Assembly (NCBI RefSeq): GCF_016902615.1
Contig: NZ_JACJMB010000014.1
Location: 1 to 59,622 of the forward strand
Source: Collinsella tanakaei
Lineage (GTDB): Bacteria > Actinomycetota > Coriobacteriia > Coriobacteriales > Coriobacteriaceae
Direction of reading: 5' to 3'
Length of the DNA stretch: 59,622 nucleotides
In this document: one piece after another, positions 1 to 59,622 of the stretch
How positions within the stretch are numbered: the stretch's first letter is position 1
Layout: each line of letters opens with the position of its first letter
Position numbers and translations under genes: made by a program
Notes under the pieces: model-generated
What the model was told of the DNA's origin: nothing
Database searches by the model: none
What the model saw: only the letters and a program-made list of their open reading frames with translations

Positions 1-30
1 GTTCATCTCCCCGATCAGGTTTCTCTCCAT
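1..30 (-). CDS. 5' end of an unidentified gene running off the left edge
   Basis: On the minus strand an ATG at 30-28 is preceded by a strong ribosome binding site (GGGAGGGCGAT) and opens a frame reading MERNLIGEMN up to the window edge. Ten codons are too few to identify the product. The upstream region carries the direct-repeat array at 69-151, which may control it. Confidence 0.5.
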   Translation of the reverse strand, partial: MERNLIGEMN

Positions 31-68
31 ATCGCCCTCCCGTGTCTCTGCACGGTCGAGCGTAAGCC

Positions 69-151
69 CGTTGGTCGAATCGGTGAAAGTACGTTGGTGC
101 GATCGGCGGGGATGCGTTGGCGGAATCGGCGCCGCCCGTTGGCCTAAACGG
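69..151. repeat. Four direct repeats of a 15-mer, about 23 bp apart
   Basis: Four copies of a CGTTGGnnnAATCGG-type 15-mer start at 69, 92, 115 and 137. They read CGTTGGTCGAATCGG, CGTTGGTGCGATCGG, CGTTGGCGGAATCGG and CGTTGGCCTAAACGG. Periods are 23, 23 and 22 bp, about two helical turns. The array lies just upstream of the minus-strand gene starting at 30 and downstream of the gene ending at 218. The layout suggests a multi-site protein-binding region; the protein is unknown. Confidence 0.6.
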
Positions 152-217
152 CGAATCTTAGATTAGCGGTAACACCTTTTCAGCCTCACGAGGCATGCCG
201 AAAACAGACGGGGCTCG

Positions 218-580
218 CTACAGGTGGTAGCGGCCGAGCAGCTCGGGGTATCCCTCATCGACGGCATCGTTGAACTGATGCGCGTACAGCCCGATGGCGA
301 GCACCCAGGTGAGGGTCAAGACGATGGCGACAAGGATCGTGAGCGCCACCGCGCTGAACGCAAGCGCCGGCGTCGGGCCCGTGAGCGACCCGGTCATGAT
401 GAGCAGCGCCGCCACGAGCACCGCCACGAACACGGTCACCCGCCGGAACGCCCGACGGCGCGCCCGATGGGCGCGCGCGAGCGCCGCGTGCAGCGCCGCG
501 AGCTCGTCGACGGAGAAGCGCCTCTCGACGAGCTTCGCGCGCTCGTGGGCGCTCAGGCTGTTGATGTGCAGCTGCGCCAC
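218..580 (-). CDS. Small membrane protein of unknown function
   Basis: A 120-residue protein with a basic, charged N-terminal helix (motif HINSLSAHERAKL near residue 5) followed by two hydrophobic segments, roughly residues 45-65 and 75-100, so probably two membrane spans. I chose the GTG at 580 because AGGGGTAGGGGAGCC lies just upstream; a longer in-frame extension would overlap the ABC-F gene and is low-complexity. Only 7 bp separate it from the end of the ABC-F gene, so the two are probably co-transcribed. I do not recognise the family. Confidence 0.7.
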   Translation of the reverse strand: MAQLHINSLSAHERAKLVERRFSVDELAALHAALARAHRARRRAFRRVTVFVAVLVAALLIMTGSLTGPTPALAFSAVALTILVAIVLTLTWVLAIGLYAHQFNDAVDEGYPELLGRYHL

Positions 581-587
581 GGCTCCC

Positions 588-2432
588 CTACCCCTCGAGC
601 TGCTCGCTCGCCTCGAGCCATGCGGTCTCGAGCCCGTCGATCTCGGCGCGCTCGGCATCGATCTCGGCCTGCTTGGCGACAAGCGCCGTGTAGTCGGTCG
701 GGTCGATCTGGGTCAGCGCCGCCTCGAGCTCCTCCAGTTTCGCGCGGCGGCTCTCCATCTTGCGCTCGAGCGAGGAGACCTCGCGGCGCAGGCGCTGCCG
801 CTCGGCATTCGAAAGTCCTGAGGGCTGCGGGCCGGCACCGGACGACTCCGCCGCGCTCGCAGCAGCATCCGCCGTGCGCCCCGCGCGCGCCGCCCCCTCC
901 GTGCCGTCGTGCGCCGCCGCGACCAGGCGCAGGTACTCGTCCACGCCGCCCGCCACATGGCGCAGGCGCCCGTCGATGATGGCGTACTGGCTGTCGGTCA
1001 CGCGCTCCATGAGGTAGCGGTCGTGCGTCACGAGGATGAGCGTGCCCGGCCACCCGTCGAGCAGGTCCTCCACGATGGCGAGCATGTCCGTGTCGAGGTC
1101 GTTGCCCGGCTCGTCGAGGATGAGCACATTCGGCTCGTCGAGAATCGTCAGCAAGAGCGACAGGCGGCGGCGCTGGCCGCCGGAGAGGTCCCCGATGCGG
1201 CTCCAGAGCTGCTGCGTGGTGAAGCCGAGGCGCTCGAGCAGCTTCTCGGGGCTCGTCTCCTTGCCGTCCACGATGTAGAGGCGCTTGTAGTGCGACAGCA
1301 CCTCGCGGATGGTCTGGTCCATATAGGGCGCGAGCTCGTCGAGCTGCTGCGAGAGGATGCCGAAGCGCACCGTAGCGCCGATCTTCACGCGGCCGCGCAC
1401 GGGCGCGAGCTTGCCCTGGATCACCTGGAGCAGCGTCGACTTGCCCGCGCCGTTCTCGCCGAGCAGCCCGAAGCGGTCGCCCGCGCCGATAAGCCAGGTG
1501 GCATCCGACACGACCGGACGAAACGCCCCGGTCTCCTCGTCGGAATAGCCCGCCGTGGCGTCGATCACATCGATCACCTGCTTACCGAGGCGCGAGACCG
1601 CGAGCCGCTTCAGCTCGAGCTCGTTGCGCACCGGCGGCACGTCGGCGATGAGCGCCCGGGCCGCCTCGACGCGGAACTTCGGCTTCGTCGAGCGGGCCTG
1701 CGCGCCGCGCGAGAGCCACGCGAGCTCCTTGCGCGCCATGTTGCGCCGGCGGTCCTCCGCAGCCGCAGCCAGGCGGTCGCGCTCCACGCGCTGCAGGATG
1801 TAGGCGGAGTAGCCGCCTTCGAACGGGTCGACCCGGCCGTCATGCACCTCCCACATGGAGGTGCAGACCTCGTCGAGGAACCAGCGGTCGTGCGTGACCA
1901 CGAGCAGCGCGCCCACGCCGGCCGCCCAACGCGTCTTCAGGTGCGCGGCGAGCCAGTTGATGGTGCGGATATCCAGGTGGTTCGTGGGCTCGTCGAGCAT
2001 GAGGACGTCGTAGTCGCCGATGAGCAGGCGCGCAAGGTCCACGCGGCGGCGCTGGCCGCCGGAGAGCTCGCCGACCTTCCCCTCCCACTCGACATCGGCG
2101 ATCAGCCCGTCGAGCACCGAGCGCACGCGCGGGCTCGAGGCCCACTCGTACTCCGGCGCGTCGCCCACCACGGCATGGTGCACGGTCGCGTTATCGTCGA
2201 GCGCGTCCTTCTGCCCGAGCAGGCCCACCGTCACGCCGCGGCGGTGCGTCACGCGGCCGTCGTCTGGTTCCAGCTCGCCGGCGAGCACGGACAGCAGCGT
2301 CGACTTGCCGTCGCCGTTGCGGCCGACGATGCCGATGCGGTCGCCCTCGTTCACGCCAAGAGTCACGTCGTCGAAGATATGCTTCGTCGGAAACTCAAGC
2401 TCAACCGAATCGCAACCCAATAGGATGGCCAT
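588..2432 (-). CDS. uup: ABC-F ATPase, Uup-like
   Basis: A 614-residue soluble protein with two ABC ATPase domains and no membrane segments, the ABC-F layout. Walker A motifs are GRNGDGKST (37-45) and GENGAGKST (about 325); each half has an LSGGQ signature (123-127 and about 418) and a Walker B (YDVLMLDEPTNHLD near 141). The linker holds a RGAQARSTK stretch and the C-terminus is a charged coiled coil (about 530-614), both typical of Uup. ABC-F proteins act on ribosomes, and Uup also affects precise excision of transposons. The start ATG follows AAGGGGCGGCGC. Antibiotic-resistance ABC-F proteins usually lack this C-terminal extension, so a housekeeping role is likelier. Confidence 0.9.
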   Translation of the reverse strand: MAILLGCDSVELEFPTKHIFDDVTLGVNEGDRIGIVGRNGDGKSTLLSVLAGELEPDDGRVTHRRGVTVGLLGQKDALDDNATVHHAVVGDAPEYEWASSPRVRSVLDGLIADVEWEGKVGELSGGQRRRVDLARLLIGDYDVLMLDEPTNHLDIRTINWLAAHLKTRWAAGVGALLVVTHDRWFLDEVCTSMWEVHDGRVDPFEGGYSAYILQRVERDRLAAAAEDRRRNMARKELAWLSRGAQARSTKPKFRVEAARALIADVPPVRNELELKRLAVSRLGKQVIDVIDATAGYSDEETGAFRPVVSDATWLIGAGDRFGLLGENGAGKSTLLQVIQGKLAPVRGRVKIGATVRFGILSQQLDELAPYMDQTIREVLSHYKRLYIVDGKETSPEKLLERLGFTTQQLWSRIGDLSGGQRRRLSLLLTILDEPNVLILDEPGNDLDTDMLAIVEDLLDGWPGTLILVTHDRYLMERVTDSQYAIIDGRLRHVAGGVDEYLRLVAAAHDGTEGAARAGRTADAAASAAESSGAGPQPSGLSNAERQRLRREVSSLERKMESRRAKLEELEAALTQIDPTDYTALVAKQAEIDAERAEIDGLETAWLEASEQLEG

Positions 2433-2603
2433 GCGCCGCCCCTTCGCCTCAAGATGTCTTTCCAGCCATCCATCCTAGCACGTCGGCACCTCCTTCCCCC
2501 TGAAGGAGAAACGACGCGCATCTCCCTAAGGAAACACTGACTGGCGGCTTCCCCGTCCCCCTTGAGGACAAGCTGCCCCAGTACGATCGCGCGGAAACAA
2601 CAG

Positions 2604-2640
2604 CGGCGGCGCACGTTCCCCGAAAGAACGTGCGCCGCCG
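2604..2640 (-). terminator. Strong hairpin terminator after the MFS gene
   Basis: A perfect 15-bp inverted repeat (2604-2618 with 2626-2640) with a 7-base loop lies about 28 bp past the stop of the MFS gene. On the minus strand it is followed by CTGTTGTTTCC, a weak U tract. Confidence 0.7.
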
Positions 2641-2668
2641 GGCGAATGTCGAGGTGGGAAGCGGCACG

Positions 2669-3988
2669 CTAGCGCAGGCTCGCCACCAAGCGGTGCGCCG
2701 AGGGCGCCGCGGCGAGCAGCAGCGCGAGCATGATGACGGCGCCTGCGATGGAGGCCGCCCACATGGGGATGAACGACAAGAACGCGTCGAACACCATGCC
2801 GCTCATGATGGTGCCGAGCGCATACCCGAGCATCTCGAGGCTCGTGATCCAGCCGGTGATCTTACCCATGTCCTTCGTGCCGTACAGGCGGACCGCCACG
2901 AGCGGCGGGGCGACGGTGCCCATGCACGTGCCGAAGCCGAAGAACGTCGCCGCGACGATCGGGCCCACCGTCGTCGCCGGGAAGCACATGCCCGCGCTAC
3001 CGATCAGGCACGCGAGGCTGCCGATGATGATGCCCCAGCGCACGCCAACGCGGTCATAGAGGCTGCCCGTCACGATCTTGGAGATGAGCACGACGATCAT
3101 GTTGTAGGAGTAGAACATGCTCGCGAACTCCGCCGTGTGGCCGCCCGTCACGACGGTCTGGCCCTCGACGGTCACCGAGGTCAGGTTCGTGATGGAGTTC
3201 GGGATGGCAGCGCCGTTCAGCACGCCCATGACGACGAAGCCGGCAACGAGCATCCAAAACGACGGATGGCTGCGCACGCGCTTCCAGCCGACCTCGACGT
3301 CCACGACGGCATCGCCCGCCGCCCCCTTCTTGGCGCCGGGTGCGCCGGAGGCACCCGAGCCGTACGGCTCAAGGCCGATATCGGAAGGGCGGCTGTGGAA
3401 GACGGCCACCGTGATGGGGAACGAGATGATGAAGCACACCGCGGCGAGCACGAGGAAGGCCGTGCGCCAGCCGTAGGCGCCGATAAGGCCGTTCACCACG
3501 GGGCCCAAGATGGCGCCGCCGAAACCGGAGCCCGAGAGGGCGAGCGCCACCGCGAAGCCCTGCTTGGCCGAAAACCAGTTCGTGACCACGATGGAGATGA
3601 GCAGGCGCGTGCCCGCCACGACCACGAGACCGTCGATGGCGAACAGCACGAACAGCTGCCAGGCCGCGCCCGCGCACGCGAAACCGACGAGGGCCGCCGC
3701 CGTGATGGCCACCGACAGGCCTCCAAGGATGCGCCCGGGCACGCGGTCGACGACGTGGCCCACCACGAGCGCGCCCACGATCGAGACGAGCGTCGACAGC
3801 GAGTTCGCCGTGTTGTACGTGCCGACGGTGATGCCCAGATCAGCCACGATGTGCGGCTGGAAGAGCGACATGCCGCTCACCATGATGGTGTAGCACGTCG
3901 CCATGATCAGAAATCCCGCGGCGACGAGCCACCATCCGAAAAAGGGTTTCGTCCCCTTGCCGCCCCGAGCGGCACTCCCCTGCGTCAT
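2669..3988 (-). CDS. MFS transporter, oxalate/formate antiporter (OFA)-like
   Basis: A 439-residue integral membrane protein with about twelve hydrophobic segments. The N-terminal FFGWWLVAAGF segment and the mid-loop RPSDIGLEPYG motif are characteristic of the OFA/monocarboxylate branch of the major facilitator superfamily. It probably moves a small organic acid or acyl amino acid. The start ATG has GAGGAGGAGCG upstream. The M20 amidohydrolase gene ends only 88 bp upstream on the same strand, so the two may form an uptake-and-hydrolysis operon. The substrate cannot be told from sequence. Confidence 0.88.
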   Translation of the reverse strand: MTQGSAARGGKGTKPFFGWWLVAAGFLIMATCYTIMVSGMSLFQPHIVADLGITVGTYNTANSLSTLVSIVGALVVGHVVDRVPGRILGGLSVAITAAALVGFACAGAAWQLFVLFAIDGLVVVAGTRLLISIVVTNWFSAKQGFAVALALSGSGFGGAILGPVVNGLIGAYGWRTAFLVLAAVCFIISFPITVAVFHSRPSDIGLEPYGSGASGAPGAKKGAAGDAVVDVEVGWKRVRSHPSFWMLVAGFVVMGVLNGAAIPNSITNLTSVTVEGQTVVTGGHTAEFASMFYSYNMIVVLISKIVTGSLYDRVGVRWGIIIGSLACLIGSAGMCFPATTVGPIVAATFFGFGTCMGTVAPPLVAVRLYGTKDMGKITGWITSLEMLGYALGTIMSGMVFDAFLSFIPMWAASIAGAVIMLALLLAAAPSAHRLVASLR

Positions 3989-4076
3989 CGCTCCTCCTCA
4001 TAGGTCATGTGGCACCTGCCCCCGCGCGATGGCGCTCGCTTCCCCCGGGAAGCGCGCGCCGCGGCGCAAAGGCACG

Positions 4077-5318
4077 TCAACGGTTTGCAAGCCAGGTCAC
4101 GGCGGCGGCCGCGTGCATCGCCGCGCCCATCCACAAGACGCTCTCGTCGAGCACCATATGCGGGTTGTGGTGCGGCGCGGCGTCGACGCTACCCGCGCCA
4201 AGCTGCACGAACATGCTCGGCACCGCGCGCGACACGTACGCGAAGTCCTCCGTCACGGGCATGGGCGCGTCGATGGTCACGCGCTCCGTCCCCGCCACGG
4301 CCCGAAGCGCGTCCACGAGCTCATCGGCGAGCGCGGGATCCGTGACCGTGCACGGGACCTCGAACGTCGCGATGTCGCAGGTTGCCCGCCACGCCTCCGT
4401 GTAAGCACGGATGATCTCGGGCAGGCGCTCGAGCGCATGGGCGCGTGCCTCGACGTCGAAGCTGCGCATCCCGAGCTTGAGCTCGGCCGTGTCGGGCAGG
4501 GCGTTCGGCACCGTGCCGCCGCCCATGGTCCCCACCGACAGCGTGATGGAGGCCGCCGGGTCGATCTCGCGCGTCATGAACAGGTTCACCGCCTGGTAGA
4601 TCTGGTTCACGACCATGAGCGGGTCGATGCACTGCTGCGGGGCCGACGTGTGGCCGCCGCGGCCATGCACGCGCACGGCGATGGTGTCGAGCGAGGCGCT
4701 CGTGACGCCGGGCGTGTACACGATGCCGCCCGCCGGCGCGTTGGCGATCACGTGCAGGGCGAAGGCGGCGTCGACCTTCGGGTTCTCGAGCAGACCGTCG
4801 TCGATCATCGTCTGGGAACCGTACCCGAGCTCCTCGCCCGGCTGGAACATGAGCTTGACGGTGCCCGGCAGCTCCGCCTCGTGCTCTTTCAGCACGCGTG
4901 CCGCCGCGAGCACCATCGCCGCATGGGCGTCGTGGCCGCACATATGGCTGCAATCGCGCTGCGAGCAGAACGGCAGGTCGTTTTCCTCCACGATGGGCAG
5001 CGCGTCCATGTCGGCGCGCAACAGGATGCACGGGCCGCCGGCGCCGATCGTGGCGACGATGCCCGTCGATGCGGTGATGCCCGGAAAACCGAGCTCCTCG
5101 TAGCGCTGCGTGAGCTCGGGCGCAACCGCGCCGCAGGTGCGCCAGGGGATGCCGAGCGCATCCAGGCGGGCGCACACGAACCCCGCCGTCTCGGGCAGGC
5201 TCATGCCCACCTCGGGGATCCGGTGCAGCGCACGGCGGTCGGCGACGATGTCATCCTGCAGGCGACGCGCCGTCTCCACCACCGTGGACCTCAGGCGATC
5301 GAGATCGAGTTCGCTCAT
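4077..5318 (-). CDS. M20 family metal-dependent amidohydrolase
   Basis: A 413-residue protein of the M20D group (N-acyl-amino-acid, hippurate or IAA-conjugate hydrolases), which cleave an amide bond using two metal ions. Visible motifs: RADMDALP (101-108), MCGHD with metal-binding C127 and H129, PGEE (160-163), ALHV, and HHNPHMV near the C-terminus. The start at 5318 is chosen for its AGAAGGG site; an upstream in-frame start lacks one. It lies upstream of, and on the same strand as, an OFA-type MFS carrier, and is divergent from the amidohydrolase gene at 5559. The exact substrate is unknown. Confidence 0.88.
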   Translation of the reverse strand: MSELDLDRLRSTVVETARRLQDDIVADRRALHRIPEVGMSLPETAGFVCARLDALGIPWRTCGAVAPELTQRYEELGFPGITASTGIVATIGAGGPCILLRADMDALPIVEENDLPFCSQRDCSHMCGHDAHAAMVLAAARVLKEHEAELPGTVKLMFQPGEELGYGSQTMIDDGLLENPKVDAAFALHVIANAPAGGIVYTPGVTSASLDTIAVRVHGRGGHTSAPQQCIDPLMVVNQIYQAVNLFMTREIDPAASITLSVGTMGGGTVPNALPDTAELKLGMRSFDVEARAHALERLPEIIRAYTEAWRATCDIATFEVPCTVTDPALADELVDALRAVAGTERVTIDAPMPVTEDFAYVSRAVPSMFVQLGAGSVDAAPHHNPHMVLDESVLWMGAAMHAAAAVTWLANR

Positions 5319-5381
5319 GGCCCGACCCTTCTGGTACGTAAGGCGGTCTCGCGGCACCTATGCACATCGAGACCCGTGCAT

Positions 5382-5398
5382 GGTGGGATAATACCACC
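5382..5398 (-). promoter_or_regulatory. Candidate promoter/operator for the M20 gene
   Basis: The palindrome GGTGGGATAATACCACC contains, on the minus strand, TGGTATTAT, an extended -10 box. Transcription would begin about 60 bases before the ATG at 5318. The dyad symmetry over the -10 suggests a repressor site. No good -35 was seen. Confidence 0.35.
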
Positions 5399-5493
5399 GT
5401 TCGTGTAGAGCGGCCGTTTTTATGCATATTGTTACGTTTCGGGCATGCGGGCGCCGCCCACGGATGCCGCGCGGACGCCGGCCAGCCTCCCCG

Positions 5494-5522
5494 TTCACAG
5501 GCGCGCCCGTACGCACTATGCT
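5494..5522 (+). promoter_or_regulatory. Promoter of the YtcJ-like amidohydrolase gene
   Basis: TTCACA (5494-5499) and TATGCT (5517-5522) are separated by 17 bp, a good housekeeping-sigma layout, about 30 bases upstream of a GGGAGGCGG ribosome binding site and the ATG at 5559. Confidence 0.5.
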
Positions 5523-5558
5523 GGATGCAGATGCGAACGACGATGCCGGGAGGCGGAC

Positions 5559-7178
5559 ATGAGCGAGACGATTCCGACCAGATTCGAGAACGCGGCGATC
5601 CTCACCGAGGACCCCGCCTGCCCCCGCGCGGACACGATGGTCGTCCAGGGAGGGTCCATCGCCTGGGTGGGCTGGGCAGACGATGTGCCCGAGCGCTTCA
5701 CCGGCGACGCGTGCCGCGCCGTCGACCTCGCGGGCGCCCGCGTCATCCCCGGTTTCGTGGACGCGCACATGCACGCGCTCATGCTCGCCGCCTTCAGCAC
5801 GCAGATCTCGGCGCTGCCGCCCGCGGTCAACTCCATCGAGGAGCTCGTGGACGCCATACGCCGCGTGCGCGCGACCCAGGACGCCGACATGTGGATCCAG
5901 GGCTGGGGCTACGACGAGGAGCTGCTGGCCGAAAAGCGCTCCCCCACCCGCTGGGACCTCGACCGCGGATGCGCCGACGCCCCCGTGTGCATCCTGCGCA
6001 CCTGCGGGCACATCCGCTGCGTGAACAGCCGCGCCCTCGAGATCGCCGGCATCACGCGTGACACCCCCGATCCCGCAGGCGGCCAGATCGAGCGCGACGA
6101 GAACGGCGAGCCCACCGGGGTCCTCAAGGAGACGGCGCGCGACCTCGTGAACCCGTACATCCCGCATGCGAGCCTCGAGGACGACGTGCGCAACCTCGTC
6201 GACCTCGGTCGGCTCATGGCCTCCCAGGGCATCGTCGCCGCGACGGACATGTGCACGCTCGACGGCACCGACGCCATGCCCGCGCTGCGAGCCGCCGCGC
6301 GCGCCGGCCTGAAGCAGGATGTCGCCACCTACGTGCTGTGGGATTACGTGAAGGACGACCCCGCCTTCCGCATCGATACGAAGGAGACCGACCGGGCGCA
6401 ACAGGTGTTCTGCGCCGGCATCAAGCTGCTCTCCGATGGAAGCGTCTCCGGCAGGACCGCCTGGTTCGACGTGCCCTACCTGGGCGCCGACCCGTCTGAC
6501 CCCGACGCGTGCGGCTTTCCCACCTGCACCGATGAGGAGCTCGACGGCGCCATCGCCTTCTGCCGCGACAACACCTGCCAGCTCTCCGTCCACGCCATGG
6601 GCACGCGCGCCATCGACCGCGTGCTGGCGCACCTCGACGGTATCGCGCCGTGGTGCGAGGGATATCCGCACGTCCGCATGGAGCACGTGACGGCGCCGTC
6701 CGCTCAAGCCGTCGAGACGTTCGCGCGCACGGGCATCGGCGTGGTCACCCAGCCCATCTTCCCCTACGCGGAGATCGCCACCTACCGCGCCAACTGCGGG
6801 GATGAGCGCACGCGCACCTACTATCCGCTGCGCACGCTCATCGACGCCGGCGTGAGGCTCTGCATCTCCACCGACGCGCCCGCAACCTCGTGGGCCACGC
6901 CCTCCGATCCCTTCCCCAACATCAAAAGCGCCGTCACCCGCCACGCGAGCACGGGCTTCGACTTCGGGGCGTCCGAGCGCATCGACATCGAGGAGGCCCT
7001 CGCGCTCTACACGCGCGAGGCGGCGCGCATGGTCGGATTCGCCGACCTCGGCATGCTGCGCGCAGGCTACAAGGCGAGCTTCGTCGTGCTCGACCGCGAC
7101 ATCCTGGCCGTTCCCGCCGATGAGATCGACCAGGTGGGCGTCAGCGCGACCTACATCCGCGGCGAGCGGGTCTTCTAG
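5559..7178 (+). CDS. Amidohydrolase family protein, YtcJ-like
   Basis: A 539-residue TIM-barrel metallohydrolase. GFVDAHMH supplies the HxH metal pair (H70, H72), followed by GIKLLSDGS, SVHAMGTRAID, RMEHV and the late aspartate in ISTDAPATSW. These match the YtcJ-type amidohydrolase group, whose substrates are mostly undefined (amides or N-formyl compounds). The start ATG has GGGAGGCGG upstream. It is divergent from the M20 amidohydrolase and MFS genes, so the three may serve one scavenging pathway, but that is inference. Confidence 0.88.
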   Translation: MSETIPTRFENAAILTEDPACPRADTMVVQGGSIAWVGWADDVPERFTGDACRAVDLAGARVIPGFVDAHMHALMLAAFSTQISALPPAVNSIEELVDAIRRVRATQDADMWIQGWGYDEELLAEKRSPTRWDLDRGCADAPVCILRTCGHIRCVNSRALEIAGITRDTPDPAGGQIERDENGEPTGVLKETARDLVNPYIPHASLEDDVRNLVDLGRLMASQGIVAATDMCTLDGTDAMPALRAAARAGLKQDVATYVLWDYVKDDPAFRIDTKETDRAQQVFCAGIKLLSDGSVSGRTAWFDVPYLGADPSDPDACGFPTCTDEELDGAIAFCRDNTCQLSVHAMGTRAIDRVLAHLDGIAPWCEGYPHVRMEHVTAPSAQAVETFARTGIGVVTQPIFPYAEIATYRANCGDERTRTYYPLRTLIDAGVRLCISTDAPATSWATPSDPFPNIKSAVTRHASTGFDFGASERIDIEEALALYTREAARMVGFADLGMLRAGYKASFVVLDRDILAVPADEIDQVGVSATYIRGERVF

Positions 7179-7191
7179 CAAACCCGGGATC

Positions 7192-7227
7192 CCGGCGCTC
7201 GCGCGCCTGTGGCGGGGTGAGCGCCGG
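7192..7227. terminator. Hairpin between convergent genes
   Basis: CCGGCGCTC (7192-7200) pairs perfectly with GAGCGCCGG (7219-7227) across an 18-base loop, between the ends of the convergent amidohydrolase and pstB genes. There is no U tract on either strand, so its strength is uncertain. Confidence 0.4.
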
Positions 7228-7357
7228 AATGGCCGGGGATATCACGGCATATGAATACAGCGACGACCCGGATGACCGGGCCGCCGCCGCTGCATGGTTG
7301 TCCGCTCCGCGCCGGCTGCACCAGCAAGCCGCCGCAGGGGTATGAATATGCGCTCGG

Positions 7358-8194
7358 CTAGGAGAACATACCGGTGAGGTAGTCGTTCAGGCGCTTGTCG
7401 CCCGGGCGCTGGAAAATCTGGTCGGTCTCGCCGTACTCAACCATCTCGCCCATGTAGAAGAAGGCCGTGCGGTTGGAGACGCGGGACGCCTGCTCCATGT
7501 TGTGCGTCACGATGACGATGGCGCGGTCCTGCACGATGGAGTTCATCAAATCCTCGATGGCAAGCGTCGAGATCGGGTCGAGTGCCGAGCACGGCTCGTC
7601 GAACAGGATGACATCCGGATGCATGGCGAGCGTGCGCGCGATGCACAGGCGCTGCTGCTGGCCGCCGGACAGCGCGAACGCGCTCTGGTTGAGCTTGTCT
7701 TTCACCTCGTCCCACAGCGCCGCGCCGCGCAGGGACTCCTCCACCATCTGGTCGAGCGTGTCCTTGTCCTTGATGCCGTGGCGCTTCGGCGCGAACGTGA
7801 TGTTCTCGCGGATGGACTTATGGAACGGGTTCGGCTGCTGGAACACCATGCCGATGGACTTGCGGAGCTCGTAGAGGTTCTCGGTCTTGGTGTTGATGTT
7901 TCTGCCCTGGTAGAGGATCTCGCCCTCGACGCGACAGCCCTTGATCTCACGGTTCATGAGGTTCAGGCTGCGCAGGAAGGTGGACTTGCCGCATCCGGAC
8001 GGGCCGATGAGCGCGGTGATCTCGCCCTTGTGGAACTTCAGGCTCGTATCGTTCAGCGCATGGTGGTCGCCGTAGTATACGTTCACGTCCTTCGTCTCGA
8101 GGATGACCTCGTCGGAGATGGCCACGCCCGTGGTGCGGTGCGCCTTCTCGCTCGAGCCGACACTCTTCAGGAACTGATCGGTTTCTGTCGTCAT
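7358..8194 (-). CDS. pstB: Phosphate ABC transporter ATP-binding protein PstB
   Basis: A 278-residue ABC ATPase that powers high-affinity phosphate import. It shows Walker [10 protein letters not shown] (64-72), MVFQQPNPF in the Q-loop, signature [13 protein letters not shown], and Walker [14 protein letters not shown]. The QQPNPF Q-loop and [18 protein letters not shown]-terminal block are typical of PstB. It overlaps pstA by 4 bp, so translation is probably coupled. It is the last gene of pstSCAB here; no phoU follows. Confidence 0.97.
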
Positions 8195-9117
8195 TCGGCA
8201 GTCATCCTCCTCGCGAGCGCGTTGCCGGCAATGCGCGAGAGCACATTGAAGAGCAGCACGCAGATCATCAGAAGCGCGGCGGTACCCCAGACGATGTGCT
8301 GGGCCTCGGGGCTGCCCTCACCGTAGATCTTATAGATGTGCACGGCGAGCGACTCGCCCGGACGGAAGATGTTCCACGCGCACGTGGGGCTGGCGAAGTT
8401 CAGGGAGAAGAAGTTCAGGCGCGCCGGCGAGCTCATACCGGAGGTAAAGAGCAGCGCCGCGGCCTCGCCGAACACGCGGCCGGCCGAAAGCACCACGCCG
8501 GTGACGATGGCGGGCATGGCGGCCGGGATCAGCACGTGCAGCGTCGTCTCCCAGCGGGTGAGGCCCATGGCGAGGCACGCATCGCGCTGGCTCGACGGAA
8601 CGTCCTCGAGCGCCTGCTGGATCACGCGGGTCAGGATGGGGATATTGAACATCGTGAGCGCGATGGCACCGGAGATGAGCGAGTAGCCCCAGCCGAAGCT
8701 CACCGAGAACATCAGGAAGCCGAACATGCCGACAACGATGGAGGGCAGGCTGGAGAGGGTCTCGATGGCCGTGGACGCGACCTTGGTGATGGGTCCCTCG
8801 GGTGCGTACTCGACGAGGAACACCGCCGCGCCCAGCGAGATGGGCAGCGAGATGATCAGGGTCAAGATCAGCAGGTAGAACGAGTCGAACAGCTGGTAGG
8901 CGATACCGCCCTCAGTGCCGTTCGAGCGGCTCGCCTCGGTCAGGAAGCCGGGCTGGAAGAGCTGGCCCATGCCCTGGGCGAGGATATAGAGGACCATCGC
9001 GACGACGATGAGCATGACGATGCCCACGATCAGGGTCAGGATACCGGTTGCGATCCGGTCGTTGCGCATGGAGCGCCTGATACGGGCGTTCTGCGCATCC
9101 GTGGAGATGTTAGCCAC
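8191..9117 (-). CDS. pstA: Phosphate ABC transporter permease PstA
   Basis: A 308-residue permease with about six membrane spans. It has the [10 protein letters not shown] and [11 protein letters not shown] segments and the permease-ATPase coupling (EAA-like) loop around [14 protein letters not shown]. It pairs with PstC to form the membrane channel. It overlaps pstB by 4 bp and pstC by 8 bp, so the operon is tightly packed. Confidence 0.96.
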
Positions 9118-10021
9118 GAGCCTTCGCCCCCTTCGCGCCGATGAGGTGGATGATCAGGATGAAGATGAGCGACATGCCCATCAGCAACAGGCCGAGCGAC
9201 CACAGGACGTCGTTTTGCACCGAGCCGGTGGCGTAGACCGCCATGGAGGTGGTGAGCGTCGTGGTGATGGTCGAGGCGGAGTCGAGCAGGCCGTGGGGCA
9301 TGGCCTCCACGCCGCCGATGACCATGCGCACGGCGAGGGTCTCGCCGAACGCGCGCGTCATGCCGAGGATGACCGCGGTCATGAGGGAGGGCGTGGCGCT
9401 CTTCAGCACGACGTGCCAGATGGTCTGCCAGCGGGTGTAGCCGAGCGCCAGCGAACCGTTGCGGTAGCCGTCGGGCACCGCGCGCAGCGCATCGATCGAC
9501 AGCGTCGTGATCGTCGGCAGGATCATGAGCGCGAGCACGATGGAGCCGGGCAGGATACCGAGGCCCAAATCGACGTTGAAGATCACGCGGATGGCCCCGA
9601 CGATGACGTGGAAGCCGATCAGGCCGAACACGACCGAGGGGATACCGACCAGCAGCTCGATGAGCGGCTGGAAGTACTTCTTGCCGAACTTCGGCTGAAT
9701 CTCGACGACGAAGATGGCCGCACCGATCGCGATGGGCACCGCGATGATCGTCGAGATGATCGTAACCGCGAACGAGGTCACGATGAGCGGGAGCGCGCCC
9801 GTATTGGGCAGGCCGGTCGCCTCGTTGGTGTTCGCGAGGTTCCAGTCCGTTCCCGTGAAGAACTCTGCTACGTTAACGCCATCCTTGATGAAGGTGGACA
9901 GGCCGCGCTGAGCAACCATGAAGATGAGAGCCACAACGACAAGTGTCACGAGCGCGACACAGGCGCCCGTGACACTCAAGCCTACCTTCTCAAGGTTGCG
10001 TTTAGGCATCTGCTTCGCCAT
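9110..10021 (-). CDS. pstC: Phosphate ABC transporter permease PstC
   Basis: A 303-residue permease with about six membrane spans, including GIPSVVFGLIGFHVIV and the coupling loop YRNGSLALGYTRWQT. FFTGTDWN near residue 55 is a common PstC feature. It lies 56 bp after pstS and overlaps pstA. It carries phosphate delivered by PstS. Confidence 0.96.
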   Translation of the reverse strand: MAKQMPKRNLEKVGLSVTGACVALVTLVVVALIFMVAQRGLSTFIKDGVNVAEFFTGTDWNLANTNEATGLPNTGALPLIVTSFAVTIISTIIAVPIAIGAAIFVVEIQPKFGKKYFQPLIELLVGIPSVVFGLIGFHVIVGAIRVIFNVDLGLGILPGSIVLALMILPTITTLSIDALRAVPDGYRNGSLALGYTRWQTIWHVVLKSATPSLMTAVILGMTRAFGETLAVRMVIGGVEAMPHGLLDSASTITTTLTTSMAVYATGSVQNDVLWSLGLLLMGMSLIFILIIHLIGAKGAKARG

Positions 10022-10077
10022 AGCGCACCTTTCGAAGAATATCTACGTACAGGGGCGTAAACCGGGGATACCCGAGT

Positions 10078-11019
10078 CTACTTCTCGGTGACGTTGCCCT
10101 CGGCGTCCTTGACAACGGTCATCTTGGAGACGGGGATGAAGCCCTGCTCCTCGACGAGGGAACCCTGGACGTCATCGGAGAGCATGTACTCGAGGAACGC
10201 CGTGGTGGCCTCGTCGGCGTCCTTCTTGCAGTACATGTGCTCGGTGGCCCAGATGGGGAACGAGTTGTCGCAGACGTTCTCGGAGGTGGGCTCGACGCCG
10301 TTGACCTTGATGGCCGTGAACTTGGAGTCGTCGAAGTGCGAGAAGTCAAGGTAGGAGATGGCGTTGTCGGTGGAGCCGATCTGGGTCACGACGTCGCCGG
10401 ACTTGTCGAGCTCGGCCTTGCCCTTGAAGGTGGACTCGGGCTGGCCGGCGCCGAAGACGGCGGCCTCGAAGGTGGCGCGGGTGCCGGAGCCGGACTTACG
10501 GTTCATGACGTAGATCTCGGCGTCCTCGCCGCCGACCTCGGACCAGTTGGTGATCTCGCCGGAGAAGATGCCCTTGAGCTGCTCGAGGGTCAGGTCGCCG
10601 ACGGTGACGTTCAGGGAGACGACGGGGCCCATGCCGACGACGGCGACCTCATGGTCAACGAGGTCGGCGCACTGATCGGCCTCGAGCTTGGTCTCGGCGA
10701 ACACGTCGGAGTTGCCGATGCTCACGGTACCGTCGGCCACAGCGGTGAGGCCGGTGCCCGAACCGTTGCCCGAACCGGTGATGGAGACATCCTGGTTCTC
10801 GTTCATGAACTGCTCGGCGGCAGCCTCGACGAGGGCCTGGAACGAAGAGGCGCCATCGTAGGTAACCGTACCGGTGAGCGTGGAGCCCTCAGCGGCAGAG
10901 GAACCCGCGGCGGTCGCGGCGGTATCGCCACCGCAGCCGGCGAGACCGAGGCCCGCGACGGCGGCAAGGCTGCCGGCGAGACCGAGGAACTGACGACGAG
11001 AGCAAGCGTTGTCGAACAT
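10078..11019 (-). CDS. pstS: Phosphate-binding lipoprotein PstS
   Basis: A 313-residue substrate-binding protein. The N-terminus combines a twin-arginine-like motif (SRRQFLGLAG, 7-16) with a lipobox LAGC whose Cys is residue 29, so it is probably a Tat-exported lipoprotein. Phosphate-binding signatures include GSGNGSGTG and RKSGSGTRATFE. The start has AAAGGAGAACT just upstream. A candidate Pho box lies about 175 bp upstream. It captures phosphate for PstCAB. Confidence 0.95.
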   Translation of the reverse strand: MFDNACSRRQFLGLAGSLAAVAGLGLAGCGGDTAATAAGSSAAEGSTLTGTVTYDGASSFQALVEAAAEQFMNENQDVSITGSGNGSGTGLTAVADGTVSIGNSDVFAETKLEADQCADLVDHEVAVVGMGPVVSLNVTVGDLTLEQLKGIFSGEITNWSEVGGEDAEIYVMNRKSGSGTRATFEAAVFGAGQPESTFKGKAELDKSGDVVTQIGSTDNAISYLDFSHFDDSKFTAIKVNGVEPTSENVCDNSFPIWATEHMYCKKDADEATTAFLEYMLSDDVQGSLVEEQGFIPVSKMTVVKDAEGNVTEK

Positions 11020-11192
11020 AGTTCTCCTTTCGCGAACACACGCGATCCGTGTTTCGCACCATCTGTATTAGGGCGGCCATGCATTCCCGCCCACGTTCCG
11101 CAACGTACTGTATCGCGCGTTCGCCGCCCGATTTCGCTCGCTCACGTCTTATTACGATGCTCTGACCAACCATTACGCGGGGATTTCTACCC

Positions 11193-11211
11193 CCTTACAA
11201 GCACCTTACAA
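11193..11211 (-). promoter_or_regulatory. Candidate Pho box upstream of pstS
   Basis: On the coding strand TTGTAAGG is repeated exactly with an 11-bp period (TTGTAAGG-TGC-TTGTAAGG). Direct repeats with 11-bp spacing are the layout of PhoB/PhoP boxes in other bacteria. No clear -10 was identified at the expected distance. Confidence 0.4.
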
Positions 11212-11226
11212 ACCGCCCCGTCTCCG

Positions 11227-11268
11227 TGTCTCCATTGGGGACGGGGTAGTTTGGTGCCACTGTGGCAC
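11227..11268. repeat. Dispersed intergenic repeat, copy 1
   Basis: Contains TGTCTCCATTGGGGACGGGG followed by TAGTTTGGTGCCAC, then GTGGCACC, which pairs with GGTGCCAC in a tight hairpin. The same unit recurs at 12991-13057 and, inverted at both ends, at 18353-18590. It lies in the pstS upstream region. Confidence 0.75.
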
Positions 11269-11474
11269 CTGCCGGGACAGACCTTGCCCACGCGACGTCA
11301 CGGTTCTCAGCGGGGACGGCAGCAGGTGTGCCGAGCGGCACGCCCGCATAGGGCCCCTTCGCCGACGGCAGGCGATGCGCAGGACGCAGCAGCCGCGATG
11401 CCGGTGCCGCATCCGATGACGGCCCGTCCGCACCGAAGCCCATCATGCCCCTCGGCATCCGCGCGCCACAAAAA

Positions 11475-11506
11475 ACGGCCCTGACCGCCTGTGCAGTCAG
11501 GGCCGT
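11475..11506 (-). terminator. Rho-independent terminator of the dipeptidase gene
   Basis: ACGGCCCTGAC (11475-11485) pairs perfectly with GTCAGGGCCGT (11496-11506). On the minus strand it is followed by TTTTTGTGG, 16 bp after the stop codon. Confidence 0.85.
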
Positions 11507-11521
11507 CGGAGCGCTCGAACC

Positions 11522-12934
11522 CTAGAGCTCAAGTTCCATCAGGCGCACGAGGGCCAAGATGTAGATCTTCAGGGCCTCCTTGAGCTGCGCCTCGTTCGCG
11601 CACTCGTTCGGGCCGTGCATGCTGCCGCCCCAGGCGGGCAGCTCAAGGTCGTTGTCCTCCGGGCCGAACGACACGGCGCAGGCGAAATTGCGCGCGTAGG
11701 TGCCACCGCCCATGGAGAACGGACGCGCCTCGCGACCGGTCACCTCACCGTATACATCGAGCAGAGCCTGGACCGCCGGGTGGTCCGCCGAGCACGAGAA
11801 CGGCGGCTTGGCGCGCCCCAGCTCGCACGCGGCGCCGAAGCGCCCGGCAAGCGCCTCGCAGCGCGCGGCCAGCTCATCGGCGGTGGTGCTGTCGGGGAAG
11901 CGCACGTCGATGGTCTGGCGAATGCGGCCGCCCGCCACCTCGATCGTGCCGCCGTTCACCGTCAGCGGGCCGAACGCCTCGCTCGCAGTGGCGATGCCCA
12001 TGGCCTCCCCCGCCGTGTCGGCGTGGATGGTCGCCAGCAGCTCGGCAAAGCGGCGCTCCTCCCCCTCCAGCACGTCCGCCTCGATCAGGTAGCCGACGAT
12101 GAGGCCGATGGCGTTGAGGGTGCCCTCGGGCAGCGACGCGTGGCCGCCGATGCCGTGCGCCACGATGCGCGCGCGGCCGGGCTCGACGGATGCGATCTCC
12201 AGCCGGTCGGCATGGGCCACGGGAGCCGGCAGCTCGGAGGCGTCGATCGCGACCACGCAGACCGACTCGGCGGGAATGGCGTTCGTGGCCTCGGCCCCGC
12301 TCCACGAGACGATGCGCCCATCTTCGATGGGTGCGCTCACGAACGTGGCGCCGAAGCAGCCCTTCTCGGCGTTGCCCACCGGGAACTCGGCGTCGGGCGT
12401 GAACAGGAAGGCGGGGTCCTCATGGTCGTCGAGGTAGTGGTGCACGTCGGTCATGCCCACCTCCTCGTCGCAGCCGAGCAGCGCGCGGAACGTATAGGGC
12501 GCAGGCGCGTCCAGGCGACGCAGGTAGGCGCCGGCGTAGAGCGACAGCACCGCCGGGCCCTTGTCGTCGATGACGCCGCGGCCGAGCAGCCAGCCCTCGC
12601 GGCGCTCGAGCGTGAACGGGTCGGTGTTCCAACCGGGGCCCGCGGGCACGACATCCACATGCGCGATCGTCGCGATCTGGCGCGCCGATGCGCCCGGAAT
12701 GTCGGCGATGCCCACATACCCATCGTCGTCAGACGTCTCAAAGCCCAGGCGCTGCGCGATGCCGAGCGCGCAGTCGAGCGCGCCGCGCACGCCCGGACCG
12801 AACGGCGCACCCGCGGTGCCCAGCGACGAATCGGCCACCGATGCCACGCCCACGAGCTGGGCGATATCGGCGACGACGTCCTCCCATACCTCGTCGACGT
12901 ATGCGTCGACGGAAGCCTCGAGTTCCTTGTCCAT
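11522..12934 (-). CDS. pepV: PepV-like dipeptidase (M20)
   Basis: A 470-residue cytosolic zinc dipeptidase. Motifs: HVDVVPAGPGW (H92, D94), GVIDDKGP with bridging D, LLGCDEEVG (E157/E158) and the C-terminal MGGGTYARN and PNECANEAQL blocks. These match PepV, which cleaves a wide range of dipeptides including Xaa-His. The start at 12934 is chosen because AAAGGATAGAG precedes it; the upstream in-frame extension runs through the dispersed repeat and is not protein-like. Confidence 0.9.
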   Translation of the reverse strand: MDKELEASVDAYVDEVWEDVVADIAQLVGVASVADSSLGTAGAPFGPGVRGALDCALGIAQRLGFETSDDDGYVGIADIPGASARQIATIAHVDVVPAGPGWNTDPFTLERREGWLLGRGVIDDKGPAVLSLYAGAYLRRLDAPAPYTFRALLGCDEEVGMTDVHHYLDDHEDPAFLFTPDAEFPVGNAEKGCFGATFVSAPIEDGRIVSWSGAEATNAIPAESVCVVAIDASELPAPVAHADRLEIASVEPGRARIVAHGIGGHASLPEGTLNAIGLIVGYLIEADVLEGEERRFAELLATIHADTAGEAMGIATASEAFGPLTVNGGTIEVAGGRIRQTIDVRFPDSTTADELAARCEALAGRFGAACELGRAKPPFSCSADHPAVQALLDVYGEVTGREARPFSMGGGTYARNFACAVSFGPEDNDLELPAWGGSMHGPNECANEAQLKEALKIYILALVRLMELEL

Positions 12935-12990
12935 CTCTATCCTTTCGATCAAGCAGAACGATCGCGACCCATCATACCCCGGGCACGCCC

Positions 12991-13057
12991 TGTCCTCATA
13001 GGGGACAGTCCCCAATGAGGACAGTGGCACCAAACTACCCCGTCCCCAATGGAGACA
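12991..13057. repeat. Dispersed intergenic repeat, copy 2
   Basis: TGTCCTCAT at 12991 pairs with ATGAGGACA ending at 13023 through a 14-bp stem with one mismatch. It is followed by GTGGCACCAAACTACCCCGT and CCCCAATGGAGACA, the reverse complement of copy 1. It fills the space between the HAD and dipeptidase genes. Confidence 0.75.
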
Positions 13058-13059
13058 GG

Positions 13060-13740
13060 CTAGAGGCCGAGCAGAGCCGCCACCTCGGGCATGCCATGGG
13101 CGATCACGTCCGCGCCCGCGCGCTCGTGCTCGCCGGAGCGCGCCGTACCGGTATAGACGCCGATGCAGGGCACGCCGCACGCATGTGCGCCGATGGTATC
13201 GTGCTCACGGTCGCCCACCATGACGGCGTCGTCAGGGCTGGCACCAAGCCGCCGCAGCGCCTCGGCGATGCAATCGGCCTTCGTATCGCGACCGGGCTCG
13301 ACGCGCCCCGCAACCGTCTCGAACGGCGGCAGGTCCATATGGGAGAGCATCTCGAGTGCCGTCACCTCGAGACGCGACGTCGCGATGGCGATGCGCGTGC
13401 CGCGTTCACGCAGGCCGGCGAGCAGCCGCGGTACACCGGGATTCGGCGGGTAGTCGGCGGGCGTCACGGCCACGTTGAAGATCTCGCGGTAAGCGTCCGT
13501 CAGCCGCATCGCCTCCGCTCGGTCGACCCCGAGCAGGCCCGCGAAGCCGTCCAGGAGCGGCGGCCCGATCAGATAGTTCAGGTCCCCCACCGAATCGGGA
13601 TCGTAACCGCAACGCGCCAGGGCCGCACGCGCGGTCGTCAGCACGGCACCCGTCGTGTCGGCGACGGTCCCATCGAAATCGAACAGCACCACGGGACGCG
13701 CCGCGAACGGGCACGCCCCACCACCCTTGCGCTCTTCCAT
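13060..13740 (-). CDS. HAD-family phosphatase, phosphoglycolate phosphatase-like
   Basis: A 226-residue HAD hydrolase. Motif I is VVLFDFDGTVAD (nucleophile D21, acid/base D23), motif II is the S/T in IAIATSR, motif III is a lysine in RDTKADC, and motif IV is VMVGDREHD. The helical cap after motif I places it in the Gph/PpaX-like group. I chose the ATG at 13740, preceded by GGAGAGGGGCTGACC. It follows the SMR gene by 29 bp on the same strand. The substrate is not determinable. Confidence 0.85.
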   Translation of the reverse strand: MEERKGGGACPFAARPVVLFDFDGTVADTTGAVLTTARAALARCGYDPDSVGDLNYLIGPPLLDGFAGLLGVDRAEAMRLTDAYREIFNVAVTPADYPPNPGVPRLLAGLRERGTRIAIATSRLEVTALEMLSHMDLPPFETVAGRVEPGRDTKADCIAEALRRLGASPDDAVMVGDREHDTIGAHACGVPCIGVYTGTARSGEHERAGADVIAHGMPEVAALLGL

Positions 13741-13769
13741 GGTCAGCCCCTCTCCTTTCCGCATAGCAC

Positions 13770-14102
13770 CTAGTGCGCCACCGAGTTCAAATTCAGCATG
13801 ACGACGCCCACGACGCACAGGATCATCCCGATCACGCTCACCGGCGTCATCTGCTCACCGAAGAGCACAACCGCGATCAGGGTCGTGGCGACGATACCCA
13901 CCGCGCACCACGTCGCATACGCCACCGACAAATCGACCGTCAGCAACGCGCGCGACAGGCACCAATAGCAGGCGACGTAGAACACGACCGTCGCTGCGCT
14001 CCACGCCGCATGCGTGAACCCCTGCGAGTACTTCAGGCACGTGGTCGCTACGATCTCACTGCCGATCGCGGCAGCGAGCAGCAGATACCCCGTGTGCGCC
14101 AT
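13770..14102 (-). CDS. Small multidrug resistance (SMR) family exporter
   Basis: A 110-residue protein with four membrane helices, the usual SMR length. The essential membrane glutamate is E16 in GSEIVATTCLKYS, followed by YATWCAVGIV in helix 3. EmrE/QacE-type SMR proteins exchange lipophilic cations for protons as dimers; some relatives export guanidinium. A GGAGGG site precedes the ATG. Same strand as the HAD gene and probably co-transcribed. Confidence 0.88.
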   Translation of the reverse strand: MAHTGYLLLAAAIGSEIVATTCLKYSQGFTHAAWSAATVVFYVACYWCLSRALLTVDLSVAYATWCAVGIVATTLIAVVLFGEQMTPVSVIGMILCVVGVVMLNLNSVAH

Positions 14103-14153
14103 AGTTGCCCTCCATTTGTCGGCACCCGCATCCCCAGGCACTCCCATCTACGC

Positions 14154-14184
14154 AAAAAGCCCCGACACCAGCGTGCCGGGGCTT
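14154..14184 (-). terminator. Rho-independent terminator of rpsA
   Basis: AAGCCCCG and CGGGGCTT form a GC-rich stem which on the minus strand runs into TTTTTGCG, about 50 bp after the rpsA stop. Confidence 0.85.
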
Positions 14185-14235
14185 CTCATTCTAGCAACGA
14201 TGCTCACGCATCGCACGCAGCGTCAGCAGCAGATG

Positions 14236-15396
14236 CTACTCGGCATCCTCGTCCTTCTTCTCGGACGGCAGCGGAGCGACCTCGATCTCGACGCCGAGGG
14301 TCTCGGCGGCGGACTTCATCGAGAGGCTGATGCGACGACGGTCGAGGTCGATCTCCATGACCTTGACCTGGACCTTAGCGCCCACATGGGTGACCTGGGA
14401 CGGCTGGTCGACGTGCTTGTTGGCCATCTCGGAGATGTGCACGAGGCCCTCGATGCCATCACCAAGGTCGACGAACGCACCGAACGGCACGAGCTTGGTA
14501 ACGGTGCCCTCGACGATAGCGCCCACGGGGTACTTCTTGACGAGCGCGCGCCACGGATCCTCGGTGGTCTGCTTGAGACCGAGGGAGATGCGCTCGCGGT
14601 TGAGGTCGACATCCAGAACCTCGACCTCGACCTCCTGGCCGACCTTGACGACCTCGGAGGGGTGGTTGACATGGTTCCAGGAGAGCTCGGAGATGTGGAT
14701 GAGGCCGTCGATACCGCCCAGATCCACAAAGGCGCCGAAGTCCACGATGGAGGACACGGTGCCCTTGAGGCGCATACCGGCCTTGAGCTTGGAGAGGATC
14801 TCGGTGCGCTCGGCCTTGCGGGACTCCTCGAGCACGACGCGGCGGGACAGAACGACGTTGTTGCGGTTGCGGTCCATCTCGATGACGCGAGCCTCGATGG
14901 AGGTGTGCAGGTAGGAGCTGAGGTCCTTGACGCGACGGAGGTCGACGAGCGAAGCGGGCAGGAAGCCGCGCAGGCCGATGTCGAGGATCAGGCCGCCCTT
15001 GACGACCTCGATGACCTCGCCCTCGACGTTCTCGCCGGAGTTGAACTTCTCCTCGATGCGGTTCCAAGCGCGCTCGTACTCGGCACGCTTCTTGGACAGC
15101 ACCAGACGACCATCCTTGTCCTCCTTCTGAAGGACAAGAGCCTCGATGGAATCGCCCAGCGAGACGATGTCTGCAGGGTTGGCATCCTTGCGGATGGAGA
15201 GCTCACGGACGGGAATGACGCCCTCGGACTTGAAGCCGATGTCCACGAGGACCTCGTCGCGCTCAATCTTCACGACGGTGCCGTTGACCAGATCTCCCTC
15301 GTCGAAATCGGTGATGGTGCCGTCGATGAGGCTGTTCATCTCCTCCTCATTCACATCATCAAGGGAGAAAATGGACGAGTTCTGAATCTCACTCAA
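14236..15396 (-). CDS. rpsA: 30S ribosomal protein S1
   Basis: A 386-residue protein built of four S1 RNA-binding domains (about 34-104, 120-186, 207-275 and 292-362). The last two carry the typical GAFVDLGGIDGLIHISELSW and GAFVDLGDGIEGLVHISEM blocks. Four domains is usual for Gram-positive bacteria; the E. coli protein has six. It binds mRNA and helps initiation on the ribosome. The start is a TTG at 15396 with GAAAGGGG upstream. It ends with an acidic tail (KKDEDAE). Confidence 0.95.
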   Translation of the reverse strand: MSEIQNSSIFSLDDVNEEEMNSLIDGTITDFDEGDLVNGTVVKIERDEVLVDIGFKSEGVIPVRELSIRKDANPADIVSLGDSIEALVLQKEDKDGRLVLSKKRAEYERAWNRIEEKFNSGENVEGEVIEVVKGGLILDIGLRGFLPASLVDLRRVKDLSSYLHTSIEARVIEMDRNRNNVVLSRRVVLEESRKAERTEILSKLKAGMRLKGTVSSIVDFGAFVDLGGIDGLIHISELSWNHVNHPSEVVKVGQEVEVEVLDVDLNRERISLGLKQTTEDPWRALVKKYPVGAIVEGTVTKLVPFGAFVDLGDGIEGLVHISEMANKHVDQPSQVTHVGAKVQVKVMEIDLDRRRISLSMKSAAETLGVEIEVAPLPSEKKDEDAE

Positions 15397-15829
15397 AGGT
15401 GGACCCCTTTCGAACTACGGGGCCCCGATTGCTAGGACCTGCAGATTGCACGAGCACTGGACCTTGTCCGACGCCGTGCGCACCGTTTGGAACTTCTCGG
15501 GAGCCGACAGATACTGATGCGAGCGTATGCTCACGTTTGTCTAGGGTACGTGGAAACGTACCGAATTTCAAGCGCGAACAGTGATTTTTACGTAAGCGGC
15601 CGGAAATCGCCCCGGCGCTACGGGCTGCCCGCCCTTCCATTCGGCGACATGATGCCGCAGGATTTCGGGCCTGCCTTCATCGACCGATCGCATTTCATGA
15701 AACAGAAACATCCATCGTGCAAAAATGGTGGGCATATGGCCCGTTGTCGCACTACATATATATGTGCAGCCTGCGTCCGTTTGATTGTTTCCCGAATGCG
15801 ACACCGCGCTCCTGCGCTGCCGCCCGTCG
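15397..15829. other. Intergenic region upstream of rpsA and the divergent HAD gene
   Basis: No coding sequence is convincing. Two dyads are visible: GGTACGT-GGAA-ACGTACC at 15545-15562, about 150 bp upstream of rpsA, and the AT-rich palindrome ACATATATATGT at 15754-15765. Either could be a regulator site; neither is assigned. Confidence 0.4.
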
Positions 15830-15838
15830 TGCTACGAT
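15830..15838 (+). promoter_or_regulatory. Extended -10 promoter of the HAD gene
   Basis: TGCTACGAT is an extended -10 (TGn plus TACGAT) about 40 bp before the ATG at 15878. Similar TGCTACnAT boxes stand before the genes at 46186 and 56483. Confidence 0.4.
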
Positions 15839-15877
15839 ACCCGCCAACCGAACGTAGCGGGACATCGAGGAGGCGCC

Positions 15878-16636
15878 ATGCTCAAAGCCGTCGTATTCGA
15901 CATGGACGATACCCTGCTCGACATCAATCTCGGCGCCTTCGTCGCCGTCCTCGCGAAAGACGAGTCGAACCTGCTCGCCGACATCGGGCGCAAGAACCCC
16001 CTCTCCATGTTCGCCGCCTACACCGCGGCCATGCTCGAGATGAATCGCGCCGAGCGCGACAACACGTGCACGAACCGCGAGCTGTTCGACAGCATTATCG
16101 AGCGTCGCGGCGGCGTGGCGCTGCGCGACCCTGTGATCGCCGACGCGCTCGCCTTCTACGAGCGCGAGATCCTCCCCTCCCGCAACGACGGCATCATCAG
16201 TGCGCGCCCCATGCCGGGCGCGCGGGAAACACTTGAAGCCGTGCGGGAACGCGGCCTGCGCTGCGCGCTGCTCACCAACCCCTGCTTCAGCGCCGAGTGC
16301 ATCGAGTGCCGGATGGGCTGGGCGGACATCCGCGACGTGCCGTTCGAGCTCGTGACGACCATGGAGAACACCCGCCGCGCCAAACCGAACGCGACCTACT
16401 ACCAAGACGCGCTCGATGAGCTCGGGCTGGCCCCGCATGAGGTCCTTATGGTGGGAAACGACCCGCGTCGCGACTTCCCCACCCCCGATATCGGGCTTGC
16501 GACCGCCTACGTCGGCCGCGGCACCCCGGTGCGCGCCCGCTGGTGCGGCCCGATTGCCGATCTGGCACGCGATCTCGACCGTCTGATCGAGCAGTTCGCT
16601 GAGAGCGGCGACGATGTGCCGGCGGATTGCACCTGA
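15878..16636 (+). CDS. HAD-family hydrolase
   Basis: A 252-residue HAD phosphatase. VVFDMDDTLLD gives the catalytic pair D8/D10, LLTNP is motif II, RRAKPNATYY holds the motif III lysine, and VLMVGNDPRRD is motif IV. The large helical insertion after motif I indicates a C1 cap. A GAGGAGGCGCC site precedes the ATG. It stands alone between rpsA and the cysteine desulfidase-like gene; the substrate is unknown. The 300 bp after it hold only short GC-rich dyads. Confidence 0.85.
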   Translation: MLKAVVFDMDDTLLDINLGAFVAVLAKDESNLLADIGRKNPLSMFAAYTAAMLEMNRAERDNTCTNRELFDSIIERRGGVALRDPVIADALAFYEREILPSRNDGIISARPMPGARETLEAVRERGLRCALLTNPCFSAECIECRMGWADIRDVPFELVTTMENTRRAKPNATYYQDALDELGLAPHEVLMVGNDPRRDFPTPDIGLATAYVGRGTPVRARWCGPIADLARDLDRLIEQFAESGDDVPADCT

Positions 16637-16939
16637 TTTCCGATATTAGGCTCCCCCTGTGAGAGACAGCTCTGGCAGCGCCTGTTGTCAGGGTGCGTAC
16701 CTGCGTATTCGCCGCTTCGGCAGGTGCCGATAACTCCGGTATGTCGTTTTGGGCGCCTAACTGCGGAAATACATTGCAGCTACCGCCGCTGCGGCCTCCT
16801 GCGGACACTGCGCCCGGGCGCGCACGCCGCCCCGATCGACCTCCAACCGCAAAACAACCCTGCCCGGACGCTCTCACGGCACGTGTGCCGGGGTGCAACC
16901 GGGCCGGGCTTTCTCGCCACGTGAGGTAATGGGCACCGC

Positions 16940-18256
16940 CTATACGCGCGTCTTGCCGATCATGATGTTGAGAATCTCCACGTCGGTCTCCTTCATGCCG
17001 ACACGGCCCACGTACCCCATGCTCTCGATGGTCTCCTCGACCGTCTTCTGCACGAGGCCCTCGCCCGCGCGGAACCCGCGCCCGGCCATCGCCATGTCGC
17101 AGCCCAGGATAGCCGCATCCACCGCCGCGGAGATCTTCGCCGCGCAGCTCGGCTTCGCGCCGTCGCACACGATGCCGCCCACGTTGCCGAGCGTGTTCAC
17201 GATCGTCGCACCGACCTGCCCGTGCGTGCCGCCACGCATCCAGCAGATGGCAGCACCTGCGCCGCAGGCAGCGCAGACCACACCGCAAAACGCCGACAGC
17301 GCACCGATGTAGCCTTTGACGTGCGCCGCCACGAGATCGGAAAGGGCAAGCGCGCGCACAAGCTTCTCGTGGTCCACTCCCAGCTGCTCGGCGTACTCCA
17401 TCACGGGCATGCAGGCGGTGATGCCCTGGTTGCCCGAGCCGCACACGATGGCGACGGGCAGGGCGCAGCCGCTCATACGGGCGTCGGAGCCGGCGGCGGC
17501 GCGGGCGCGGGCGCGGCAGGCGACATCCTTCTCGCGGCAGGCGAGCAGCGTGCGGCCCACCTCGGCACCCCAGGCGTGCTCCAAGCCCTCGCGCGAGATG
17601 GCGTCGTTCAGCGCGAGCTGACGCTCGAGCACCTCGCGTGCGCCCTCGATGTCGCCCGAATCGGCGAAGTCGATGATCGCATCGATCTTCAGCATGTCGT
17701 AGGCGGGATTCGCCTCGTGCTCCATGAGCGCCGGATCGGCCTCGCGCGAACCCTCGAGCGTGGCGTCGTCGAGCGCCCGGAAGACCACGTTAGTGTGGTG
17801 CTCGGCGATGACGACCTCGGCGGTGTGCCCCGAGGCGTGCGCGCAAACCTTGATATAGAGGTTGGGGACATCCTCGACAAGCTCGACCGTGCAGAAGCCG
17901 GGGCGCTCGAGCAGCTCGCGCGTGCGGGCGATATCCGCCGTGCTCACGGTCTCGAGCACCTCGAGCGCGCTGTCGGCGTTGCCGCCCACGGCGCCGAGCG
18001 TGGCGGCAGCCTCGATACCCTGCATGCCGTCGGAGTTGGGCACGGTCACGCTCTTGACGTTCTTGATGATGTTGCCGGAGCACCCCACCTCGAGGGACTC
18101 GGGCTCCGTTCCCAGCGTGCGCGCCACGAGCGCGGCGGCGTAGGCCACGGCGATGGGCTCGGTGCAGCCGAGCGCGCAGACGAGCTCCTCGTTCAGGACC
18201 TCGCAGAACGCGCGATCGCGGATGTCGGTGCAGAACGGGGCTTGCGGTTGCGCCAT
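16940..18256 (-). CDS. UPF0597 / L-cysteine desulfidase-like iron-sulfur protein
   Basis: A 438-residue protein of the YhaM/CyuA family, related to the alpha subunit of iron-sulfur L-serine deaminase. Members use a 4Fe-4S cluster to split cysteine into sulfide, ammonia and pyruvate. The conserved N-terminal CALGCTEP (C27, C31), GCSGNIIKNVKSV, CGSGNQGI and GAAICWMRGGTHGQ segments are all present. The ATG at 18256 follows GAGGGAGAC; a longer reading lacks a ribosome binding site. A serine deaminase activity is the main alternative. Confidence 0.82.
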   Translation of the reverse strand: MAQPQAPFCTDIRDRAFCEVLNEELVCALGCTEPIAVAYAAALVARTLGTEPESLEVGCSGNIIKNVKSVTVPNSDGMQGIEAAATLGAVGGNADSALEVLETVSTADIARTRELLERPGFCTVELVEDVPNLYIKVCAHASGHTAEVVIAEHHTNVVFRALDDATLEGSREADPALMEHEANPAYDMLKIDAIIDFADSGDIEGAREVLERQLALNDAISREGLEHAWGAEVGRTLLACREKDVACRARARAAAGSDARMSGCALPVAIVCGSGNQGITACMPVMEYAEQLGVDHEKLVRALALSDLVAAHVKGYIGALSAFCGVVCAACGAGAAICWMRGGTHGQVGATIVNTLGNVGGIVCDGAKPSCAAKISAAVDAAILGCDMAMAGRGFRAGEGLVQKTVEETIESMGYVGRVGMKETDVEILNIMIGKTRV

Positions 18257-18352
18257 GGCAGTCTCCCTCACAGGAAAAACTATGCAAATCAACCCCTATT
18301 GTATGCGTTTTTCAGCCAAACCGAAACGCCCTCCAGACCCCATGTCCTCATT

Positions 18353-18590
18353 TGTCCTCATTGGGGACGGGGTATCCAGAGGACATCTGGCATCGTCCGG
18401 GACAGCCCTTGCACATGGGGCCAGGTGGCGCAAACGTTCGCGTTCGCCGGATGCGGGCCCCGGCAGTCTTTGCGGGCAAATGCAGGAGCTCCCTCATCCG
18501 CCGCTTGCGCCGCACAAACGCAAACTTCGAGGCCGCCCGTTGCCGCCGGGGGCAACATGGCACCAAACTACCCCGTCCCCAATGAAGACA
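18353..18590. repeat. 238-bp element bounded by 22-bp inverted repeats
   Basis: The left end (18353-18374) starts TGTCCTCATTGGGGACGGGG. The right end (18569-18590) is its reverse complement with one mismatch. The ends belong to the dispersed repeat family seen at 11227 and 12991. The interior has no convincing gene. The layout resembles a small non-autonomous mobile or palindromic element. Confidence 0.6.
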
Positions 18591-18652
18591 GGGCGCTTCC
18601 GGCGGAGACGGGGGCGCTAGGGGTCGCTCCCGTCCCCGCAGGAAGCGCCCTG
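18589..18652 (-). terminator. Long hairpin downstream of argH
   Basis: CAGGGCGCTTCC (18589-18600) pairs perfectly with GGAAGCGCCCTG (18641-18652), with further internal pairing (GACGGGGG with CTCCCGTCC). It ends about 45 bp past the argH stop. There is no clear U tract. Confidence 0.5.
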
Positions 18653-18697
18653 CGGGATGCGCTTATGTTGGCGAATCTGCCACCGTGCGCCAGCGCG

Positions 18698-20137
18698 CTA
18701 GAACACCGACTGCGTACCGGTGCCCATCTCCACCACGGGGGACAGCGCATCGAGCGCCGCGCGATCGGCGGCGATACCCGCCTCGACCTTTTCCATCTGC
18801 TCGGCCACCGCAGACGGGGCGGTGCCGCCGCGCGTCGTGCGCGCGGCCACGATAGCGTCCAGGTCGAACGCGCCCAGCACGTCGTCGCCAAACAGGTCGC
18901 TCGCCGCGCGGAACGTCTCGAGCGGCAGCTCAGAGATGTCGCAGCCGGCCTTCTCCGCCTCGAGCACGAGATGGCCCACCACGGCGTGCGCCTCGCGGAA
19001 CGGCATGCCGCGCTTGGCGAGGTAGTCGGCAACATCGGTCGCCGCGAGGTGCCCGCGGTGCATGACGGCGCGCATGCGGTCGGCGTGCACCGTCCACGTG
19101 CTCACCATGCCGCACATCACGGACAGGCACTGCTCGAGCGTTCGCGCCGCATCGAGCGCGCCCTCCTTGTCCTCCTGCAGGTCCTTGTTATAGGCCAGAG
19201 GCAGGCCCTTCACCGTCACGAGCAGCTGCACGAGGTCGCCCACCACCCGGCCGCTCTTGCCGCGGATGAGCTCGGCGAAGTCGGGGTTCTTCTTCTGCGG
19301 CATGATCGAGGAGCCCGTCGAGAACGAATCGGACAGCGAGATGAAGCCGAACTCCTGGCTGCTCCACAGCACGATCTCCTCGGAGAGGCGCGACAGGTGC
19401 ACCGCCATGACCGAGCAGGCGTACTCGAGGTCGAGCAGAAAGTCGCGGTCGGACACCGCGTCGAGCGAGTTCTCGATCACACGGGAGAAGCCGAGCGCGT
19501 CGGCTGTCATCTGGCGGTCGAGCGGATAGGTCGTACCCGCGAGCGCGGCGGCACCGAGCGGCGAGGCGTCGGCAGCGTCGAAGGCGGCGGACAGGCGGAC
19601 GAAGTCACGCGCGAGCATCCACGCGTAGGCGAGCAGATGGTGCGCGAAGAGCACCGGCTGCGCGTGCTGCAGATGCGTCATGCCCGGCAGGATCGTGTCG
19701 CCCGCATCCTTCGCGGCGGCGACGAGAACGTCTCTCATCGCGAGGTTCTGCTCCATCAGGCCGCGCGCAAGGGCCTTCGCGGCCAGGCGCGTATCCGTGG
19801 CGACCTGGTCGTTTCGAGAGCGCCCCGTATGCAGGCGGCCGCCCGCGGCGCCGATACGGCGCGTGAGCTCGCTCTCGATCGCCATGTGGATGTCCTCGTC
19901 GTTGATGTCGAACGTGAACGTCCCGGCGTCGATATCGGCCTGGATGCCGTCGAGGCCCGTGCAGATCGCCTGGGCGTCCTCATCGGAGATGATCCCCTTG
20001 GCGGCGAGCATGGTCGCATGCGCCTTGGAGCCGGCGATGTCCTGCCGGTACAGATGGCGATCGACCGGCAGCGACGCGCCGAACTGCTGGGTGAGCTCGG
20101 ACACCGAGCCCTCGAAGCGGCCTCCCCACAGCGCCAT
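18698..20137 (-). CDS. argH: Argininosuccinate lyase
   Basis: A 479-residue enzyme of the fumarase/aspartase superfamily that splits argininosuccinate into arginine and fumarate, the last step of arginine synthesis. The superfamily signature GSSIMPQKKNPD is intact (about residue 285), as is the HTGRSRNDQVATD substrate-binding block. The start ATG immediately follows the stop of the small upstream ORF, so translation is probably coupled. argG lies farther upstream on the same strand. Confidence 0.96.
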   Translation of the reverse strand: MALWGGRFEGSVSELTQQFGASLPVDRHLYRQDIAGSKAHATMLAAKGIISDEDAQAICTGLDGIQADIDAGTFTFDINDEDIHMAIESELTRRIGAAGGRLHTGRSRNDQVATDTRLAAKALARGLMEQNLAMRDVLVAAAKDAGDTILPGMTHLQHAQPVLFAHHLLAYAWMLARDFVRLSAAFDAADASPLGAAALAGTTYPLDRQMTADALGFSRVIENSLDAVSDRDFLLDLEYACSVMAVHLSRLSEEIVLWSSQEFGFISLSDSFSTGSSIMPQKKNPDFAELIRGKSGRVVGDLVQLLVTVKGLPLAYNKDLQEDKEGALDAARTLEQCLSVMCGMVSTWTVHADRMRAVMHRGHLAATDVADYLAKRGMPFREAHAVVGHLVLEAEKAGCDISELPLETFRAASDLFGDDVLGAFDLDAIVAARTTRGGTAPSAVAEQMEKVEAGIAADRAALDALSPVVEMGTGTQSVF

Positions 20138-20377
20138 CTAGCACGCCCCCTCGAGCTTGTAGACCGACACGCAGGTCATGGCGCCGCCCTGGTGGAGCAG
20201 CTCGCGGGCGCTGCCGGCGGCGACGGGCGCGGCGCCGGTCACGGCAAAGCCGGCGACCCGCGAGCGCGGACCGCGGTGGGCGCCATCGGCGTGCACCCAC
20301 TCCTTCAGCGACGAGGGCGTGGCGTATACGGCGTCATAGTCGAGCTCGGGTACGAGCGCGGAGAGAAAGGCGAACAT
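20138..20377 (-). CDS. Small protein of unknown function between argG and argH
   Basis: A 79-residue reading frame beginning MFAFLSALVPELDYDAVYA and ending CVSVYKLEGAC. Its ATG at 20377 has TTGGAGTTTCCCC upstream. Its TAG is directly followed by the argH ATG, and the argH ribosome binding site must lie inside it, which supports translation. No signal peptide or clear membrane span. I do not recognise the family. It could also be a leader ORF that meters argH expression. Confidence 0.5.
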   Translation of the reverse strand: MFAFLSALVPELDYDAVYATPSSLKEWVHADGAHRGPRSRVAGFAVTGAAPVAAGSARELLHQGGAMTCVSVYKLEGAC

Positions 20378-20477
20378 GGGGAAACTCCAATCGAAAGACG
20401 AGGGGCGCAGCGGCCCGAGCGCGCAGCGGCCAGAAAGCGCGGCCGCCCGCAGGCATGAGCGTAGGCGCGATAAGAAG

Positions 20478-20513
20478 GCGCCGCCCCCGGCAAGTCGCGA
20501 CCGGGGACGGCGC
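20478..20513 (-). terminator. Hairpin between argG and the downstream small ORF
   Basis: GCGCCGCCCCCGG (20478-20490) pairs with CCGGGGACGGCGC (20501-20513) with one mismatch. On the minus strand it is followed by CTTCTTAT. Lying inside the argG-argH unit, it may act as a partial terminator or attenuator. Confidence 0.55.
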
Positions 20514-20612
20514 GGCGGTGCGCACGAGCACCGCAAGAAGGTAGGAGGCTCGGGGCCCCGACGTGTCAGTGTCAGTGGTCGGTCGGAACCAGAGCAGGGA
20601 GGTAGCTGGGGC

Positions 20613-21845
<1,233 letters not shown>

Positions 21846-22578
21846 GGGAGTTCCTTTCAAATAAATGAGCGGATGGAACCGGATGAGCCCGCCTTGGCAG
21901 TGCTTGCGCTGCGCATACGCATGGATATCGAGCTGTTCGAACGAAAACTCCCCTACCGGCCTACGCATAGAGCGCGACCCCGATATGATCAGAGGAGGAA
22001 ACCCGACGCACCTATCGACGAACCCTGTGCACGAGAGTTTGCCCTCATGCGGATCGAGACGACTCGGTTATCGTCGTCGGGAAATCGCACGCTGGCGTCG
22101 GATAGCAACCGTGGCGGCATTCTGGCTGGGCATGATGGCGCTTGCGGCCATGCCCTCATATGTTGCCAGAACCGTGTTCACCGGAGTGCTCCCTAGACGT
22201 TCCAGTACGTGCAGATACAACCGTGAGCGGTAGCGTGTGTTCGCTGAGCGGTCGTGCCGCCTGTCCGCTTCACGTTGGACGCTACTATACGCTAAAGCGC
22301 GTACAGCGTGAACCGAGATTTTTCAAATTCATTGGATTTATTTTCGGCACCCGTGGCGAATACCTAATGCGACCTGCGGGTTTGCACACCTTGATGCCAC
22401 GTAACAAACAGGAAACTTTATGCACGCGCTCCCCCGAGACGCATAACGCAGCGTCGATATGCGGCCGAGGACGATATGATGCGCGTGTGATGAAGACGGC
22501 AGCGTGCCGAAATCGACGGAGCCCGAAGCGCTCCGAAAGCGTCGGGTACGGGGCGCCAAACGCCGCATGCGCAATAAC
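21846..22578. other. Intergenic region upstream of argG
   Basis: More than 700 bp with no convincing gene; open frames here have no homology I recognise and no good ribosome binding site. It contains an AT-rich patch (22318-22350) with a possible ATTCA-type motif. It must hold the argG promoter, but I could not place it. Confidence 0.4.
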
Positions 22579-22639
22579 GACGAACTTGCCAACAGTCTCG
22601 CTAAGAGGTCTTCTGAGCGAGACTGTTGGCAAGTTCGTC
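22579..22639. repeat. 24-bp perfect inverted repeat with a 13-base loop
   Basis: The arm starting GACGAACTTGCCAACAG (22579-22602) is the exact reverse complement of 22616-22639. It lies 95 bp past the stop of the MFS gene at 22735. There is no U tract immediately after on either strand. It could be an exceptionally long terminator or a small palindromic element. Confidence 0.7.
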
Positions 22640-22734
22640 AAGTTGCCCTGGGGGTAGCCGCCCCCGGACCTGTCACGGCACGACGCACTCGCTTCCCTCC
22701 CGTGGCGTCGGATGCGCGTACCGGCAGCGGTGCC

Positions 22735-23961
22735 CTATTCGCCCTTCCCCAAGCGCAGCACCAGGGCGATGAGCGGCACGCCGAGGACCACGCAGCTCGC
22801 CCCCACGAGCACCGCCTGCACGCCGAACAGGTCGGCAAGCACCGGCGCGGCGAACAGCGGCAGAACGCCCGCGCCGTTGAAGCCCGCGTTCATGACGGAG
22901 TTCACGCGGCCGAGCAGCGACAGCGGCGCGTTGATCTGCACGAGCGTGTTCTGCAGCGGTGTGACCATGCCGAACGCGCAGCCGAGCAGAACCTGGCCGC
23001 AGATGGCGCAGATGACGTTGTCCGTCCCCACGTAGAGGATGCAGGCCGCGCCCTCGGCGGCGATCAGCAGCATGAGTGTGCGCACCGTGATGAGACGGTG
23101 CGGCACGCGCATGGCGAGCATCGCACCCGCGACGCTGCCCACGCCCGCCGCGCTCGACAGCCACCCCATCCACGAGATCTCGACCTGCAGCACATCGCGG
23201 TAGTAGAGCGACTCGAGCGGGTCGAAGGCGCCGTAGCCCGCATAGGCGAGCACGCCGACCAAAAACAGCAGGGCAAGCGAGGGCACCGAGAAGACCGCGC
23301 GGGCGGAATCGGCGAAGGTGCCGGCGGAGGACACCTCATCGTCTGCCCGCCCCAGGGCGCGCTCGACAGCCGGCGCGCCGCCGATACGTCGCAGCAAGAC
23401 GGCAGCCGGCAGGACACCGAGGATCGCGAGGACGCCGGCGAACACGAAGACGCGCTGCACGGGCAGCACGGTCGCGATGATGCCGCCGATGGTCGGCCCC
23501 ACCACCACCGCGGCGTTCGACACGACCGACAGCAGGGCGTTGGCGCGCTTGAGCTCCTCGGTATCGATGGTGAGGTAGGCGGGGTAGCTCGACAGGAACG
23601 TAAACCCGAGGCCCGTGGCCAGGCCGAACCCCGCGCTCATTGCGAGCACGCTCGCCATGCTCACAGAGACGAGCTGGAAGGCAAAGCTCGTTGCGGCGGC
23701 GGTCACGAGCGCGACCAGTGTGTGCACCGCGGGACCGCGCGTATCGAGCAGCGAGCCACCGCAGGCGTTGCCGCCGATGATAAACAGGTTGAAGAGCCCG
23801 ACGGCGAGCGCGATGGCGGCGGTGCTCGCCTCGAGCTCATAGGTCAGCGTGCCGATAACGCCGATGAAATAGGCCGCCTGGACCCCCAGGTAGAGCAGAA
23901 AGCGCACGGCGGCAAGCGCGATGGCGCCGCGCGGCAGCCGGGCTGCAGACGATATGTCCAT
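22735..23961 (-). CDS. MFS transporter
   Basis: A 408-residue membrane protein with about twelve hydrophobic spans and the intracellular basic loop typical of drug-type MFS exporters. The LLSVVSNAAVVVGPTIGG block in helix 5 resembles motif C of antiporters. The ATG at 23961 is chosen with GGGAGG upstream; a TTG nine bases earlier is too close to that site. It lies downstream of the Cof-type phosphatase gene on the same strand with a 52-bp gap. The substrate is unknown. Confidence 0.85.
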   Translation of the reverse strand: MDISSAARLPRGAIALAAVRFLLYLGVQAAYFIGVIGTLTYELEASTAAIALAVGLFNLFIIGGNACGGSLLDTRGPAVHTLVALVTAAATSFAFQLVSVSMASVLAMSAGFGLATGLGFTFLSSYPAYLTIDTEELKRANALLSVVSNAAVVVGPTIGGIIATVLPVQRVFVFAGVLAILGVLPAAVLLRRIGGAPAVERALGRADDEVSSAGTFADSARAVFSVPSLALLFLVGVLAYAGYGAFDPLESLYYRDVLQVEISWMGWLSSAAGVGSVAGAMLAMRVPHRLITVRTLMLLIAAEGAACILYVGTDNVICAICGQVLLGCAFGMVTPLQNTLVQINAPLSLLGRVNSVMNAGFNGAGVLPLFAAPVLADLFGVQAVLVGASCVVLGVPLIALVLRLGKGE

Positions 23962-24013
23962 ACGGAGCAACCTCCCGAACGTCGATATCTACCGGACAGA
24001 TGCGCCGGAAATA

Positions 24014-24859
24014 TCAGTCGGTAAGCTCCAGCAGCCGATCGATGACCTGTGCCACACCGCGCTCGTTGTTGGTGGGCGCCACGAAGCGCGCGTGGGCGCG
24101 CATGTGCTCCTCGGCGTTGGCGACCACGTACCCGTGGCCCACGGCCTCGAGCATCTGGATGTCGTTGTAGGTGTCGCCGAGCGCCAGCGCGTCGGCAAGC
24201 GGGATGCCGAGGTACTCGCACAGACGGCGGATGCCCGTACCCTTGTCGACATGCTTGTTCATCATGTCGATCCACTCGCGCCCGGCGTTCGTGACCGAGA
24301 AGCGCCCGCCCCAGGCATCAGCGTAGGTCTCGGCGTAGACCTCCTCGGCCGTCTTGTCCGGGAAGTAGACGGTGTACTTGTTGACATCCACATCGAGGTC
24401 GTCGAGCGAGTCGACGTAGACGATCTGCGTGAAGAAGCGACGGAAGAAGTCGTCGTAGACGGCGTCGCAGCGGCGCAGGTAGCCCGCCTCGATGCCGCAG
24501 ACCACCGGGCAGCCGCGCCCGTCGGCGAGCGTGAAGTCGATGAGCTCGTGGTAGGTGGCGACATCGATGAGATCGGTGAACACGATCTCGCCGGCGCACG
24601 AGATGGCCGCCCCGTTGTCGGAGAGCAGCGCCATGTAGTCGGTCAGGTCCGGGAACATGTCGCGCAGCGTGTAGAGGGGACGGCCGCTCGCAGCGCAGAA
24701 CACGATGCCGCGCTCGGCCAGCGCGCGGATGCGCTCGGCCATGTGCGGCGGCATGCTGCCGTCGTCTGCAAGCAGGGTGCAGTCCATGTCGCTCGCCACG
24801 AGCTTCACGCGGGCGAGGTCCGCGTCATCGAACATCGTGGGCATATCGTGGATGGACAT
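24014..24859 (-). CDS. Cof-type HAD phosphatase
   Basis: A 281-residue member of the HAD-IIB (Cof) group. LVASDMDCTLL gives D24/D26; the cysteine replaces the usual glycine next to the second aspartate. CAASGRPLYTL is motif II, and ALGDTYNDIQMLE is the motif IV/IIB signature. The central cap contains DDFFRRFF. Such enzymes dephosphorylate sugar phosphates, flavin or pyridoxal phosphates. A GGAGAGGTAG site precedes the ATG. Confidence 0.87.
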   Translation of the reverse strand: MSIHDMPTMFDDADLARVKLVASDMDCTLLADDGSMPPHMAERIRALAERGIVFCAASGRPLYTLRDMFPDLTDYMALLSDNGAAISCAGEIVFTDLIDVATYHELIDFTLADGRGCPVVCGIEAGYLRRCDAVYDDFFRRFFTQIVYVDSLDDLDVDVNKYTVYFPDKTAEEVYAETYADAWGGRFSVTNAGREWIDMMNKHVDKGTGIRRLCEYLGIPLADALALGDTYNDIQMLEAVGHGYVVANAEEHMRAHARFVAPTNNERGVAQVIDRLLELTD

Positions 24860-24986
24860 ACAGCTACCTCTCCTCCGGGCGCCTTCGCAGCAACGCCATC
24901 GATTATAGCGTGGCGCAGCCGCACACGGGACGGCTTCGCGCCAAGTCGGCACAGGCGCGGGCGGGCACGCACCCCGAAGGACGCTC

Positions 24987-25021
24987 GGTACCGGGTGTGC
25001 CCCGGCGGCGCACCCGGTACC
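24987..25021 (-). terminator. Hairpin terminator of polA
   Basis: GGTACCGGGTGTGCC (24987-25001) pairs with GGCGCACCCGGTACC (25007-25021) with one wobble pair, 9 bp after the polA stop. No U tract. Confidence 0.6.
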
Positions 25022-25029
25022 CCCTCGTG

Positions 25030-27807
25030 CTACTTGGCGTCAGCCCAGGTGACACCCGTGGAGGCCTCGGCGATCAGCGGCACGCGAAGCTCCACGACGC
25101 CCTCCATCTCGCGGCGGACCATCTCCGTCAGACGGTCCACCTCCTCAACGGGGCACTCGAAGTCGAGTTCGTCGTGCACCTGCAGGATCATGCGCGCGGC
25201 GAAGCCCTCCTCGCGCAGGCGGCGCGCCACGCGCGCCATGGCGATCTTGATGATGTCGGCAGCGCTGCCCTGCATGGGGTGGTTCATGGCCGTGCGCTCG
25301 CCGAACGCGCGCTGCGCGGGGTTGCGCATCTTAAGCTCGGGGATGGGGCGGCGCCGGCCGAACATGGTCTCCGCGTAGCCCTTCTGCTTTGCCTCGGCGA
25401 CGGTGCGGTCCAGATAGGTGCGCACGCCGGGGTAGGCGCGGAAGTACGCCTCGATCATCTCGCGCGCCTCGGCCATGGGGATGTCGAGCGACTGCGACAG
25501 GCCATAGGCCTGCTGCCCGTACACGATGCCGAAGTTCACCGCCTTGGCGCGGCTGCGCAGCTCGCGGGTCACCTCGGACACGGGCACGCCGAACACGCGC
25601 GCGGCGGTCTCGGCATGGAAGTCCTCGCCCTCGTTGAACGCGCGCACCAGATGCTCATCGGCCGACAGGTGCGCGAGCAGGCGCAGCTCGATCTGGCTGT
25701 AGTCGACGGCCAGAAACACGCGGCCCTCGCCCGCCGAGAACGCCGTCTTCACCGTGTGGCCCAGCTCCGAGCGCGTCGGGATGTTCTGCAGGTTCGGATT
25801 CGAGCTCGACAGGCGGCCGGTGGCGGTGATCGTCTGGTTGTAGGTCGTGTGCACGCGGTGGTCGCCATTCTGCTCGGCAAGCGGCCCCAGCGTGTCGAGA
25901 TAGGTCGACTTGATCTTCGACTTCTCGCGCCACTCGAGGATGAGGCGCACGATCTCGTGGTCGCGCGCGAGGTCCTCGAGCACCTTGGCATTCGTGGAGT
26001 AGTAGCCGCGCTGGGTCTTCTTCAGGCCCTTCGTGGGAAGCCCCATGACGTCGAACAGGATGTGCGAGAGCTGCATCGGGCTGCCGATATTGAACGAGTC
26101 GTCGCCCGCGAGCGCGCGGATGCGCCCGGCGAGCTCGTCGATCTCGCCGGCGAGCTTCTCGCTCATGGCGTGCAGGCGCACCGGGTCGACGAGCATGCCC
26201 GTGCGCTCCATGTCGGCGAGCACCGGCACGAGCGGCATCTCGATCTCGGTGAACACCGCCACCGCGCCCTGCGCGTCGAGCGCCGTCGCGAGCGGGGTCA
26301 GCGCGGCCAGCGCGAGCGCGGCGGAGCGGGCGGCGGCGGGCAGCGCGTCGGCGGCGGCACCCTCCTCCCCTGCCGCTGCCGGCAGCGGCGCGTGCAGGTA
26401 GGTGTCGGCGATGTAGGCGTCGTCGAACGACGAGCGGGCGGAATCGAGCAGGTAGGCCGCCACGACCGTGTCGAAGATGCGCATCGCGTCGACATCGAGC
26501 GCGTCCATGGCCGCGGGCTTAGACGAGTCGGTGGGCACAAGCTCGTGGATGAGCGCCTTCACGTCGGGCGAGACGACCTTGCCCGCCTCGAACAGGCGGC
26601 GGAGCACACCGGTGATGAGACCGTCCGCAAAATCGAAGCCAGCGGCCGCCGCCACACTGCAGCTCGCGCCCTCCGGATCCTCGAAGGAGACCAGGGCATC
26701 GGGCAGCGCGACCCAGAGGGTATGGGTGAGACCGAAAAGCGCCCCCGCCTCGCGGTCGTCATCGAGCACGGCGGCGACCCACTCGCCCTCCTCGATGGCG
26801 CGTGCCACGAGGGCCGCGGCCTTCTCCACGCCCTCGCCGCTCTCGGCATACGCGCGCACGGGCGCGGGCAGCTCGAGGGCGGCCACGGCAGGTGCCGCGG
26901 CGCCGGACTCGCCGCCGATCAGCGAGAGGAAGCGGTTCTGCATGGCGTTGATGCCGAGCTCGCCCAGGGCTGCCGAGACCGCCTCGGCGTCGTAGGCCGG
27001 GAAGGCAGTGTGCTCGAAGTCGAGCTCCACCGGCGCGTTCGTCTGGATGGTCGCGACCTTGCGCGACAGCAGCGCGTCGTCGATATGGGCGCGCAGGTTC
27101 TCGCCCATCTTGCCCTTGACCTCGTCGGCGTGCGCGATGACCTCGTCGAGCGAACCGTACTGGTTGATGAGGGCGGAGGCCTTCTTGGGGCCGATGCCCG
27201 GCACGCCGGGGATGTTGTCGGAGGAGTCGCCCTTGAGGCCGTAGAAGTCGGGCACGAGCTCGGGCGTGATGCCGTGGTAGAGGTCCTCGACCGACTCGGG
27301 CGTCATGATCTGCACGTCGGACAGGCCCTTCTTCGTGCCGACGATGCGCACGTGGTCGGTGGAGAGCTGGTACATGTCGCGGTCGCCGGTGATGAGGTAC
27401 ATATCGCAGCCGGCGGCCTCACCCGCGCGCGCGAGCGTGCCCAGGATGTCGTCGCCCTCCCAGCCCTCGGCCTCCAAGATGGGCACCGACAGCTTGCCGA
27501 GCAGCTCCTTGATCATGGGGAACTGCTGGCGCAGATCTGGATCCATCGGCGGGCGCTGCGCCTTGTACTGGGGCAGCATCTCCATGCGCACGCGGGGCTT
27601 GCCGCGGTCGAAGGCCACGGCGACCCCGTCCGGATGGAAGGCGTCGATCATCTTCAAAAACATGTTGAGGAAGCCGAAGATGGCGTTCGTGGGGCGTCCG
27701 TCCGGCGCGTTCATGGTCGGCGGCACGGCGTGGAACGCGCGGTGCATGAGCGAGTTGCCGTCGATGACGGCGAAGATGCGGCGGGAGCCGGCGGGGGTAT
27801 CGGGCAT
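25030..27807 (-). CDS. polA: DNA polymerase I
   Basis: A 925-residue repair and lagging-strand polymerase. The N-terminal 300 residues are a 5'-3' exonuclease (AFDRGKPRVRMEMLPQYKAQ; GLKGDSSDNIPGVPGIGPK). The polymerase domain has motif A (VDYSQIELRLLAHLS), motif B (RAKAVNFGIVYGQQAYGLS) and motif C (QVHDELDFE, 876-884). The central 3'-5' exonuclease-like domain (about 310-530) lacks the DxE and later metal-binding aspartates, so proofreading is probably absent, as in many Gram-positive Pol I enzymes. The start has AGAGGACGTTTCC upstream. Confidence 0.96.
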   Translation of the reverse strand: MPDTPAGSRRIFAVIDGNSLMHRAFHAVPPTMNAPDGRPTNAIFGFLNMFLKMIDAFHPDGVAVAFDRGKPRVRMEMLPQYKAQRPPMDPDLRQQFPMIKELLGKLSVPILEAEGWEGDDILGTLARAGEAAGCDMYLITGDRDMYQLSTDHVRIVGTKKGLSDVQIMTPESVEDLYHGITPELVPDFYGLKGDSSDNIPGVPGIGPKKASALINQYGSLDEVIAHADEVKGKMGENLRAHIDDALLSRKVATIQTNAPVELDFEHTAFPAYDAEAVSAALGELGINAMQNRFLSLIGGESGAAAPAVAALELPAPVRAYAESGEGVEKAAALVARAIEEGEWVAAVLDDDREAGALFGLTHTLWVALPDALVSFEDPEGASCSVAAAAGFDFADGLITGVLRRLFEAGKVVSPDVKALIHELVPTDSSKPAAMDALDVDAMRIFDTVVAAYLLDSARSSFDDAYIADTYLHAPLPAAAGEEGAAADALPAAARSAALALAALTPLATALDAQGAVAVFTEIEMPLVPVLADMERTGMLVDPVRLHAMSEKLAGEIDELAGRIRALAGDDSFNIGSPMQLSHILFDVMGLPTKGLKKTQRGYYSTNAKVLEDLARDHEIVRLILEWREKSKIKSTYLDTLGPLAEQNGDHRVHTTYNQTITATGRLSSSNPNLQNIPTRSELGHTVKTAFSAGEGRVFLAVDYSQIELRLLAHLSADEHLVRAFNEGEDFHAETAARVFGVPVSEVTRELRSRAKAVNFGIVYGQQAYGLSQSLDIPMAEAREMIEAYFRAYPGVRTYLDRTVAEAKQKGYAETMFGRRRPIPELKMRNPAQRAFGERTAMNHPMQGSAADIIKIAMARVARRLREEGFAARMILQVHDELDFECPVEEVDRLTEMVRREMEGVVELRVPLIAEASTGVTWADAK

Positions 27808-28005
27808 GGGAAACGTCCTCTCTTGTCGTATGCCCTACAGTCTACCCGCCCGCGCGGACTCGCGCTATCGGTGTGGTGGAGGCGAGATGGACGGGGAGGA
27901 TACATGTGGCATTTCGCGGAGGACTGCAGCGGCGACCCGTTTGGTGACGCGCCGTCCTGGCGAATGCGAGCGCGTGCACCGGGCAGCACGACGCGCGATA
28001 CAGCA

Positions 28006-28041
28006 AGGCGGCCCATCCGCTTTGTGGCAGATGGGCCGCCT
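28006..28041 (-). terminator. Hairpin terminator of the 155-residue membrane protein gene
   Basis: AGGCGGCCCATC (28006-28017) pairs perfectly with GATGGGCCGCCT (28030-28041), about 54 bp beyond the stop at 28095. The following TTGCTGTAT is only weakly U-rich. Confidence 0.6.
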
Positions 28042-28094
28042 CTGTGTTGCAGCGGTACTTATGGCGCGGGGCAACAAATGTGCCCGATGACCGC

Positions 28095-28562
28095 TTACGC
28101 CTGGGATGCGGCCTTGCGATCCATGTAGGCGAACACCGCGACGATGATCAGCAGCACCATGGTCACGAAGTTGCTGCCGATCAGCGACGTCACGGCACCG
28201 GCGATGCTCCAGCCGAACACCGAGCCGAGCTTCGCCGTGTCGGCGCTGTTGCGCATGGCCTTGGCGCCCGCGACGAGCGCGACGATGTGGCACACGACCA
28301 GAGCAACGACCAGCACCACGCCGGCACCCATCAGGACGCTCAGGAAGAACACGGGGTTGTCGGTGAAGGAGAAGCCGTCGAGCTCGATCGATCCGCTGAC
28401 GGCGCCGAAGGACACCGAATCGGAGAGCGAGGGGTCGTTGATCGCAGCCGTGCCGAACGCAAGACCAGCGGCGACCAGCACCATCAGCACGATGCAGATG
28501 GCGGCGACCACGACCGTCGCGATACCCAGACCGCGTATCGCCTTCGCATGAGAGGTATTCAT
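28095..28562 (-). CDS. Small membrane protein, tandem paralogue 1
   Basis: A 155-residue protein with an N-terminal HAKAIRGLGIATVVVAAI segment, a polar acidic loop (about 35-68), and three or four hydrophobic spans ending in FAYMDRKAASQA. The ATG has AAAGGATTGAACT upstream. It shares its N-terminal motif and topology with the genes ending at 28750 and 29579. I do not recognise the family. The lack of a cleavable signal and the conserved HAxxIRGLxI start suggest a lineage-specific membrane protein family. Confidence 0.75.
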   Translation of the reverse strand: MNTSHAKAIRGLGIATVVVAAICIVLMVLVAAGLAFGTAAINDPSLSDSVSFGAVSGSIELDGFSFTDNPVFFLSVLMGAGVVLVVALVVCHIVALVAGAKAMRNSADTAKLGSVFGWSIAGAVTSLIGSNFVTMVLLIIVAVFAYMDRKAASQA

Positions 28563-28749
28563 AGTTCAATCCTTTCCGCCAAATGTACGCCTCGAAGGGC
28601 GACATCCACTGAGTAATACCACAGCGGTGCCAGACGATGACGAAATTGGGAATGAACGCAGCTGATACGGATTGAACGACGAATGCGGAGCGTTGAGTGC
28701 GTGCACCGCTTGCATGCCGCTTCGATAGGCGACGAAATGCGGTGACCAC

Positions 28750-29253
28750 CTAGTGGGCGAAGTGCGCGCCCTCCTCCGACGCCGCAGCAACCCCGCGCTC
28801 GCCGGCGACGAGGACCGCGATGATGATCGTCAGCACCAGCAAAACGGGATTGCAGCCGACAAGCGACGCGATGGCGGCAACGATCATCCACACGAACAGC
28901 GCGCCGAGCTTTTCCGCATGCCGTGCACCTCGGATGCCCATGATGCCCGCGATAAGCACAATGACGTGGGCGGCTGTCAGCACGCCCACGACAACGCCCA
29001 GCGTCTGGATGATCCACTCCACCAAGACGGCCGGATCGCTCGCGGGAATGCCCAAGCTCTCGAGCGTCTGCATCTCATCGGGATTGAGCGCCAGCTCGTA
29101 CGTCAGCTGGCTGCGCGCATCAGGGTTGTCCATCATGGCACCGGCGAGTCCGAAGATCGCAAGCGCGGTGCTCAAAAGCAGAATGCAAAGCAGCGAAATG
29201 ACAACAGTCGAAATGCTGAGCCCTCGGATCAGTCCCGCGTGAGATGTCTGCAT
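28750..29253 (-). CDS. Small membrane protein, tandem paralogue 2
   Basis: A 167-residue membrane protein starting MQTSHAGLIRGLSISTVVIS. The acidic loop (about 38-75) contains NPDEMQTLESLGIPASD, followed by HVIVLIAGIMGIRGARHAEK and a final hydrophobic pair. It aligns along its full length with paralogue 3 and less closely with paralogue 1. The start follows GTAGGGCGTGGCACC. The function is unknown. Confidence 0.75.
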   Translation of the reverse strand: MQTSHAGLIRGLSISTVVISLLCILLLSTALAIFGLAGAMMDNPDARSQLTYELALNPDEMQTLESLGIPASDPAVLVEWIIQTLGVVVGVLTAAHVIVLIAGIMGIRGARHAEKLGALFVWMIVAAIASLVGCNPVLLVLTIIIAVLVAGERGVAAASEEGAHFAH

Positions 29254-29578
29254 GGTGCCACGCCCTACTCGGTCGATTCGGATGGTGTGACCATCGTAGC
29301 ATGCGAAACCTGCAGCTCCGCTGCTGAAGACGGCCAGCGGTACGGCTTGAACCGGGCTTTGGAGCGGGAATCGGACGTGCGCGTCGTCCCCTGGACACCA
29401 CCGCTCCGCGCGAACAATTGCAATAGGAGTTTGGTAAGCCTCGAGCAGGACACGAGGAGCTTCTCGCGCGCACTCGCACAAAGGCGGACGAACCCTGTCG
29501 CATGCCCCACCCTCTCGACGGGGAGATCTGCATGCGAAGGGGCGTCCGCCACTCGACATCGCTTGCGCAAAGAATGCG
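29254..29578. other. Spacer between paralogues 2 and 3
   Basis: About 325 bp with no gene I can support. It presumably holds the promoter of paralogue 2. Confidence 0.4.
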
Positions 29579-30074
29579 CTACGCCGTCTGTCCACCCGAC
29601 AGGCTCGCCGCGCGACGGTCCATAAAGATGAGCATGCCGGTGATGACGAGAAGTATCACGAGAATGAAATTACGTGCAACGACAGACGCCAGCGCGGCGA
29701 TAATCGTCCAGACCAGCAGCATCGTCAGCTTTCTCCGGCCTGCGCGCGTTGCAGATGCCCAGGATGCCGGCGATCAGCGCAACCACGTGGCATGCAACCG
29801 CAACACCCGCCAACGCGCCGCCCGCACCGAGAACAAAGCCGGCGAAGGCGGCATCATCGCCCGCGGGAATCCCGAGGTCCTCGAGCGATTGGACGTCTTC
29901 AGGGTCGATATCGAGCTCGTACGAGGCCTGATCGCGCATATCAGGATTGCTGAGCACAACCCCGCCCAAGCCAAATGCCGCCAATACCACCAGAAGAATC
30001 ACGGTGCACAGCGCGGCGATAACCGTCGTCGCGATGCTCAGCCCGCGAATGACGCCTGCATGCTGGGTTCCCAT
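29579..30074 (-). pseudogene. Small membrane protein, tandem paralogue 3, frameshifted
   Basis: Starts MGTQHAGVIRGLSIATTVIA at 30074 (AAGGA upstream) and tracks paralogue 2 to ILGICNARRPEK. One extra A in a run (TTT at 29730-29732 on the plus strand) then shifts the frame. Removing it restores KLTMLLVWTIIAALASVVA, matching paralogue 2, through FMDRRAAS to a stop at 29579. As written, the protein would end at 29670. It is either a recently broken gene or a sequencing error. It is the nearest gene to the old end of the CRISPR array. Confidence 0.75.
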
Positions 30075-30226
30075 TTGATCCACGTCCTTTCTATCGTGCC
30101 ATCTGACCACACATCAAAGGTACGGCAGCAGGGGGCTGGCATTGGCATCCTCTCGCGCCCGAAGGGACACCATTCGCGCCATAAGGACCCCCCTCGTCTT
30201 AGCAAAGACGCAGCTTAATAAGCTCG

Positions 30227-33200
30227 GAATCACCCCCGCATACGCGAGGAACACGAGTTCCCGAAGGACAACCACATCTACGAGCTGGGCTCATCCCCGC
30301 ATACGCGGGGAGCACAGCCCGGTCCCCGCACTCATCACGCGCTACCGGGGATCATCCCCGCATACGCGGGGAGCACGACTACGCGGGCGACCCGCGCCAC
30401 TTCAAGGTGGGATCATCCCCGCATACGCGGGGAGCACCTGAAAGGGTTCGACCTCGGCGACCTGGTGGAGGGATCATCCCCGCATACGCGGGGAGCACTC
30501 CGCCGCCTTCCCGGCCCTGCCTGCCGCCGCGGGATCATCCCCGCATACGCGGAGAGCACTAGCCCAGCTTGAGGTTGTCGAGCATTGCGTAGGGATCATC
30601 CCCGCATACGCGGGGAGCACGGGCCATTGGGTTAAATTGCGTGGCGCTCTCCAGGATCATCCCCGCATACGCGGGGAGCACATGTCCGTTATGAGGGCGG
30701 GCCGTTTTTTCATCGGATCATCCCCGCATACGCGGGGAGCACATGGACTCGATGTTCGTGCTCATCTTGTTCGCGGGATCATCCCCGCATACGCGGGGAG
30801 CACCTCCCTGTACGGCTTGACGCATTTTTGGTGCGAGGATCATCCCCGCATACGCGGGGAGCACCTTATCGATGGCACGCCCACCACCTACAAGTGCGGA
30901 TCATCCCCGCATACGCGGGGAGCACAAGGCCGGGTACTCAAGGATAATCAGCTCGTCGGGATCATCCCCGCATACGCGGGGAGCACCCGCGAATATCGAA
31001 ACCGTCGCCCTGGCAATTGGGATCATCCCCGCATACGCGGGGAGCACGCTCGGCACGGGATTGCCATGCGGTCTGGGCCGGGATCATCCCCGCATACGCG
31101 GGGAGCACATCGAGGGCGTCAACAAGGCGGTGGACCCGTCGGGATCATCCCCGCATACGCGGGGAGCACGACGATGGGAAGCCTTGCGAATGGGCCTACG
31201 CAGGATCATCCCCGCATACGCGGGGAGCACTCAAGCCGGTGACATTGCTTATTGTCAGAGTGTAGGATCATCCCCGCATACGCGGGGAGCACCAAGCAAG
31301 CAACCTGCTTGTGAGGATTTTCGAGGGATCATCCCCGCATACGCGGGGAGCACCGATATCACGCTCACGATGGACGATATTTCTTGGGATCATCCCCGCA
31401 TACGCGGGGAGCACCTGATTAGGTGGGGCCGGATGCACCGGCCCCGGGGATCATCCCCGCATACGCGGGGAGCACTGGAAGTACGCCTGCAGGGCCGGTG
31501 CCGCCGCGGGATCATCCCCGCATACGCGGGGAGCACATCTCGGGGATGGTTATCTCGTCGATGCTGATGGGATCATCCCCGCATACGCGGGGAGCACCGC
31601 TCCGCCTGCGACGGGGTCACGCTCAGCGAGGGATCATCCCCGCATACGCGGGGAGCACTCCGCGAATTTCGAGCGGATGCAGTCACGGGCGGGATCATCC
31701 CCGCATACGCGGGGAGCACCCGCTCTGCTTCTTGATTCTGTCGCTGTTGCTGGGATCATCCCCGCATACGCGGGGAGCACAAGGGCACGAACATGTGCCC
31801 GTACGCCGCGCCGGGATCATCCCCGCATACGCGGGGAGCACGGGGACTACGGCGGCACGTTCTGCATGGGGACGGGATCATCCCCGCATACGCGGGGAGC
31901 ACCATGGAGGCCACCGTCTCCATCGCAAAGGGCGAGGATCATCCCCGCATACGCGGGGAGCACGAGCCGCTGTACCCGGGCGACGAGCGCCGCATCGGAT
32001 CATCCCCGCATACGCGGGGAGCACATCCTTCTTTCTATCGGGGCTTGTTATCTGCCGGGATCATCCCCGCATACGCGGGGAGCACTCGGTGCCGATGCCC
32101 CCGGTCTTGACGGAGACCGGATCATCCCCGCATACGCGGGGAGCACGCAGTCGGCGCATCTCGAGGTCGGTCAACCTCAGGATCATCCCCGCATACGCGG
32201 GGAGCACTCCGTCGATATAGATTGGGACCGCTACAGGCGGGGATCATCCCCGCATACGCGGGGAGCACGTAGTCAAAGAAGACGGTTACGCATCCGTGCG
32301 CGGATCATCCCCGCATACGCGGGGAGCACGAGGCCGTCACGAACCCCGAGATCGACGCGATGGGATCATCCCCGCATACGCGGGGAGCACGCGTATCGCA
32401 GCATGGTCTGGCGCGCCGCGTCGGGATCATCCCCGCATACGCGGGGAGCACGTCCTCTGCCGCGAGGACGGCGAGTGGGCGGGGGGATCATCCCCGCATA
32501 CGCGGGGAGCACGCGGGCTCGTCATCCTCCCCGACGCGCTCTGTGGGATCATCCCCGCATACGCGGGGAGCACATCAAGGGGGCCGATGAAGCGCTCCGC
32601 GACGAGGGATCATCCCCGCATACGCGGGGAGCACGTACGAAAAGCTGATGGCATCGCAGCAGGCCGTGGATCATCCCCGCATACGCGGGGAGCACAACAT
32701 CGGGCGGGTAGATTTCCTGCACCGTGACGGATCATCCCCGCATACGCGGGGAGCACTCGACGGTAGCCAAACGAGAGTGCAACCACATGGGATCATCCCC
32801 GCATACGCGGGGAGCACTAGGCCTGCTCGGGGCCGGCGACGCTGAGTCTGGGATCATCCCCGCATACGCGGGGAGCACGCCATGGAGAAGGGAGAGATAT
32901 CCGCCCAAGAGGGATCATCCCCGCATACGCGGGGAGCACGTGAACGACAAGCACGTCACGGTCATGTACCAGGGATCATCCCCGCATACGCGGGGAGCAC
33001 GTGCTGTGGGGACCGCATACGGCGGCCTACGAGGGATCATCCCCGCATACGCGGGGAGCACTGAGCGGCGTTGCGCGCGTCCTCCGCCGCCGCAGGATCA
33101 TCCCCGCATACGCGGGGAGCACGCTTCAACGCGGCGACGGGCGCCGTCCCGAGCGGGATCATCCCCGCATACGCGGGGAGCACGTGGGCAAGCTCGATTC

Positions 33201-33733
33201 CCTGCAACGAGAACGGGGATCATCCCCGCATACGCGGGGAGCACCATCACGTCGACGTACCACGTGAAGTCCATGGTCGGATCATCCCCGCATACGCGGG
33301 GAGCACCCGCACGTACACGCCATCAAAGGTGATGGCCGGGGATCATCCCCGCATACGCGGGGAGCACGTGGCCGTAGATAACGCCGTCGGCGGTGAAAAG
33401 GGATCATCCCCGCATACGCGGGGAGCACAGCTCGCCGAGGCGGCGCTAGACTTCGCATGGGGGATCATCCCCGCATACGCGGGGAGCACTTCGGAACGTA
33501 CACCGACATGTACGGCGTTGAGGGATCATCCCCGCATACGCGGGGAGCACGCCGACATGTTGTACGCGATGAGCTGCACGTTGGGATCATCCCCGCATAC
33601 GCGGGGAGCACAAGGGGCCGGACGGCTCCACGCGCAGCAGCCTGGGATCATCCCCGCATACGCGGGGAGCACGCGTCGGTGAGCTGGTGGTCCTGCTTCC
33701 ATTCAGGATCATCCCCGCATACGCGGGGAGCAC
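30227..33733 (-). CRISPR. Type I-E CRISPR array, 58 repeats and 57 spacers
   Basis: The 28-bp repeat reads GTGCTCCCCGCGTATGCGGG followed by GATGATCC on the transcribed minus strand, the GTTCCCCGC..GCGGGG form of type I-E. The period is 61 bp (33-bp spacers), with 34-bp spacers starting after the 17th and 50th repeats counted from 30227. The repeat at 30227-30254 has about four mismatches, the next has one, and the sixth has one in its stem; the rest look uniform. Degeneracy at the left and the leader at the right give transcription from the cas2 side, so the newest spacers are near 33700. Translations of this array give repetitive false proteins. Confidence 0.98.
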
Positions 33734-33809
33734 ACTAAACGACCTGCGCCGCAAGCCAGAATCCCCTTGATCCCACTTCAGTTTATCAGCCAATCATTGA
33801 ACGTCAAAT
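33734..33809 (-). promoter_or_regulatory. CRISPR leader with promoter
   Basis: This 76-bp stretch between the cas2 stop and the first repeat is comparatively AT-rich. On the minus strand it has TTGACG (33802-33807), a 16-bp spacer and TAAACT (33780-33785) preceded by TGA, an extended -10. Transcription would start about 40 bases before the first repeat. Confidence 0.6.
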
Positions 33810-34169
33810 CTACGAGCTATATCTTCTCGCCTTATGGCGCTTGCTTGCTGAGCTCCACCCCTTTTGCTTAACGCCAGTCAGAGTTGCGTCGTCCGTACCA
33901 CGCGGTCGCTTTATCAGTTCAATACCGTCGCAGTCGACAACTTTCCAATCAGGCTGAAACACTTCGAATGAGAAATGTTGCTCGTTTCGGGCGGAATACA
34001 CCATAATCGCACGACCATCTCTTAGCATGCTTATTACGCGCGCCCACAAACGCTCACGCAGCCTCGCTGAAATCCTGCCAACAAATACGCCCGGCGCAAT
34101 CTCTAACAGCCATCTGCTCAAGTCGCCCTTGACGCCCGAGGGGCATGCGGTCAAAACCATCACCGTCAT
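33810..34169 (-). CDS. cas2: CRISPR-associated protein Cas2 (type I-E)
   Basis: A 119-residue Cas2e. It begins MTVMVLTACPSGVKGDLSRW, the usual N-terminus of this subtype, and ends with the basic C-terminal tail of the I-E form (KRHKARRYSS). Cas2 dimers bridge two Cas1 dimers to form the spacer integrase. It overlaps cas1 by 4 bp and is followed by the leader. No DnaQ domain is fused to it; a separate DEDDh exonuclease gene lies at the other end of the operon. Confidence 0.95.
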   Translation of the reverse strand: MTVMVLTACPSGVKGDLSRWLLEIAPGVFVGRISARLRERLWARVISMLRDGRAIMVYSARNEQHFSFEVFQPDWKVVDCDGIELIKRPRGTDDATLTGVKQKGWSSASKRHKARRYSS

Positions 34170-35146
34170 TGCCGTCCCCCATCGTCGACTTCGCCATACA
34201 ATCTTCCAGCAGGAACTTCCCCCACGCGCTCATCCCAAATGCCAACGTGATTGAGCCCCGGATCATCATTTTCCTCTACGGTAAACAAGTATTTGATGTC
34301 AGAAACAACCCTATCTAGAATCGGCAGGTCATACATCGCGTCGCGCATCTCGCGCCGCACGACCTGCCCTATATCGACTGGATGATCAGCGGCAACCTTA
34401 AACGCTACGGGTATAGACAACTCCGCTTTGTACAAATCTGCGATATCGTAGACAAATGATCGTTCATGACCAGTATGAACGAATCCAAGGCCAGGTGAGC
34501 ACCCAAGGGCAACGATTGCCGCATGAACAACGCCGTAAAGGCAAGCATGCGCCGCCGACAACGCCATGTTAATATCGCTCGCATCGTCAAAATCGTCGGG
34601 GTTGTATTCCCTTCGATTCCACGAAACACCGGTTTCCTTTGCGAGCCTCTGATAGACCTTCCGGACTCGTGCGCCCTCCTTTCCGCGAAGTTGCTGCATA
34701 GTCAGTGCGCTGACATCCTCACCGGGAAACCTCATTCCATACATCGCTCTTGCGACTCTGAGCCGAGTCCGAGTGTTTGATACAAGCTTTGCCTGTATCT
34801 GGAGCAACGAGCTTGAATGGGTGAGCGGACGACCCGCTGCATACATGCGCACGCCGCGCTCGCCCACCCACACCACTGTCGCACCGCTCTCCCCTATTGT
34901 CACCATCGCCTTATGCGTGATGCTTGTACCGGGACCCAACATGAGCACGCTCAGCGAGGCTGTAGGAACGCGTATCGTCCCCTCGTCGTCAATGATGGTT
35001 AGAGCGTTGTCCTCCTGATTGATTCGGCAACGATCAAAGTACAGGAACGAAAGTCGATCAGACGACCGCGTAAGGTCCATAACGTCAACAGGGGAAGCGC
35101 TCGGCAGAGCGCTTCCCCCTTTGGATTCGCTACCCAACTCATTCAT
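34166..35146 (-). CDS. cas1: CRISPR-associated endonuclease Cas1 (type I-E)
   Basis: A 326-residue integrase subunit. The catalytic metal ligands are intact: E157 in LRGKEGARV, H224 in FVHTGH, and D234/D237 in YDIADLYK. Their spacing (67, 10 and 3) equals that of E. coli Cas1 (E141, H208, D218, D221). The first 20 residues are extra and serine-rich relative to typical Cas1e. The ATG follows GGAGAGAAA. It is part of the continuous cas operon. Confidence 0.96.
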   Translation of the reverse strand: MNELGSESKGGSALPSASPVDVMDLTRSSDRLSFLYFDRCRINQEDNALTIIDDEGTIRVPTASLSVLMLGPGTSITHKAMVTIGESGATVVWVGERGVRMYAAGRPLTHSSSLLQIQAKLVSNTRTRLRVARAMYGMRFPGEDVSALTMQQLRGKEGARVRKVYQRLAKETGVSWNRREYNPDDFDDASDINMALSAAHACLYGVVHAAIVALGCSPGLGFVHTGHERSFVYDIADLYKAELSIPVAFKVAADHPVDIGQVVRREMRDAMYDLPILDRVVSDIKYLFTVEENDDPGLNHVGIWDERVGEVPAGRLYGEVDDGGRQ

Positions 35147-35187
35147 TTTCTCTCCATTCGATTGTCAAGGTACACCGAACAATAAGG

Positions 35188-35856
35188 CTATACAGGGACG
35201 ATGGTCATGAGACCGCATCCGAATCCCTTTGCCCGCCCGATGCCGAAACCAAGCGCATGGCGAAAGTGGTCGGCATCGAGAACGCGGAGCACGCCGTCGA
35301 ATTGGCCCGTTGCCAGCGTCACCTTTGAACCATCACGGCCAAATGCCTCGCGAGCGCGATGAGACACAATGACGTCGGCGGGATCTCCTATTAGCCCAAA
35401 TCCATGGGCCCCGCTGCGATCAGCGAGCCATTTGATCTGCTGTGAGACGGTCACGTGTCCGAGTACGCTGCCAATGGCTCCCTCGCGCGGCCTTGCAGCC
35501 TTGTCGACGAGAACCTTGCGCGCAGGGTTTGCCTTAAGCCGGAAACGCCAAAGGCTGCCATCTTGAATCCGCCCAACAAACGGCGCATAGTCTTTCGAGC
35601 GGACACTCTCCTCGGGCACACCGAAGCGATCTGCCACCTCGTGAACAAGCGGTATCTCGGGGCTCACGATATACAGGCGGGCCGTGTCAGCGGTCAAGCC
35701 GTCATCGATGCGCCAGAGAATGCGGCAATCGTCATCCTCTCTCAGAGCAAGGGAGGAAAAAGATGCCTCGATGGCGGCATGCGTTCTATACGGGGAAGCT
35801 ATGACCTTCAGCGTCTGACGTCGCGTCATATCAAGGTCAACACAAGATAGGAACAC
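35188..35856 (-). CDS. cas6e: crRNA endoribonuclease Cas6e
   Basis: A 222-residue RAMP protein that cuts the repeat RNA at the base of its hairpin and stays bound to the crRNA. The N-terminus MFLSCVDLDMTRRQTLKVIA is typical. H26 lies where T. thermophilus Cse3 has its catalytic His26. The C-terminal glycine-rich loop GIGRAKGFGCGLM is conserved. The start is GTG at 35856, supported by GGAGGTGACC. It lies 18 bp after cas5e and 41 bp before cas1. Confidence 0.95.
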   Translation of the reverse strand: MFLSCVDLDMTRRQTLKVIASPYRTHAAIEASFSSLALREDDDCRILWRIDDGLTADTARLYIVSPEIPLVHEVADRFGVPEESVRSKDYAPFVGRIQDGSLWRFRLKANPARKVLVDKAARPREGAIGSVLGHVTVSQQIKWLADRSGAHGFGLIGDPADVIVSHRAREAFGRDGSKVTLATGQFDGVLRVLDADHFRHALGFGIGRAKGFGCGLMTIVPV

Positions 35857-35874
35857 GAATCGGTCACCTCCAAT

Positions 35875-36585
35875 CTAAAGAACAGCCATGGGATCGTGGT
35901 CGAGAGCAGCCCCCGACTTATCCCAGGCGTGCAACTCAGACGCCTGCTCGGGATTGGGGATTCTCAAACGCACGACGGGACGGCAGGCGTAACGGCGACC
36001 CGTCAGGCTGAAGCTCAGGGGATAGTCTGCCTGGCTATCGCACGCCTCACCATCATGCGCATCACATACCAGCTCGAGCTCATCGGAAGCGTGCTGGCGG
36101 CGATATCGCGCAGAGGCGCACCAGGGCTCCTCCGCGAGCACCGCCCTCACGTCGTCTCGATCTTCCACAAGATGCATGACTATCGGCATGTCGGGGGGGC
36201 ATGACCTCCGCCCTAAAAAGAGTGGCCAGCGTGGAGCTTTCAGCGCACCTTCCAGGACACGCAGCATCTCTACTGGACCGCCCAGCGCAACGAGAAACTT
36301 CGAGTCGCACAGATAGAACCTGTGGGAAAGCGGAAGGGCATCCTTTCCTTCCGGTCGCTCCGTTTGGAAATCGCGAATGATCTTTCCCGGTTGGTCGATC
36401 CGGACAGCCATCTCAAGCTGCGCTAAACCATCAACAGGCTCTTCACGCGTCCTTCCCAGAGCAGCCGCAAGCAATCCGACGACACCGCTTTTTGTCGGCT
36501 CGCGCCTCGTCAATCGGCGTGTATAGCGCGACTGATCACCCCATGATTGCATAGGGCCCGCGAGCCGGAGCACCAATACAGCCAT
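35875..36585 (-). CDS. cas5e: Cascade subunit Cas5e
   Basis: A 236-residue RAMP protein that caps the 5' handle of the crRNA in Cascade. It shows the Cas5 N-terminal block LRLAGPMQSWG and the EPTKSGVVGLLAAALGR helix. The ATG overlaps the cas7e stop codon (TGATG), implying coupled translation. Confidence 0.95.
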   Translation of the reverse strand: MAVLVLRLAGPMQSWGDQSRYTRRLTRREPTKSGVVGLLAAALGRTREEPVDGLAQLEMAVRIDQPGKIIRDFQTERPEGKDALPLSHRFYLCDSKFLVALGGPVEMLRVLEGALKAPRWPLFLGRRSCPPDMPIVMHLVEDRDDVRAVLAEEPWCASARYRRQHASDELELVCDAHDGEACDSQADYPLSFSLTGRRYACRPVVRLRIPNPEQASELHAWDKSGAALDHDPMAVL

Positions 36586-37721
36586 CAGACCTCCTCAGAT
36601 GCAAGCGATTTCACTGCTTCATCTTTCACTGCGGCAAGAAGACCGGGCAGAGACATGCGCTCCACGCTGCCATCGAATGCCGTCTCCTTTCCCTGGGTGC
36701 TAACGAGCAGCGCACGTACCGGCACGAATCCATATGCCTCATCCACTCGCTTCATCTCGCCCGCAAGACGCTCCTCGGCAATGCGTGAAACCGAAACGCT
36801 ATCTCCCGGGCGCACTGGATCTTCAAATGCTGCAACGAGGTTGACAGGCTGTTTGTCCCTGAAGACGCACAGCAGGGTACCAGGCAGGGTACGGTTCGCG
36901 AAGGTATTCTGCTTTCCCGTCGGCATCGAGCAAGCGAACGCCTCTGCAAAGGCAGCAAGTGCCTCGGCGCATGCCTTGCTGTCTCCCAGCTGGCCGTAAA
37001 GATTATTCAGATCGACCGTCGCGTACCGATACAACGTCGACGAGTTGAATTCCACGCTGCCAATCATGCCCGCACCGGCATTATCTTCAGCTGCGCAATC
37101 ATCAACTGCAGTAAAGTAGTCGTACTCTTGCGTGACGCGATCGACCGAAATCGCATGAGCAACTTGGCAGGCCGCATCGACATTCAGCGCAGGGGCATCG
37201 GCAAGCATGCGCCCGAACAGGGCGACGTCGACGGCCTGCACTCCATGGAATGCCTCTCCCGCTGCCTTCTTCATCTCCTTGTCGGGTTTTGCGATGTCCT
37301 TACCTGCATCGACCCAATCGATAACGAGGTTTGCAAGGTCCTGAAGCTCTCGATCGGCAATGAACACAAGGTAGTCAGTCTCCTGCTCACCTTCGTTCTC
37401 CCCCTTGCGCTTCGAAGGCTTGCACTTGATACCGACGGCACCAAGCACAGCGGTGCCCATGGCGACCGCCCGATCCGAAAGATCTGGCCTTACGGCCACA
37501 ATTCGGTCCGCAATCAGTGATACCGCAAGCTTCGTCCTGGCACCGAGCTTCTCTTTGGGCAGGAGATCCTTGAACGCCACGCGCATACTGCGCTTCCATG
37601 CTTGACTGGATACGCGCGAACGAAGAGCGCCGCCATAGATTGCCGTCTTGGGGCTACCCGTGTCATCACGATTTAGATTGCTGGAGGGAACGGTCTGAAT
37701 CGCGTAGAAATCAACGAACAT
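36585..37721 (-). CDS. cas7e: Cascade backbone subunit Cas7e
   Basis: A 378-residue protein that forms the six-copy backbone along the crRNA. The N-terminus (FYAIQTVPSSNLNRDDTGSP) and the SSQAWKRSMR block are characteristic of CasC/Cse4. The GKQNTFANRTLPG segment lies near residue 270. Its start overlaps the cas11 stop (TAATG) and its stop overlaps the cas5e start. Confidence 0.95.
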   Translation of the reverse strand: MFVDFYAIQTVPSSNLNRDDTGSPKTAIYGGALRSRVSSQAWKRSMRVAFKDLLPKEKLGARTKLAVSLIADRIVAVRPDLSDRAVAMGTAVLGAVGIKCKPSKRKGENEGEQETDYLVFIADRELQDLANLVIDWVDAGKDIAKPDKEMKKAAGEAFHGVQAVDVALFGRMLADAPALNVDAACQVAHAISVDRVTQEYDYFTAVDDCAAEDNAGAGMIGSVEFNSSTLYRYATVDLNNLYGQLGDSKACAEALAAFAEAFACSMPTGKQNTFANRTLPGTLLCVFRDKQPVNLVAAFEDPVRPGDSVSVSRIAEERLAGEMKRVDEAYGFVPVRALLVSTQGKETAFDGSVERMSLPGLLAAVKDEAVKSLASEEV

Positions 37722-38389
37722 TATCGAATCTCCTCTTCCGCAGGGATCGGTCCACCCTGCTCGTCGGTTTTGGACTTTTCGTACGAACGGTAGTAATCAC
37801 GCGACCAGCGCATGAACACCTCGTCTCGATAGCCGTCAAATTGCAGCAGGTACAGGTCCCGGCCGAGTTGGCAGTAATCAACCTGCACGTCTTCTGCCCG
37901 CATAAGCTGGATCAGCCCGCGCAGGCATGTCTCAATACCGGCGAAATCGCGCGCAGCCTCCACGGACGCCATGCGTCTGACGACTCCAGACGCCTCATCG
38001 AGATCGTATTCGATGGCGCGACACGACCAGCCAAACGAGCGACGAAACGGTGGTTCGTTCTGCTCATCGTCCTTCTTTGTGATGGCCATAGGCTTCTGCT
38101 GCGACTGTTGGTGCAGTGCATACAACTTCAACGCCACCTTGACTGCCCTGAGCATGCGATCCTCGTCTCGTTTAGACAGATCGAGCTCGGGAAGACCAAG
38201 AAAAATCTCTCCACCAGCTGTTGCCCACGAGCCACCAGAAGGCTTATCAAGCCTTCTCAGGCGAGCCAGAGACCCGCGAGCGGACGCCGTTGCAGAGCCA
38301 GTTCCTAGCAACGCTGATTGCAGACCTGCGACCTTACGCGCCACATACGCGCCTACTTGGAGCGCAGCCTGAGATACCGATTCGGACAT
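37721..38389 (-). CDS. cas11: Cascade small subunit Cas11 (Cse2)
   Basis: A 222-residue, mostly helical protein of the Cse2/CasB family, which stabilises the target R-loop as a dimer. Supporting features are the ARGSLARLRR segment and the conserved arginines around FRRSFGWSCRAIEYDL. I chose the ATG at 38389 behind GAGGGAGG rather than the TTG at 38404. It is longer than E. coli Cse2 (160 residues). Confidence 0.9.
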   Translation of the reverse strand: MSESVSQAALQVGAYVARKVAGLQSALLGTGSATASARGSLARLRRLDKPSGGSWATAGGEIFLGLPELDLSKRDEDRMLRAVKVALKLYALHQQSQQKPMAITKKDDEQNEPPFRRSFGWSCRAIEYDLDEASGVVRRMASVEAARDFAGIETCLRGLIQLMRAEDVQVDYCQLGRDLYLLQFDGYRDEVFMRWSRDYYRSYEKSKTDEQGGPIPAEEEIR

Positions 38390-38406
38390 ATTCCTCCCTC
38401 GCAATA

Positions 38407-40107
38407 CTATTGTTCCTGTTCATCGACCAAAGTTCTCGTTGAAACGGTGTCAGCTGATAGGGATCCAAGTTCCCGGTTCAAGCTTCTCCTCAGCTGCTCG
38501 AGCGCCCTGCCAGCAGGTATCGTCCCTCCCCCAAAGAGCGGAACTTCAGATTCGGACAAGAAGTCCTCAGCAATGCGGAGAAGCGTTTTATGGACTTCAC
38601 GAAGCCACAATGAACAATAGTCATACACATCATCGTTCGGTCCAAGATGCGCGATCCGTGCCCTGAACAGCCCATCGAGCTCATCGTACGCTTGCGTCGC
38701 AACATCTTGACGCGATGCGCCGGCAGCAGAGTCGCCCTTCGAACCATACCGACGTTTATCGCCTTGAGACATCGACACGTTCACGACGAAGTGGATCAAA
38801 GAGCCCACCGCCCTGTCGGTCTGAGAGATGACCTCAAGAGTCTTGACCGTCGCCTCAGCATCATGGCGAAGCATGAGAGCATGAAGTGAAACCGTGTCGT
38901 CAACGCCATCGGCATAAACACTATCGTTGGTTCCATATTCCATACCATGAGCCCGAATAGAAAGCGGCATCGCCTTGTCGATTGCGCCCTCGAGTTCGAG
39001 CCGTTCTACCCACCGAATGACACCGGGGCGCATGTCAGGCTGACCCGAATCGGCTGAATCTTCGTACGCGATCAGCGAAGAAAGGCCGCGCCAGATGCTC
39101 CTGTTCGGGTCGTGTTTGCGAGCCATCCAGGGAACATATGGGAGGGCCCATTTCTTTTGCTGGGCTTCGCTCTTGCGCCACGGCGTCATCATCTCGACAC
39201 CTTGCTTGTCAATAGGCCTTATGGCGTCTCCGTAACACAAAACAACACCTGTCACACACGTACCCTCGTCATTGGGGATAAGCCGGATGCGCCGGCTCTG
39301 CCATGTGAGCATCTGAATAGGCCCCGCCGGTTCAGCCACCGTCATGTCCGGACCGATGTCATCCCGTTCCCACGGTGCGAAATCGCCGTCGATATCAAGA
39401 AGTCCGATGCGACTCGAGCGGTCATCGACCATCACCCAGTTCAGCATAAGGGTCTGGAAAAGATTCTCGCCTTCGACAATTGTTCCGCCGATGCCTCCGC
39501 ACCAACCAGTACCGGGCATGTTCTTCGGTGGATACACCTTCCCCTTGTTGACATGGGTATTGCCAACAACCGGCGTCTTGATGCCCGAAGTGTCGTACCC
39601 CTGTGCTACCAAGAGATATCGAGCTGCCTCATCAAAGGCAAGTGTCCCCGCATGCCTGAAAGAGCGCATGGAAAAAAGCGTCTTATCGAGCCTCGTGGGG
39701 ACATCGGGCATGATTGCGCTGATAGGCGATGGGTCGGCAGCTGTATAGGCGAGTCCTGACACCTGATAGAATGGTTTGTCGCCGAAGAGGTCAAACCGGT
39801 CCCGATACTCATCGAGATATTCGGCGACCCCCTCGTGGGGAAAACGTCCAAGCTCCCAAATCTCTCGCCACAAAGTGAGAAGTCCCTGTTCTCCCTGTTC
39901 AGGATCTCCATATGTGCAATAGAGAATCGCCTCGCAAAGACGGACCGTTGCGAAATGCATGTGTGTCAGCTCGCCCGATATCGTTCGGATTCGATGCGCT
40001 TCCGCAAACAGTGCCTTCAGGCCGAGTTTTGTTGTCCTGCCGTCGAGCATCTCGACTTGGATCCAAGGCTCTTCAAGTAGGTTATACGTTGGCTGCTGAG
40101 CTTCCAT
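38407..40107 (-). CDS. cas8e: Cascade large subunit Cas8e (Cse1)
   Basis: A 566-residue protein that recognises the PAM and recruits Cas3. It begins with the family-typical YNLLEEPWIQVEMLDG and contains FDLFGDKPFYQV and WCGGIGGTIVEGENLFQTLM. The start at 40107 has GGGAGGAGAG upstream; a longer in-frame reading would run through the repeat-like hairpin at 40134-40161 and is unlikely. It is first in the Cascade cluster, 173 bp after cas3. Confidence 0.93.
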   Translation of the reverse strand: MEAQQPTYNLLEEPWIQVEMLDGRTTKLGLKALFAEAHRIRTISGELTHMHFATVRLCEAILYCTYGDPEQGEQGLLTLWREIWELGRFPHEGVAEYLDEYRDRFDLFGDKPFYQVSGLAYTAADPSPISAIMPDVPTRLDKTLFSMRSFRHAGTLAFDEAARYLLVAQGYDTSGIKTPVVGNTHVNKGKVYPPKNMPGTGWCGGIGGTIVEGENLFQTLMLNWVMVDDRSSRIGLLDIDGDFAPWERDDIGPDMTVAEPAGPIQMLTWQSRRIRLIPNDEGTCVTGVVLCYGDAIRPIDKQGVEMMTPWRKSEAQQKKWALPYVPWMARKHDPNRSIWRGLSSLIAYEDSADSGQPDMRPGVIRWVERLELEGAIDKAMPLSIRAHGMEYGTNDSVYADGVDDTVSLHALMLRHDAEATVKTLEVISQTDRAVGSLIHFVVNVSMSQGDKRRYGSKGDSAAGASRQDVATQAYDELDGLFRARIAHLGPNDDVYDYCSLWLREVHKTLLRIAEDFLSESEVPLFGGGTIPAGRALEQLRRSLNRELGSLSADTVSTRTLVDEQEQ

Positions 40108-40133
40108 CTCTCCTCCCTTCCTTTCGTCGGTTT

Positions 40134-40161
40134 GCCAAATCCCCACGTACGTGGGGAACAT
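40134..40161 (-). promoter_or_regulatory. Solitary CRISPR-repeat-like hairpin upstream of cas8e
   Basis: On the minus strand the 28-mer begins ATGTTCCCCACGTACGTGGGG. It matches the array repeat at 19 of 28 positions, in the same orientation as array transcription. The stem CCCCAC/GTGGGG differs from the array stem CCCCGC/GCGGGG at both partners of one pair (G-C to A-U), so pairing is kept. The core is a perfect 16-bp DNA palindrome (40141-40156). It ends 26 bases before the cas8e ATG. A weak -35-like TTGACC lies upstream. It could be a Cas6e site in the operon mRNA, part of a degenerate mini-CRISPR RNA, or an operator. Confidence 0.6.
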
Positions 40162-40280
40162 TCTGAGAGGAGCTGCAAAAACCAACCACAGCTATGGGTC
40201 AACCAGAGGGCGTGCCGAACCCGGGGAGGTTGAACGAGCTCGGCACATTTCTGGAACACGTAGCTCCTACAACAACTAGT

Positions 40281-43200
40281 CTAACTAGCTTTGTTTAGTT
40301 TTTGGTTAGATTCTCCGCGAACGGCAGATAAACCACCCTGTCTGGTATACGCCAGGTTCCAGCCGAGGACCTCCGCGCAAAACATCATCGGCTCCCATTC
40401 GCGCAAAACCAGGAGAAGCTCGCCAGCAAGCCAACCGGAATCCTGCCACGCTCCGACATACGGGGCGCTCATATCCTCAAGAGCGTCTAGAAGCGGATCG
40501 ATACCCCTACCGGGACACATCTCGAGGGGCAATCGTACCGACGACTGGGACAGCACCCTCGCCAGCCTATCTTCGGGCTCATATCCCACGGGAATGTACG
40601 AACCCTTTTCAACACCATGGGGTTCATCGCCGATCCAAGGAAGTAGATGGAGCCCGTCTTCCCTTTCGCACGCAAGCAGCACCTCAATGGTCTCTTGCGT
40701 ATCGCGCACGGCGCGAGGGCCTCTGTCCTCATCGTGACCACGAAGGGCCGAGCTTTCCGCATCAATCATATCGTCGAAGAGCCCGATGAGACTCTTCCCG
40801 TTCTCAACCAACTCAGAGACAGATTTGAGCAAGCATGCCTGCGCACGACGCTTCTTCTCTTCCTGATGCGAGCCCCTACGGACAACGGCATCAAGATATC
40901 GGTCTTTCCAACTCTCTGGTACGCTCTCATCAGCTTTACCGCCATAAGCGCTTTGAACCAGACGCGCAATATCCCTGGGAAGCTCCAAGGTTGCAGCGTC
41001 GCCCCAAGAGGAAATCCCGCAAACAGAAAGGGCCTCGATAAGAGACGCTCGCTCATACACTGCCTCAACACCGCGACTAAAGCCAATTGAATCGCTTGAA
41101 AGCTCCTCGATTCCGCGCATATAGCAGTGCGCCCGGCGCAACCCGGCAGGCCTTTCCAGTTCTCCTTCACCACGTCCGTGACGATGCAGGCGTCCTATTC
41201 TCTGCATGAGCAGATCGATGGGAGCCACATCGGTGACCATCGTATCGAAATCGATATCAAGCGACTGCTCGATCACCTGCGTACCGACGACGATGAGCCG
41301 ATCCGGGCGGGTCCCAGCGGAGCGCCGCGCCTTCGGCCCCAACAACCTCCGGAGCTCCTCCTCGTTCTCCATGCGATCGATATCGGTAAAGCGCGAATGC
41401 GTCAGCAAGACCTCATCAGTCCCAAAGGTCTGCGACAGTACGGCAAAGGCATGCTGGGCGCGCTTCACCGTATCGCAGACGACGCCCATGCATCCTCCAT
41501 CGGTCAACAGCTTGCGCGCAAGCGACACCAAAGAACCCTCGTCATCAGCCAAAACTGACAGCTCGATCGAAATGTCACGCGATGAGGGGCTCACCTCCTC
41601 GGTCATCGATGTGTCCCCGGCCGTATAGGTAATCAGCGGATACGCACTGCATTCCCGTTCATCATCGTCTACAAGAACAGACCTTTCCGGTGCACCCAAG
41701 CGTGCACCGCGCCTGCGCCGAAACGAGCTGCGGACGCTCCTCGCTTGACCGGATCTTTCCTGAGCTTCGGCACCTGCCTTCCGCCCTGACACGCTCCGAC
41801 CCCTCGAATAAGAAGCGACAAATTCCTTTCGCAAGGAGGCGGGCAACGTTGCCGAGAGCAGCACGACGGGCGTGCGCCAGGAACCGAGCCACTCCAGCAC
41901 ACGATTGAGATACTGCTGCATGTACATATCATACGCATGGCATTCGTCAATGATGACCACCTTGTCCAGAAGCGCAAGGTGACGTAAGGGCAGATGCTTC
42001 ATTGCCAGAGCCCCCATGAGGACCTGGTCGACCGTACAGACGACAAAATCGGCCAGCATACCTTTCTTTCGTCCGCGCATCCAATCGGACACCTGAGCCA
42101 CCTCAGAAGCGCTTGTTCTGCCCCGACCATATCCGAAATCGTCATCATCCTGGTTAATGGAACCGTATCGGTCAGGATGGGGCGATCGAATCAAACCTTG
42201 AAATTCCTCGTTGAGACCCGCCTTACCGTGAGCCAGGTACACGCTCTCGGGATGCTCGGCGGCACGGGGAAGATTTTCGATCCATCTATGCACACGGCCA
42301 AACATAGCATCGGTCGTCGCCATAGTGGGAAGTGCTACGCATACGCCACCCCGTCCATACCGACCGGCAAGGATTTCAGCCGCTGCGAGCGCAGCTTCGG
42401 TTTTCCCCTCGCCCATGGGCGCTTCAACAACCATGATTCCGAGGTCATCGACCGTTCGCGCTATCCGCATAGCCGCTTCCTGTACGGGCCGCGGCTTCGC
42501 CGTATCCGGCAGATCGAAACGCTCGGCAAACGGAAACTCCAGGCCCAACGACGGTGCACTCCAGCTGGGGAGTATGCCGGTGATCTCCCATGCGTCGCTC
42601 GTCCGCCGCTCAAGCCACGACTCCCAATCGTGACCATCGGGCCCCGCTTCCATGGGTTCGAGTACCGGAAGCAAGGGATAATAGCTCTGGTTACTAGCGA
42701 TCCAGTCAGCCATGATCATCAGACCGACGAGCGCGCTTTCCACATTAACGGGAAGCGACTTACGTCCGCATTCTTCGTGATCGAGAAGGTTCAGGCCCGA
42801 AAGCTTTTCTGCGAACTGAATCAATTCGACCTGGACGGCGCGCCAAGAAGCTGCATGGGCCTCATCCCATCCAAGGGCAGTCGACTTTTTGGTTGCCTCG
42901 GCAATATCTCTGGAGACCGGCGGCTTGCCATGATGCGCGCCCACCATACTCGAAAGCTCATTCGCTCGCGACGCGCTCCACCCGCATTTCTCGGTAAGGT
43001 AACCCGCAAGAATGACCTCGCCAGCAGCTGCATGCTTGGGCCGATGTTCGCGGAACAGAGCAGGATGGATATCAAGTCCTGCTCGTTCTGGCTTCCAAGA
43101 TAAATCGCCATCCTCAGAGTGAGCGTAAGTGCGTCCGCTCCCCTGAAATAGCGGTGTCGCCTTTCCGATATCATGTACAGCGCCAAGGAACCGGACAAGC

Positions 43201-43403
43201 TTGCTGAGTACCTGATCGGAAGCCCCGCTTTCGTGCGCAAGCATCTCCTTGACACCGGATGGTATCCAATCGGTCCACAGCCTACCGATGACACATGCGC
43301 TGTCGTACATGTGTACAAAGAGCGGGAGCCATTCCTCGCCGATACCATAGTCGGACTTCGCCCAAAGCGAACGCGCCTGTCGGGAAAGCTCTTTTGCGAC
43401 CAT
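40281..43403 (-). CDS. cas3: CRISPR-associated helicase-nuclease Cas3
   Basis: A 1040-residue effector that unwinds and degrades targets marked by Cascade. The HD nuclease has AVHDIGK (H77, D78) and GAHHGKP (H157, H158). The SF2 helicase has Walker A APMGEGKTEAA (328-338), DECH (485-488), SATLP (516-520) and QRIGRLHRHGR. It exceeds E. coli Cas3 (888 residues), partly through an arginine-rich insert at about 535-582 just after the SATLP motif. The start has GAGGTGGAAGCCAG upstream. It lies 92 bp after the DEDDh exonuclease gene. Confidence 0.95.
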   Translation of the reverse strand: MVAKELSRQARSLWAKSDYGIGEEWLPLFVHMYDSACVIGRLWTDWIPSGVKEMLAHESGASDQVLSKLVRFLGAVHDIGKATPLFQGSGRTYAHSEDGDLSWKPERAGLDIHPALFREHRPKHAAAGEVILAGYLTEKCGWSASRANELSSMVGAHHGKPPVSRDIAEATKKSTALGWDEAHAASWRAVQVELIQFAEKLSGLNLLDHEECGRKSLPVNVESALVGLMIMADWIASNQSYYPLLPVLEPMEAGPDGHDWESWLERRTSDAWEITGILPSWSAPSLGLEFPFAERFDLPDTAKPRPVQEAAMRIARTVDDLGIMVVEAPMGEGKTEAALAAAEILAGRYGRGGVCVALPTMATTDAMFGRVHRWIENLPRAAEHPESVYLAHGKAGLNEEFQGLIRSPHPDRYGSINQDDDDFGYGRGRTSASEVAQVSDWMRGRKKGMLADFVVCTVDQVLMGALAMKHLPLRHLALLDKVVIIDECHAYDMYMQQYLNRVLEWLGSWRTPVVLLSATLPASLRKEFVASYSRGRSVSGRKAGAEAQERSGQARSVRSSFRRRRGARLGAPERSVLVDDDERECSAYPLITYTAGDTSMTEEVSPSSRDISIELSVLADDEGSLVSLARKLLTDGGCMGVVCDTVKRAQHAFAVLSQTFGTDEVLLTHSRFTDIDRMENEEELRRLLGPKARRSAGTRPDRLIVVGTQVIEQSLDIDFDTMVTDVAPIDLLMQRIGRLHRHGRGEGELERPAGLRRAHCYMRGIEELSSDSIGFSRGVEAVYERASLIEALSVCGISSWGDAATLELPRDIARLVQSAYGGKADESVPESWKDRYLDAVVRRGSHQEEKKRRAQACLLKSVSELVENGKSLIGLFDDMIDAESSALRGHDEDRGPRAVRDTQETIEVLLACEREDGLHLLPWIGDEPHGVEKGSYIPVGYEPEDRLARVLSQSSVRLPLEMCPGRGIDPLLDALEDMSAPYVGAWQDSGWLAGELLLVLREWEPMMFCAEVLGWNLAYTRQGGLSAVRGESNQKLNKAS

Positions 43404-43495
43404 CTGGCTTCCACCTCAATCCCCATCGCAATACGGACCAATCGGCCTTTGACACAGTATCGTTCATCGTGTGGACAAAAAACTTAGCCAGTCGC

Positions 43496-44128
43496 TCAGA
43501 TACCGCTCTGACTCGATGAAGCAAAGTGCTCTACCGCCCTCAAATACGGCAGGGTCCCGGGAACGGCGAAGCGCGTACCGTCATCTTGCAAGAGCCTGTG
43601 GAAACACATCATGGTCGCGCGAATATCAGACAGTGCGTCGTGGGCGACGAAGTCGACTCCGTAGTGGCGAGCACATTCTGAGAGCGAACGGAATTGGAAA
43701 CGGCCGAACCTATCGCGACATTGCGCCACGACTGCGTATTCGCGCATCACATCGAATTGCGGGACATCCGGTACCGCAACGCCTGATGACCTGAGAAATT
43801 CCAGGTCGAAACGCAAGCTATAGCCAACAAGAAGCCGAGCTCCGTTCAAGGCCGCAACGATTTCATTGCCGCACTGGTCAATAGCCGGACAACGGGCAAC
43901 GTCAGATGGCGAAATACATGTAAGTCGCTCGGCAACCGGCCATGACGTGTGTTTCATCGGTCTCACGAGGCTACAGAAAAGCTCCTCTCCGGTCCCATCG
44001 ATAACGGCAACCTGGATTATTTCATCCGATGCCGGGTTCAGCCCCGTGGTCTCAAGATCGACGCCTCGCACTCTCCGAGGATCAAGGCACAGCAGTTTGG
44101 AGATTTGCCCCGAGACGTACCACGACAT
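43496..44128 (-). CDS. DnaQ-like DEDDh 3'-5' exonuclease
   Basis: A 210-residue exonuclease with all five DEDDh residues: D24 and E26 in GVDLETTG, D108 in SLRFDLEFL, and H163 and D168 in HDALSD. It resembles the DNA polymerase III epsilon fold but lacks a polymerase-binding tail. The ATG at 44128 follows GAAGGTG. It lies directly upstream of cas3 on the same strand and may head the cas operon. DnaQ-type nucleases are known to trim prespacers in type I-E adaptation and are sometimes fused to Cas2, so that role is likely here, though inferred. Confidence 0.88.
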   Translation of the reverse strand: MSWYVSGQISKLLCLDPRRVRGVDLETTGLNPASDEIIQVAVIDGTGEELFCSLVRPMKHTSWPVAERLTCISPSDVARCPAIDQCGNEIVAALNGARLLVGYSLRFDLEFLRSSGVAVPDVPQFDVMREYAVVAQCRDRFGRFQFRSLSECARHYGVDFVAHDALSDIRATMMCFHRLLQDDGTRFAVPGTLPYLRAVEHFASSSQSGI

Positions 44129-44318
44129 CAAACACCTTCTCTATAACGCGCGAAAACAAGGGATGCATAAGAGGTGCAACCGAATCGCCCAACCAGCAAA
44201 CGCCCACAATCAGTCATTCTATTTCCCGTTCACAATGCCTAGCCATGAGAATAGCGAAATCAGCTCGTCATCGGACACGATATCAGCGCATCGGCGCTGC
44301 CATCGCCCTGAAACGGAA

Positions 44319-44336
44319 GGGGGCCTCACGGCCCCC
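44319..44336 (-). terminator. Terminator of pepD
   Basis: GGGGGCC (44319-44325) pairs with GGCCCCC (44330-44336) around a four-base loop. On the minus strand TTCCGTTTC follows. It lies about 35 bp after the pepD stop and separates it from the cas operon. Confidence 0.75.
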
Positions 44337-44370
44337 TCAGTAGCAATCTCAGCTATGTGCTGTAGCGCCC

Positions 44371-45828
44371 TTATGCAGCCAGACGCTTCAGGACGTCGAC
44401 GAGCAGCTCGTAGAAGCGCTCGGCGGAGTCGAGCGACATGCTCTCGTCGGGCGTGTGCACATTCGACAGCGTCGGGCCGACGGCGATGGCGTCGAGTCCG
44501 GGAAGCGCCTCGGCGAACAGGCCGCACTCGAGACCGGCGTGAATCGACTCGATCTTGAGCTCGGTGCCGAACAGCTCGCGGTAGCTCTCCTGGAAGACCT
44601 CCCGCACGTGCGAGTGCTCGGCATAGCTCCAGCCGGGGTACTCGTTGTCGAACGAGACGTTAAAGCCGAGCGTGTCTGCGAGCGTCTGGATGCGCTCCTT
44701 GATCTCCTCCTGAAGCGACGAGATGGAGGAACGCGGCGAGAGCAGCACGGTCACGCTCCCCTCCTCGGTGACGACCACGCCCAGGTTGGACGAGACCTCC
44801 ACGAATCCGTCGGCGGCGACGTTGCGGCGCAACACGCCGTTGGGCGCGAGGCGGATAAGGCTGATGAGCGCCCAGGAATCCTTGGCGTCCATGGCATCGA
44901 GCGCAACACCGTCGGCAACCTCGACCGCGCAGGCGAAGGAGGGGTCGAAGACCTCGAGCTCACGGGAGATATCGGCCGCGACGTCCCGAGCGATGTCGGC
45001 TCCACGCTGCGCGTCAGAAGCGTCAGCGAACGCGAGCACCGCCTTGCACTCGCGCGTGATGGCATTGTCCTTGGTGCCGCCGTCGAAGCTCACGAGGCGC
45101 GCCGCGGTACCGCGCATGACTTGCTCGACGATGCGGGCCATCAGCAGGTTGGCATTGCCGCGCTCCAAGTGGATGTCGGAGCCGGAGTGGCCGCCCAGAA
45201 GGCCGGAGATCTCGATCGTGAGAGAGCTGCCCTCGATGCGCTCGCGCGAGAAGGAGCGCGTAAGAGTCGCCACGACGCCGCCAGCGCAGCTCACGGTTGC
45301 CACGCCCTCCTCCTCGGAGTCGAGGTTGATCATGGTGCGGGCTGAGATCTTCGACTTGTCGAGGGTCTCGGCGCCAATCAGGCCGGTCTCCTCGTCGGTA
45401 GTGAACACGCACTCGAGCGCGGGGTGCACAAGGGTGTCGTCGTCGAGCACCGTCATCATGAGGGCGACGGCGATGCCGTTGTCGGCGCCGAGCGTGGTGC
45501 CGTTGGCGGTCAGGACACCGTCTTTGACGACGAGCTCGATGCCGTCGTGCTCGAAATCGTGCTCGACGCTCGCGAGCTTGTCGCACACCATGTCGATATG
45601 GCCCTGCATCATGACGGGCGCGGCACCCTCGGCACCGGCGCTCGCGGCCTTCTTGATGATGACGTTGTAGACGTCGTCCTGGTAGACATCGAGCCCGCGC
45701 TCCTGGGCGAAGGCAACCAGAAAGTCGCTGATGCCCTTCTCGTTACCCGAGCCGCGCGGAATGGCGCTGATGTCCTCGAAGAAATGGAAGAGGGCCTCGG
45801 GCTTGTATCCGGAAATGATGTATGCCAT
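44371..45828 (-). CDS. pepD: Aminoacyl-histidine dipeptidase PepD
   Basis: A 485-residue M20C zinc peptidase that cleaves Xaa-His and other dipeptides. Motifs: QGHIDMVC (H77, D79), GADNGIAVAL with the bridging Asp, FTTDEETGLIGA, and LGGHSGSDIH. The C-terminal HAGLECGLF block is also typical. The ATG at 45828 is supported by GAGGTAGAC. It is the second dipeptidase in the window after the PepV-like enzyme, consistent with an amino-acid-fermenting lifestyle. Confidence 0.93.
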   Translation of the reverse strand: MAYIISGYKPEALFHFFEDISAIPRGSGNEKGISDFLVAFAQERGLDVYQDDVYNVIIKKAASAGAEGAAPVMMQGHIDMVCDKLASVEHDFEHDGIELVVKDGVLTANGTTLGADNGIAVALMMTVLDDDTLVHPALECVFTTDEETGLIGAETLDKSKISARTMINLDSEEEGVATVSCAGGVVATLTRSFSRERIEGSSLTIEISGLLGGHSGSDIHLERGNANLLMARIVEQVMRGTAARLVSFDGGTKDNAITRECKAVLAFADASDAQRGADIARDVAADISRELEVFDPSFACAVEVADGVALDAMDAKDSWALISLIRLAPNGVLRRNVAADGFVEVSSNLGVVVTEEGSVTVLLSPRSSISSLQEEIKERIQTLADTLGFNVSFDNEYPGWSYAEHSHVREVFQESYRELFGTELKIESIHAGLECGLFAEALPGLDAIAVGPTLSNVHTPDESMSLDSAERFYELLVDVLKRLAA

Positions 45829-46142
45829 GTCTACCTCACTGATCGTCGATGGCTTGACCTGACGCCGCGTGCCGCCGAACATGTGCCGACGATTGCGCTG
45901 CATAAACACATCATCGCAGATGTGGACATCGCATACACGCGCGAAGCAGGTGAACGGCATGGAGAAGCCGCAGATGACATGCAATATGCAAATTTCGACG
46001 GAAACTATGCACTACAGACGGCAATCTGGTTTCGAGAGCCAGAAGCCATAGCAGAATGAGAAACCCTGCACCTCATCGTGCGAGGCAGACCCAGGAGCGA
46101 ACAGCACGCTTACCCGGTTGCCCCATTACACACCAATCCGCT

Positions 46143-46151
46143 TGCTACAAT
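46143..46151 (+). promoter_or_regulatory. Extended -10 promoter of the DUF6429-like gene
   Basis: TGCTACAAT is a close match to an extended -10 box, 34 bp before the ATG at 46186. No -35 is apparent. Confidence 0.45.
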
Positions 46152-46185
46152 TAGCTTCGAATCGACCTTTAGAGATGGGTTGCCT

Positions 46186-46572
46186 ATGGACCGCAATGAC
46201 CTGCTACAAGCCCTCACTCTCGCAATGATTCGACTGACCGCATGGGAAGAAAAGGGGTTTAATGGACCTGTGCTTCGAGCGTGGAAAGGCTGCGACTGGG
46301 GCACAATCGATCAATTGGTCGAAGAGGATTTCATACATACCGAGCATCGTTGGAAATCGATCTATCTCACCGACAAGGGAGAAGCCCGGGCAGATGAAAT
46401 CCTGAACCATCTCGAGCCTCTTCTTGAGGAGAAGTTGTCTAATGACGCAAAGCGAAATGGTCAGTATGACGTTCTAGCCATCATGACCGTTCATGAGCAG
46501 CGAAAGACAAGACAGGATATCTTCCATCCCATTGTCGCGCAACGACCTTTGGTGCCAGCCTTAAATGAATGA
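46186..46572 (+). CDS. DUF6429-like small protein
   Basis: A 128-residue protein. The segment LTAWEEKG..RAWKGCDWGTIDQL..KSIYLTDKGEARA (about 15-80) resembles the DUF6429 family, small proteins of unknown function often seen in accessory regions, with a winged-helix-like feel. The start is the ATG at 46186; only a weak GAGATGGG precedes it, and an upstream in-frame alternative exists. It is the first gene of the accessory block after pepD. Confidence 0.65.
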   Translation: MDRNDLLQALTLAMIRLTAWEEKGFNGPVLRAWKGCDWGTIDQLVEEDFIHTEHRWKSIYLTDKGEARADEILNHLEPLLEEKLSNDAKRNGQYDVLAIMTVHEQRKTRQDIFHPIVAQRPLVPALNE

Positions 46573-47003
46573 GGGCTATCCGCTTAATCATGAAGCATCA
46601 GTGCGGCGACGTGATTCTGGACTGTGCCCCATGGTCCCCGGATTCATCATAATAAATGGAGAGATTTTTCACCAAGTGTCCCCTAAAGCAATGCTGGGGG
46701 AAATCCCCCCGGTTGCCGTAAGCCCTCCTTGAGTGGAAGACCATTGATTTCTTTTCCGGGCCTGTTTGAAAGCAAAAAAGCTTCATGCAGACAATCTCGA
46801 ACCCAGCCACGACATCGTTCTGAGTTTCTCCTTAATCAACCAATTGCATTTGGAATGATAGCCGTACCGATTTGGTAACAACCCGTTACCAAATCAGCAA
46901 AGAGGCCGCTCGCCATCGCCGCGCATCGAAATCAAGAACCACCTCCTGTCAGACTGCCCCCACGGCTATCATGAAACACAACAAGTTGTTCCCAGGAGGA
47001 CCC
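46573..47003. other. Gene-poor region before the MazG-like gene
   Basis: About 430 bp, AT-richer than the core genome. It contains the palindrome at 46869-46895 and, on the minus strand near 46601-46666, a short reading of SIYYDESGDHG resembling the start of DUF3800 proteins but stopped soon after. No intact gene is supported. Confidence 0.4.
46869..46895. promoter_or_regulatory. Perfect 11-bp dyad upstream of the MazG-nuclease pair
   Basis: GATTTGGTAAC-AACCC-GTTACCAAATC is an exact inverted repeat with a 5-bp centre, 108 bp before the MazG-like start codon. Its size suits a dimeric repressor operator; no partner regulator gene is adjacent. Confidence 0.55.
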
Positions 47004-47351
47004 ATGGATCCGACGCTCGATGACCTCAGCCGCGAAGTTCGCTCGTTTTGCGATGAACGCGATTGGGGGCAGTTTCACACTCCGAAGGAATTGGCCATCG
47101 GCATGGTCACCGAGGCATCTGAGCTGCTGGAACTCTTCCGCTTCCAAACCGATGCGCAGATGCGGGACATGCTCGATGATCCCGATGAACGTGTCCACAT
47201 CGGCGACGAGCTTGCCGATCAGCTGTACTTCTTGCTGAGGTTTTCCGACCTGTACGGCTTCAGCCTTGCAGACGAATTGGAGCGCAAGCTGAAGAAGAAC
47301 GCCGTCAAGTATCCCGTAGAAAAAGCACGTGGATCGAACAGGAAGGCCTAA
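47004..47351 (+). CDS. MazG-like nucleotide pyrophosphohydrolase
   Basis: A 115-residue all-helical protein with the MazG/dUTPase-like metal motif ExxE (37-40, EASE) and ExxD (69-72, ELAD) separated by 28 residues. Such single-domain enzymes hydrolyse NTPs or dNTPs to monophosphate and pyrophosphate. The ATG has a strong AGGAGG site. It ends 6 bp before the GIY-YIG/helicase gene, so the two are surely co-transcribed, which suggests a joint role, possibly in defence. Confidence 0.85.
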   Translation: MDPTLDDLSREVRSFCDERDWGQFHTPKELAIGMVTEASELLELFRFQTDAQMRDMLDDPDERVHIGDELADQLYFLLRFSDLYGFSLADELERKLKKNAVKYPVEKARGSNRKA

Positions 47352-47357
47352 CGACAC

Positions 47358-49091
47358 ATGGATGACCTTCTCGAACAGGATAACTTCAGATTCCAGAAGC
47401 TCCCCTTCCCCCTACCGGCGGACCTGGAAAGCAGCGCGAATTGGCAAGGCCCCTGCACCGCCGCGCTGGACCATACGGAGAGCTGGCCAGTCCTCTATAT
47501 CCTTTCCAACCGTCGCAACCAAAGCGTCTATATCGGTGAGACCACCAACTACAGGCGCCGCATGGCCCAGCACCGCGACAATCCCGAGAAAGTTTTTGAC
47601 GAGACGCTGCTCATCGACAGCCCCACCTTCAACCAGTCGACGACCTTCGATTTCGAGAACCGTCTCATCGAACTGTTTCTTGCCGACGAATCCTTTCGCG
47701 TAACCAATAAGAACAACGGCTACTGCGCATTCAACTACTACCAGCGCGCCCAGTACCGCCAGCAGTTTCGCCTACTCTGGAGCAAGCTCAGGACGCTCGG
47801 CTATGCCACGCACTCCATTGGCGAGATCGAGAACTCCGACCTGTTCAAGTACTCCCCGTTCAAGGGACTCACGCCCGATCAATACGAGGCCATCGAGCGC
47901 ATCTTGGCCCTTATCTGCCGAGAGAAGAAAACCTGCACGTTTGTCAGCGGTATGCCCGGTACCGGCAAATCGATTCTCGCAATCACTCTCCTGTTCAAGC
48001 TGAAGAATGATCCTGAGCGAAACCATCCGCGCGTCGCTCTCGTCTCCCCTATGGATCAGCTTCGCAAAACGTATAAGATGCTCGCCCGCTCGGTCGACGG
48101 GCTCAAACCTGGCGACATCATCGGACCGTCAGATGTTGCCTCGCGCGAACCCTATGACGTATTGCTCGTTGACGAAGCGCACCGCATGTATGGCGAAAAA
48201 GGCGCTATGAACATCTCGGTCTATCGCAACACCTGCGCCAAGCTGGGGCTCGACAATTCCGCAACCCAGTGGGACTGGATTTTGAAGTCAGCCCGAAACG
48301 TCATCTTCTTTTTCGATCCCAAGCAGCAGGTTCGAGCCACGGGCATGGGAGCCGAGAACCGAGAGAGGCTCATCGATCGGCTCGAAAGCGAAGGCACCGA
48401 GGTCTATACGATGGAGCTCTCCACGCAGATGCGCGTGCAGGGCGGAGACGAATATCTCGACTTCATCTACGACATCCTTACCGGAGGCCCCGCAGCCACC
48501 ATCGCCGCCAAGGAGTTCGGCAACTTGTTCTCCTCGACCCCTCTGTCCGAGTCGGCACGCGCAAGGCAGCTCGAACAGGGAACCGCCCCCTTGTACGAGC
48601 TGGCAATCGTCGACTCCTTTGCACACTTCGAGAAGCTTCAGCTGGAGAAGGAAGTCGATTGCGGCCTTTCGCGCATGGTCGCAGGCTACGCGTGGGATTG
48701 GATCTCGAAAAAAGACCCCGACGCCTATGACATCGAAATCGAGGGCATCCGCAGACGGTGGAACAGCACTTCAAAAGGCAACTGGGTCAATTCCCCCAAT
48801 GCCGTGCAGGAAGTTGGATCCATCCACACTGTGCAGGGGTACGACCTGAACTATAGCTTCGTCATCATCGGCGACGACCTGAAATATGACCCGGAGCAGG
48901 ACAAGCTCGTCGTTAACCGCACCGCTTTCAAAGACCGCGGTGCGAAGAAGACCGCAACGGAGGAGTTGCTACAATCAATCGTCATCAACGCTTATTACGT
49001 GCTGCTGACGCGAGGGATACGGGGCACCTTCATCTATATTTGCGACCCGGATGTGAAGAGGTACTTCCAACGGTTCATTCCGACCATTTGA
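47358..49091 (+). CDS. GIY-YIG nuclease fused to DUF2075-type SF1 ATPase
   Basis: A 577-residue two-domain protein. Residues about 43-110 form a GIY-YIG nuclease (LYI at 46-48, VYIGET at 57-62, RRRMAQH, catalytic E100). From about 170 there is a DUF2075 helicase-like ATPase: Walker A SGMPGTGKS (197-205), Walker B LLVDEAHR (269-276), an STQMR motif, and SIHTVQGYDL plus VLLTRGIRG toward the end. Fusion of a nuclease to an SF1 motor, paired with MazG and near CRISPR, points to nucleic-acid defence. Cleavage substrate and trigger are unknown. Confidence 0.85.
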   Translation: MDDLLEQDNFRFQKLPFPLPADLESSANWQGPCTAALDHTESWPVLYILSNRRNQSVYIGETTNYRRRMAQHRDNPEKVFDETLLIDSPTFNQSTTFDFENRLIELFLADESFRVTNKNNGYCAFNYYQRAQYRQQFRLLWSKLRTLGYATHSIGEIENSDLFKYSPFKGLTPDQYEAIERILALICREKKTCTFVSGMPGTGKSILAITLLFKLKNDPERNHPRVALVSPMDQLRKTYKMLARSVDGLKPGDIIGPSDVASREPYDVLLVDEAHRMYGEKGAMNISVYRNTCAKLGLDNSATQWDWILKSARNVIFFFDPKQQVRATGMGAENRERLIDRLESEGTEVYTMELSTQMRVQGGDEYLDFIYDILTGGPAATIAAKEFGNLFSSTPLSESARARQLEQGTAPLYELAIVDSFAHFEKLQLEKEVDCGLSRMVAGYAWDWISKKDPDAYDIEIEGIRRRWNSTSKGNWVNSPNAVQEVGSIHTVQGYDLNYSFVIIGDDLKYDPEQDKLVVNRTAFKDRGAKKTATEELLQSIVINAYYVLLTRGIRGTFIYICDPDVKRYFQRFIPTI

Positions 49092-49486
49092 TGCAGCCGA
49101 GCCGCATTGTAATCTTCCGCGATATTGTTCAGCTACGTCCGGTTCTCACCGCATGTCCGGCATGTCCACGGCTATGAGTCACATCCGATCTATCCGAATA
49201 TGCCTGCGCGGCAATACCAGCGGAACCGAAAAACTGCGCGTCCGAAAGAGATCCGTACTCAAGGTCAAAAGTCAGGCTCGACTAAACACAGGCATATGCT
49301 CACCGGCATCGATGTTGCCCGAGAAGATTCTGTCTTCCACCGACCAAGTCATAGCTTCAAACGCCCAGATCGAGGTGCTCTCGCCATCTGAAAGCTACGA
49401 GAGGCCAGTGGAGATTGCCTGCCCGCCTGGACAACGCCAGAGCACGACGGCAACCTACTCAGGGCTAATTTTTGGAAAGAGACCCT
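49092..49486. other. Intergenic region before the SLH surface protein
   Basis: About 395 bp with no gene I can support; the open frames have no recognised motifs. It must carry the promoter of the surface protein. Confidence 0.4.
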
Positions 49487-52247
49487 ATGACAAAACCCAT
49501 AATCCGTCGCATCGCATACAAAGCGATTCCCGCATGCATCGTCGCAGGACTCGGCATCGGCGTCCAAGTCTCCCCTGCCCTTGCGGAGAGCCCAGCAATT
49601 AGCACAACCGAAGAGGACGGGGCGGTCAAAACCGAATCAACCTGCACAGGCATCGCTAAAGATACCAAGGAGCCCACTAATCACGACACGCTTGCAGATG
49701 CCTTGCGCAAGAATTATAGCTACATACAGCTCAATCGGAATGTTACTGAGAATATCAGGATGACTGAAAACTCAGAGCTCGATCCCTATTATCAAGATAC
49801 GATCGTCATGAACGGACATAAAGTCGAGGGCACCGACCAAAGCACGCCGACGCTCTACAACGAGAGCAGACTCGAACTAAGAACTGAAGTGCCTTGGGAT
49901 GTAGATTTAGTCAGAACCAGCAAACTTTCGTCCGCCGCTGGCAAGGACACCAACCCTGTGATCTATAACGGCCCGAAAGGAGAATTAGATACTCGCAATA
50001 TCGACGTGACGGGCATCGTCGAAAACAACGGATTCCTCAGAATCAACGGCGGCACGTTCTCGGGCTCCATCGTCAATCACGGCAGTGCAGACGGCGACGG
50101 CGGCTCCATCTACATCCTTGATGGCGATTTTACCAGCTGCAACATCGAGGAGATAAACGGCGAAGACGGCATCATGGCGACAGGCGGCACATTCTCGTCC
50201 TCCTTGACGAAGGATGACATGATTGGGTTACTGACTGAGAGCAGCTGCGTCAAACAGAACGATAACGGCACTTGGACTGTGTACCAACCCCTCAACGAGA
50301 AGCTCCAGGAGGGGGACCTACTACGTGGCCACGGACGAACGGCAATGCTACATTACGGGCAACTGTATCGCGCCAGGTTTTCGCTCTTACCACATCGACG
50401 ACAATACCTATCTGGTCGTTCGTGACGACCTCGCCGAAGGCAGCATCTGCTATATCGAAGGCGAGGGCGGCACCAAAGAAGGGGAATTCTCCTCGCTAGA
50501 CGCGGCGCTCAAAGCGGCGCAACCCGGCGACACGGTCTGCCTAGCTGAAGACATCAAGGTTAGCGAGCCCATCACCATTCCGGACGGCGTGAGCATCAAC
50601 GGCAAAGGCCATGAACTCAGGTTCACTGGCGAAATTGGCACCGACGCATTTATTATCGTAGAGGGCGCAACCCAAGACATCTCAATCAAATATTTAAACC
50701 TCTACTGCGAGAAGCGCACGGACACCGCAATACTTGTCAAGGACTGCACGGGTCCCGTCGACCTCCATCAGCTCCACGTCTCGGTCCCCATCGACTACGG
50801 CATCACCGTTGACAGCTCGAACGTAAGACTGACGAATTCTCTCATCGATCCCTATGGCTATAATGACATGAAAGCCACCATCAACTACCTCAAGGGTGGA
50901 GACAACCTGGGCAAAGTGGAATATAGCGGATGCACCAGCACGAATCCTACTTTCCTTCTCATCAACCCAGAAGATCTTACAAAGATCATGAATGACGTTA
51001 ACGAGCAGTACGGTACCTGCCTTTACAGCCCGGAGCAAGCAGTCCGCTGGCTCAACCGCACAGGTATGCTCGGTGATATCTACTACTGGCCCAGCGATGG
51101 GCACGCTGCCGACCATTCCCCGTCCAGCGGCGACGTGCTCGAGCCCGTCGTCGTCTCAAGCTCCGACCATGGCACGGCAACAGCCGACTCCGTCGCGTCG
51201 GGCACTATGTCGACCCTCCATATGACGCCCTATGCAGGCTATGAGGTCTCCTCGGTGACGATTAAGGATATCGACGGCAACGACGTTGAAGTTGTTGAGA
51301 ATGAGAACGGCTCCACGGAATTCAAGATGCCCTATGGCGGCGTGACCATCTGGGTCACCTACAAGTACATTGGTAATCCGACCCCAACCCCCGATCCCAA
51401 TCCTGAGCCCGAGCCGGATCCCGACCAGGACGTCGAGATTCCCGAGACCGAAGGCGGCGCGGTCGAGGTCGCACCCGTCCCCACAGGCGAGACCGCCACG
51501 GTCGTCGCCAAGCCGGACGCCGGCCAGGAAGTCCGCGACGTCATCGTCACCGACAGCGAGGGCAACGAGGTCGAGACCTCCGTCGACGAGGACGGCAACG
51601 TGACGTTCGAGATGCCCGAGGGCGGCGCGACCGTCGAGGTCGTCTTCGGCTGCGACGGCGGCGACCTGTGCGTGGCCCATAAGTTCAGCGACGTCACGCA
51701 TGACGACTGGTTCCACGACACCGTGGACTGGGCGCTCGACAACGGCATCTTCCACGGCTACAACGACACGTCATTCGCCCCGAACGACACGCTCACCCGC
51801 GAGCAGGCCGCAACCGTCATGTACAACTACTTCGGCGGCGCTGCCGGCTCCCCCGGTTCCGGCTTGCCCGATGTCGAGGGTGACGAGTGGTACACCGATG
51901 CGGTCAACTGGGCCGTCGAAAACAGCATCATGACCGGTTACTCCGACTCCGGCGAATTCGGCATCGGCAACGGCCTGTCCCGCGAGCAGTTCTGCACCGT
52001 AATCGTCAAGGCCATGGGCGCAGATCTCTCCGACGTGGACCTCTCGGTCCTCGACCGTTTCACGGACGCGGACTCGGTGTCCTACTGGGCGAAACCGGCT
52101 GTCGCCTGGGCAGTCCAGAACGGCCTCATGAACGGCGTCGAGAACCCCGACGGCACTCGCTCGCTTCAGGGTATCCGCGACATGACCCGCGCTGAGATGG
52201 CGACCATGATGAAGAACGCCGTCGACGCGGGCGTGCTCACGAAGTAA
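49487..52247 (+). pseudogene. S-layer-homology surface protein with a frameshift
   Basis: A protein of about 920 residues if one base is removed. It starts MTKPIIRRIAYKAIPACIVA (signal peptide ending near ALAES, ribosome binding site GGAAAGAGA). The first part reads to LNEKLQEG at 50310. An extra G in GGGGG (50311-50315) breaks the frame; without it TYYVATDERQCYITGNC continues to 52247. Domains: beta-helix-like repeats, a linker of PTPDPNPEPEPDPDQ, 'Bacterial repeat' modules (GGAVEVAPVPTGETATV), then three SLH domains (FSDVTHDDWFHDTVDWAL and two more) that bind cell-wall polymer. It is either broken, phase-variable, or mis-assembled. Confidence 0.8.
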
Positions 52248-52281
52248 GCGCGCTGGATATCCGATTATCATCAGCCAGAAC

Positions 52282-52312
52282 GGGAGGGTCCGAATGGGCC
52301 CTCCCTTCTTTT
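52282..52312 (+). terminator. Rho-independent terminator of the SLH protein gene
   Basis: GGGAGGGTCC and GGGCCCTCCC form a strong stem followed by TTCTTTTG, 35 bp after the stop codon. Confidence 0.85.
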
Positions 52313-52959
52313 GTGCCCTGTTGGGGCGCATCATCTAAAATCACGCCTGCAGGCAGCTCGTTCAGCCCCACCCTATTCAGCAGGGCAATCGAACGGCGCC
52401 GCGCCGACCATTCCCTCAGACACGTTCGTTTTACCTGCCAGCGAATCAGGGCGAAGCCCGTCATCTTGCAGCAACACCGCGTTCTGCATCACAGCCAGCA
52501 AAAAGAATCCACCCAGCTCTTCCAACCCGTTTCGATCGGGACGCGGAAAACCTCACGGTATTCCTGCCTTATGAAGGCTTGTAGCAGTGTTCGGCGAACT
52601 CAACAAACAATCGATTCCAGCCTCACCCATGTGCGTAACGAGATTGAGTCGGTATCCAAGAGACGGGGCTTTCCCCTGACCTCAAAGAGGATTCCATGGG
52701 AGACACATTCACAAACCATTCCGGGCGCCCGAGGCCGTTGTCGATGAAGAGCGCCACCACGCGGTGCACCCTCTTGTCGAAACCCGCCTCCATGACGTTG
52801 TCGTCCACCATGCTGGTTGGCAAGAGCGATGTTGACGGAGTCCTCTCCGGCTCTTTATTGCATCAGTAGTTTGTGCCACGTTCTCCGTGCGGACATGACG
52901 CGAACACGTTACGTTTTCCGTCGGCGCAAACTCCGGAATCCTTAATTTCGCACCCTCCC
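52313..52959. other. Gene-poor region between convergent genes
   Basis: About 650 bp between the SLH protein terminator and the end of the DUF262 gene. Short open frames on both strands have no recognisable motifs. It may be remnants of lost genes; nothing is assigned. Confidence 0.4.
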
Positions 52960-54729
52960 CTATAGCCTTTCAAACGCCGTCTTCGCCAACTGCGCCATAA
53001 GCCTCCTGCGCTCCTCAAGGAACTCCTCGTATGCCATGTTCTCAAAGTCCAGGGGCAGCGCGTGTTCGCGGCAGTTGCGCTCATATTCTTCCTGACCGAG
53101 CTCGGCGCGATAGCGCCCGACGTATTCGGCTGGATCATCGTCGGATATGTAGATGTTGGTCGCATAGTCGATGAGCGTGAAGTTGGCCTTGTTGCTACGT
53201 TTGGCGAGCTGTCCCTTCTGTTTGAGGAAGTTATCAGGGAAGATATGATGCTTGTCGACCGCCTTCTTGGTCCCAGAGGCACCAATTGTAAGTATCTGAG
53301 AGAGTGGCACGGTGCCGAACAGCGATTTCGCACCGAGAATTACCTGGGAGGCAACGAAGCCCTGCCACGCCGGGCCCATGGCCTCATTGGAATCGAGCGC
53401 GATAGGCATGGTGATCCGGAAGAAGTCATCGGTAAGCTGGGCTGCAATCTCGCGCTCGAAGTAAGCCTCGAACTCCCCCGCGCTCGACAACTGTTTCACA
53501 TCGTTAAGCTGCCGCTCAAAGTTGGTCTCAAAGGATCCGACATAGAACGACGTAATGGAACTCGCAAAGAACCAGCGGCTCGCAAGCCTACGAATTGCGA
53601 GGGCATCCATTCCGAACTCATATTTGCCGATAAGGTAGAAAGCGTAGCAGAACGCAATGGCATTAGCAGACGTCGCCTGCTCAGAGCAAATGTAACCCGC
53701 CTGCCCCAACGCGGTAATGAAAGCATGCCAGTCATTAAGATTGAGCATCTTGGAAAGCGCATCGCCGAACGTTGCGAAGTTCTCCTCGCGCTTAGCCTCG
53801 CTAGTGACCTTGGTCTCCAAGTCTCGACCACGTAGAATCTGATACGCATAGCGAAGTCTACCGCGCTTGAAACCGACACCCACTGTCGTGCGGATAACAT
53901 GCGTAGGTGTGACCTCGACAAGCGGATTATACGAGGTTCCCTTTGCGGGCACATGGCTATCGGCGCAGAACTTCTCGATGCTTTCGCGCATATGGGGCTC
54001 GTACACTGAAAGCAACGTCATGATGAAGTCATCCTGCTTAAGTGTCTGGCCTTGCGAATTCACACGTACGAAGATGTCGGACACCATCTCCTCATCCGCT
54101 TGAGCGCTGATCTCAAGCGTTGGAATGGGATACCGTTCAAGCGAAAGAAGCTCGTTGAGGCCATTCTCAATCTGGTACTGCTGATCAGTCGAAACGGGCT
54201 CTTCGCCCTTTTTCGCGTTCGACTCGTTAAGGCCATCCACAAAAGCCTGTCTGAAGGCCGGCAGAGTCATATCGTGGTAGGCTGCAAAGACTTCCGACAC
54301 GGATGAGATATAGCGCGGATCGCGGTCCGTAGATGCGTCAGCATTCTTAAATGAGCGGTCAAGCGGGTTGAATGCAATTCGGATGGAACGCGTCTTGTAA
54401 CTACTGTCGCGCACCTCGATACCGTAAAGCGCGGCAAGCAGGGCGGTCAGTCGTTGCTGGCCGTCGATGACGAGCGACTTAGGAACCTTATACACCTTGT
54501 TGTTATCGCCGATGTACTGACTCTTGCCATCCATATCCGCAGGAGAGTCCCAGAGCATGATATAGCCAATAGGATAGCCGCGAAGCATAGAGTCAAGAAG
54601 GTCGCGCACCTTGTCGTTCTTCCAAACAAACGGACGCTGCAGGTCGGGCAGGCCGATTCTCCCCGTACGGACATCATCAAGAACGCTGCCGATGGAAAGG
54701 CTTCTTGCGTCATAAATGGGATTGCTCAT
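52960..54729 (-). CDS. DUF262/HNH protein, GmrSD-like restriction factor
   Basis: A 589-residue protein. The N-terminal DUF262 domain has LPDLQRPFVW (28-36), VIDGQQRLTALL (87-98) and FVRVNSQG (about 226), the ParB-like NTP-binding motifs of GmrS. The C-terminus has a DUF1524-type HNH nuclease: DKHHIFPDNFL (492-502) with a later ANFTLIDYATNIYIS. GmrSD enzymes cut DNA with modified (glucosylated) bases, as in T-even phages; many relatives sit in defence islands. The ATG at 54729 follows AGGAGCATGCG. It lies 94 bp after the XRE gene on the same strand. Confidence 0.88.
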   Translation of the reverse strand: MSNPIYDARSLSIGSVLDDVRTGRIGLPDLQRPFVWKNDKVRDLLDSMLRGYPIGYIMLWDSPADMDGKSQYIGDNNKVYKVPKSLVIDGQQRLTALLAALYGIEVRDSSYKTRSIRIAFNPLDRSFKNADASTDRDPRYISSVSEVFAAYHDMTLPAFRQAFVDGLNESNAKKGEEPVSTDQQYQIENGLNELLSLERYPIPTLEISAQADEEMVSDIFVRVNSQGQTLKQDDFIMTLLSVYEPHMRESIEKFCADSHVPAKGTSYNPLVEVTPTHVIRTTVGVGFKRGRLRYAYQILRGRDLETKVTSEAKREENFATFGDALSKMLNLNDWHAFITALGQAGYICSEQATSANAIAFCYAFYLIGKYEFGMDALAIRRLASRWFFASSITSFYVGSFETNFERQLNDVKQLSSAGEFEAYFEREIAAQLTDDFFRITMPIALDSNEAMGPAWQGFVASQVILGAKSLFGTVPLSQILTIGASGTKKAVDKHHIFPDNFLKQKGQLAKRSNKANFTLIDYATNIYISDDDPAEYVGRYRAELGQEEYERNCREHALPLDFENMAYEEFLEERRRLMAQLAKTAFERL

Positions 54730-54823
54730 CGCATGCTCCTGGATCACGATCTCATTTCTCTATCGAACTTGAGCCAAGTCACTTTCTAACATGTCAAAAG
54801 TGTACGACAGGAAAAGCTGTATA

Positions 54824-55645
54824 TCATTTCACGTAGAACTGGGGAATGAACCAACGGTCGAAGTGATACTCATCCCCCTCGGGAATCCATCTCCGATTGT
54901 CGAGAAACATCGAGAAATCATCATCGCCGCATAGGGCTTCAGGCCATTCGTCCCAATCCTCACTTTCAGAAATCGGCTCGCCATCAACGTCTTCCCCGCA
55001 GGCATCGACTTCTTTGCTCTTAAGCCATTCGTCGACGGCATCGAACGCGTTGTCTCGGATCACTCGAACGAGAAGCTCCTCAGCAACAGTATGCGCATAG
55101 CAATCGTGTCCGTAATGAAGCCGCTGTATTAAATCGTACAGAGCCGCTCGCAAGCGATAGATGAATTCATAATCGTACCGCACGAGAAACTGCTTCGGCA
55201 TATAGCCGACAATCCAGCTAGAGCCCAGTTGGCCGATATGAGAACCCTTAGACATCTCTTGTAGTTCAGAGAGATCCTGGCTCAATAGGTCATAGACAAA
55301 ATCGCTCCCCAAAGCAAAGGAGACCGCAGCGGGGCGACCGAATACCTCGCAAAGGACGGGCGACCAGGCCTCGTGCTTCTCGTCAATCGATTCAATCCAG
55401 GCATATTCGTTGGAGTCGTCGTTCACGTTATCTTGATCCAACGGTAGCACCGTCCAACCAAGTGCCCTGCAGACACCCTTCACCTTGTCGTTACGAATTG
55501 ATCCAGCAGATTCATAGCGATACCAAGTCTTAACGCCAATACCGGCACGATTCGCAGCCTCCTCGATACTCAAGCCCAAAGCTTCCCGCCTGTTTTTGAT
55601 CTTTACAGCCAATTGCGCGTCGATCGTAGTTGTCCTCGGAGGCAT
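54824..55645 (-). CDS. XRE-type DNA-binding protein
   Basis: A 273-residue protein with an N-terminal Cro/C1-type helix-turn-helix (about 10-65: VKIKNRREALGLSIEEAANR, then GIGVKTWYRYESA). The C-terminal 200 residues, acidic near the end, belong to no family I recognise. The ATG at 55645 follows AAGGAGTTCTT. It is directly upstream of the DUF262/HNH gene on the same strand and probably regulates it. Confidence 0.82.
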   Translation of the reverse strand: MPPRTTTIDAQLAVKIKNRREALGLSIEEAANRAGIGVKTWYRYESAGSIRNDKVKGVCRALGWTVLPLDQDNVNDDSNEYAWIESIDEKHEAWSPVLCEVFGRPAAVSFALGSDFVYDLLSQDLSELQEMSKGSHIGQLGSSWIVGYMPKQFLVRYDYEFIYRLRAALYDLIQRLHYGHDCYAHTVAEELLVRVIRDNAFDAVDEWLKSKEVDACGEDVDGEPISESEDWDEWPEALCGDDDFSMFLDNRRWIPEGDEYHFDRWFIPQFYVK

Positions 55646-56433
55646 AAGAACTCCTTCCACAATTGTCGGTACATGGTTAGTTTATGTCACTATCATTCGA
55701 AGACAAGCCGCTCATGATCAGCTATCCACAGGCGGTACGATATCCTGCGCGAGCGTCACCGAGGTAGGACGATTGCATCATCATGACTTCAGCGAGCAGT
55801 AACCTAGATTGGCAACGGCAGGGATGATACCGCAGGTCAGCTGTCGACAGCACCGGATGTAAGGCGGCTTGGCACTGCCACCGTTGACCTGCTTGGCACA
55901 CTATTGTGTACCGACGTTCAAGACAGCGTGAAATTGCTGCTGACTTGCCCCACCCCAGCGGACCGCTGGCGCCCTTGCAGAGGACATCCGCCATCAAGCC
56001 GCCCAAGGAGATGGAGACGGGTACTCCCACCCCCTTCCTTCCGATTTCGCTTTGGACCCAAGCTGCGGTTACGAACACATGTAAGCCGCTCGTCCCCACG
56101 AGCGGCTCGAAGCCGGAGTAGGGCCAGCCCCCTGACCATCGTTATCGCGTCCTTGCCGTCCATATTTCAAAGTCCCGTGTGTTCGAGTGAAGGAAACGCT
56201 GTCGTAATACCGTAATACGGATTTCCAGACTAAAGACAATCTTGAAAGTGCTTCCCGTTATCGCATTGTTCGCATTACCCACAAGGCGCTCTCAAAACTA
56301 ACGCCACGAGCCTCCTCGAGAGCGCTCGACTTCAGGATGATCTCGGTAAACAAAGAACACTCTATCGCTTCCGCCCGTCCGCGAAATCGTCGACACGCCT
56401 CTCTCTCCCATCCATCCCCTCCCCACCCCTCCG
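55646..56433. other. Intergenic region with a strong hairpin
   Basis: About 790 bp without a supported gene. A perfect 9-bp inverted repeat AGCCGCTCG-TCCCCA-CGAGCGGCT lies at 56084-56107, and the 8-mer CGTAATAC is directly repeated at 56203-56218. It is not a recognisable tRNA. It probably carries the XRE promoter. Confidence 0.4.
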
Positions 56434-56442
56434 TGCTACCAT
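56434..56442 (+). promoter_or_regulatory. Extended -10 promoter of the M18 peptidase gene
   Basis: TGCTACCAT resembles the extended -10 boxes before the genes at 15878 and 46186, and lies about 40 bp before the ATG at 56483. Confidence 0.35.
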
Positions 56443-56482
56443 ACCCAGCGGAACCATTCCCTACCCACAAGGAGGCATCCCT

Positions 56483-57874
56483 ATGGAGCGTCCGAACGCC
56501 TGGAAGAAGTACAGCGAGGCCGATGTCGCTGAGCTCGAGAAGCTCTGCGGCGACTACCGTGCCTTCATCAGCGCCAACAAGACCGAGCGCGAGTGCGTGA
56601 CCGCGAGCGTGAAGCTCGCCGAGGCCGCCGGCTACGTGAACCTCGAGACCGCCGTCGCCGAGGGCCGCACGCTTTCCGCCGGCGATAAGGTCTACGCCGT
56701 CTGCCACAACAAGACCATCATGCTCGTGAACCTCGGCTCCGCGCCGCTCGAGCAGGGCGTGAACATCCTCGGCGCCCACGTCGACAGCCCGCGCCTCGAC
56801 CTCAAGCAGAACCCGCTCTACGAGGCCGGTGACATGGCCTACCTCGACACACACTACTACGGCGGCGTGAAGGCCTACCACTGGGTCGCCACCCCGCTCG
56901 CCATCCACGGCGTCATCTGCAAGAAGGACGGCACCACCGTCGAGGTCGCCGTGGGCGAGGACGCATCCGACCCCGTGTTCTGCATCTCCGACCTGCTGAT
57001 CCACCTGGCGAGCGACCAGATGAAAAAGCCCGCCTCCGAGGCCGTCGACCATGAGAACCTCGACGTCATCGTGGGCGGCCGCCCCGTCGTCATCGAGGGC
57101 GATGACGAGGTGAAGGAGCCCGTCAAGCAGATGCTGCTCGACATCCTCTCCGAGAAGTACGGCGTCGTCGAGGAGGACTTCCTGTCCGCCGAGCTCGAGG
57201 TCGTTCCCGCCGGCGCCGCCCGCGAGATGGGCCTCGACCGCTCCATGATCTTGGGTTACGGCCAGGACGACCGCGTCTGCGCCTACACCTCGCTCGCCGC
57301 CCAGCTCGCCGTCGACACCGTCGAGCGCACGAGCGTCACCCTGCTCGTCGACAAGGAGGAGATCGGCTCCGTGGGCGCCTCCGGCATGACGAGCCGCTTC
57401 TTCGAGAACACCATGGCCGAGATCATCGAGCTCGCCGGCCAGATGAGCCCGCTGGCGCTCCGCCGCTGCCTGGCGAACTCCCGCATGCTCTCCTCCGACG
57501 TGTCGGCCGGCTTCGACGCCCTCTACGCTGACCGCTTCGAGAAGAAGAACGCCGCCATCATGGGCCACGGCCTGTGCTTCAACAAGTACACCGGCGCGCG
57601 CGGCAAGTCCGGCTCCAACGACGCCGATGCCGAGTACATGGCGCTCGTCCGTGACATCATGGACGAGGCCGGCGTCGACTTCCAGACCTGCGAGCTCGGC
57701 CGCATCGGTGCGGGCGGCGGCGGCACGATCGCCTACATCCTCGCCGAGTACGGCATGGACGTCATCGACTCCGGCGTGGCCGTGCTCTCCATGCACTCCC
57801 TGTGGGAGGTCACGAACAAGGCCGACGTCTATGAGGCATACAAGGGCTACAAGGCCTTCATCAGCCGCGCCTAG
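56483..57874 (+). CDS. M18 family aminopeptidase
   Basis: A 463-residue metallo-aminopeptidase that removes N-terminal residues from peptides. M18 motifs: GAHVDSPRLDLK (metal ligands H99, D101), LDTHYYGGVK, LVDKEEIGSVGASG, and a late SMHSLWE block. It has the usual length and a cytosolic location (no signal peptide). The start has AAGGAGGCATCCCT. Together with PepV and PepD it shows a strong peptide-scavenging capacity. Confidence 0.93.
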   Translation: MERPNAWKKYSEADVAELEKLCGDYRAFISANKTERECVTASVKLAEAAGYVNLETAVAEGRTLSAGDKVYAVCHNKTIMLVNLGSAPLEQGVNILGAHVDSPRLDLKQNPLYEAGDMAYLDTHYYGGVKAYHWVATPLAIHGVICKKDGTTVEVAVGEDASDPVFCISDLLIHLASDQMKKPASEAVDHENLDVIVGGRPVVIEGDDEVKEPVKQMLLDILSEKYGVVEEDFLSAELEVVPAGAAREMGLDRSMILGYGQDDRVCAYTSLAAQLAVDTVERTSVTLLVDKEEIGSVGASGMTSRFFENTMAEIIELAGQMSPLALRRCLANSRMLSSDVSAGFDALYADRFEKKNAAIMGHGLCFNKYTGARGKSGSNDADAEYMALVRDIMDEAGVDFQTCELGRIGAGGGGTIAYILAEYGMDVIDSGVAVLSMHSLWEVTNKADVYEAYKGYKAFISRA

Positions 57875-57979
57875 GGACGGCTGGCACCCCGCTCGCACGC
57901 GCCCGCACGACCACCCCGGCCGTGTGGGCGCCTTCGTATGCCGAGGCGGGACGCGGGCCGCCGCAACGACGCGCGTCGC

Positions 57980-58984
57980 CTATCCCTGCCGCGACGCCGC
58001 CCTGATAGCGTCCAGGATCTCGGCGCAGCGGACGGATGCGGCAAGCGGCATGATGGGGCTTTCGGCCGCACCCGCGCGCACAAGCTCGCAGAAGTGCGCG
58101 ATCTGCGGGTAGAAGTCGTCCACCTCATACGGCACGCGCAGCTCGCGCGGCTCGGCATCGGCCGGGCACATGACGCGCAGCGCATCCGGACGGTGCGGCA
58201 GGTTCACCTCGATGGCGCCCTCCGTACCCACGACGAGCGCCGACCGCGGGCCGGGGCGGTCGCTGCCGCACTCCAGAAGCGCGCTCGCGCCCCCGGGCGC
58301 GGCGAGCTCCGCGCGCACCCACACATCCACCCCGCGGCTCAAGGCGCATTCCGCGCTTGTGACCGCAAGGTCTGCGGGCAGAAGGTCTGCCAGCCAGCTC
58401 GCGCAGTATATGCCCATGTCCAGCAGCACGCCGCCCTGCACGGGGTCGAAAAAGTACGAGGAGGCCGCGAGCGCCGCCGGGTCGGATTCGCCGAGCAGCC
58501 GCACCTCCACGCGCCTGACCTCGCCGATCGCGCCCGCATCCAGCAGGCGGCGAAGCTCCCGGTACGCCGGCTCGAAGCGCGCCTTCATGGCCTCCATGAA
58601 CAACGCGCCGCACCCGCGCGCCGTATCGGCTATCGCGCGCATCTCGTCCGCCGAGAGCGCTGCGGGCTTCTCGCAGAGCACCGCCTTGCCCGCCGCGAGC
58701 GCGCGGGCGGCCCACACGCGGTGCAGCCCGTGCGGCAACGCGAGGTAGACGGCATCGATATCGGGGTCGGAAAGCAGCGCTGTGTGGCCGGCATCGGGCC
58801 CGTCGACATCGCTGTACGCCGCCTTCGCACCGAACTTACGCGCGAAGGCGCAGGCCTTCGCCTCGGAACGGCAGCTGATGGCGCGCAGCTCGGTGCCCGG
58901 CACCCGCTCGAGGCTTTTCGCGAATCGGTGCGCGATACCGCCCGCGCCCACGATGCCCCAGCGCACCGTCGTCATCTGAACCAT
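57980..58984 (-). CDS. Gfo/Idh/MocA family oxidoreductase
   Basis: A 334-residue NAD(P)-dependent dehydrogenase. The N-terminal Rossmann fold has GIVGAGGIAHRFAKSLE, then AVYLALPHGLH, and the catalytic EKP in VLCEKPAAL. The C-terminal domain follows DPVQGGVLLDMGIY, a dihydrodiol-dehydrogenase-like block. Substrates in this family are mostly sugars or cyclitols. The ATG at 58984 has AAAGGGTTGCCT. A single-gene unit by appearance. Confidence 0.88.
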   Translation of the reverse strand: MVQMTTVRWGIVGAGGIAHRFAKSLERVPGTELRAISCRSEAKACAFARKFGAKAAYSDVDGPDAGHTALLSDPDIDAVYLALPHGLHRVWAARALAAGKAVLCEKPAALSADEMRAIADTARGCGALFMEAMKARFEPAYRELRRLLDAGAIGEVRRVEVRLLGESDPAALAASSYFFDPVQGGVLLDMGIYCASWLADLLPADLAVTSAECALSRGVDVWVRAELAAPGGASALLECGSDRPGPRSALVVGTEGAIEVNLPHRPDALRVMCPADAEPRELRVPYEVDDFYPQIAHFCELVRAGAAESPIMPLAASVRCAEILDAIRAASRQG

Positions 58985-59073
58985 AGGCAACCCTTTCGAT
59001 CACCCGCCGCCTGCCTGCACGCGGCGCCCCAACCACTCTACCCCGCGCGCCGTCTGCGCGCCACCAGGCCCGC

Positions 59074-59622
59074 GCCGGAGGAGGCGCGCATCGACCTGCA
59101 GGCGCAGACCGAGTCCGCCTACGACTTCTTCCGGGCCCAAGGCTCGGACGTCGCCGCGGGGCTGCTGAACGGCGCGGTCGGCCCGCGCGTGATGAAAGAC
59201 GGCACGTACCTGCACAGCTACACGCAGCTCGGGTCGGCCACCGACGCCACGTCGCTTGCCAACATGCTCGCGTCGCTCGACATGCTCGAGGAGATGAACA
59301 AGGTCCGCACGCAGGTCGAGCATATCGGCGAGCTCAAGGTCACCGACACCGCCATGGCCTATACGATGCTCGCGGCGAACTGGTCATCGTGCGCGACGGC
59401 ACCTACGCGATCGCCGGCGCCGCCATCGCGGGCACCGGAAACGTCCGCTCGGTCAACCTCGCCGACGTGAACCGCCCGCTCGACGCGGGCAGCCACACGG
59501 GGACGGTCGCGGGCGAGAAGACCTACACCGTGGCGCAGTACCGCGCCCGCCCGCAGTCCTACATCGACCAGATAGGCGGTGTGGACGAACCCGACGAGCC
59601 CGACACCCCCACCACCCCGGAC
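59074..59622 (+). pseudogene. Decayed CAP-domain surface protein, open at the window edge
   Basis: Reading from about 59074, EEARIDLQAQTESAYDF through SLANMLASLDMLEEMNKV and LKVTDTAMAYTMLA resembles the first part of an SCP/CAP-type extracellular domain. At about 59380 the frame changes: GELVIVRDGTYAIAGAAIAG continues in another frame to a proline-rich tail (DEPDEPDTPTTPD) at the edge. The CAP core with its histidines is missing, so either an internal deletion or a frameshift occurred. There is no start codon or signal peptide; the 5' end lies against the oxidoreductase promoter. Confidence 0.55.

Follow-up and report, generated by a model that had tools for sequence, protein, structure and literature searches.

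A putative CreR-type autorepressor guide between cas3 and cas8e in type I-E CRISPR-Cas loci of Coriobacteriales

Analysing a 59,622-nucleotide stretch of Collinsella tanakaei DNA (the window), which belongs to an assembly of 2.45 Mb in 92 contigs, we conclude that the 173-nt gap between cas3 and cas8e very probably encodes a CreR-type autorepressor guide for the operon of type I-E Cascade itself. As this guide matches the operon's own promoter-like region, Cascade would most likely lower its own production. The guide lies in a degenerate mini-CRISPR, an arrangement recovered in 20 of the 21 Coriobacteriales loci whose cas3–cas8e gap spans at least 100 bp, and comparison of these loci points to the coevolution of guide and target across the lineage.

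The mini-CRISPR of the window

The type I-E operon of the window runs on the minus strand in the order cas3, gap, cas8e, cse2, cas7, cas5, cas6e, cas1, cas2 and array, and NCBIfam family models recognised all Cascade subunits together with Cas6e, Cas3, Cas1 and Cas2. The features considered are the following:

30227–33733, minus: CRISPR array, 58 repeats at ≤5 mismatches
35188–35856, minus: cas6e, the expected processing enzyme
38407–40107, minus: cas8e (cse1/casA), which opens the unit presumed to be repressed
40134–40161, minus: second repeat (psiR2), the 28-mer first reported, with its stem at 40141–40156
40141–40202, minus: predicted mature CreR-like RNA of 62 nt (handle, guide, 3' hairpin), following Cas6e rules
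40162–40194, minus: guide, 33 nt, whose positions 1–19 match the target except 6, 9 and 12
40195–40202, minus: 8-nt crRNA-type handle TTGACCCA, directly 3' of the psiR1 hairpin
40203–40254, minus: first repeat (psiR1), an extended hairpin in the predicted fold, closing pairs CCAGA/TCTGG
40278–40283, minus: TAGACT, weak -10-like hexamer (4/6) of a putative promoter
40281–43403, minus: cas3, upstream of the mini-CRISPR element
40283–40285, plus: AAC in the PAM position, adjoining the protospacer
40286–40304, plus: protospacer TAGCTTTGTTTAGTTTTTG, overlapping the last cas3 codons, first 17 nt scored

The original prediction had placed a solitary repeat-like hairpin in this gap, the coordinates of which (40108–40280) were exact. 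As claimed, psiR2 shares 19 of its 28 positions with the array repeat GTGCTCCCCGCGTATGCGGGGATGATCC, a score that dinucleotide shuffling of the gap equalled 3 times in 5000, and it is the joint best non-array 28-mer of the window, tied with one site near 6659; at just 19/28, the near-identical repeats that are the hallmark of an ordinary CRISPR array are absent here. The compensatory change described in its stem (CCCCAC-GTAC-GTGGGG) is real and recurs among relatives: an alignment of 19 loci shows 12 with A-U and 7 with G-C as the fifth pair and, for the sixth, 16 with C-G, 2 with U-A and 1 unpaired. The alignment of relatives' gaps that had been proposed as a check bore out the covariation, with 99.1% of cells paired versus 36–60% when the partner was slid. 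A clear psiR2 stem is found in 19 of the 20 positive loci, and no T-run follows it on the 3' side in the 19 loci checked. Two other claims required revision. The hairpin was said to end just before the cas8e ribosome binding site; the ATG, at 40107, lies 33 nt past the end of the stem, leaving a short leader between hairpin and cas8e start. Moreover, psiR2 is not solitary but the second repeat of a degenerate mini-CRISPR: upstream, where no second repeat had been seen, the hairpin of a strongly diverged first repeat and its handle were found.

The sequence of psiR1 has drifted from the array repeat, and none of its stretches exceeds 19/28, since no 28-mer of the gap scores higher than psiR2. 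The RNA of the gap has a predicted fold of -49.8 kcal/mol (z -2.97), with a long hairpin closed by CCAGA/UCUGG and the handle UUGACCCA immediately after it. The spacing of the two repeats approximates one array period, the predicted cut sites being 62 nt apart and those of the array 61. Among the 20 positive loci, all handles fit NTGNNCCN and 17 fit NTGANCCN; the psiR1 stem, judged by eye, ends at most 2 nt from the handle in 15 predicted folds, and no stem end lies that close to the handle in L010, L017, L018, L022 and L024. One aspect of the window's predicted fold speaks against a CreR: the guide seed pairs within its own hairpin, and two handle bases pair upstream. The gap of L005 reverses the usual pattern, with a first repeat that looks intact (stem CCCCACATATGTGGGG, handle ATGATCCA) and a degenerate candidate in place of any clear second repeat.

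At the cas3 stop, the target TAGCTTTGTTTAGTTTTTG is matched by the guide TAGCTGTGGTTGGTTTTTG at 14 of 15 scored positions, with mismatches at 6, 9 and 12. In exact form, the pattern shared by both occurs in the 2.45-Mb assembly only at the guide and target sites; three further sites appear at 3 mismatches, for six such sites with a reversed-pattern control. No second match of at least 10/15 with an AAN PAM was found in ~20 kb of the window, nor was there one in 14 of the 20 loci. Other places scoring 10–11 occur in the remaining six (L005, L008, L010, L021, L022 and L024), among them one ~3.3 kb upstream of cas8e in L024; such a site scores 11 in L008, above the 10 of the target, and ties with the target at 11 in L005.

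The PAMs of the 20 targets are AAC (16 loci) or AAT (4). In type I-E systems, the base after the 28-nt repeat is PAM-derived; over 678 array repeats from 18 loci, this base is C in 579, T in 77, G in 15 and A in 7, hence C or T in 656, with which the target PAMs agree. In addition, the array spacer at 31963–31996 of the window has a 94% match in two phage records, MT835922 and OR777945, within the same 114 bases. There, GAA and then G precede the protospacer, giving a PAM of AAG whose last base is the first of the spacer; this protospacer, the sole usable one for the window's array, thus follows the same PAM logic as the targets. Exact searches of viral_contigs with four array-spacer pieces gave 0 matches each, and the arrays of L058 and L060 yielded only phage matches of ~69–72% identity, with no usable protospacer. 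The leader-distal last repeat of the window's array (30227–30254) is degenerate, with 4 mismatches.

Guide-target pairing across Coriobacteriales

A Cas8e match was obtained in 34 of 395 Coriobacteriales genomes, 30 of which gave loci: the gap spans 100 bp or more in 21, the genes touch in eight, leaving no room for the element, and one locus could be assigned to neither group. Left out were L001 (duplicate of L002), L006 (on the contig of L003), L049 (weak partial match), L007 (Ligilactobacillus, no cas3 end near cas8e) and L030 (contig not long enough to cover the gap). The 20 positive loci are split over three families (7, 12 and 1) and hold 19 distinct guides and 20 distinct targets; L011, the other gapped locus, gave no guide-target pair in the handle-anchored test. 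Within the genus of the window, Cas8e was matched in just 4 of 43 genomes, which points to a patchy distribution of the I-E locus.

Three kinds of search converged on these pairs. When unanchored and bound to an AAN rule, the search ranked the handle-adjacent guide first on its own in 14 of the 20 loci and jointly first in 4, but not first in L005 and L008; per-locus shuffles were strong (≤2/200) in 11 loci and weak (7–72/200) in 9. Anchored on the handle, cognate pairs averaged 12.55/15 versus 7.34 over 380 non-cognate pairs, a difference reached in 0 of 100,000 permutations, and the own target was sole best for 16 of 20 guides and tied for 4; the per-locus shuffles of this test are not blind, because the handles were typed after viewing earlier results. 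A stem-anchored search without PAM rule, blinder than the handle-anchored one although these loci had also supplied its four offsets, recovered the same guide in 19 of 20 loci (combined P 9e-25). Here, at most 15 of 1000 shuffles were as good in 17 loci, for 29 in L003, 603 in L008 and 883 in L005. Support from L005 and L008 is weak.

The pairing itself displays a clear register. From guide positions 1 to 9, matches number 20, 20, 16, 20, 20, 5, 20, 20 and 15 among the 20 loci, and from positions 10 to 18 they number 18, 17, 4, 17, 13, 14, 9, 12 and 4. Positions 6, 12 and 18 thus match in just 5, 4 and 4 loci, the depletion reaching P 1e-8 at position 6 and P 6e-10 at position 12. Cascade flips out every sixth base. 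Scoring all positions without mask or PAM rule led to the same 20 targets. Furthermore, where guides depart at paired positions, the target mirrors the change in 105 of 115 cases, as against 12 of 35 cases where the departure falls on position 6, 12 or 18.

Proposed autorepression and its alternatives

In 13 of the 20 loci, TATAAT-like hexamers (5–6 matches) begin 0–12 nt beyond the PAM, versus 1.7 loci in shuffled sequences (0/1000), and farther out there is no excess. In the window, the hexamer matches at 4/6 and a sigma-70 scan of the target region found no promoter, so that the covering of a promoter by the guide is here a putative arrangement. In the mechanism that we propose, a promoter at the cas3 3' end would drive transcription of psiR1, handle, guide and psiR2, and the transcript would continue into cas8e and the downstream genes. 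Cas6e would cut each hairpin at its 3' base, so that the cas8e leader would yield a crRNA-like RNA; cutting at the psiR2 stem is what would be expected of a CreR. Guide-loaded Cascade would then occupy the AAC-flanked site over the promoter and block transcription of its own genes, while pairing over just the first ~11–19 nt would spare the chromosome from Cas3 attack. By analogy with published CreRs, repression would be expected to lift once Cascade is taken up by array crRNAs or anti-CRISPRs.

Guide length adds a further dimension to this proposal. From guide start to the CCCC of psiR2, the window has a distance of 38, L003 one of 37 and 17 other loci one of 25–26; the array equivalent, calculated from repeat and spacer lengths, is 37–38, which makes the guides of these 17 loci 11–13 nt shorter, at ~20–21 nt. 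Such a shortening corresponds to about two 6-nt Cas7 steps. According to two published accounts, crRNA length sets the backbone length of the I-F complex (PMC6828817), and a type I-B spacer cut to 24 bp keeps repression and loses interference (PMC10989794). A smaller, repression-only Cascade may be formed in this lineage. We give an even chance to the fuller reading in which Cas6e excises the repressor guide from the 5' leader of the Cas6e/Cascade mRNA and the short guides of most of the lineage yield that smaller complex; under this reading, excision from the leader would supply guide and effector from one transcript.

Other explanations account for parts of these observations. A hairpin serving as a mere Cas6e cut site, either for trimming the cas8e leader or for sensing free Cas6e, next to an incidental guide, would suit the conserved psiR2 stem, its compensatory changes and the lack of a following T-run in 19 loci; it is nevertheless very unlikely, as it leaves the guide-target match, the PAM and the 6-nt register of 20 loci unexplained. 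The degenerate repeats, and the presence of a full 58-repeat array already in the operon, would also fit a decayed immune mini-array or an accidental, functionless self-targeting spacer. Own guides beat foreign ones, however, and decay would not yield targets that track guide changes (105/115), which renders such a relic highly improbable.

The guide could also belong to a CreTA-type addiction module and repress a toxin, an option raised by the original prediction, and its architecture is indeed that of CreA as described in PMC8501985. However, the stretch from PAM or target to handle ranges over 11–152 nt among the 20 loci, with no common length, and cas8e comes next; no conserved toxin therefore fits, although a very small RNA toxin may be possible in the longer gaps, and we consider such a module to have only a minimal probability. 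Similarly, CCCCACGTACGTGGGG forms a perfect 16-bp palindrome in the window, as a DNA site for a regulator protein might; but in relatives the central four bases differ and frequently break the palindrome while the stem still pairs, and a palindrome leaves psiR1, handle and guide unexplained, making a protein site scarcely credible. The CreR-type option, which the original prediction had also considered, draws support from the handle, the partial match upstream of cas8e, the array-predicted PAM and the lineage-wide coevolution.

Relation to known systems and related elements

CRISPR self-control of this kind is known from other bacteria. In Streptococcus pyogenes, Cas9 is said to autorepress through a natural single guide derived from a long tracrRNA, in a type II system without mini-CRISPR; the effector would likewise repress its own promoter in our proposal. 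The cas-regulating CreR RNAs, with autorepression of the effector, were reportedly described by Liu et al. (2023, Cell Host Microbe 31:1481). Like these, the present element has a crRNA-like guide in or near a cas locus with partial complementarity to a (here putative) cas promoter: the guide lies between two degenerate repeats linked to cas genes, and its limited complementarity falls upstream of cas genes, next to a PAM. CreRs of types I-B, I-E and V-A are already described in PMC13131331 and PMC12737573; compared with CreRs as such citing papers portray them, the element is sense-oriented in the cas3–cas8e gap, and 17 loci have guides 11–13 nt short.

The CreA literature reports pairing at positions 1–5 and 7–11, with 6 and 12 unused (PMC8501985), and a psiR1 more diverged than psiR2 in CreTA (PMC9458426). 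The element resembles CreA by its two degenerate repeats, its more diverged psiR1, its 8-nt 5' handle and its 1–5/7–11 seed pairing; CreA, as portrayed there, represses a toxin RNA, whereas here cas8e is next, without room for a conserved toxin. Racr, described in PMC10651486 as inhibitory solitary repeats on phages, is likewise a repeat mimic but viral, whereas the present element lies between host cas genes and has a guide. A literature search, to which most subscription journals were out of reach, found no published account of the element in this lineage. Possibly new are the lineage, the position in the cas8e leader, the shortening of the guides by 11–13 nt in 17 loci and the record of coevolution.

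These results would explain the cas3–cas8e element of gut Coriobacteriales and suggest that self-repression has been retained in three families. The 20 natural guide-target pairs, with 19 different guides, reveal through their joint variation which pairing positions matter, and the short natural guides make a short-spacer Cascade testable as a dedicated repressor. If the proposal is true, CRISPR activity would be self-limited in these bacteria and may rise under anti-CRISPRs.

Related elements were also encountered outside the main set. Among five other Actinomycetota loci with a cas3–cas8e gap, antisense guides aimed just upstream of cas8e scored 14/15 in L036, 14/15 in L047 and 11/15 in L048 (0, 0 and 1 of 300 shuffles); these loci, and perhaps L046, carry an antisense mini-CRISPR with AAT or AAA as PAM. 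A freer search of six gapped loci, without shuffle control, gave 13 for L046 and also 12 for L011 and L040, so that L046 is suggestive at most; the gap of L040 held no antisense version with a handle, and the opposite-strand-only version of this search gave no matches. Finally, the 950 nt upstream of cas3 were searched in 17 further operons, mostly without gap, 14 of which gave no match. The other three scored 15/15 (L089), 14/15 (L094) and 12/15 (L092, where shuffles also match, 1/20). In L089 and L094, whose cas3 and cas8e touch, a handle-led guide upstream of cas3 matches a nearby AAT-flanked site, and both loci look positive by sequence.
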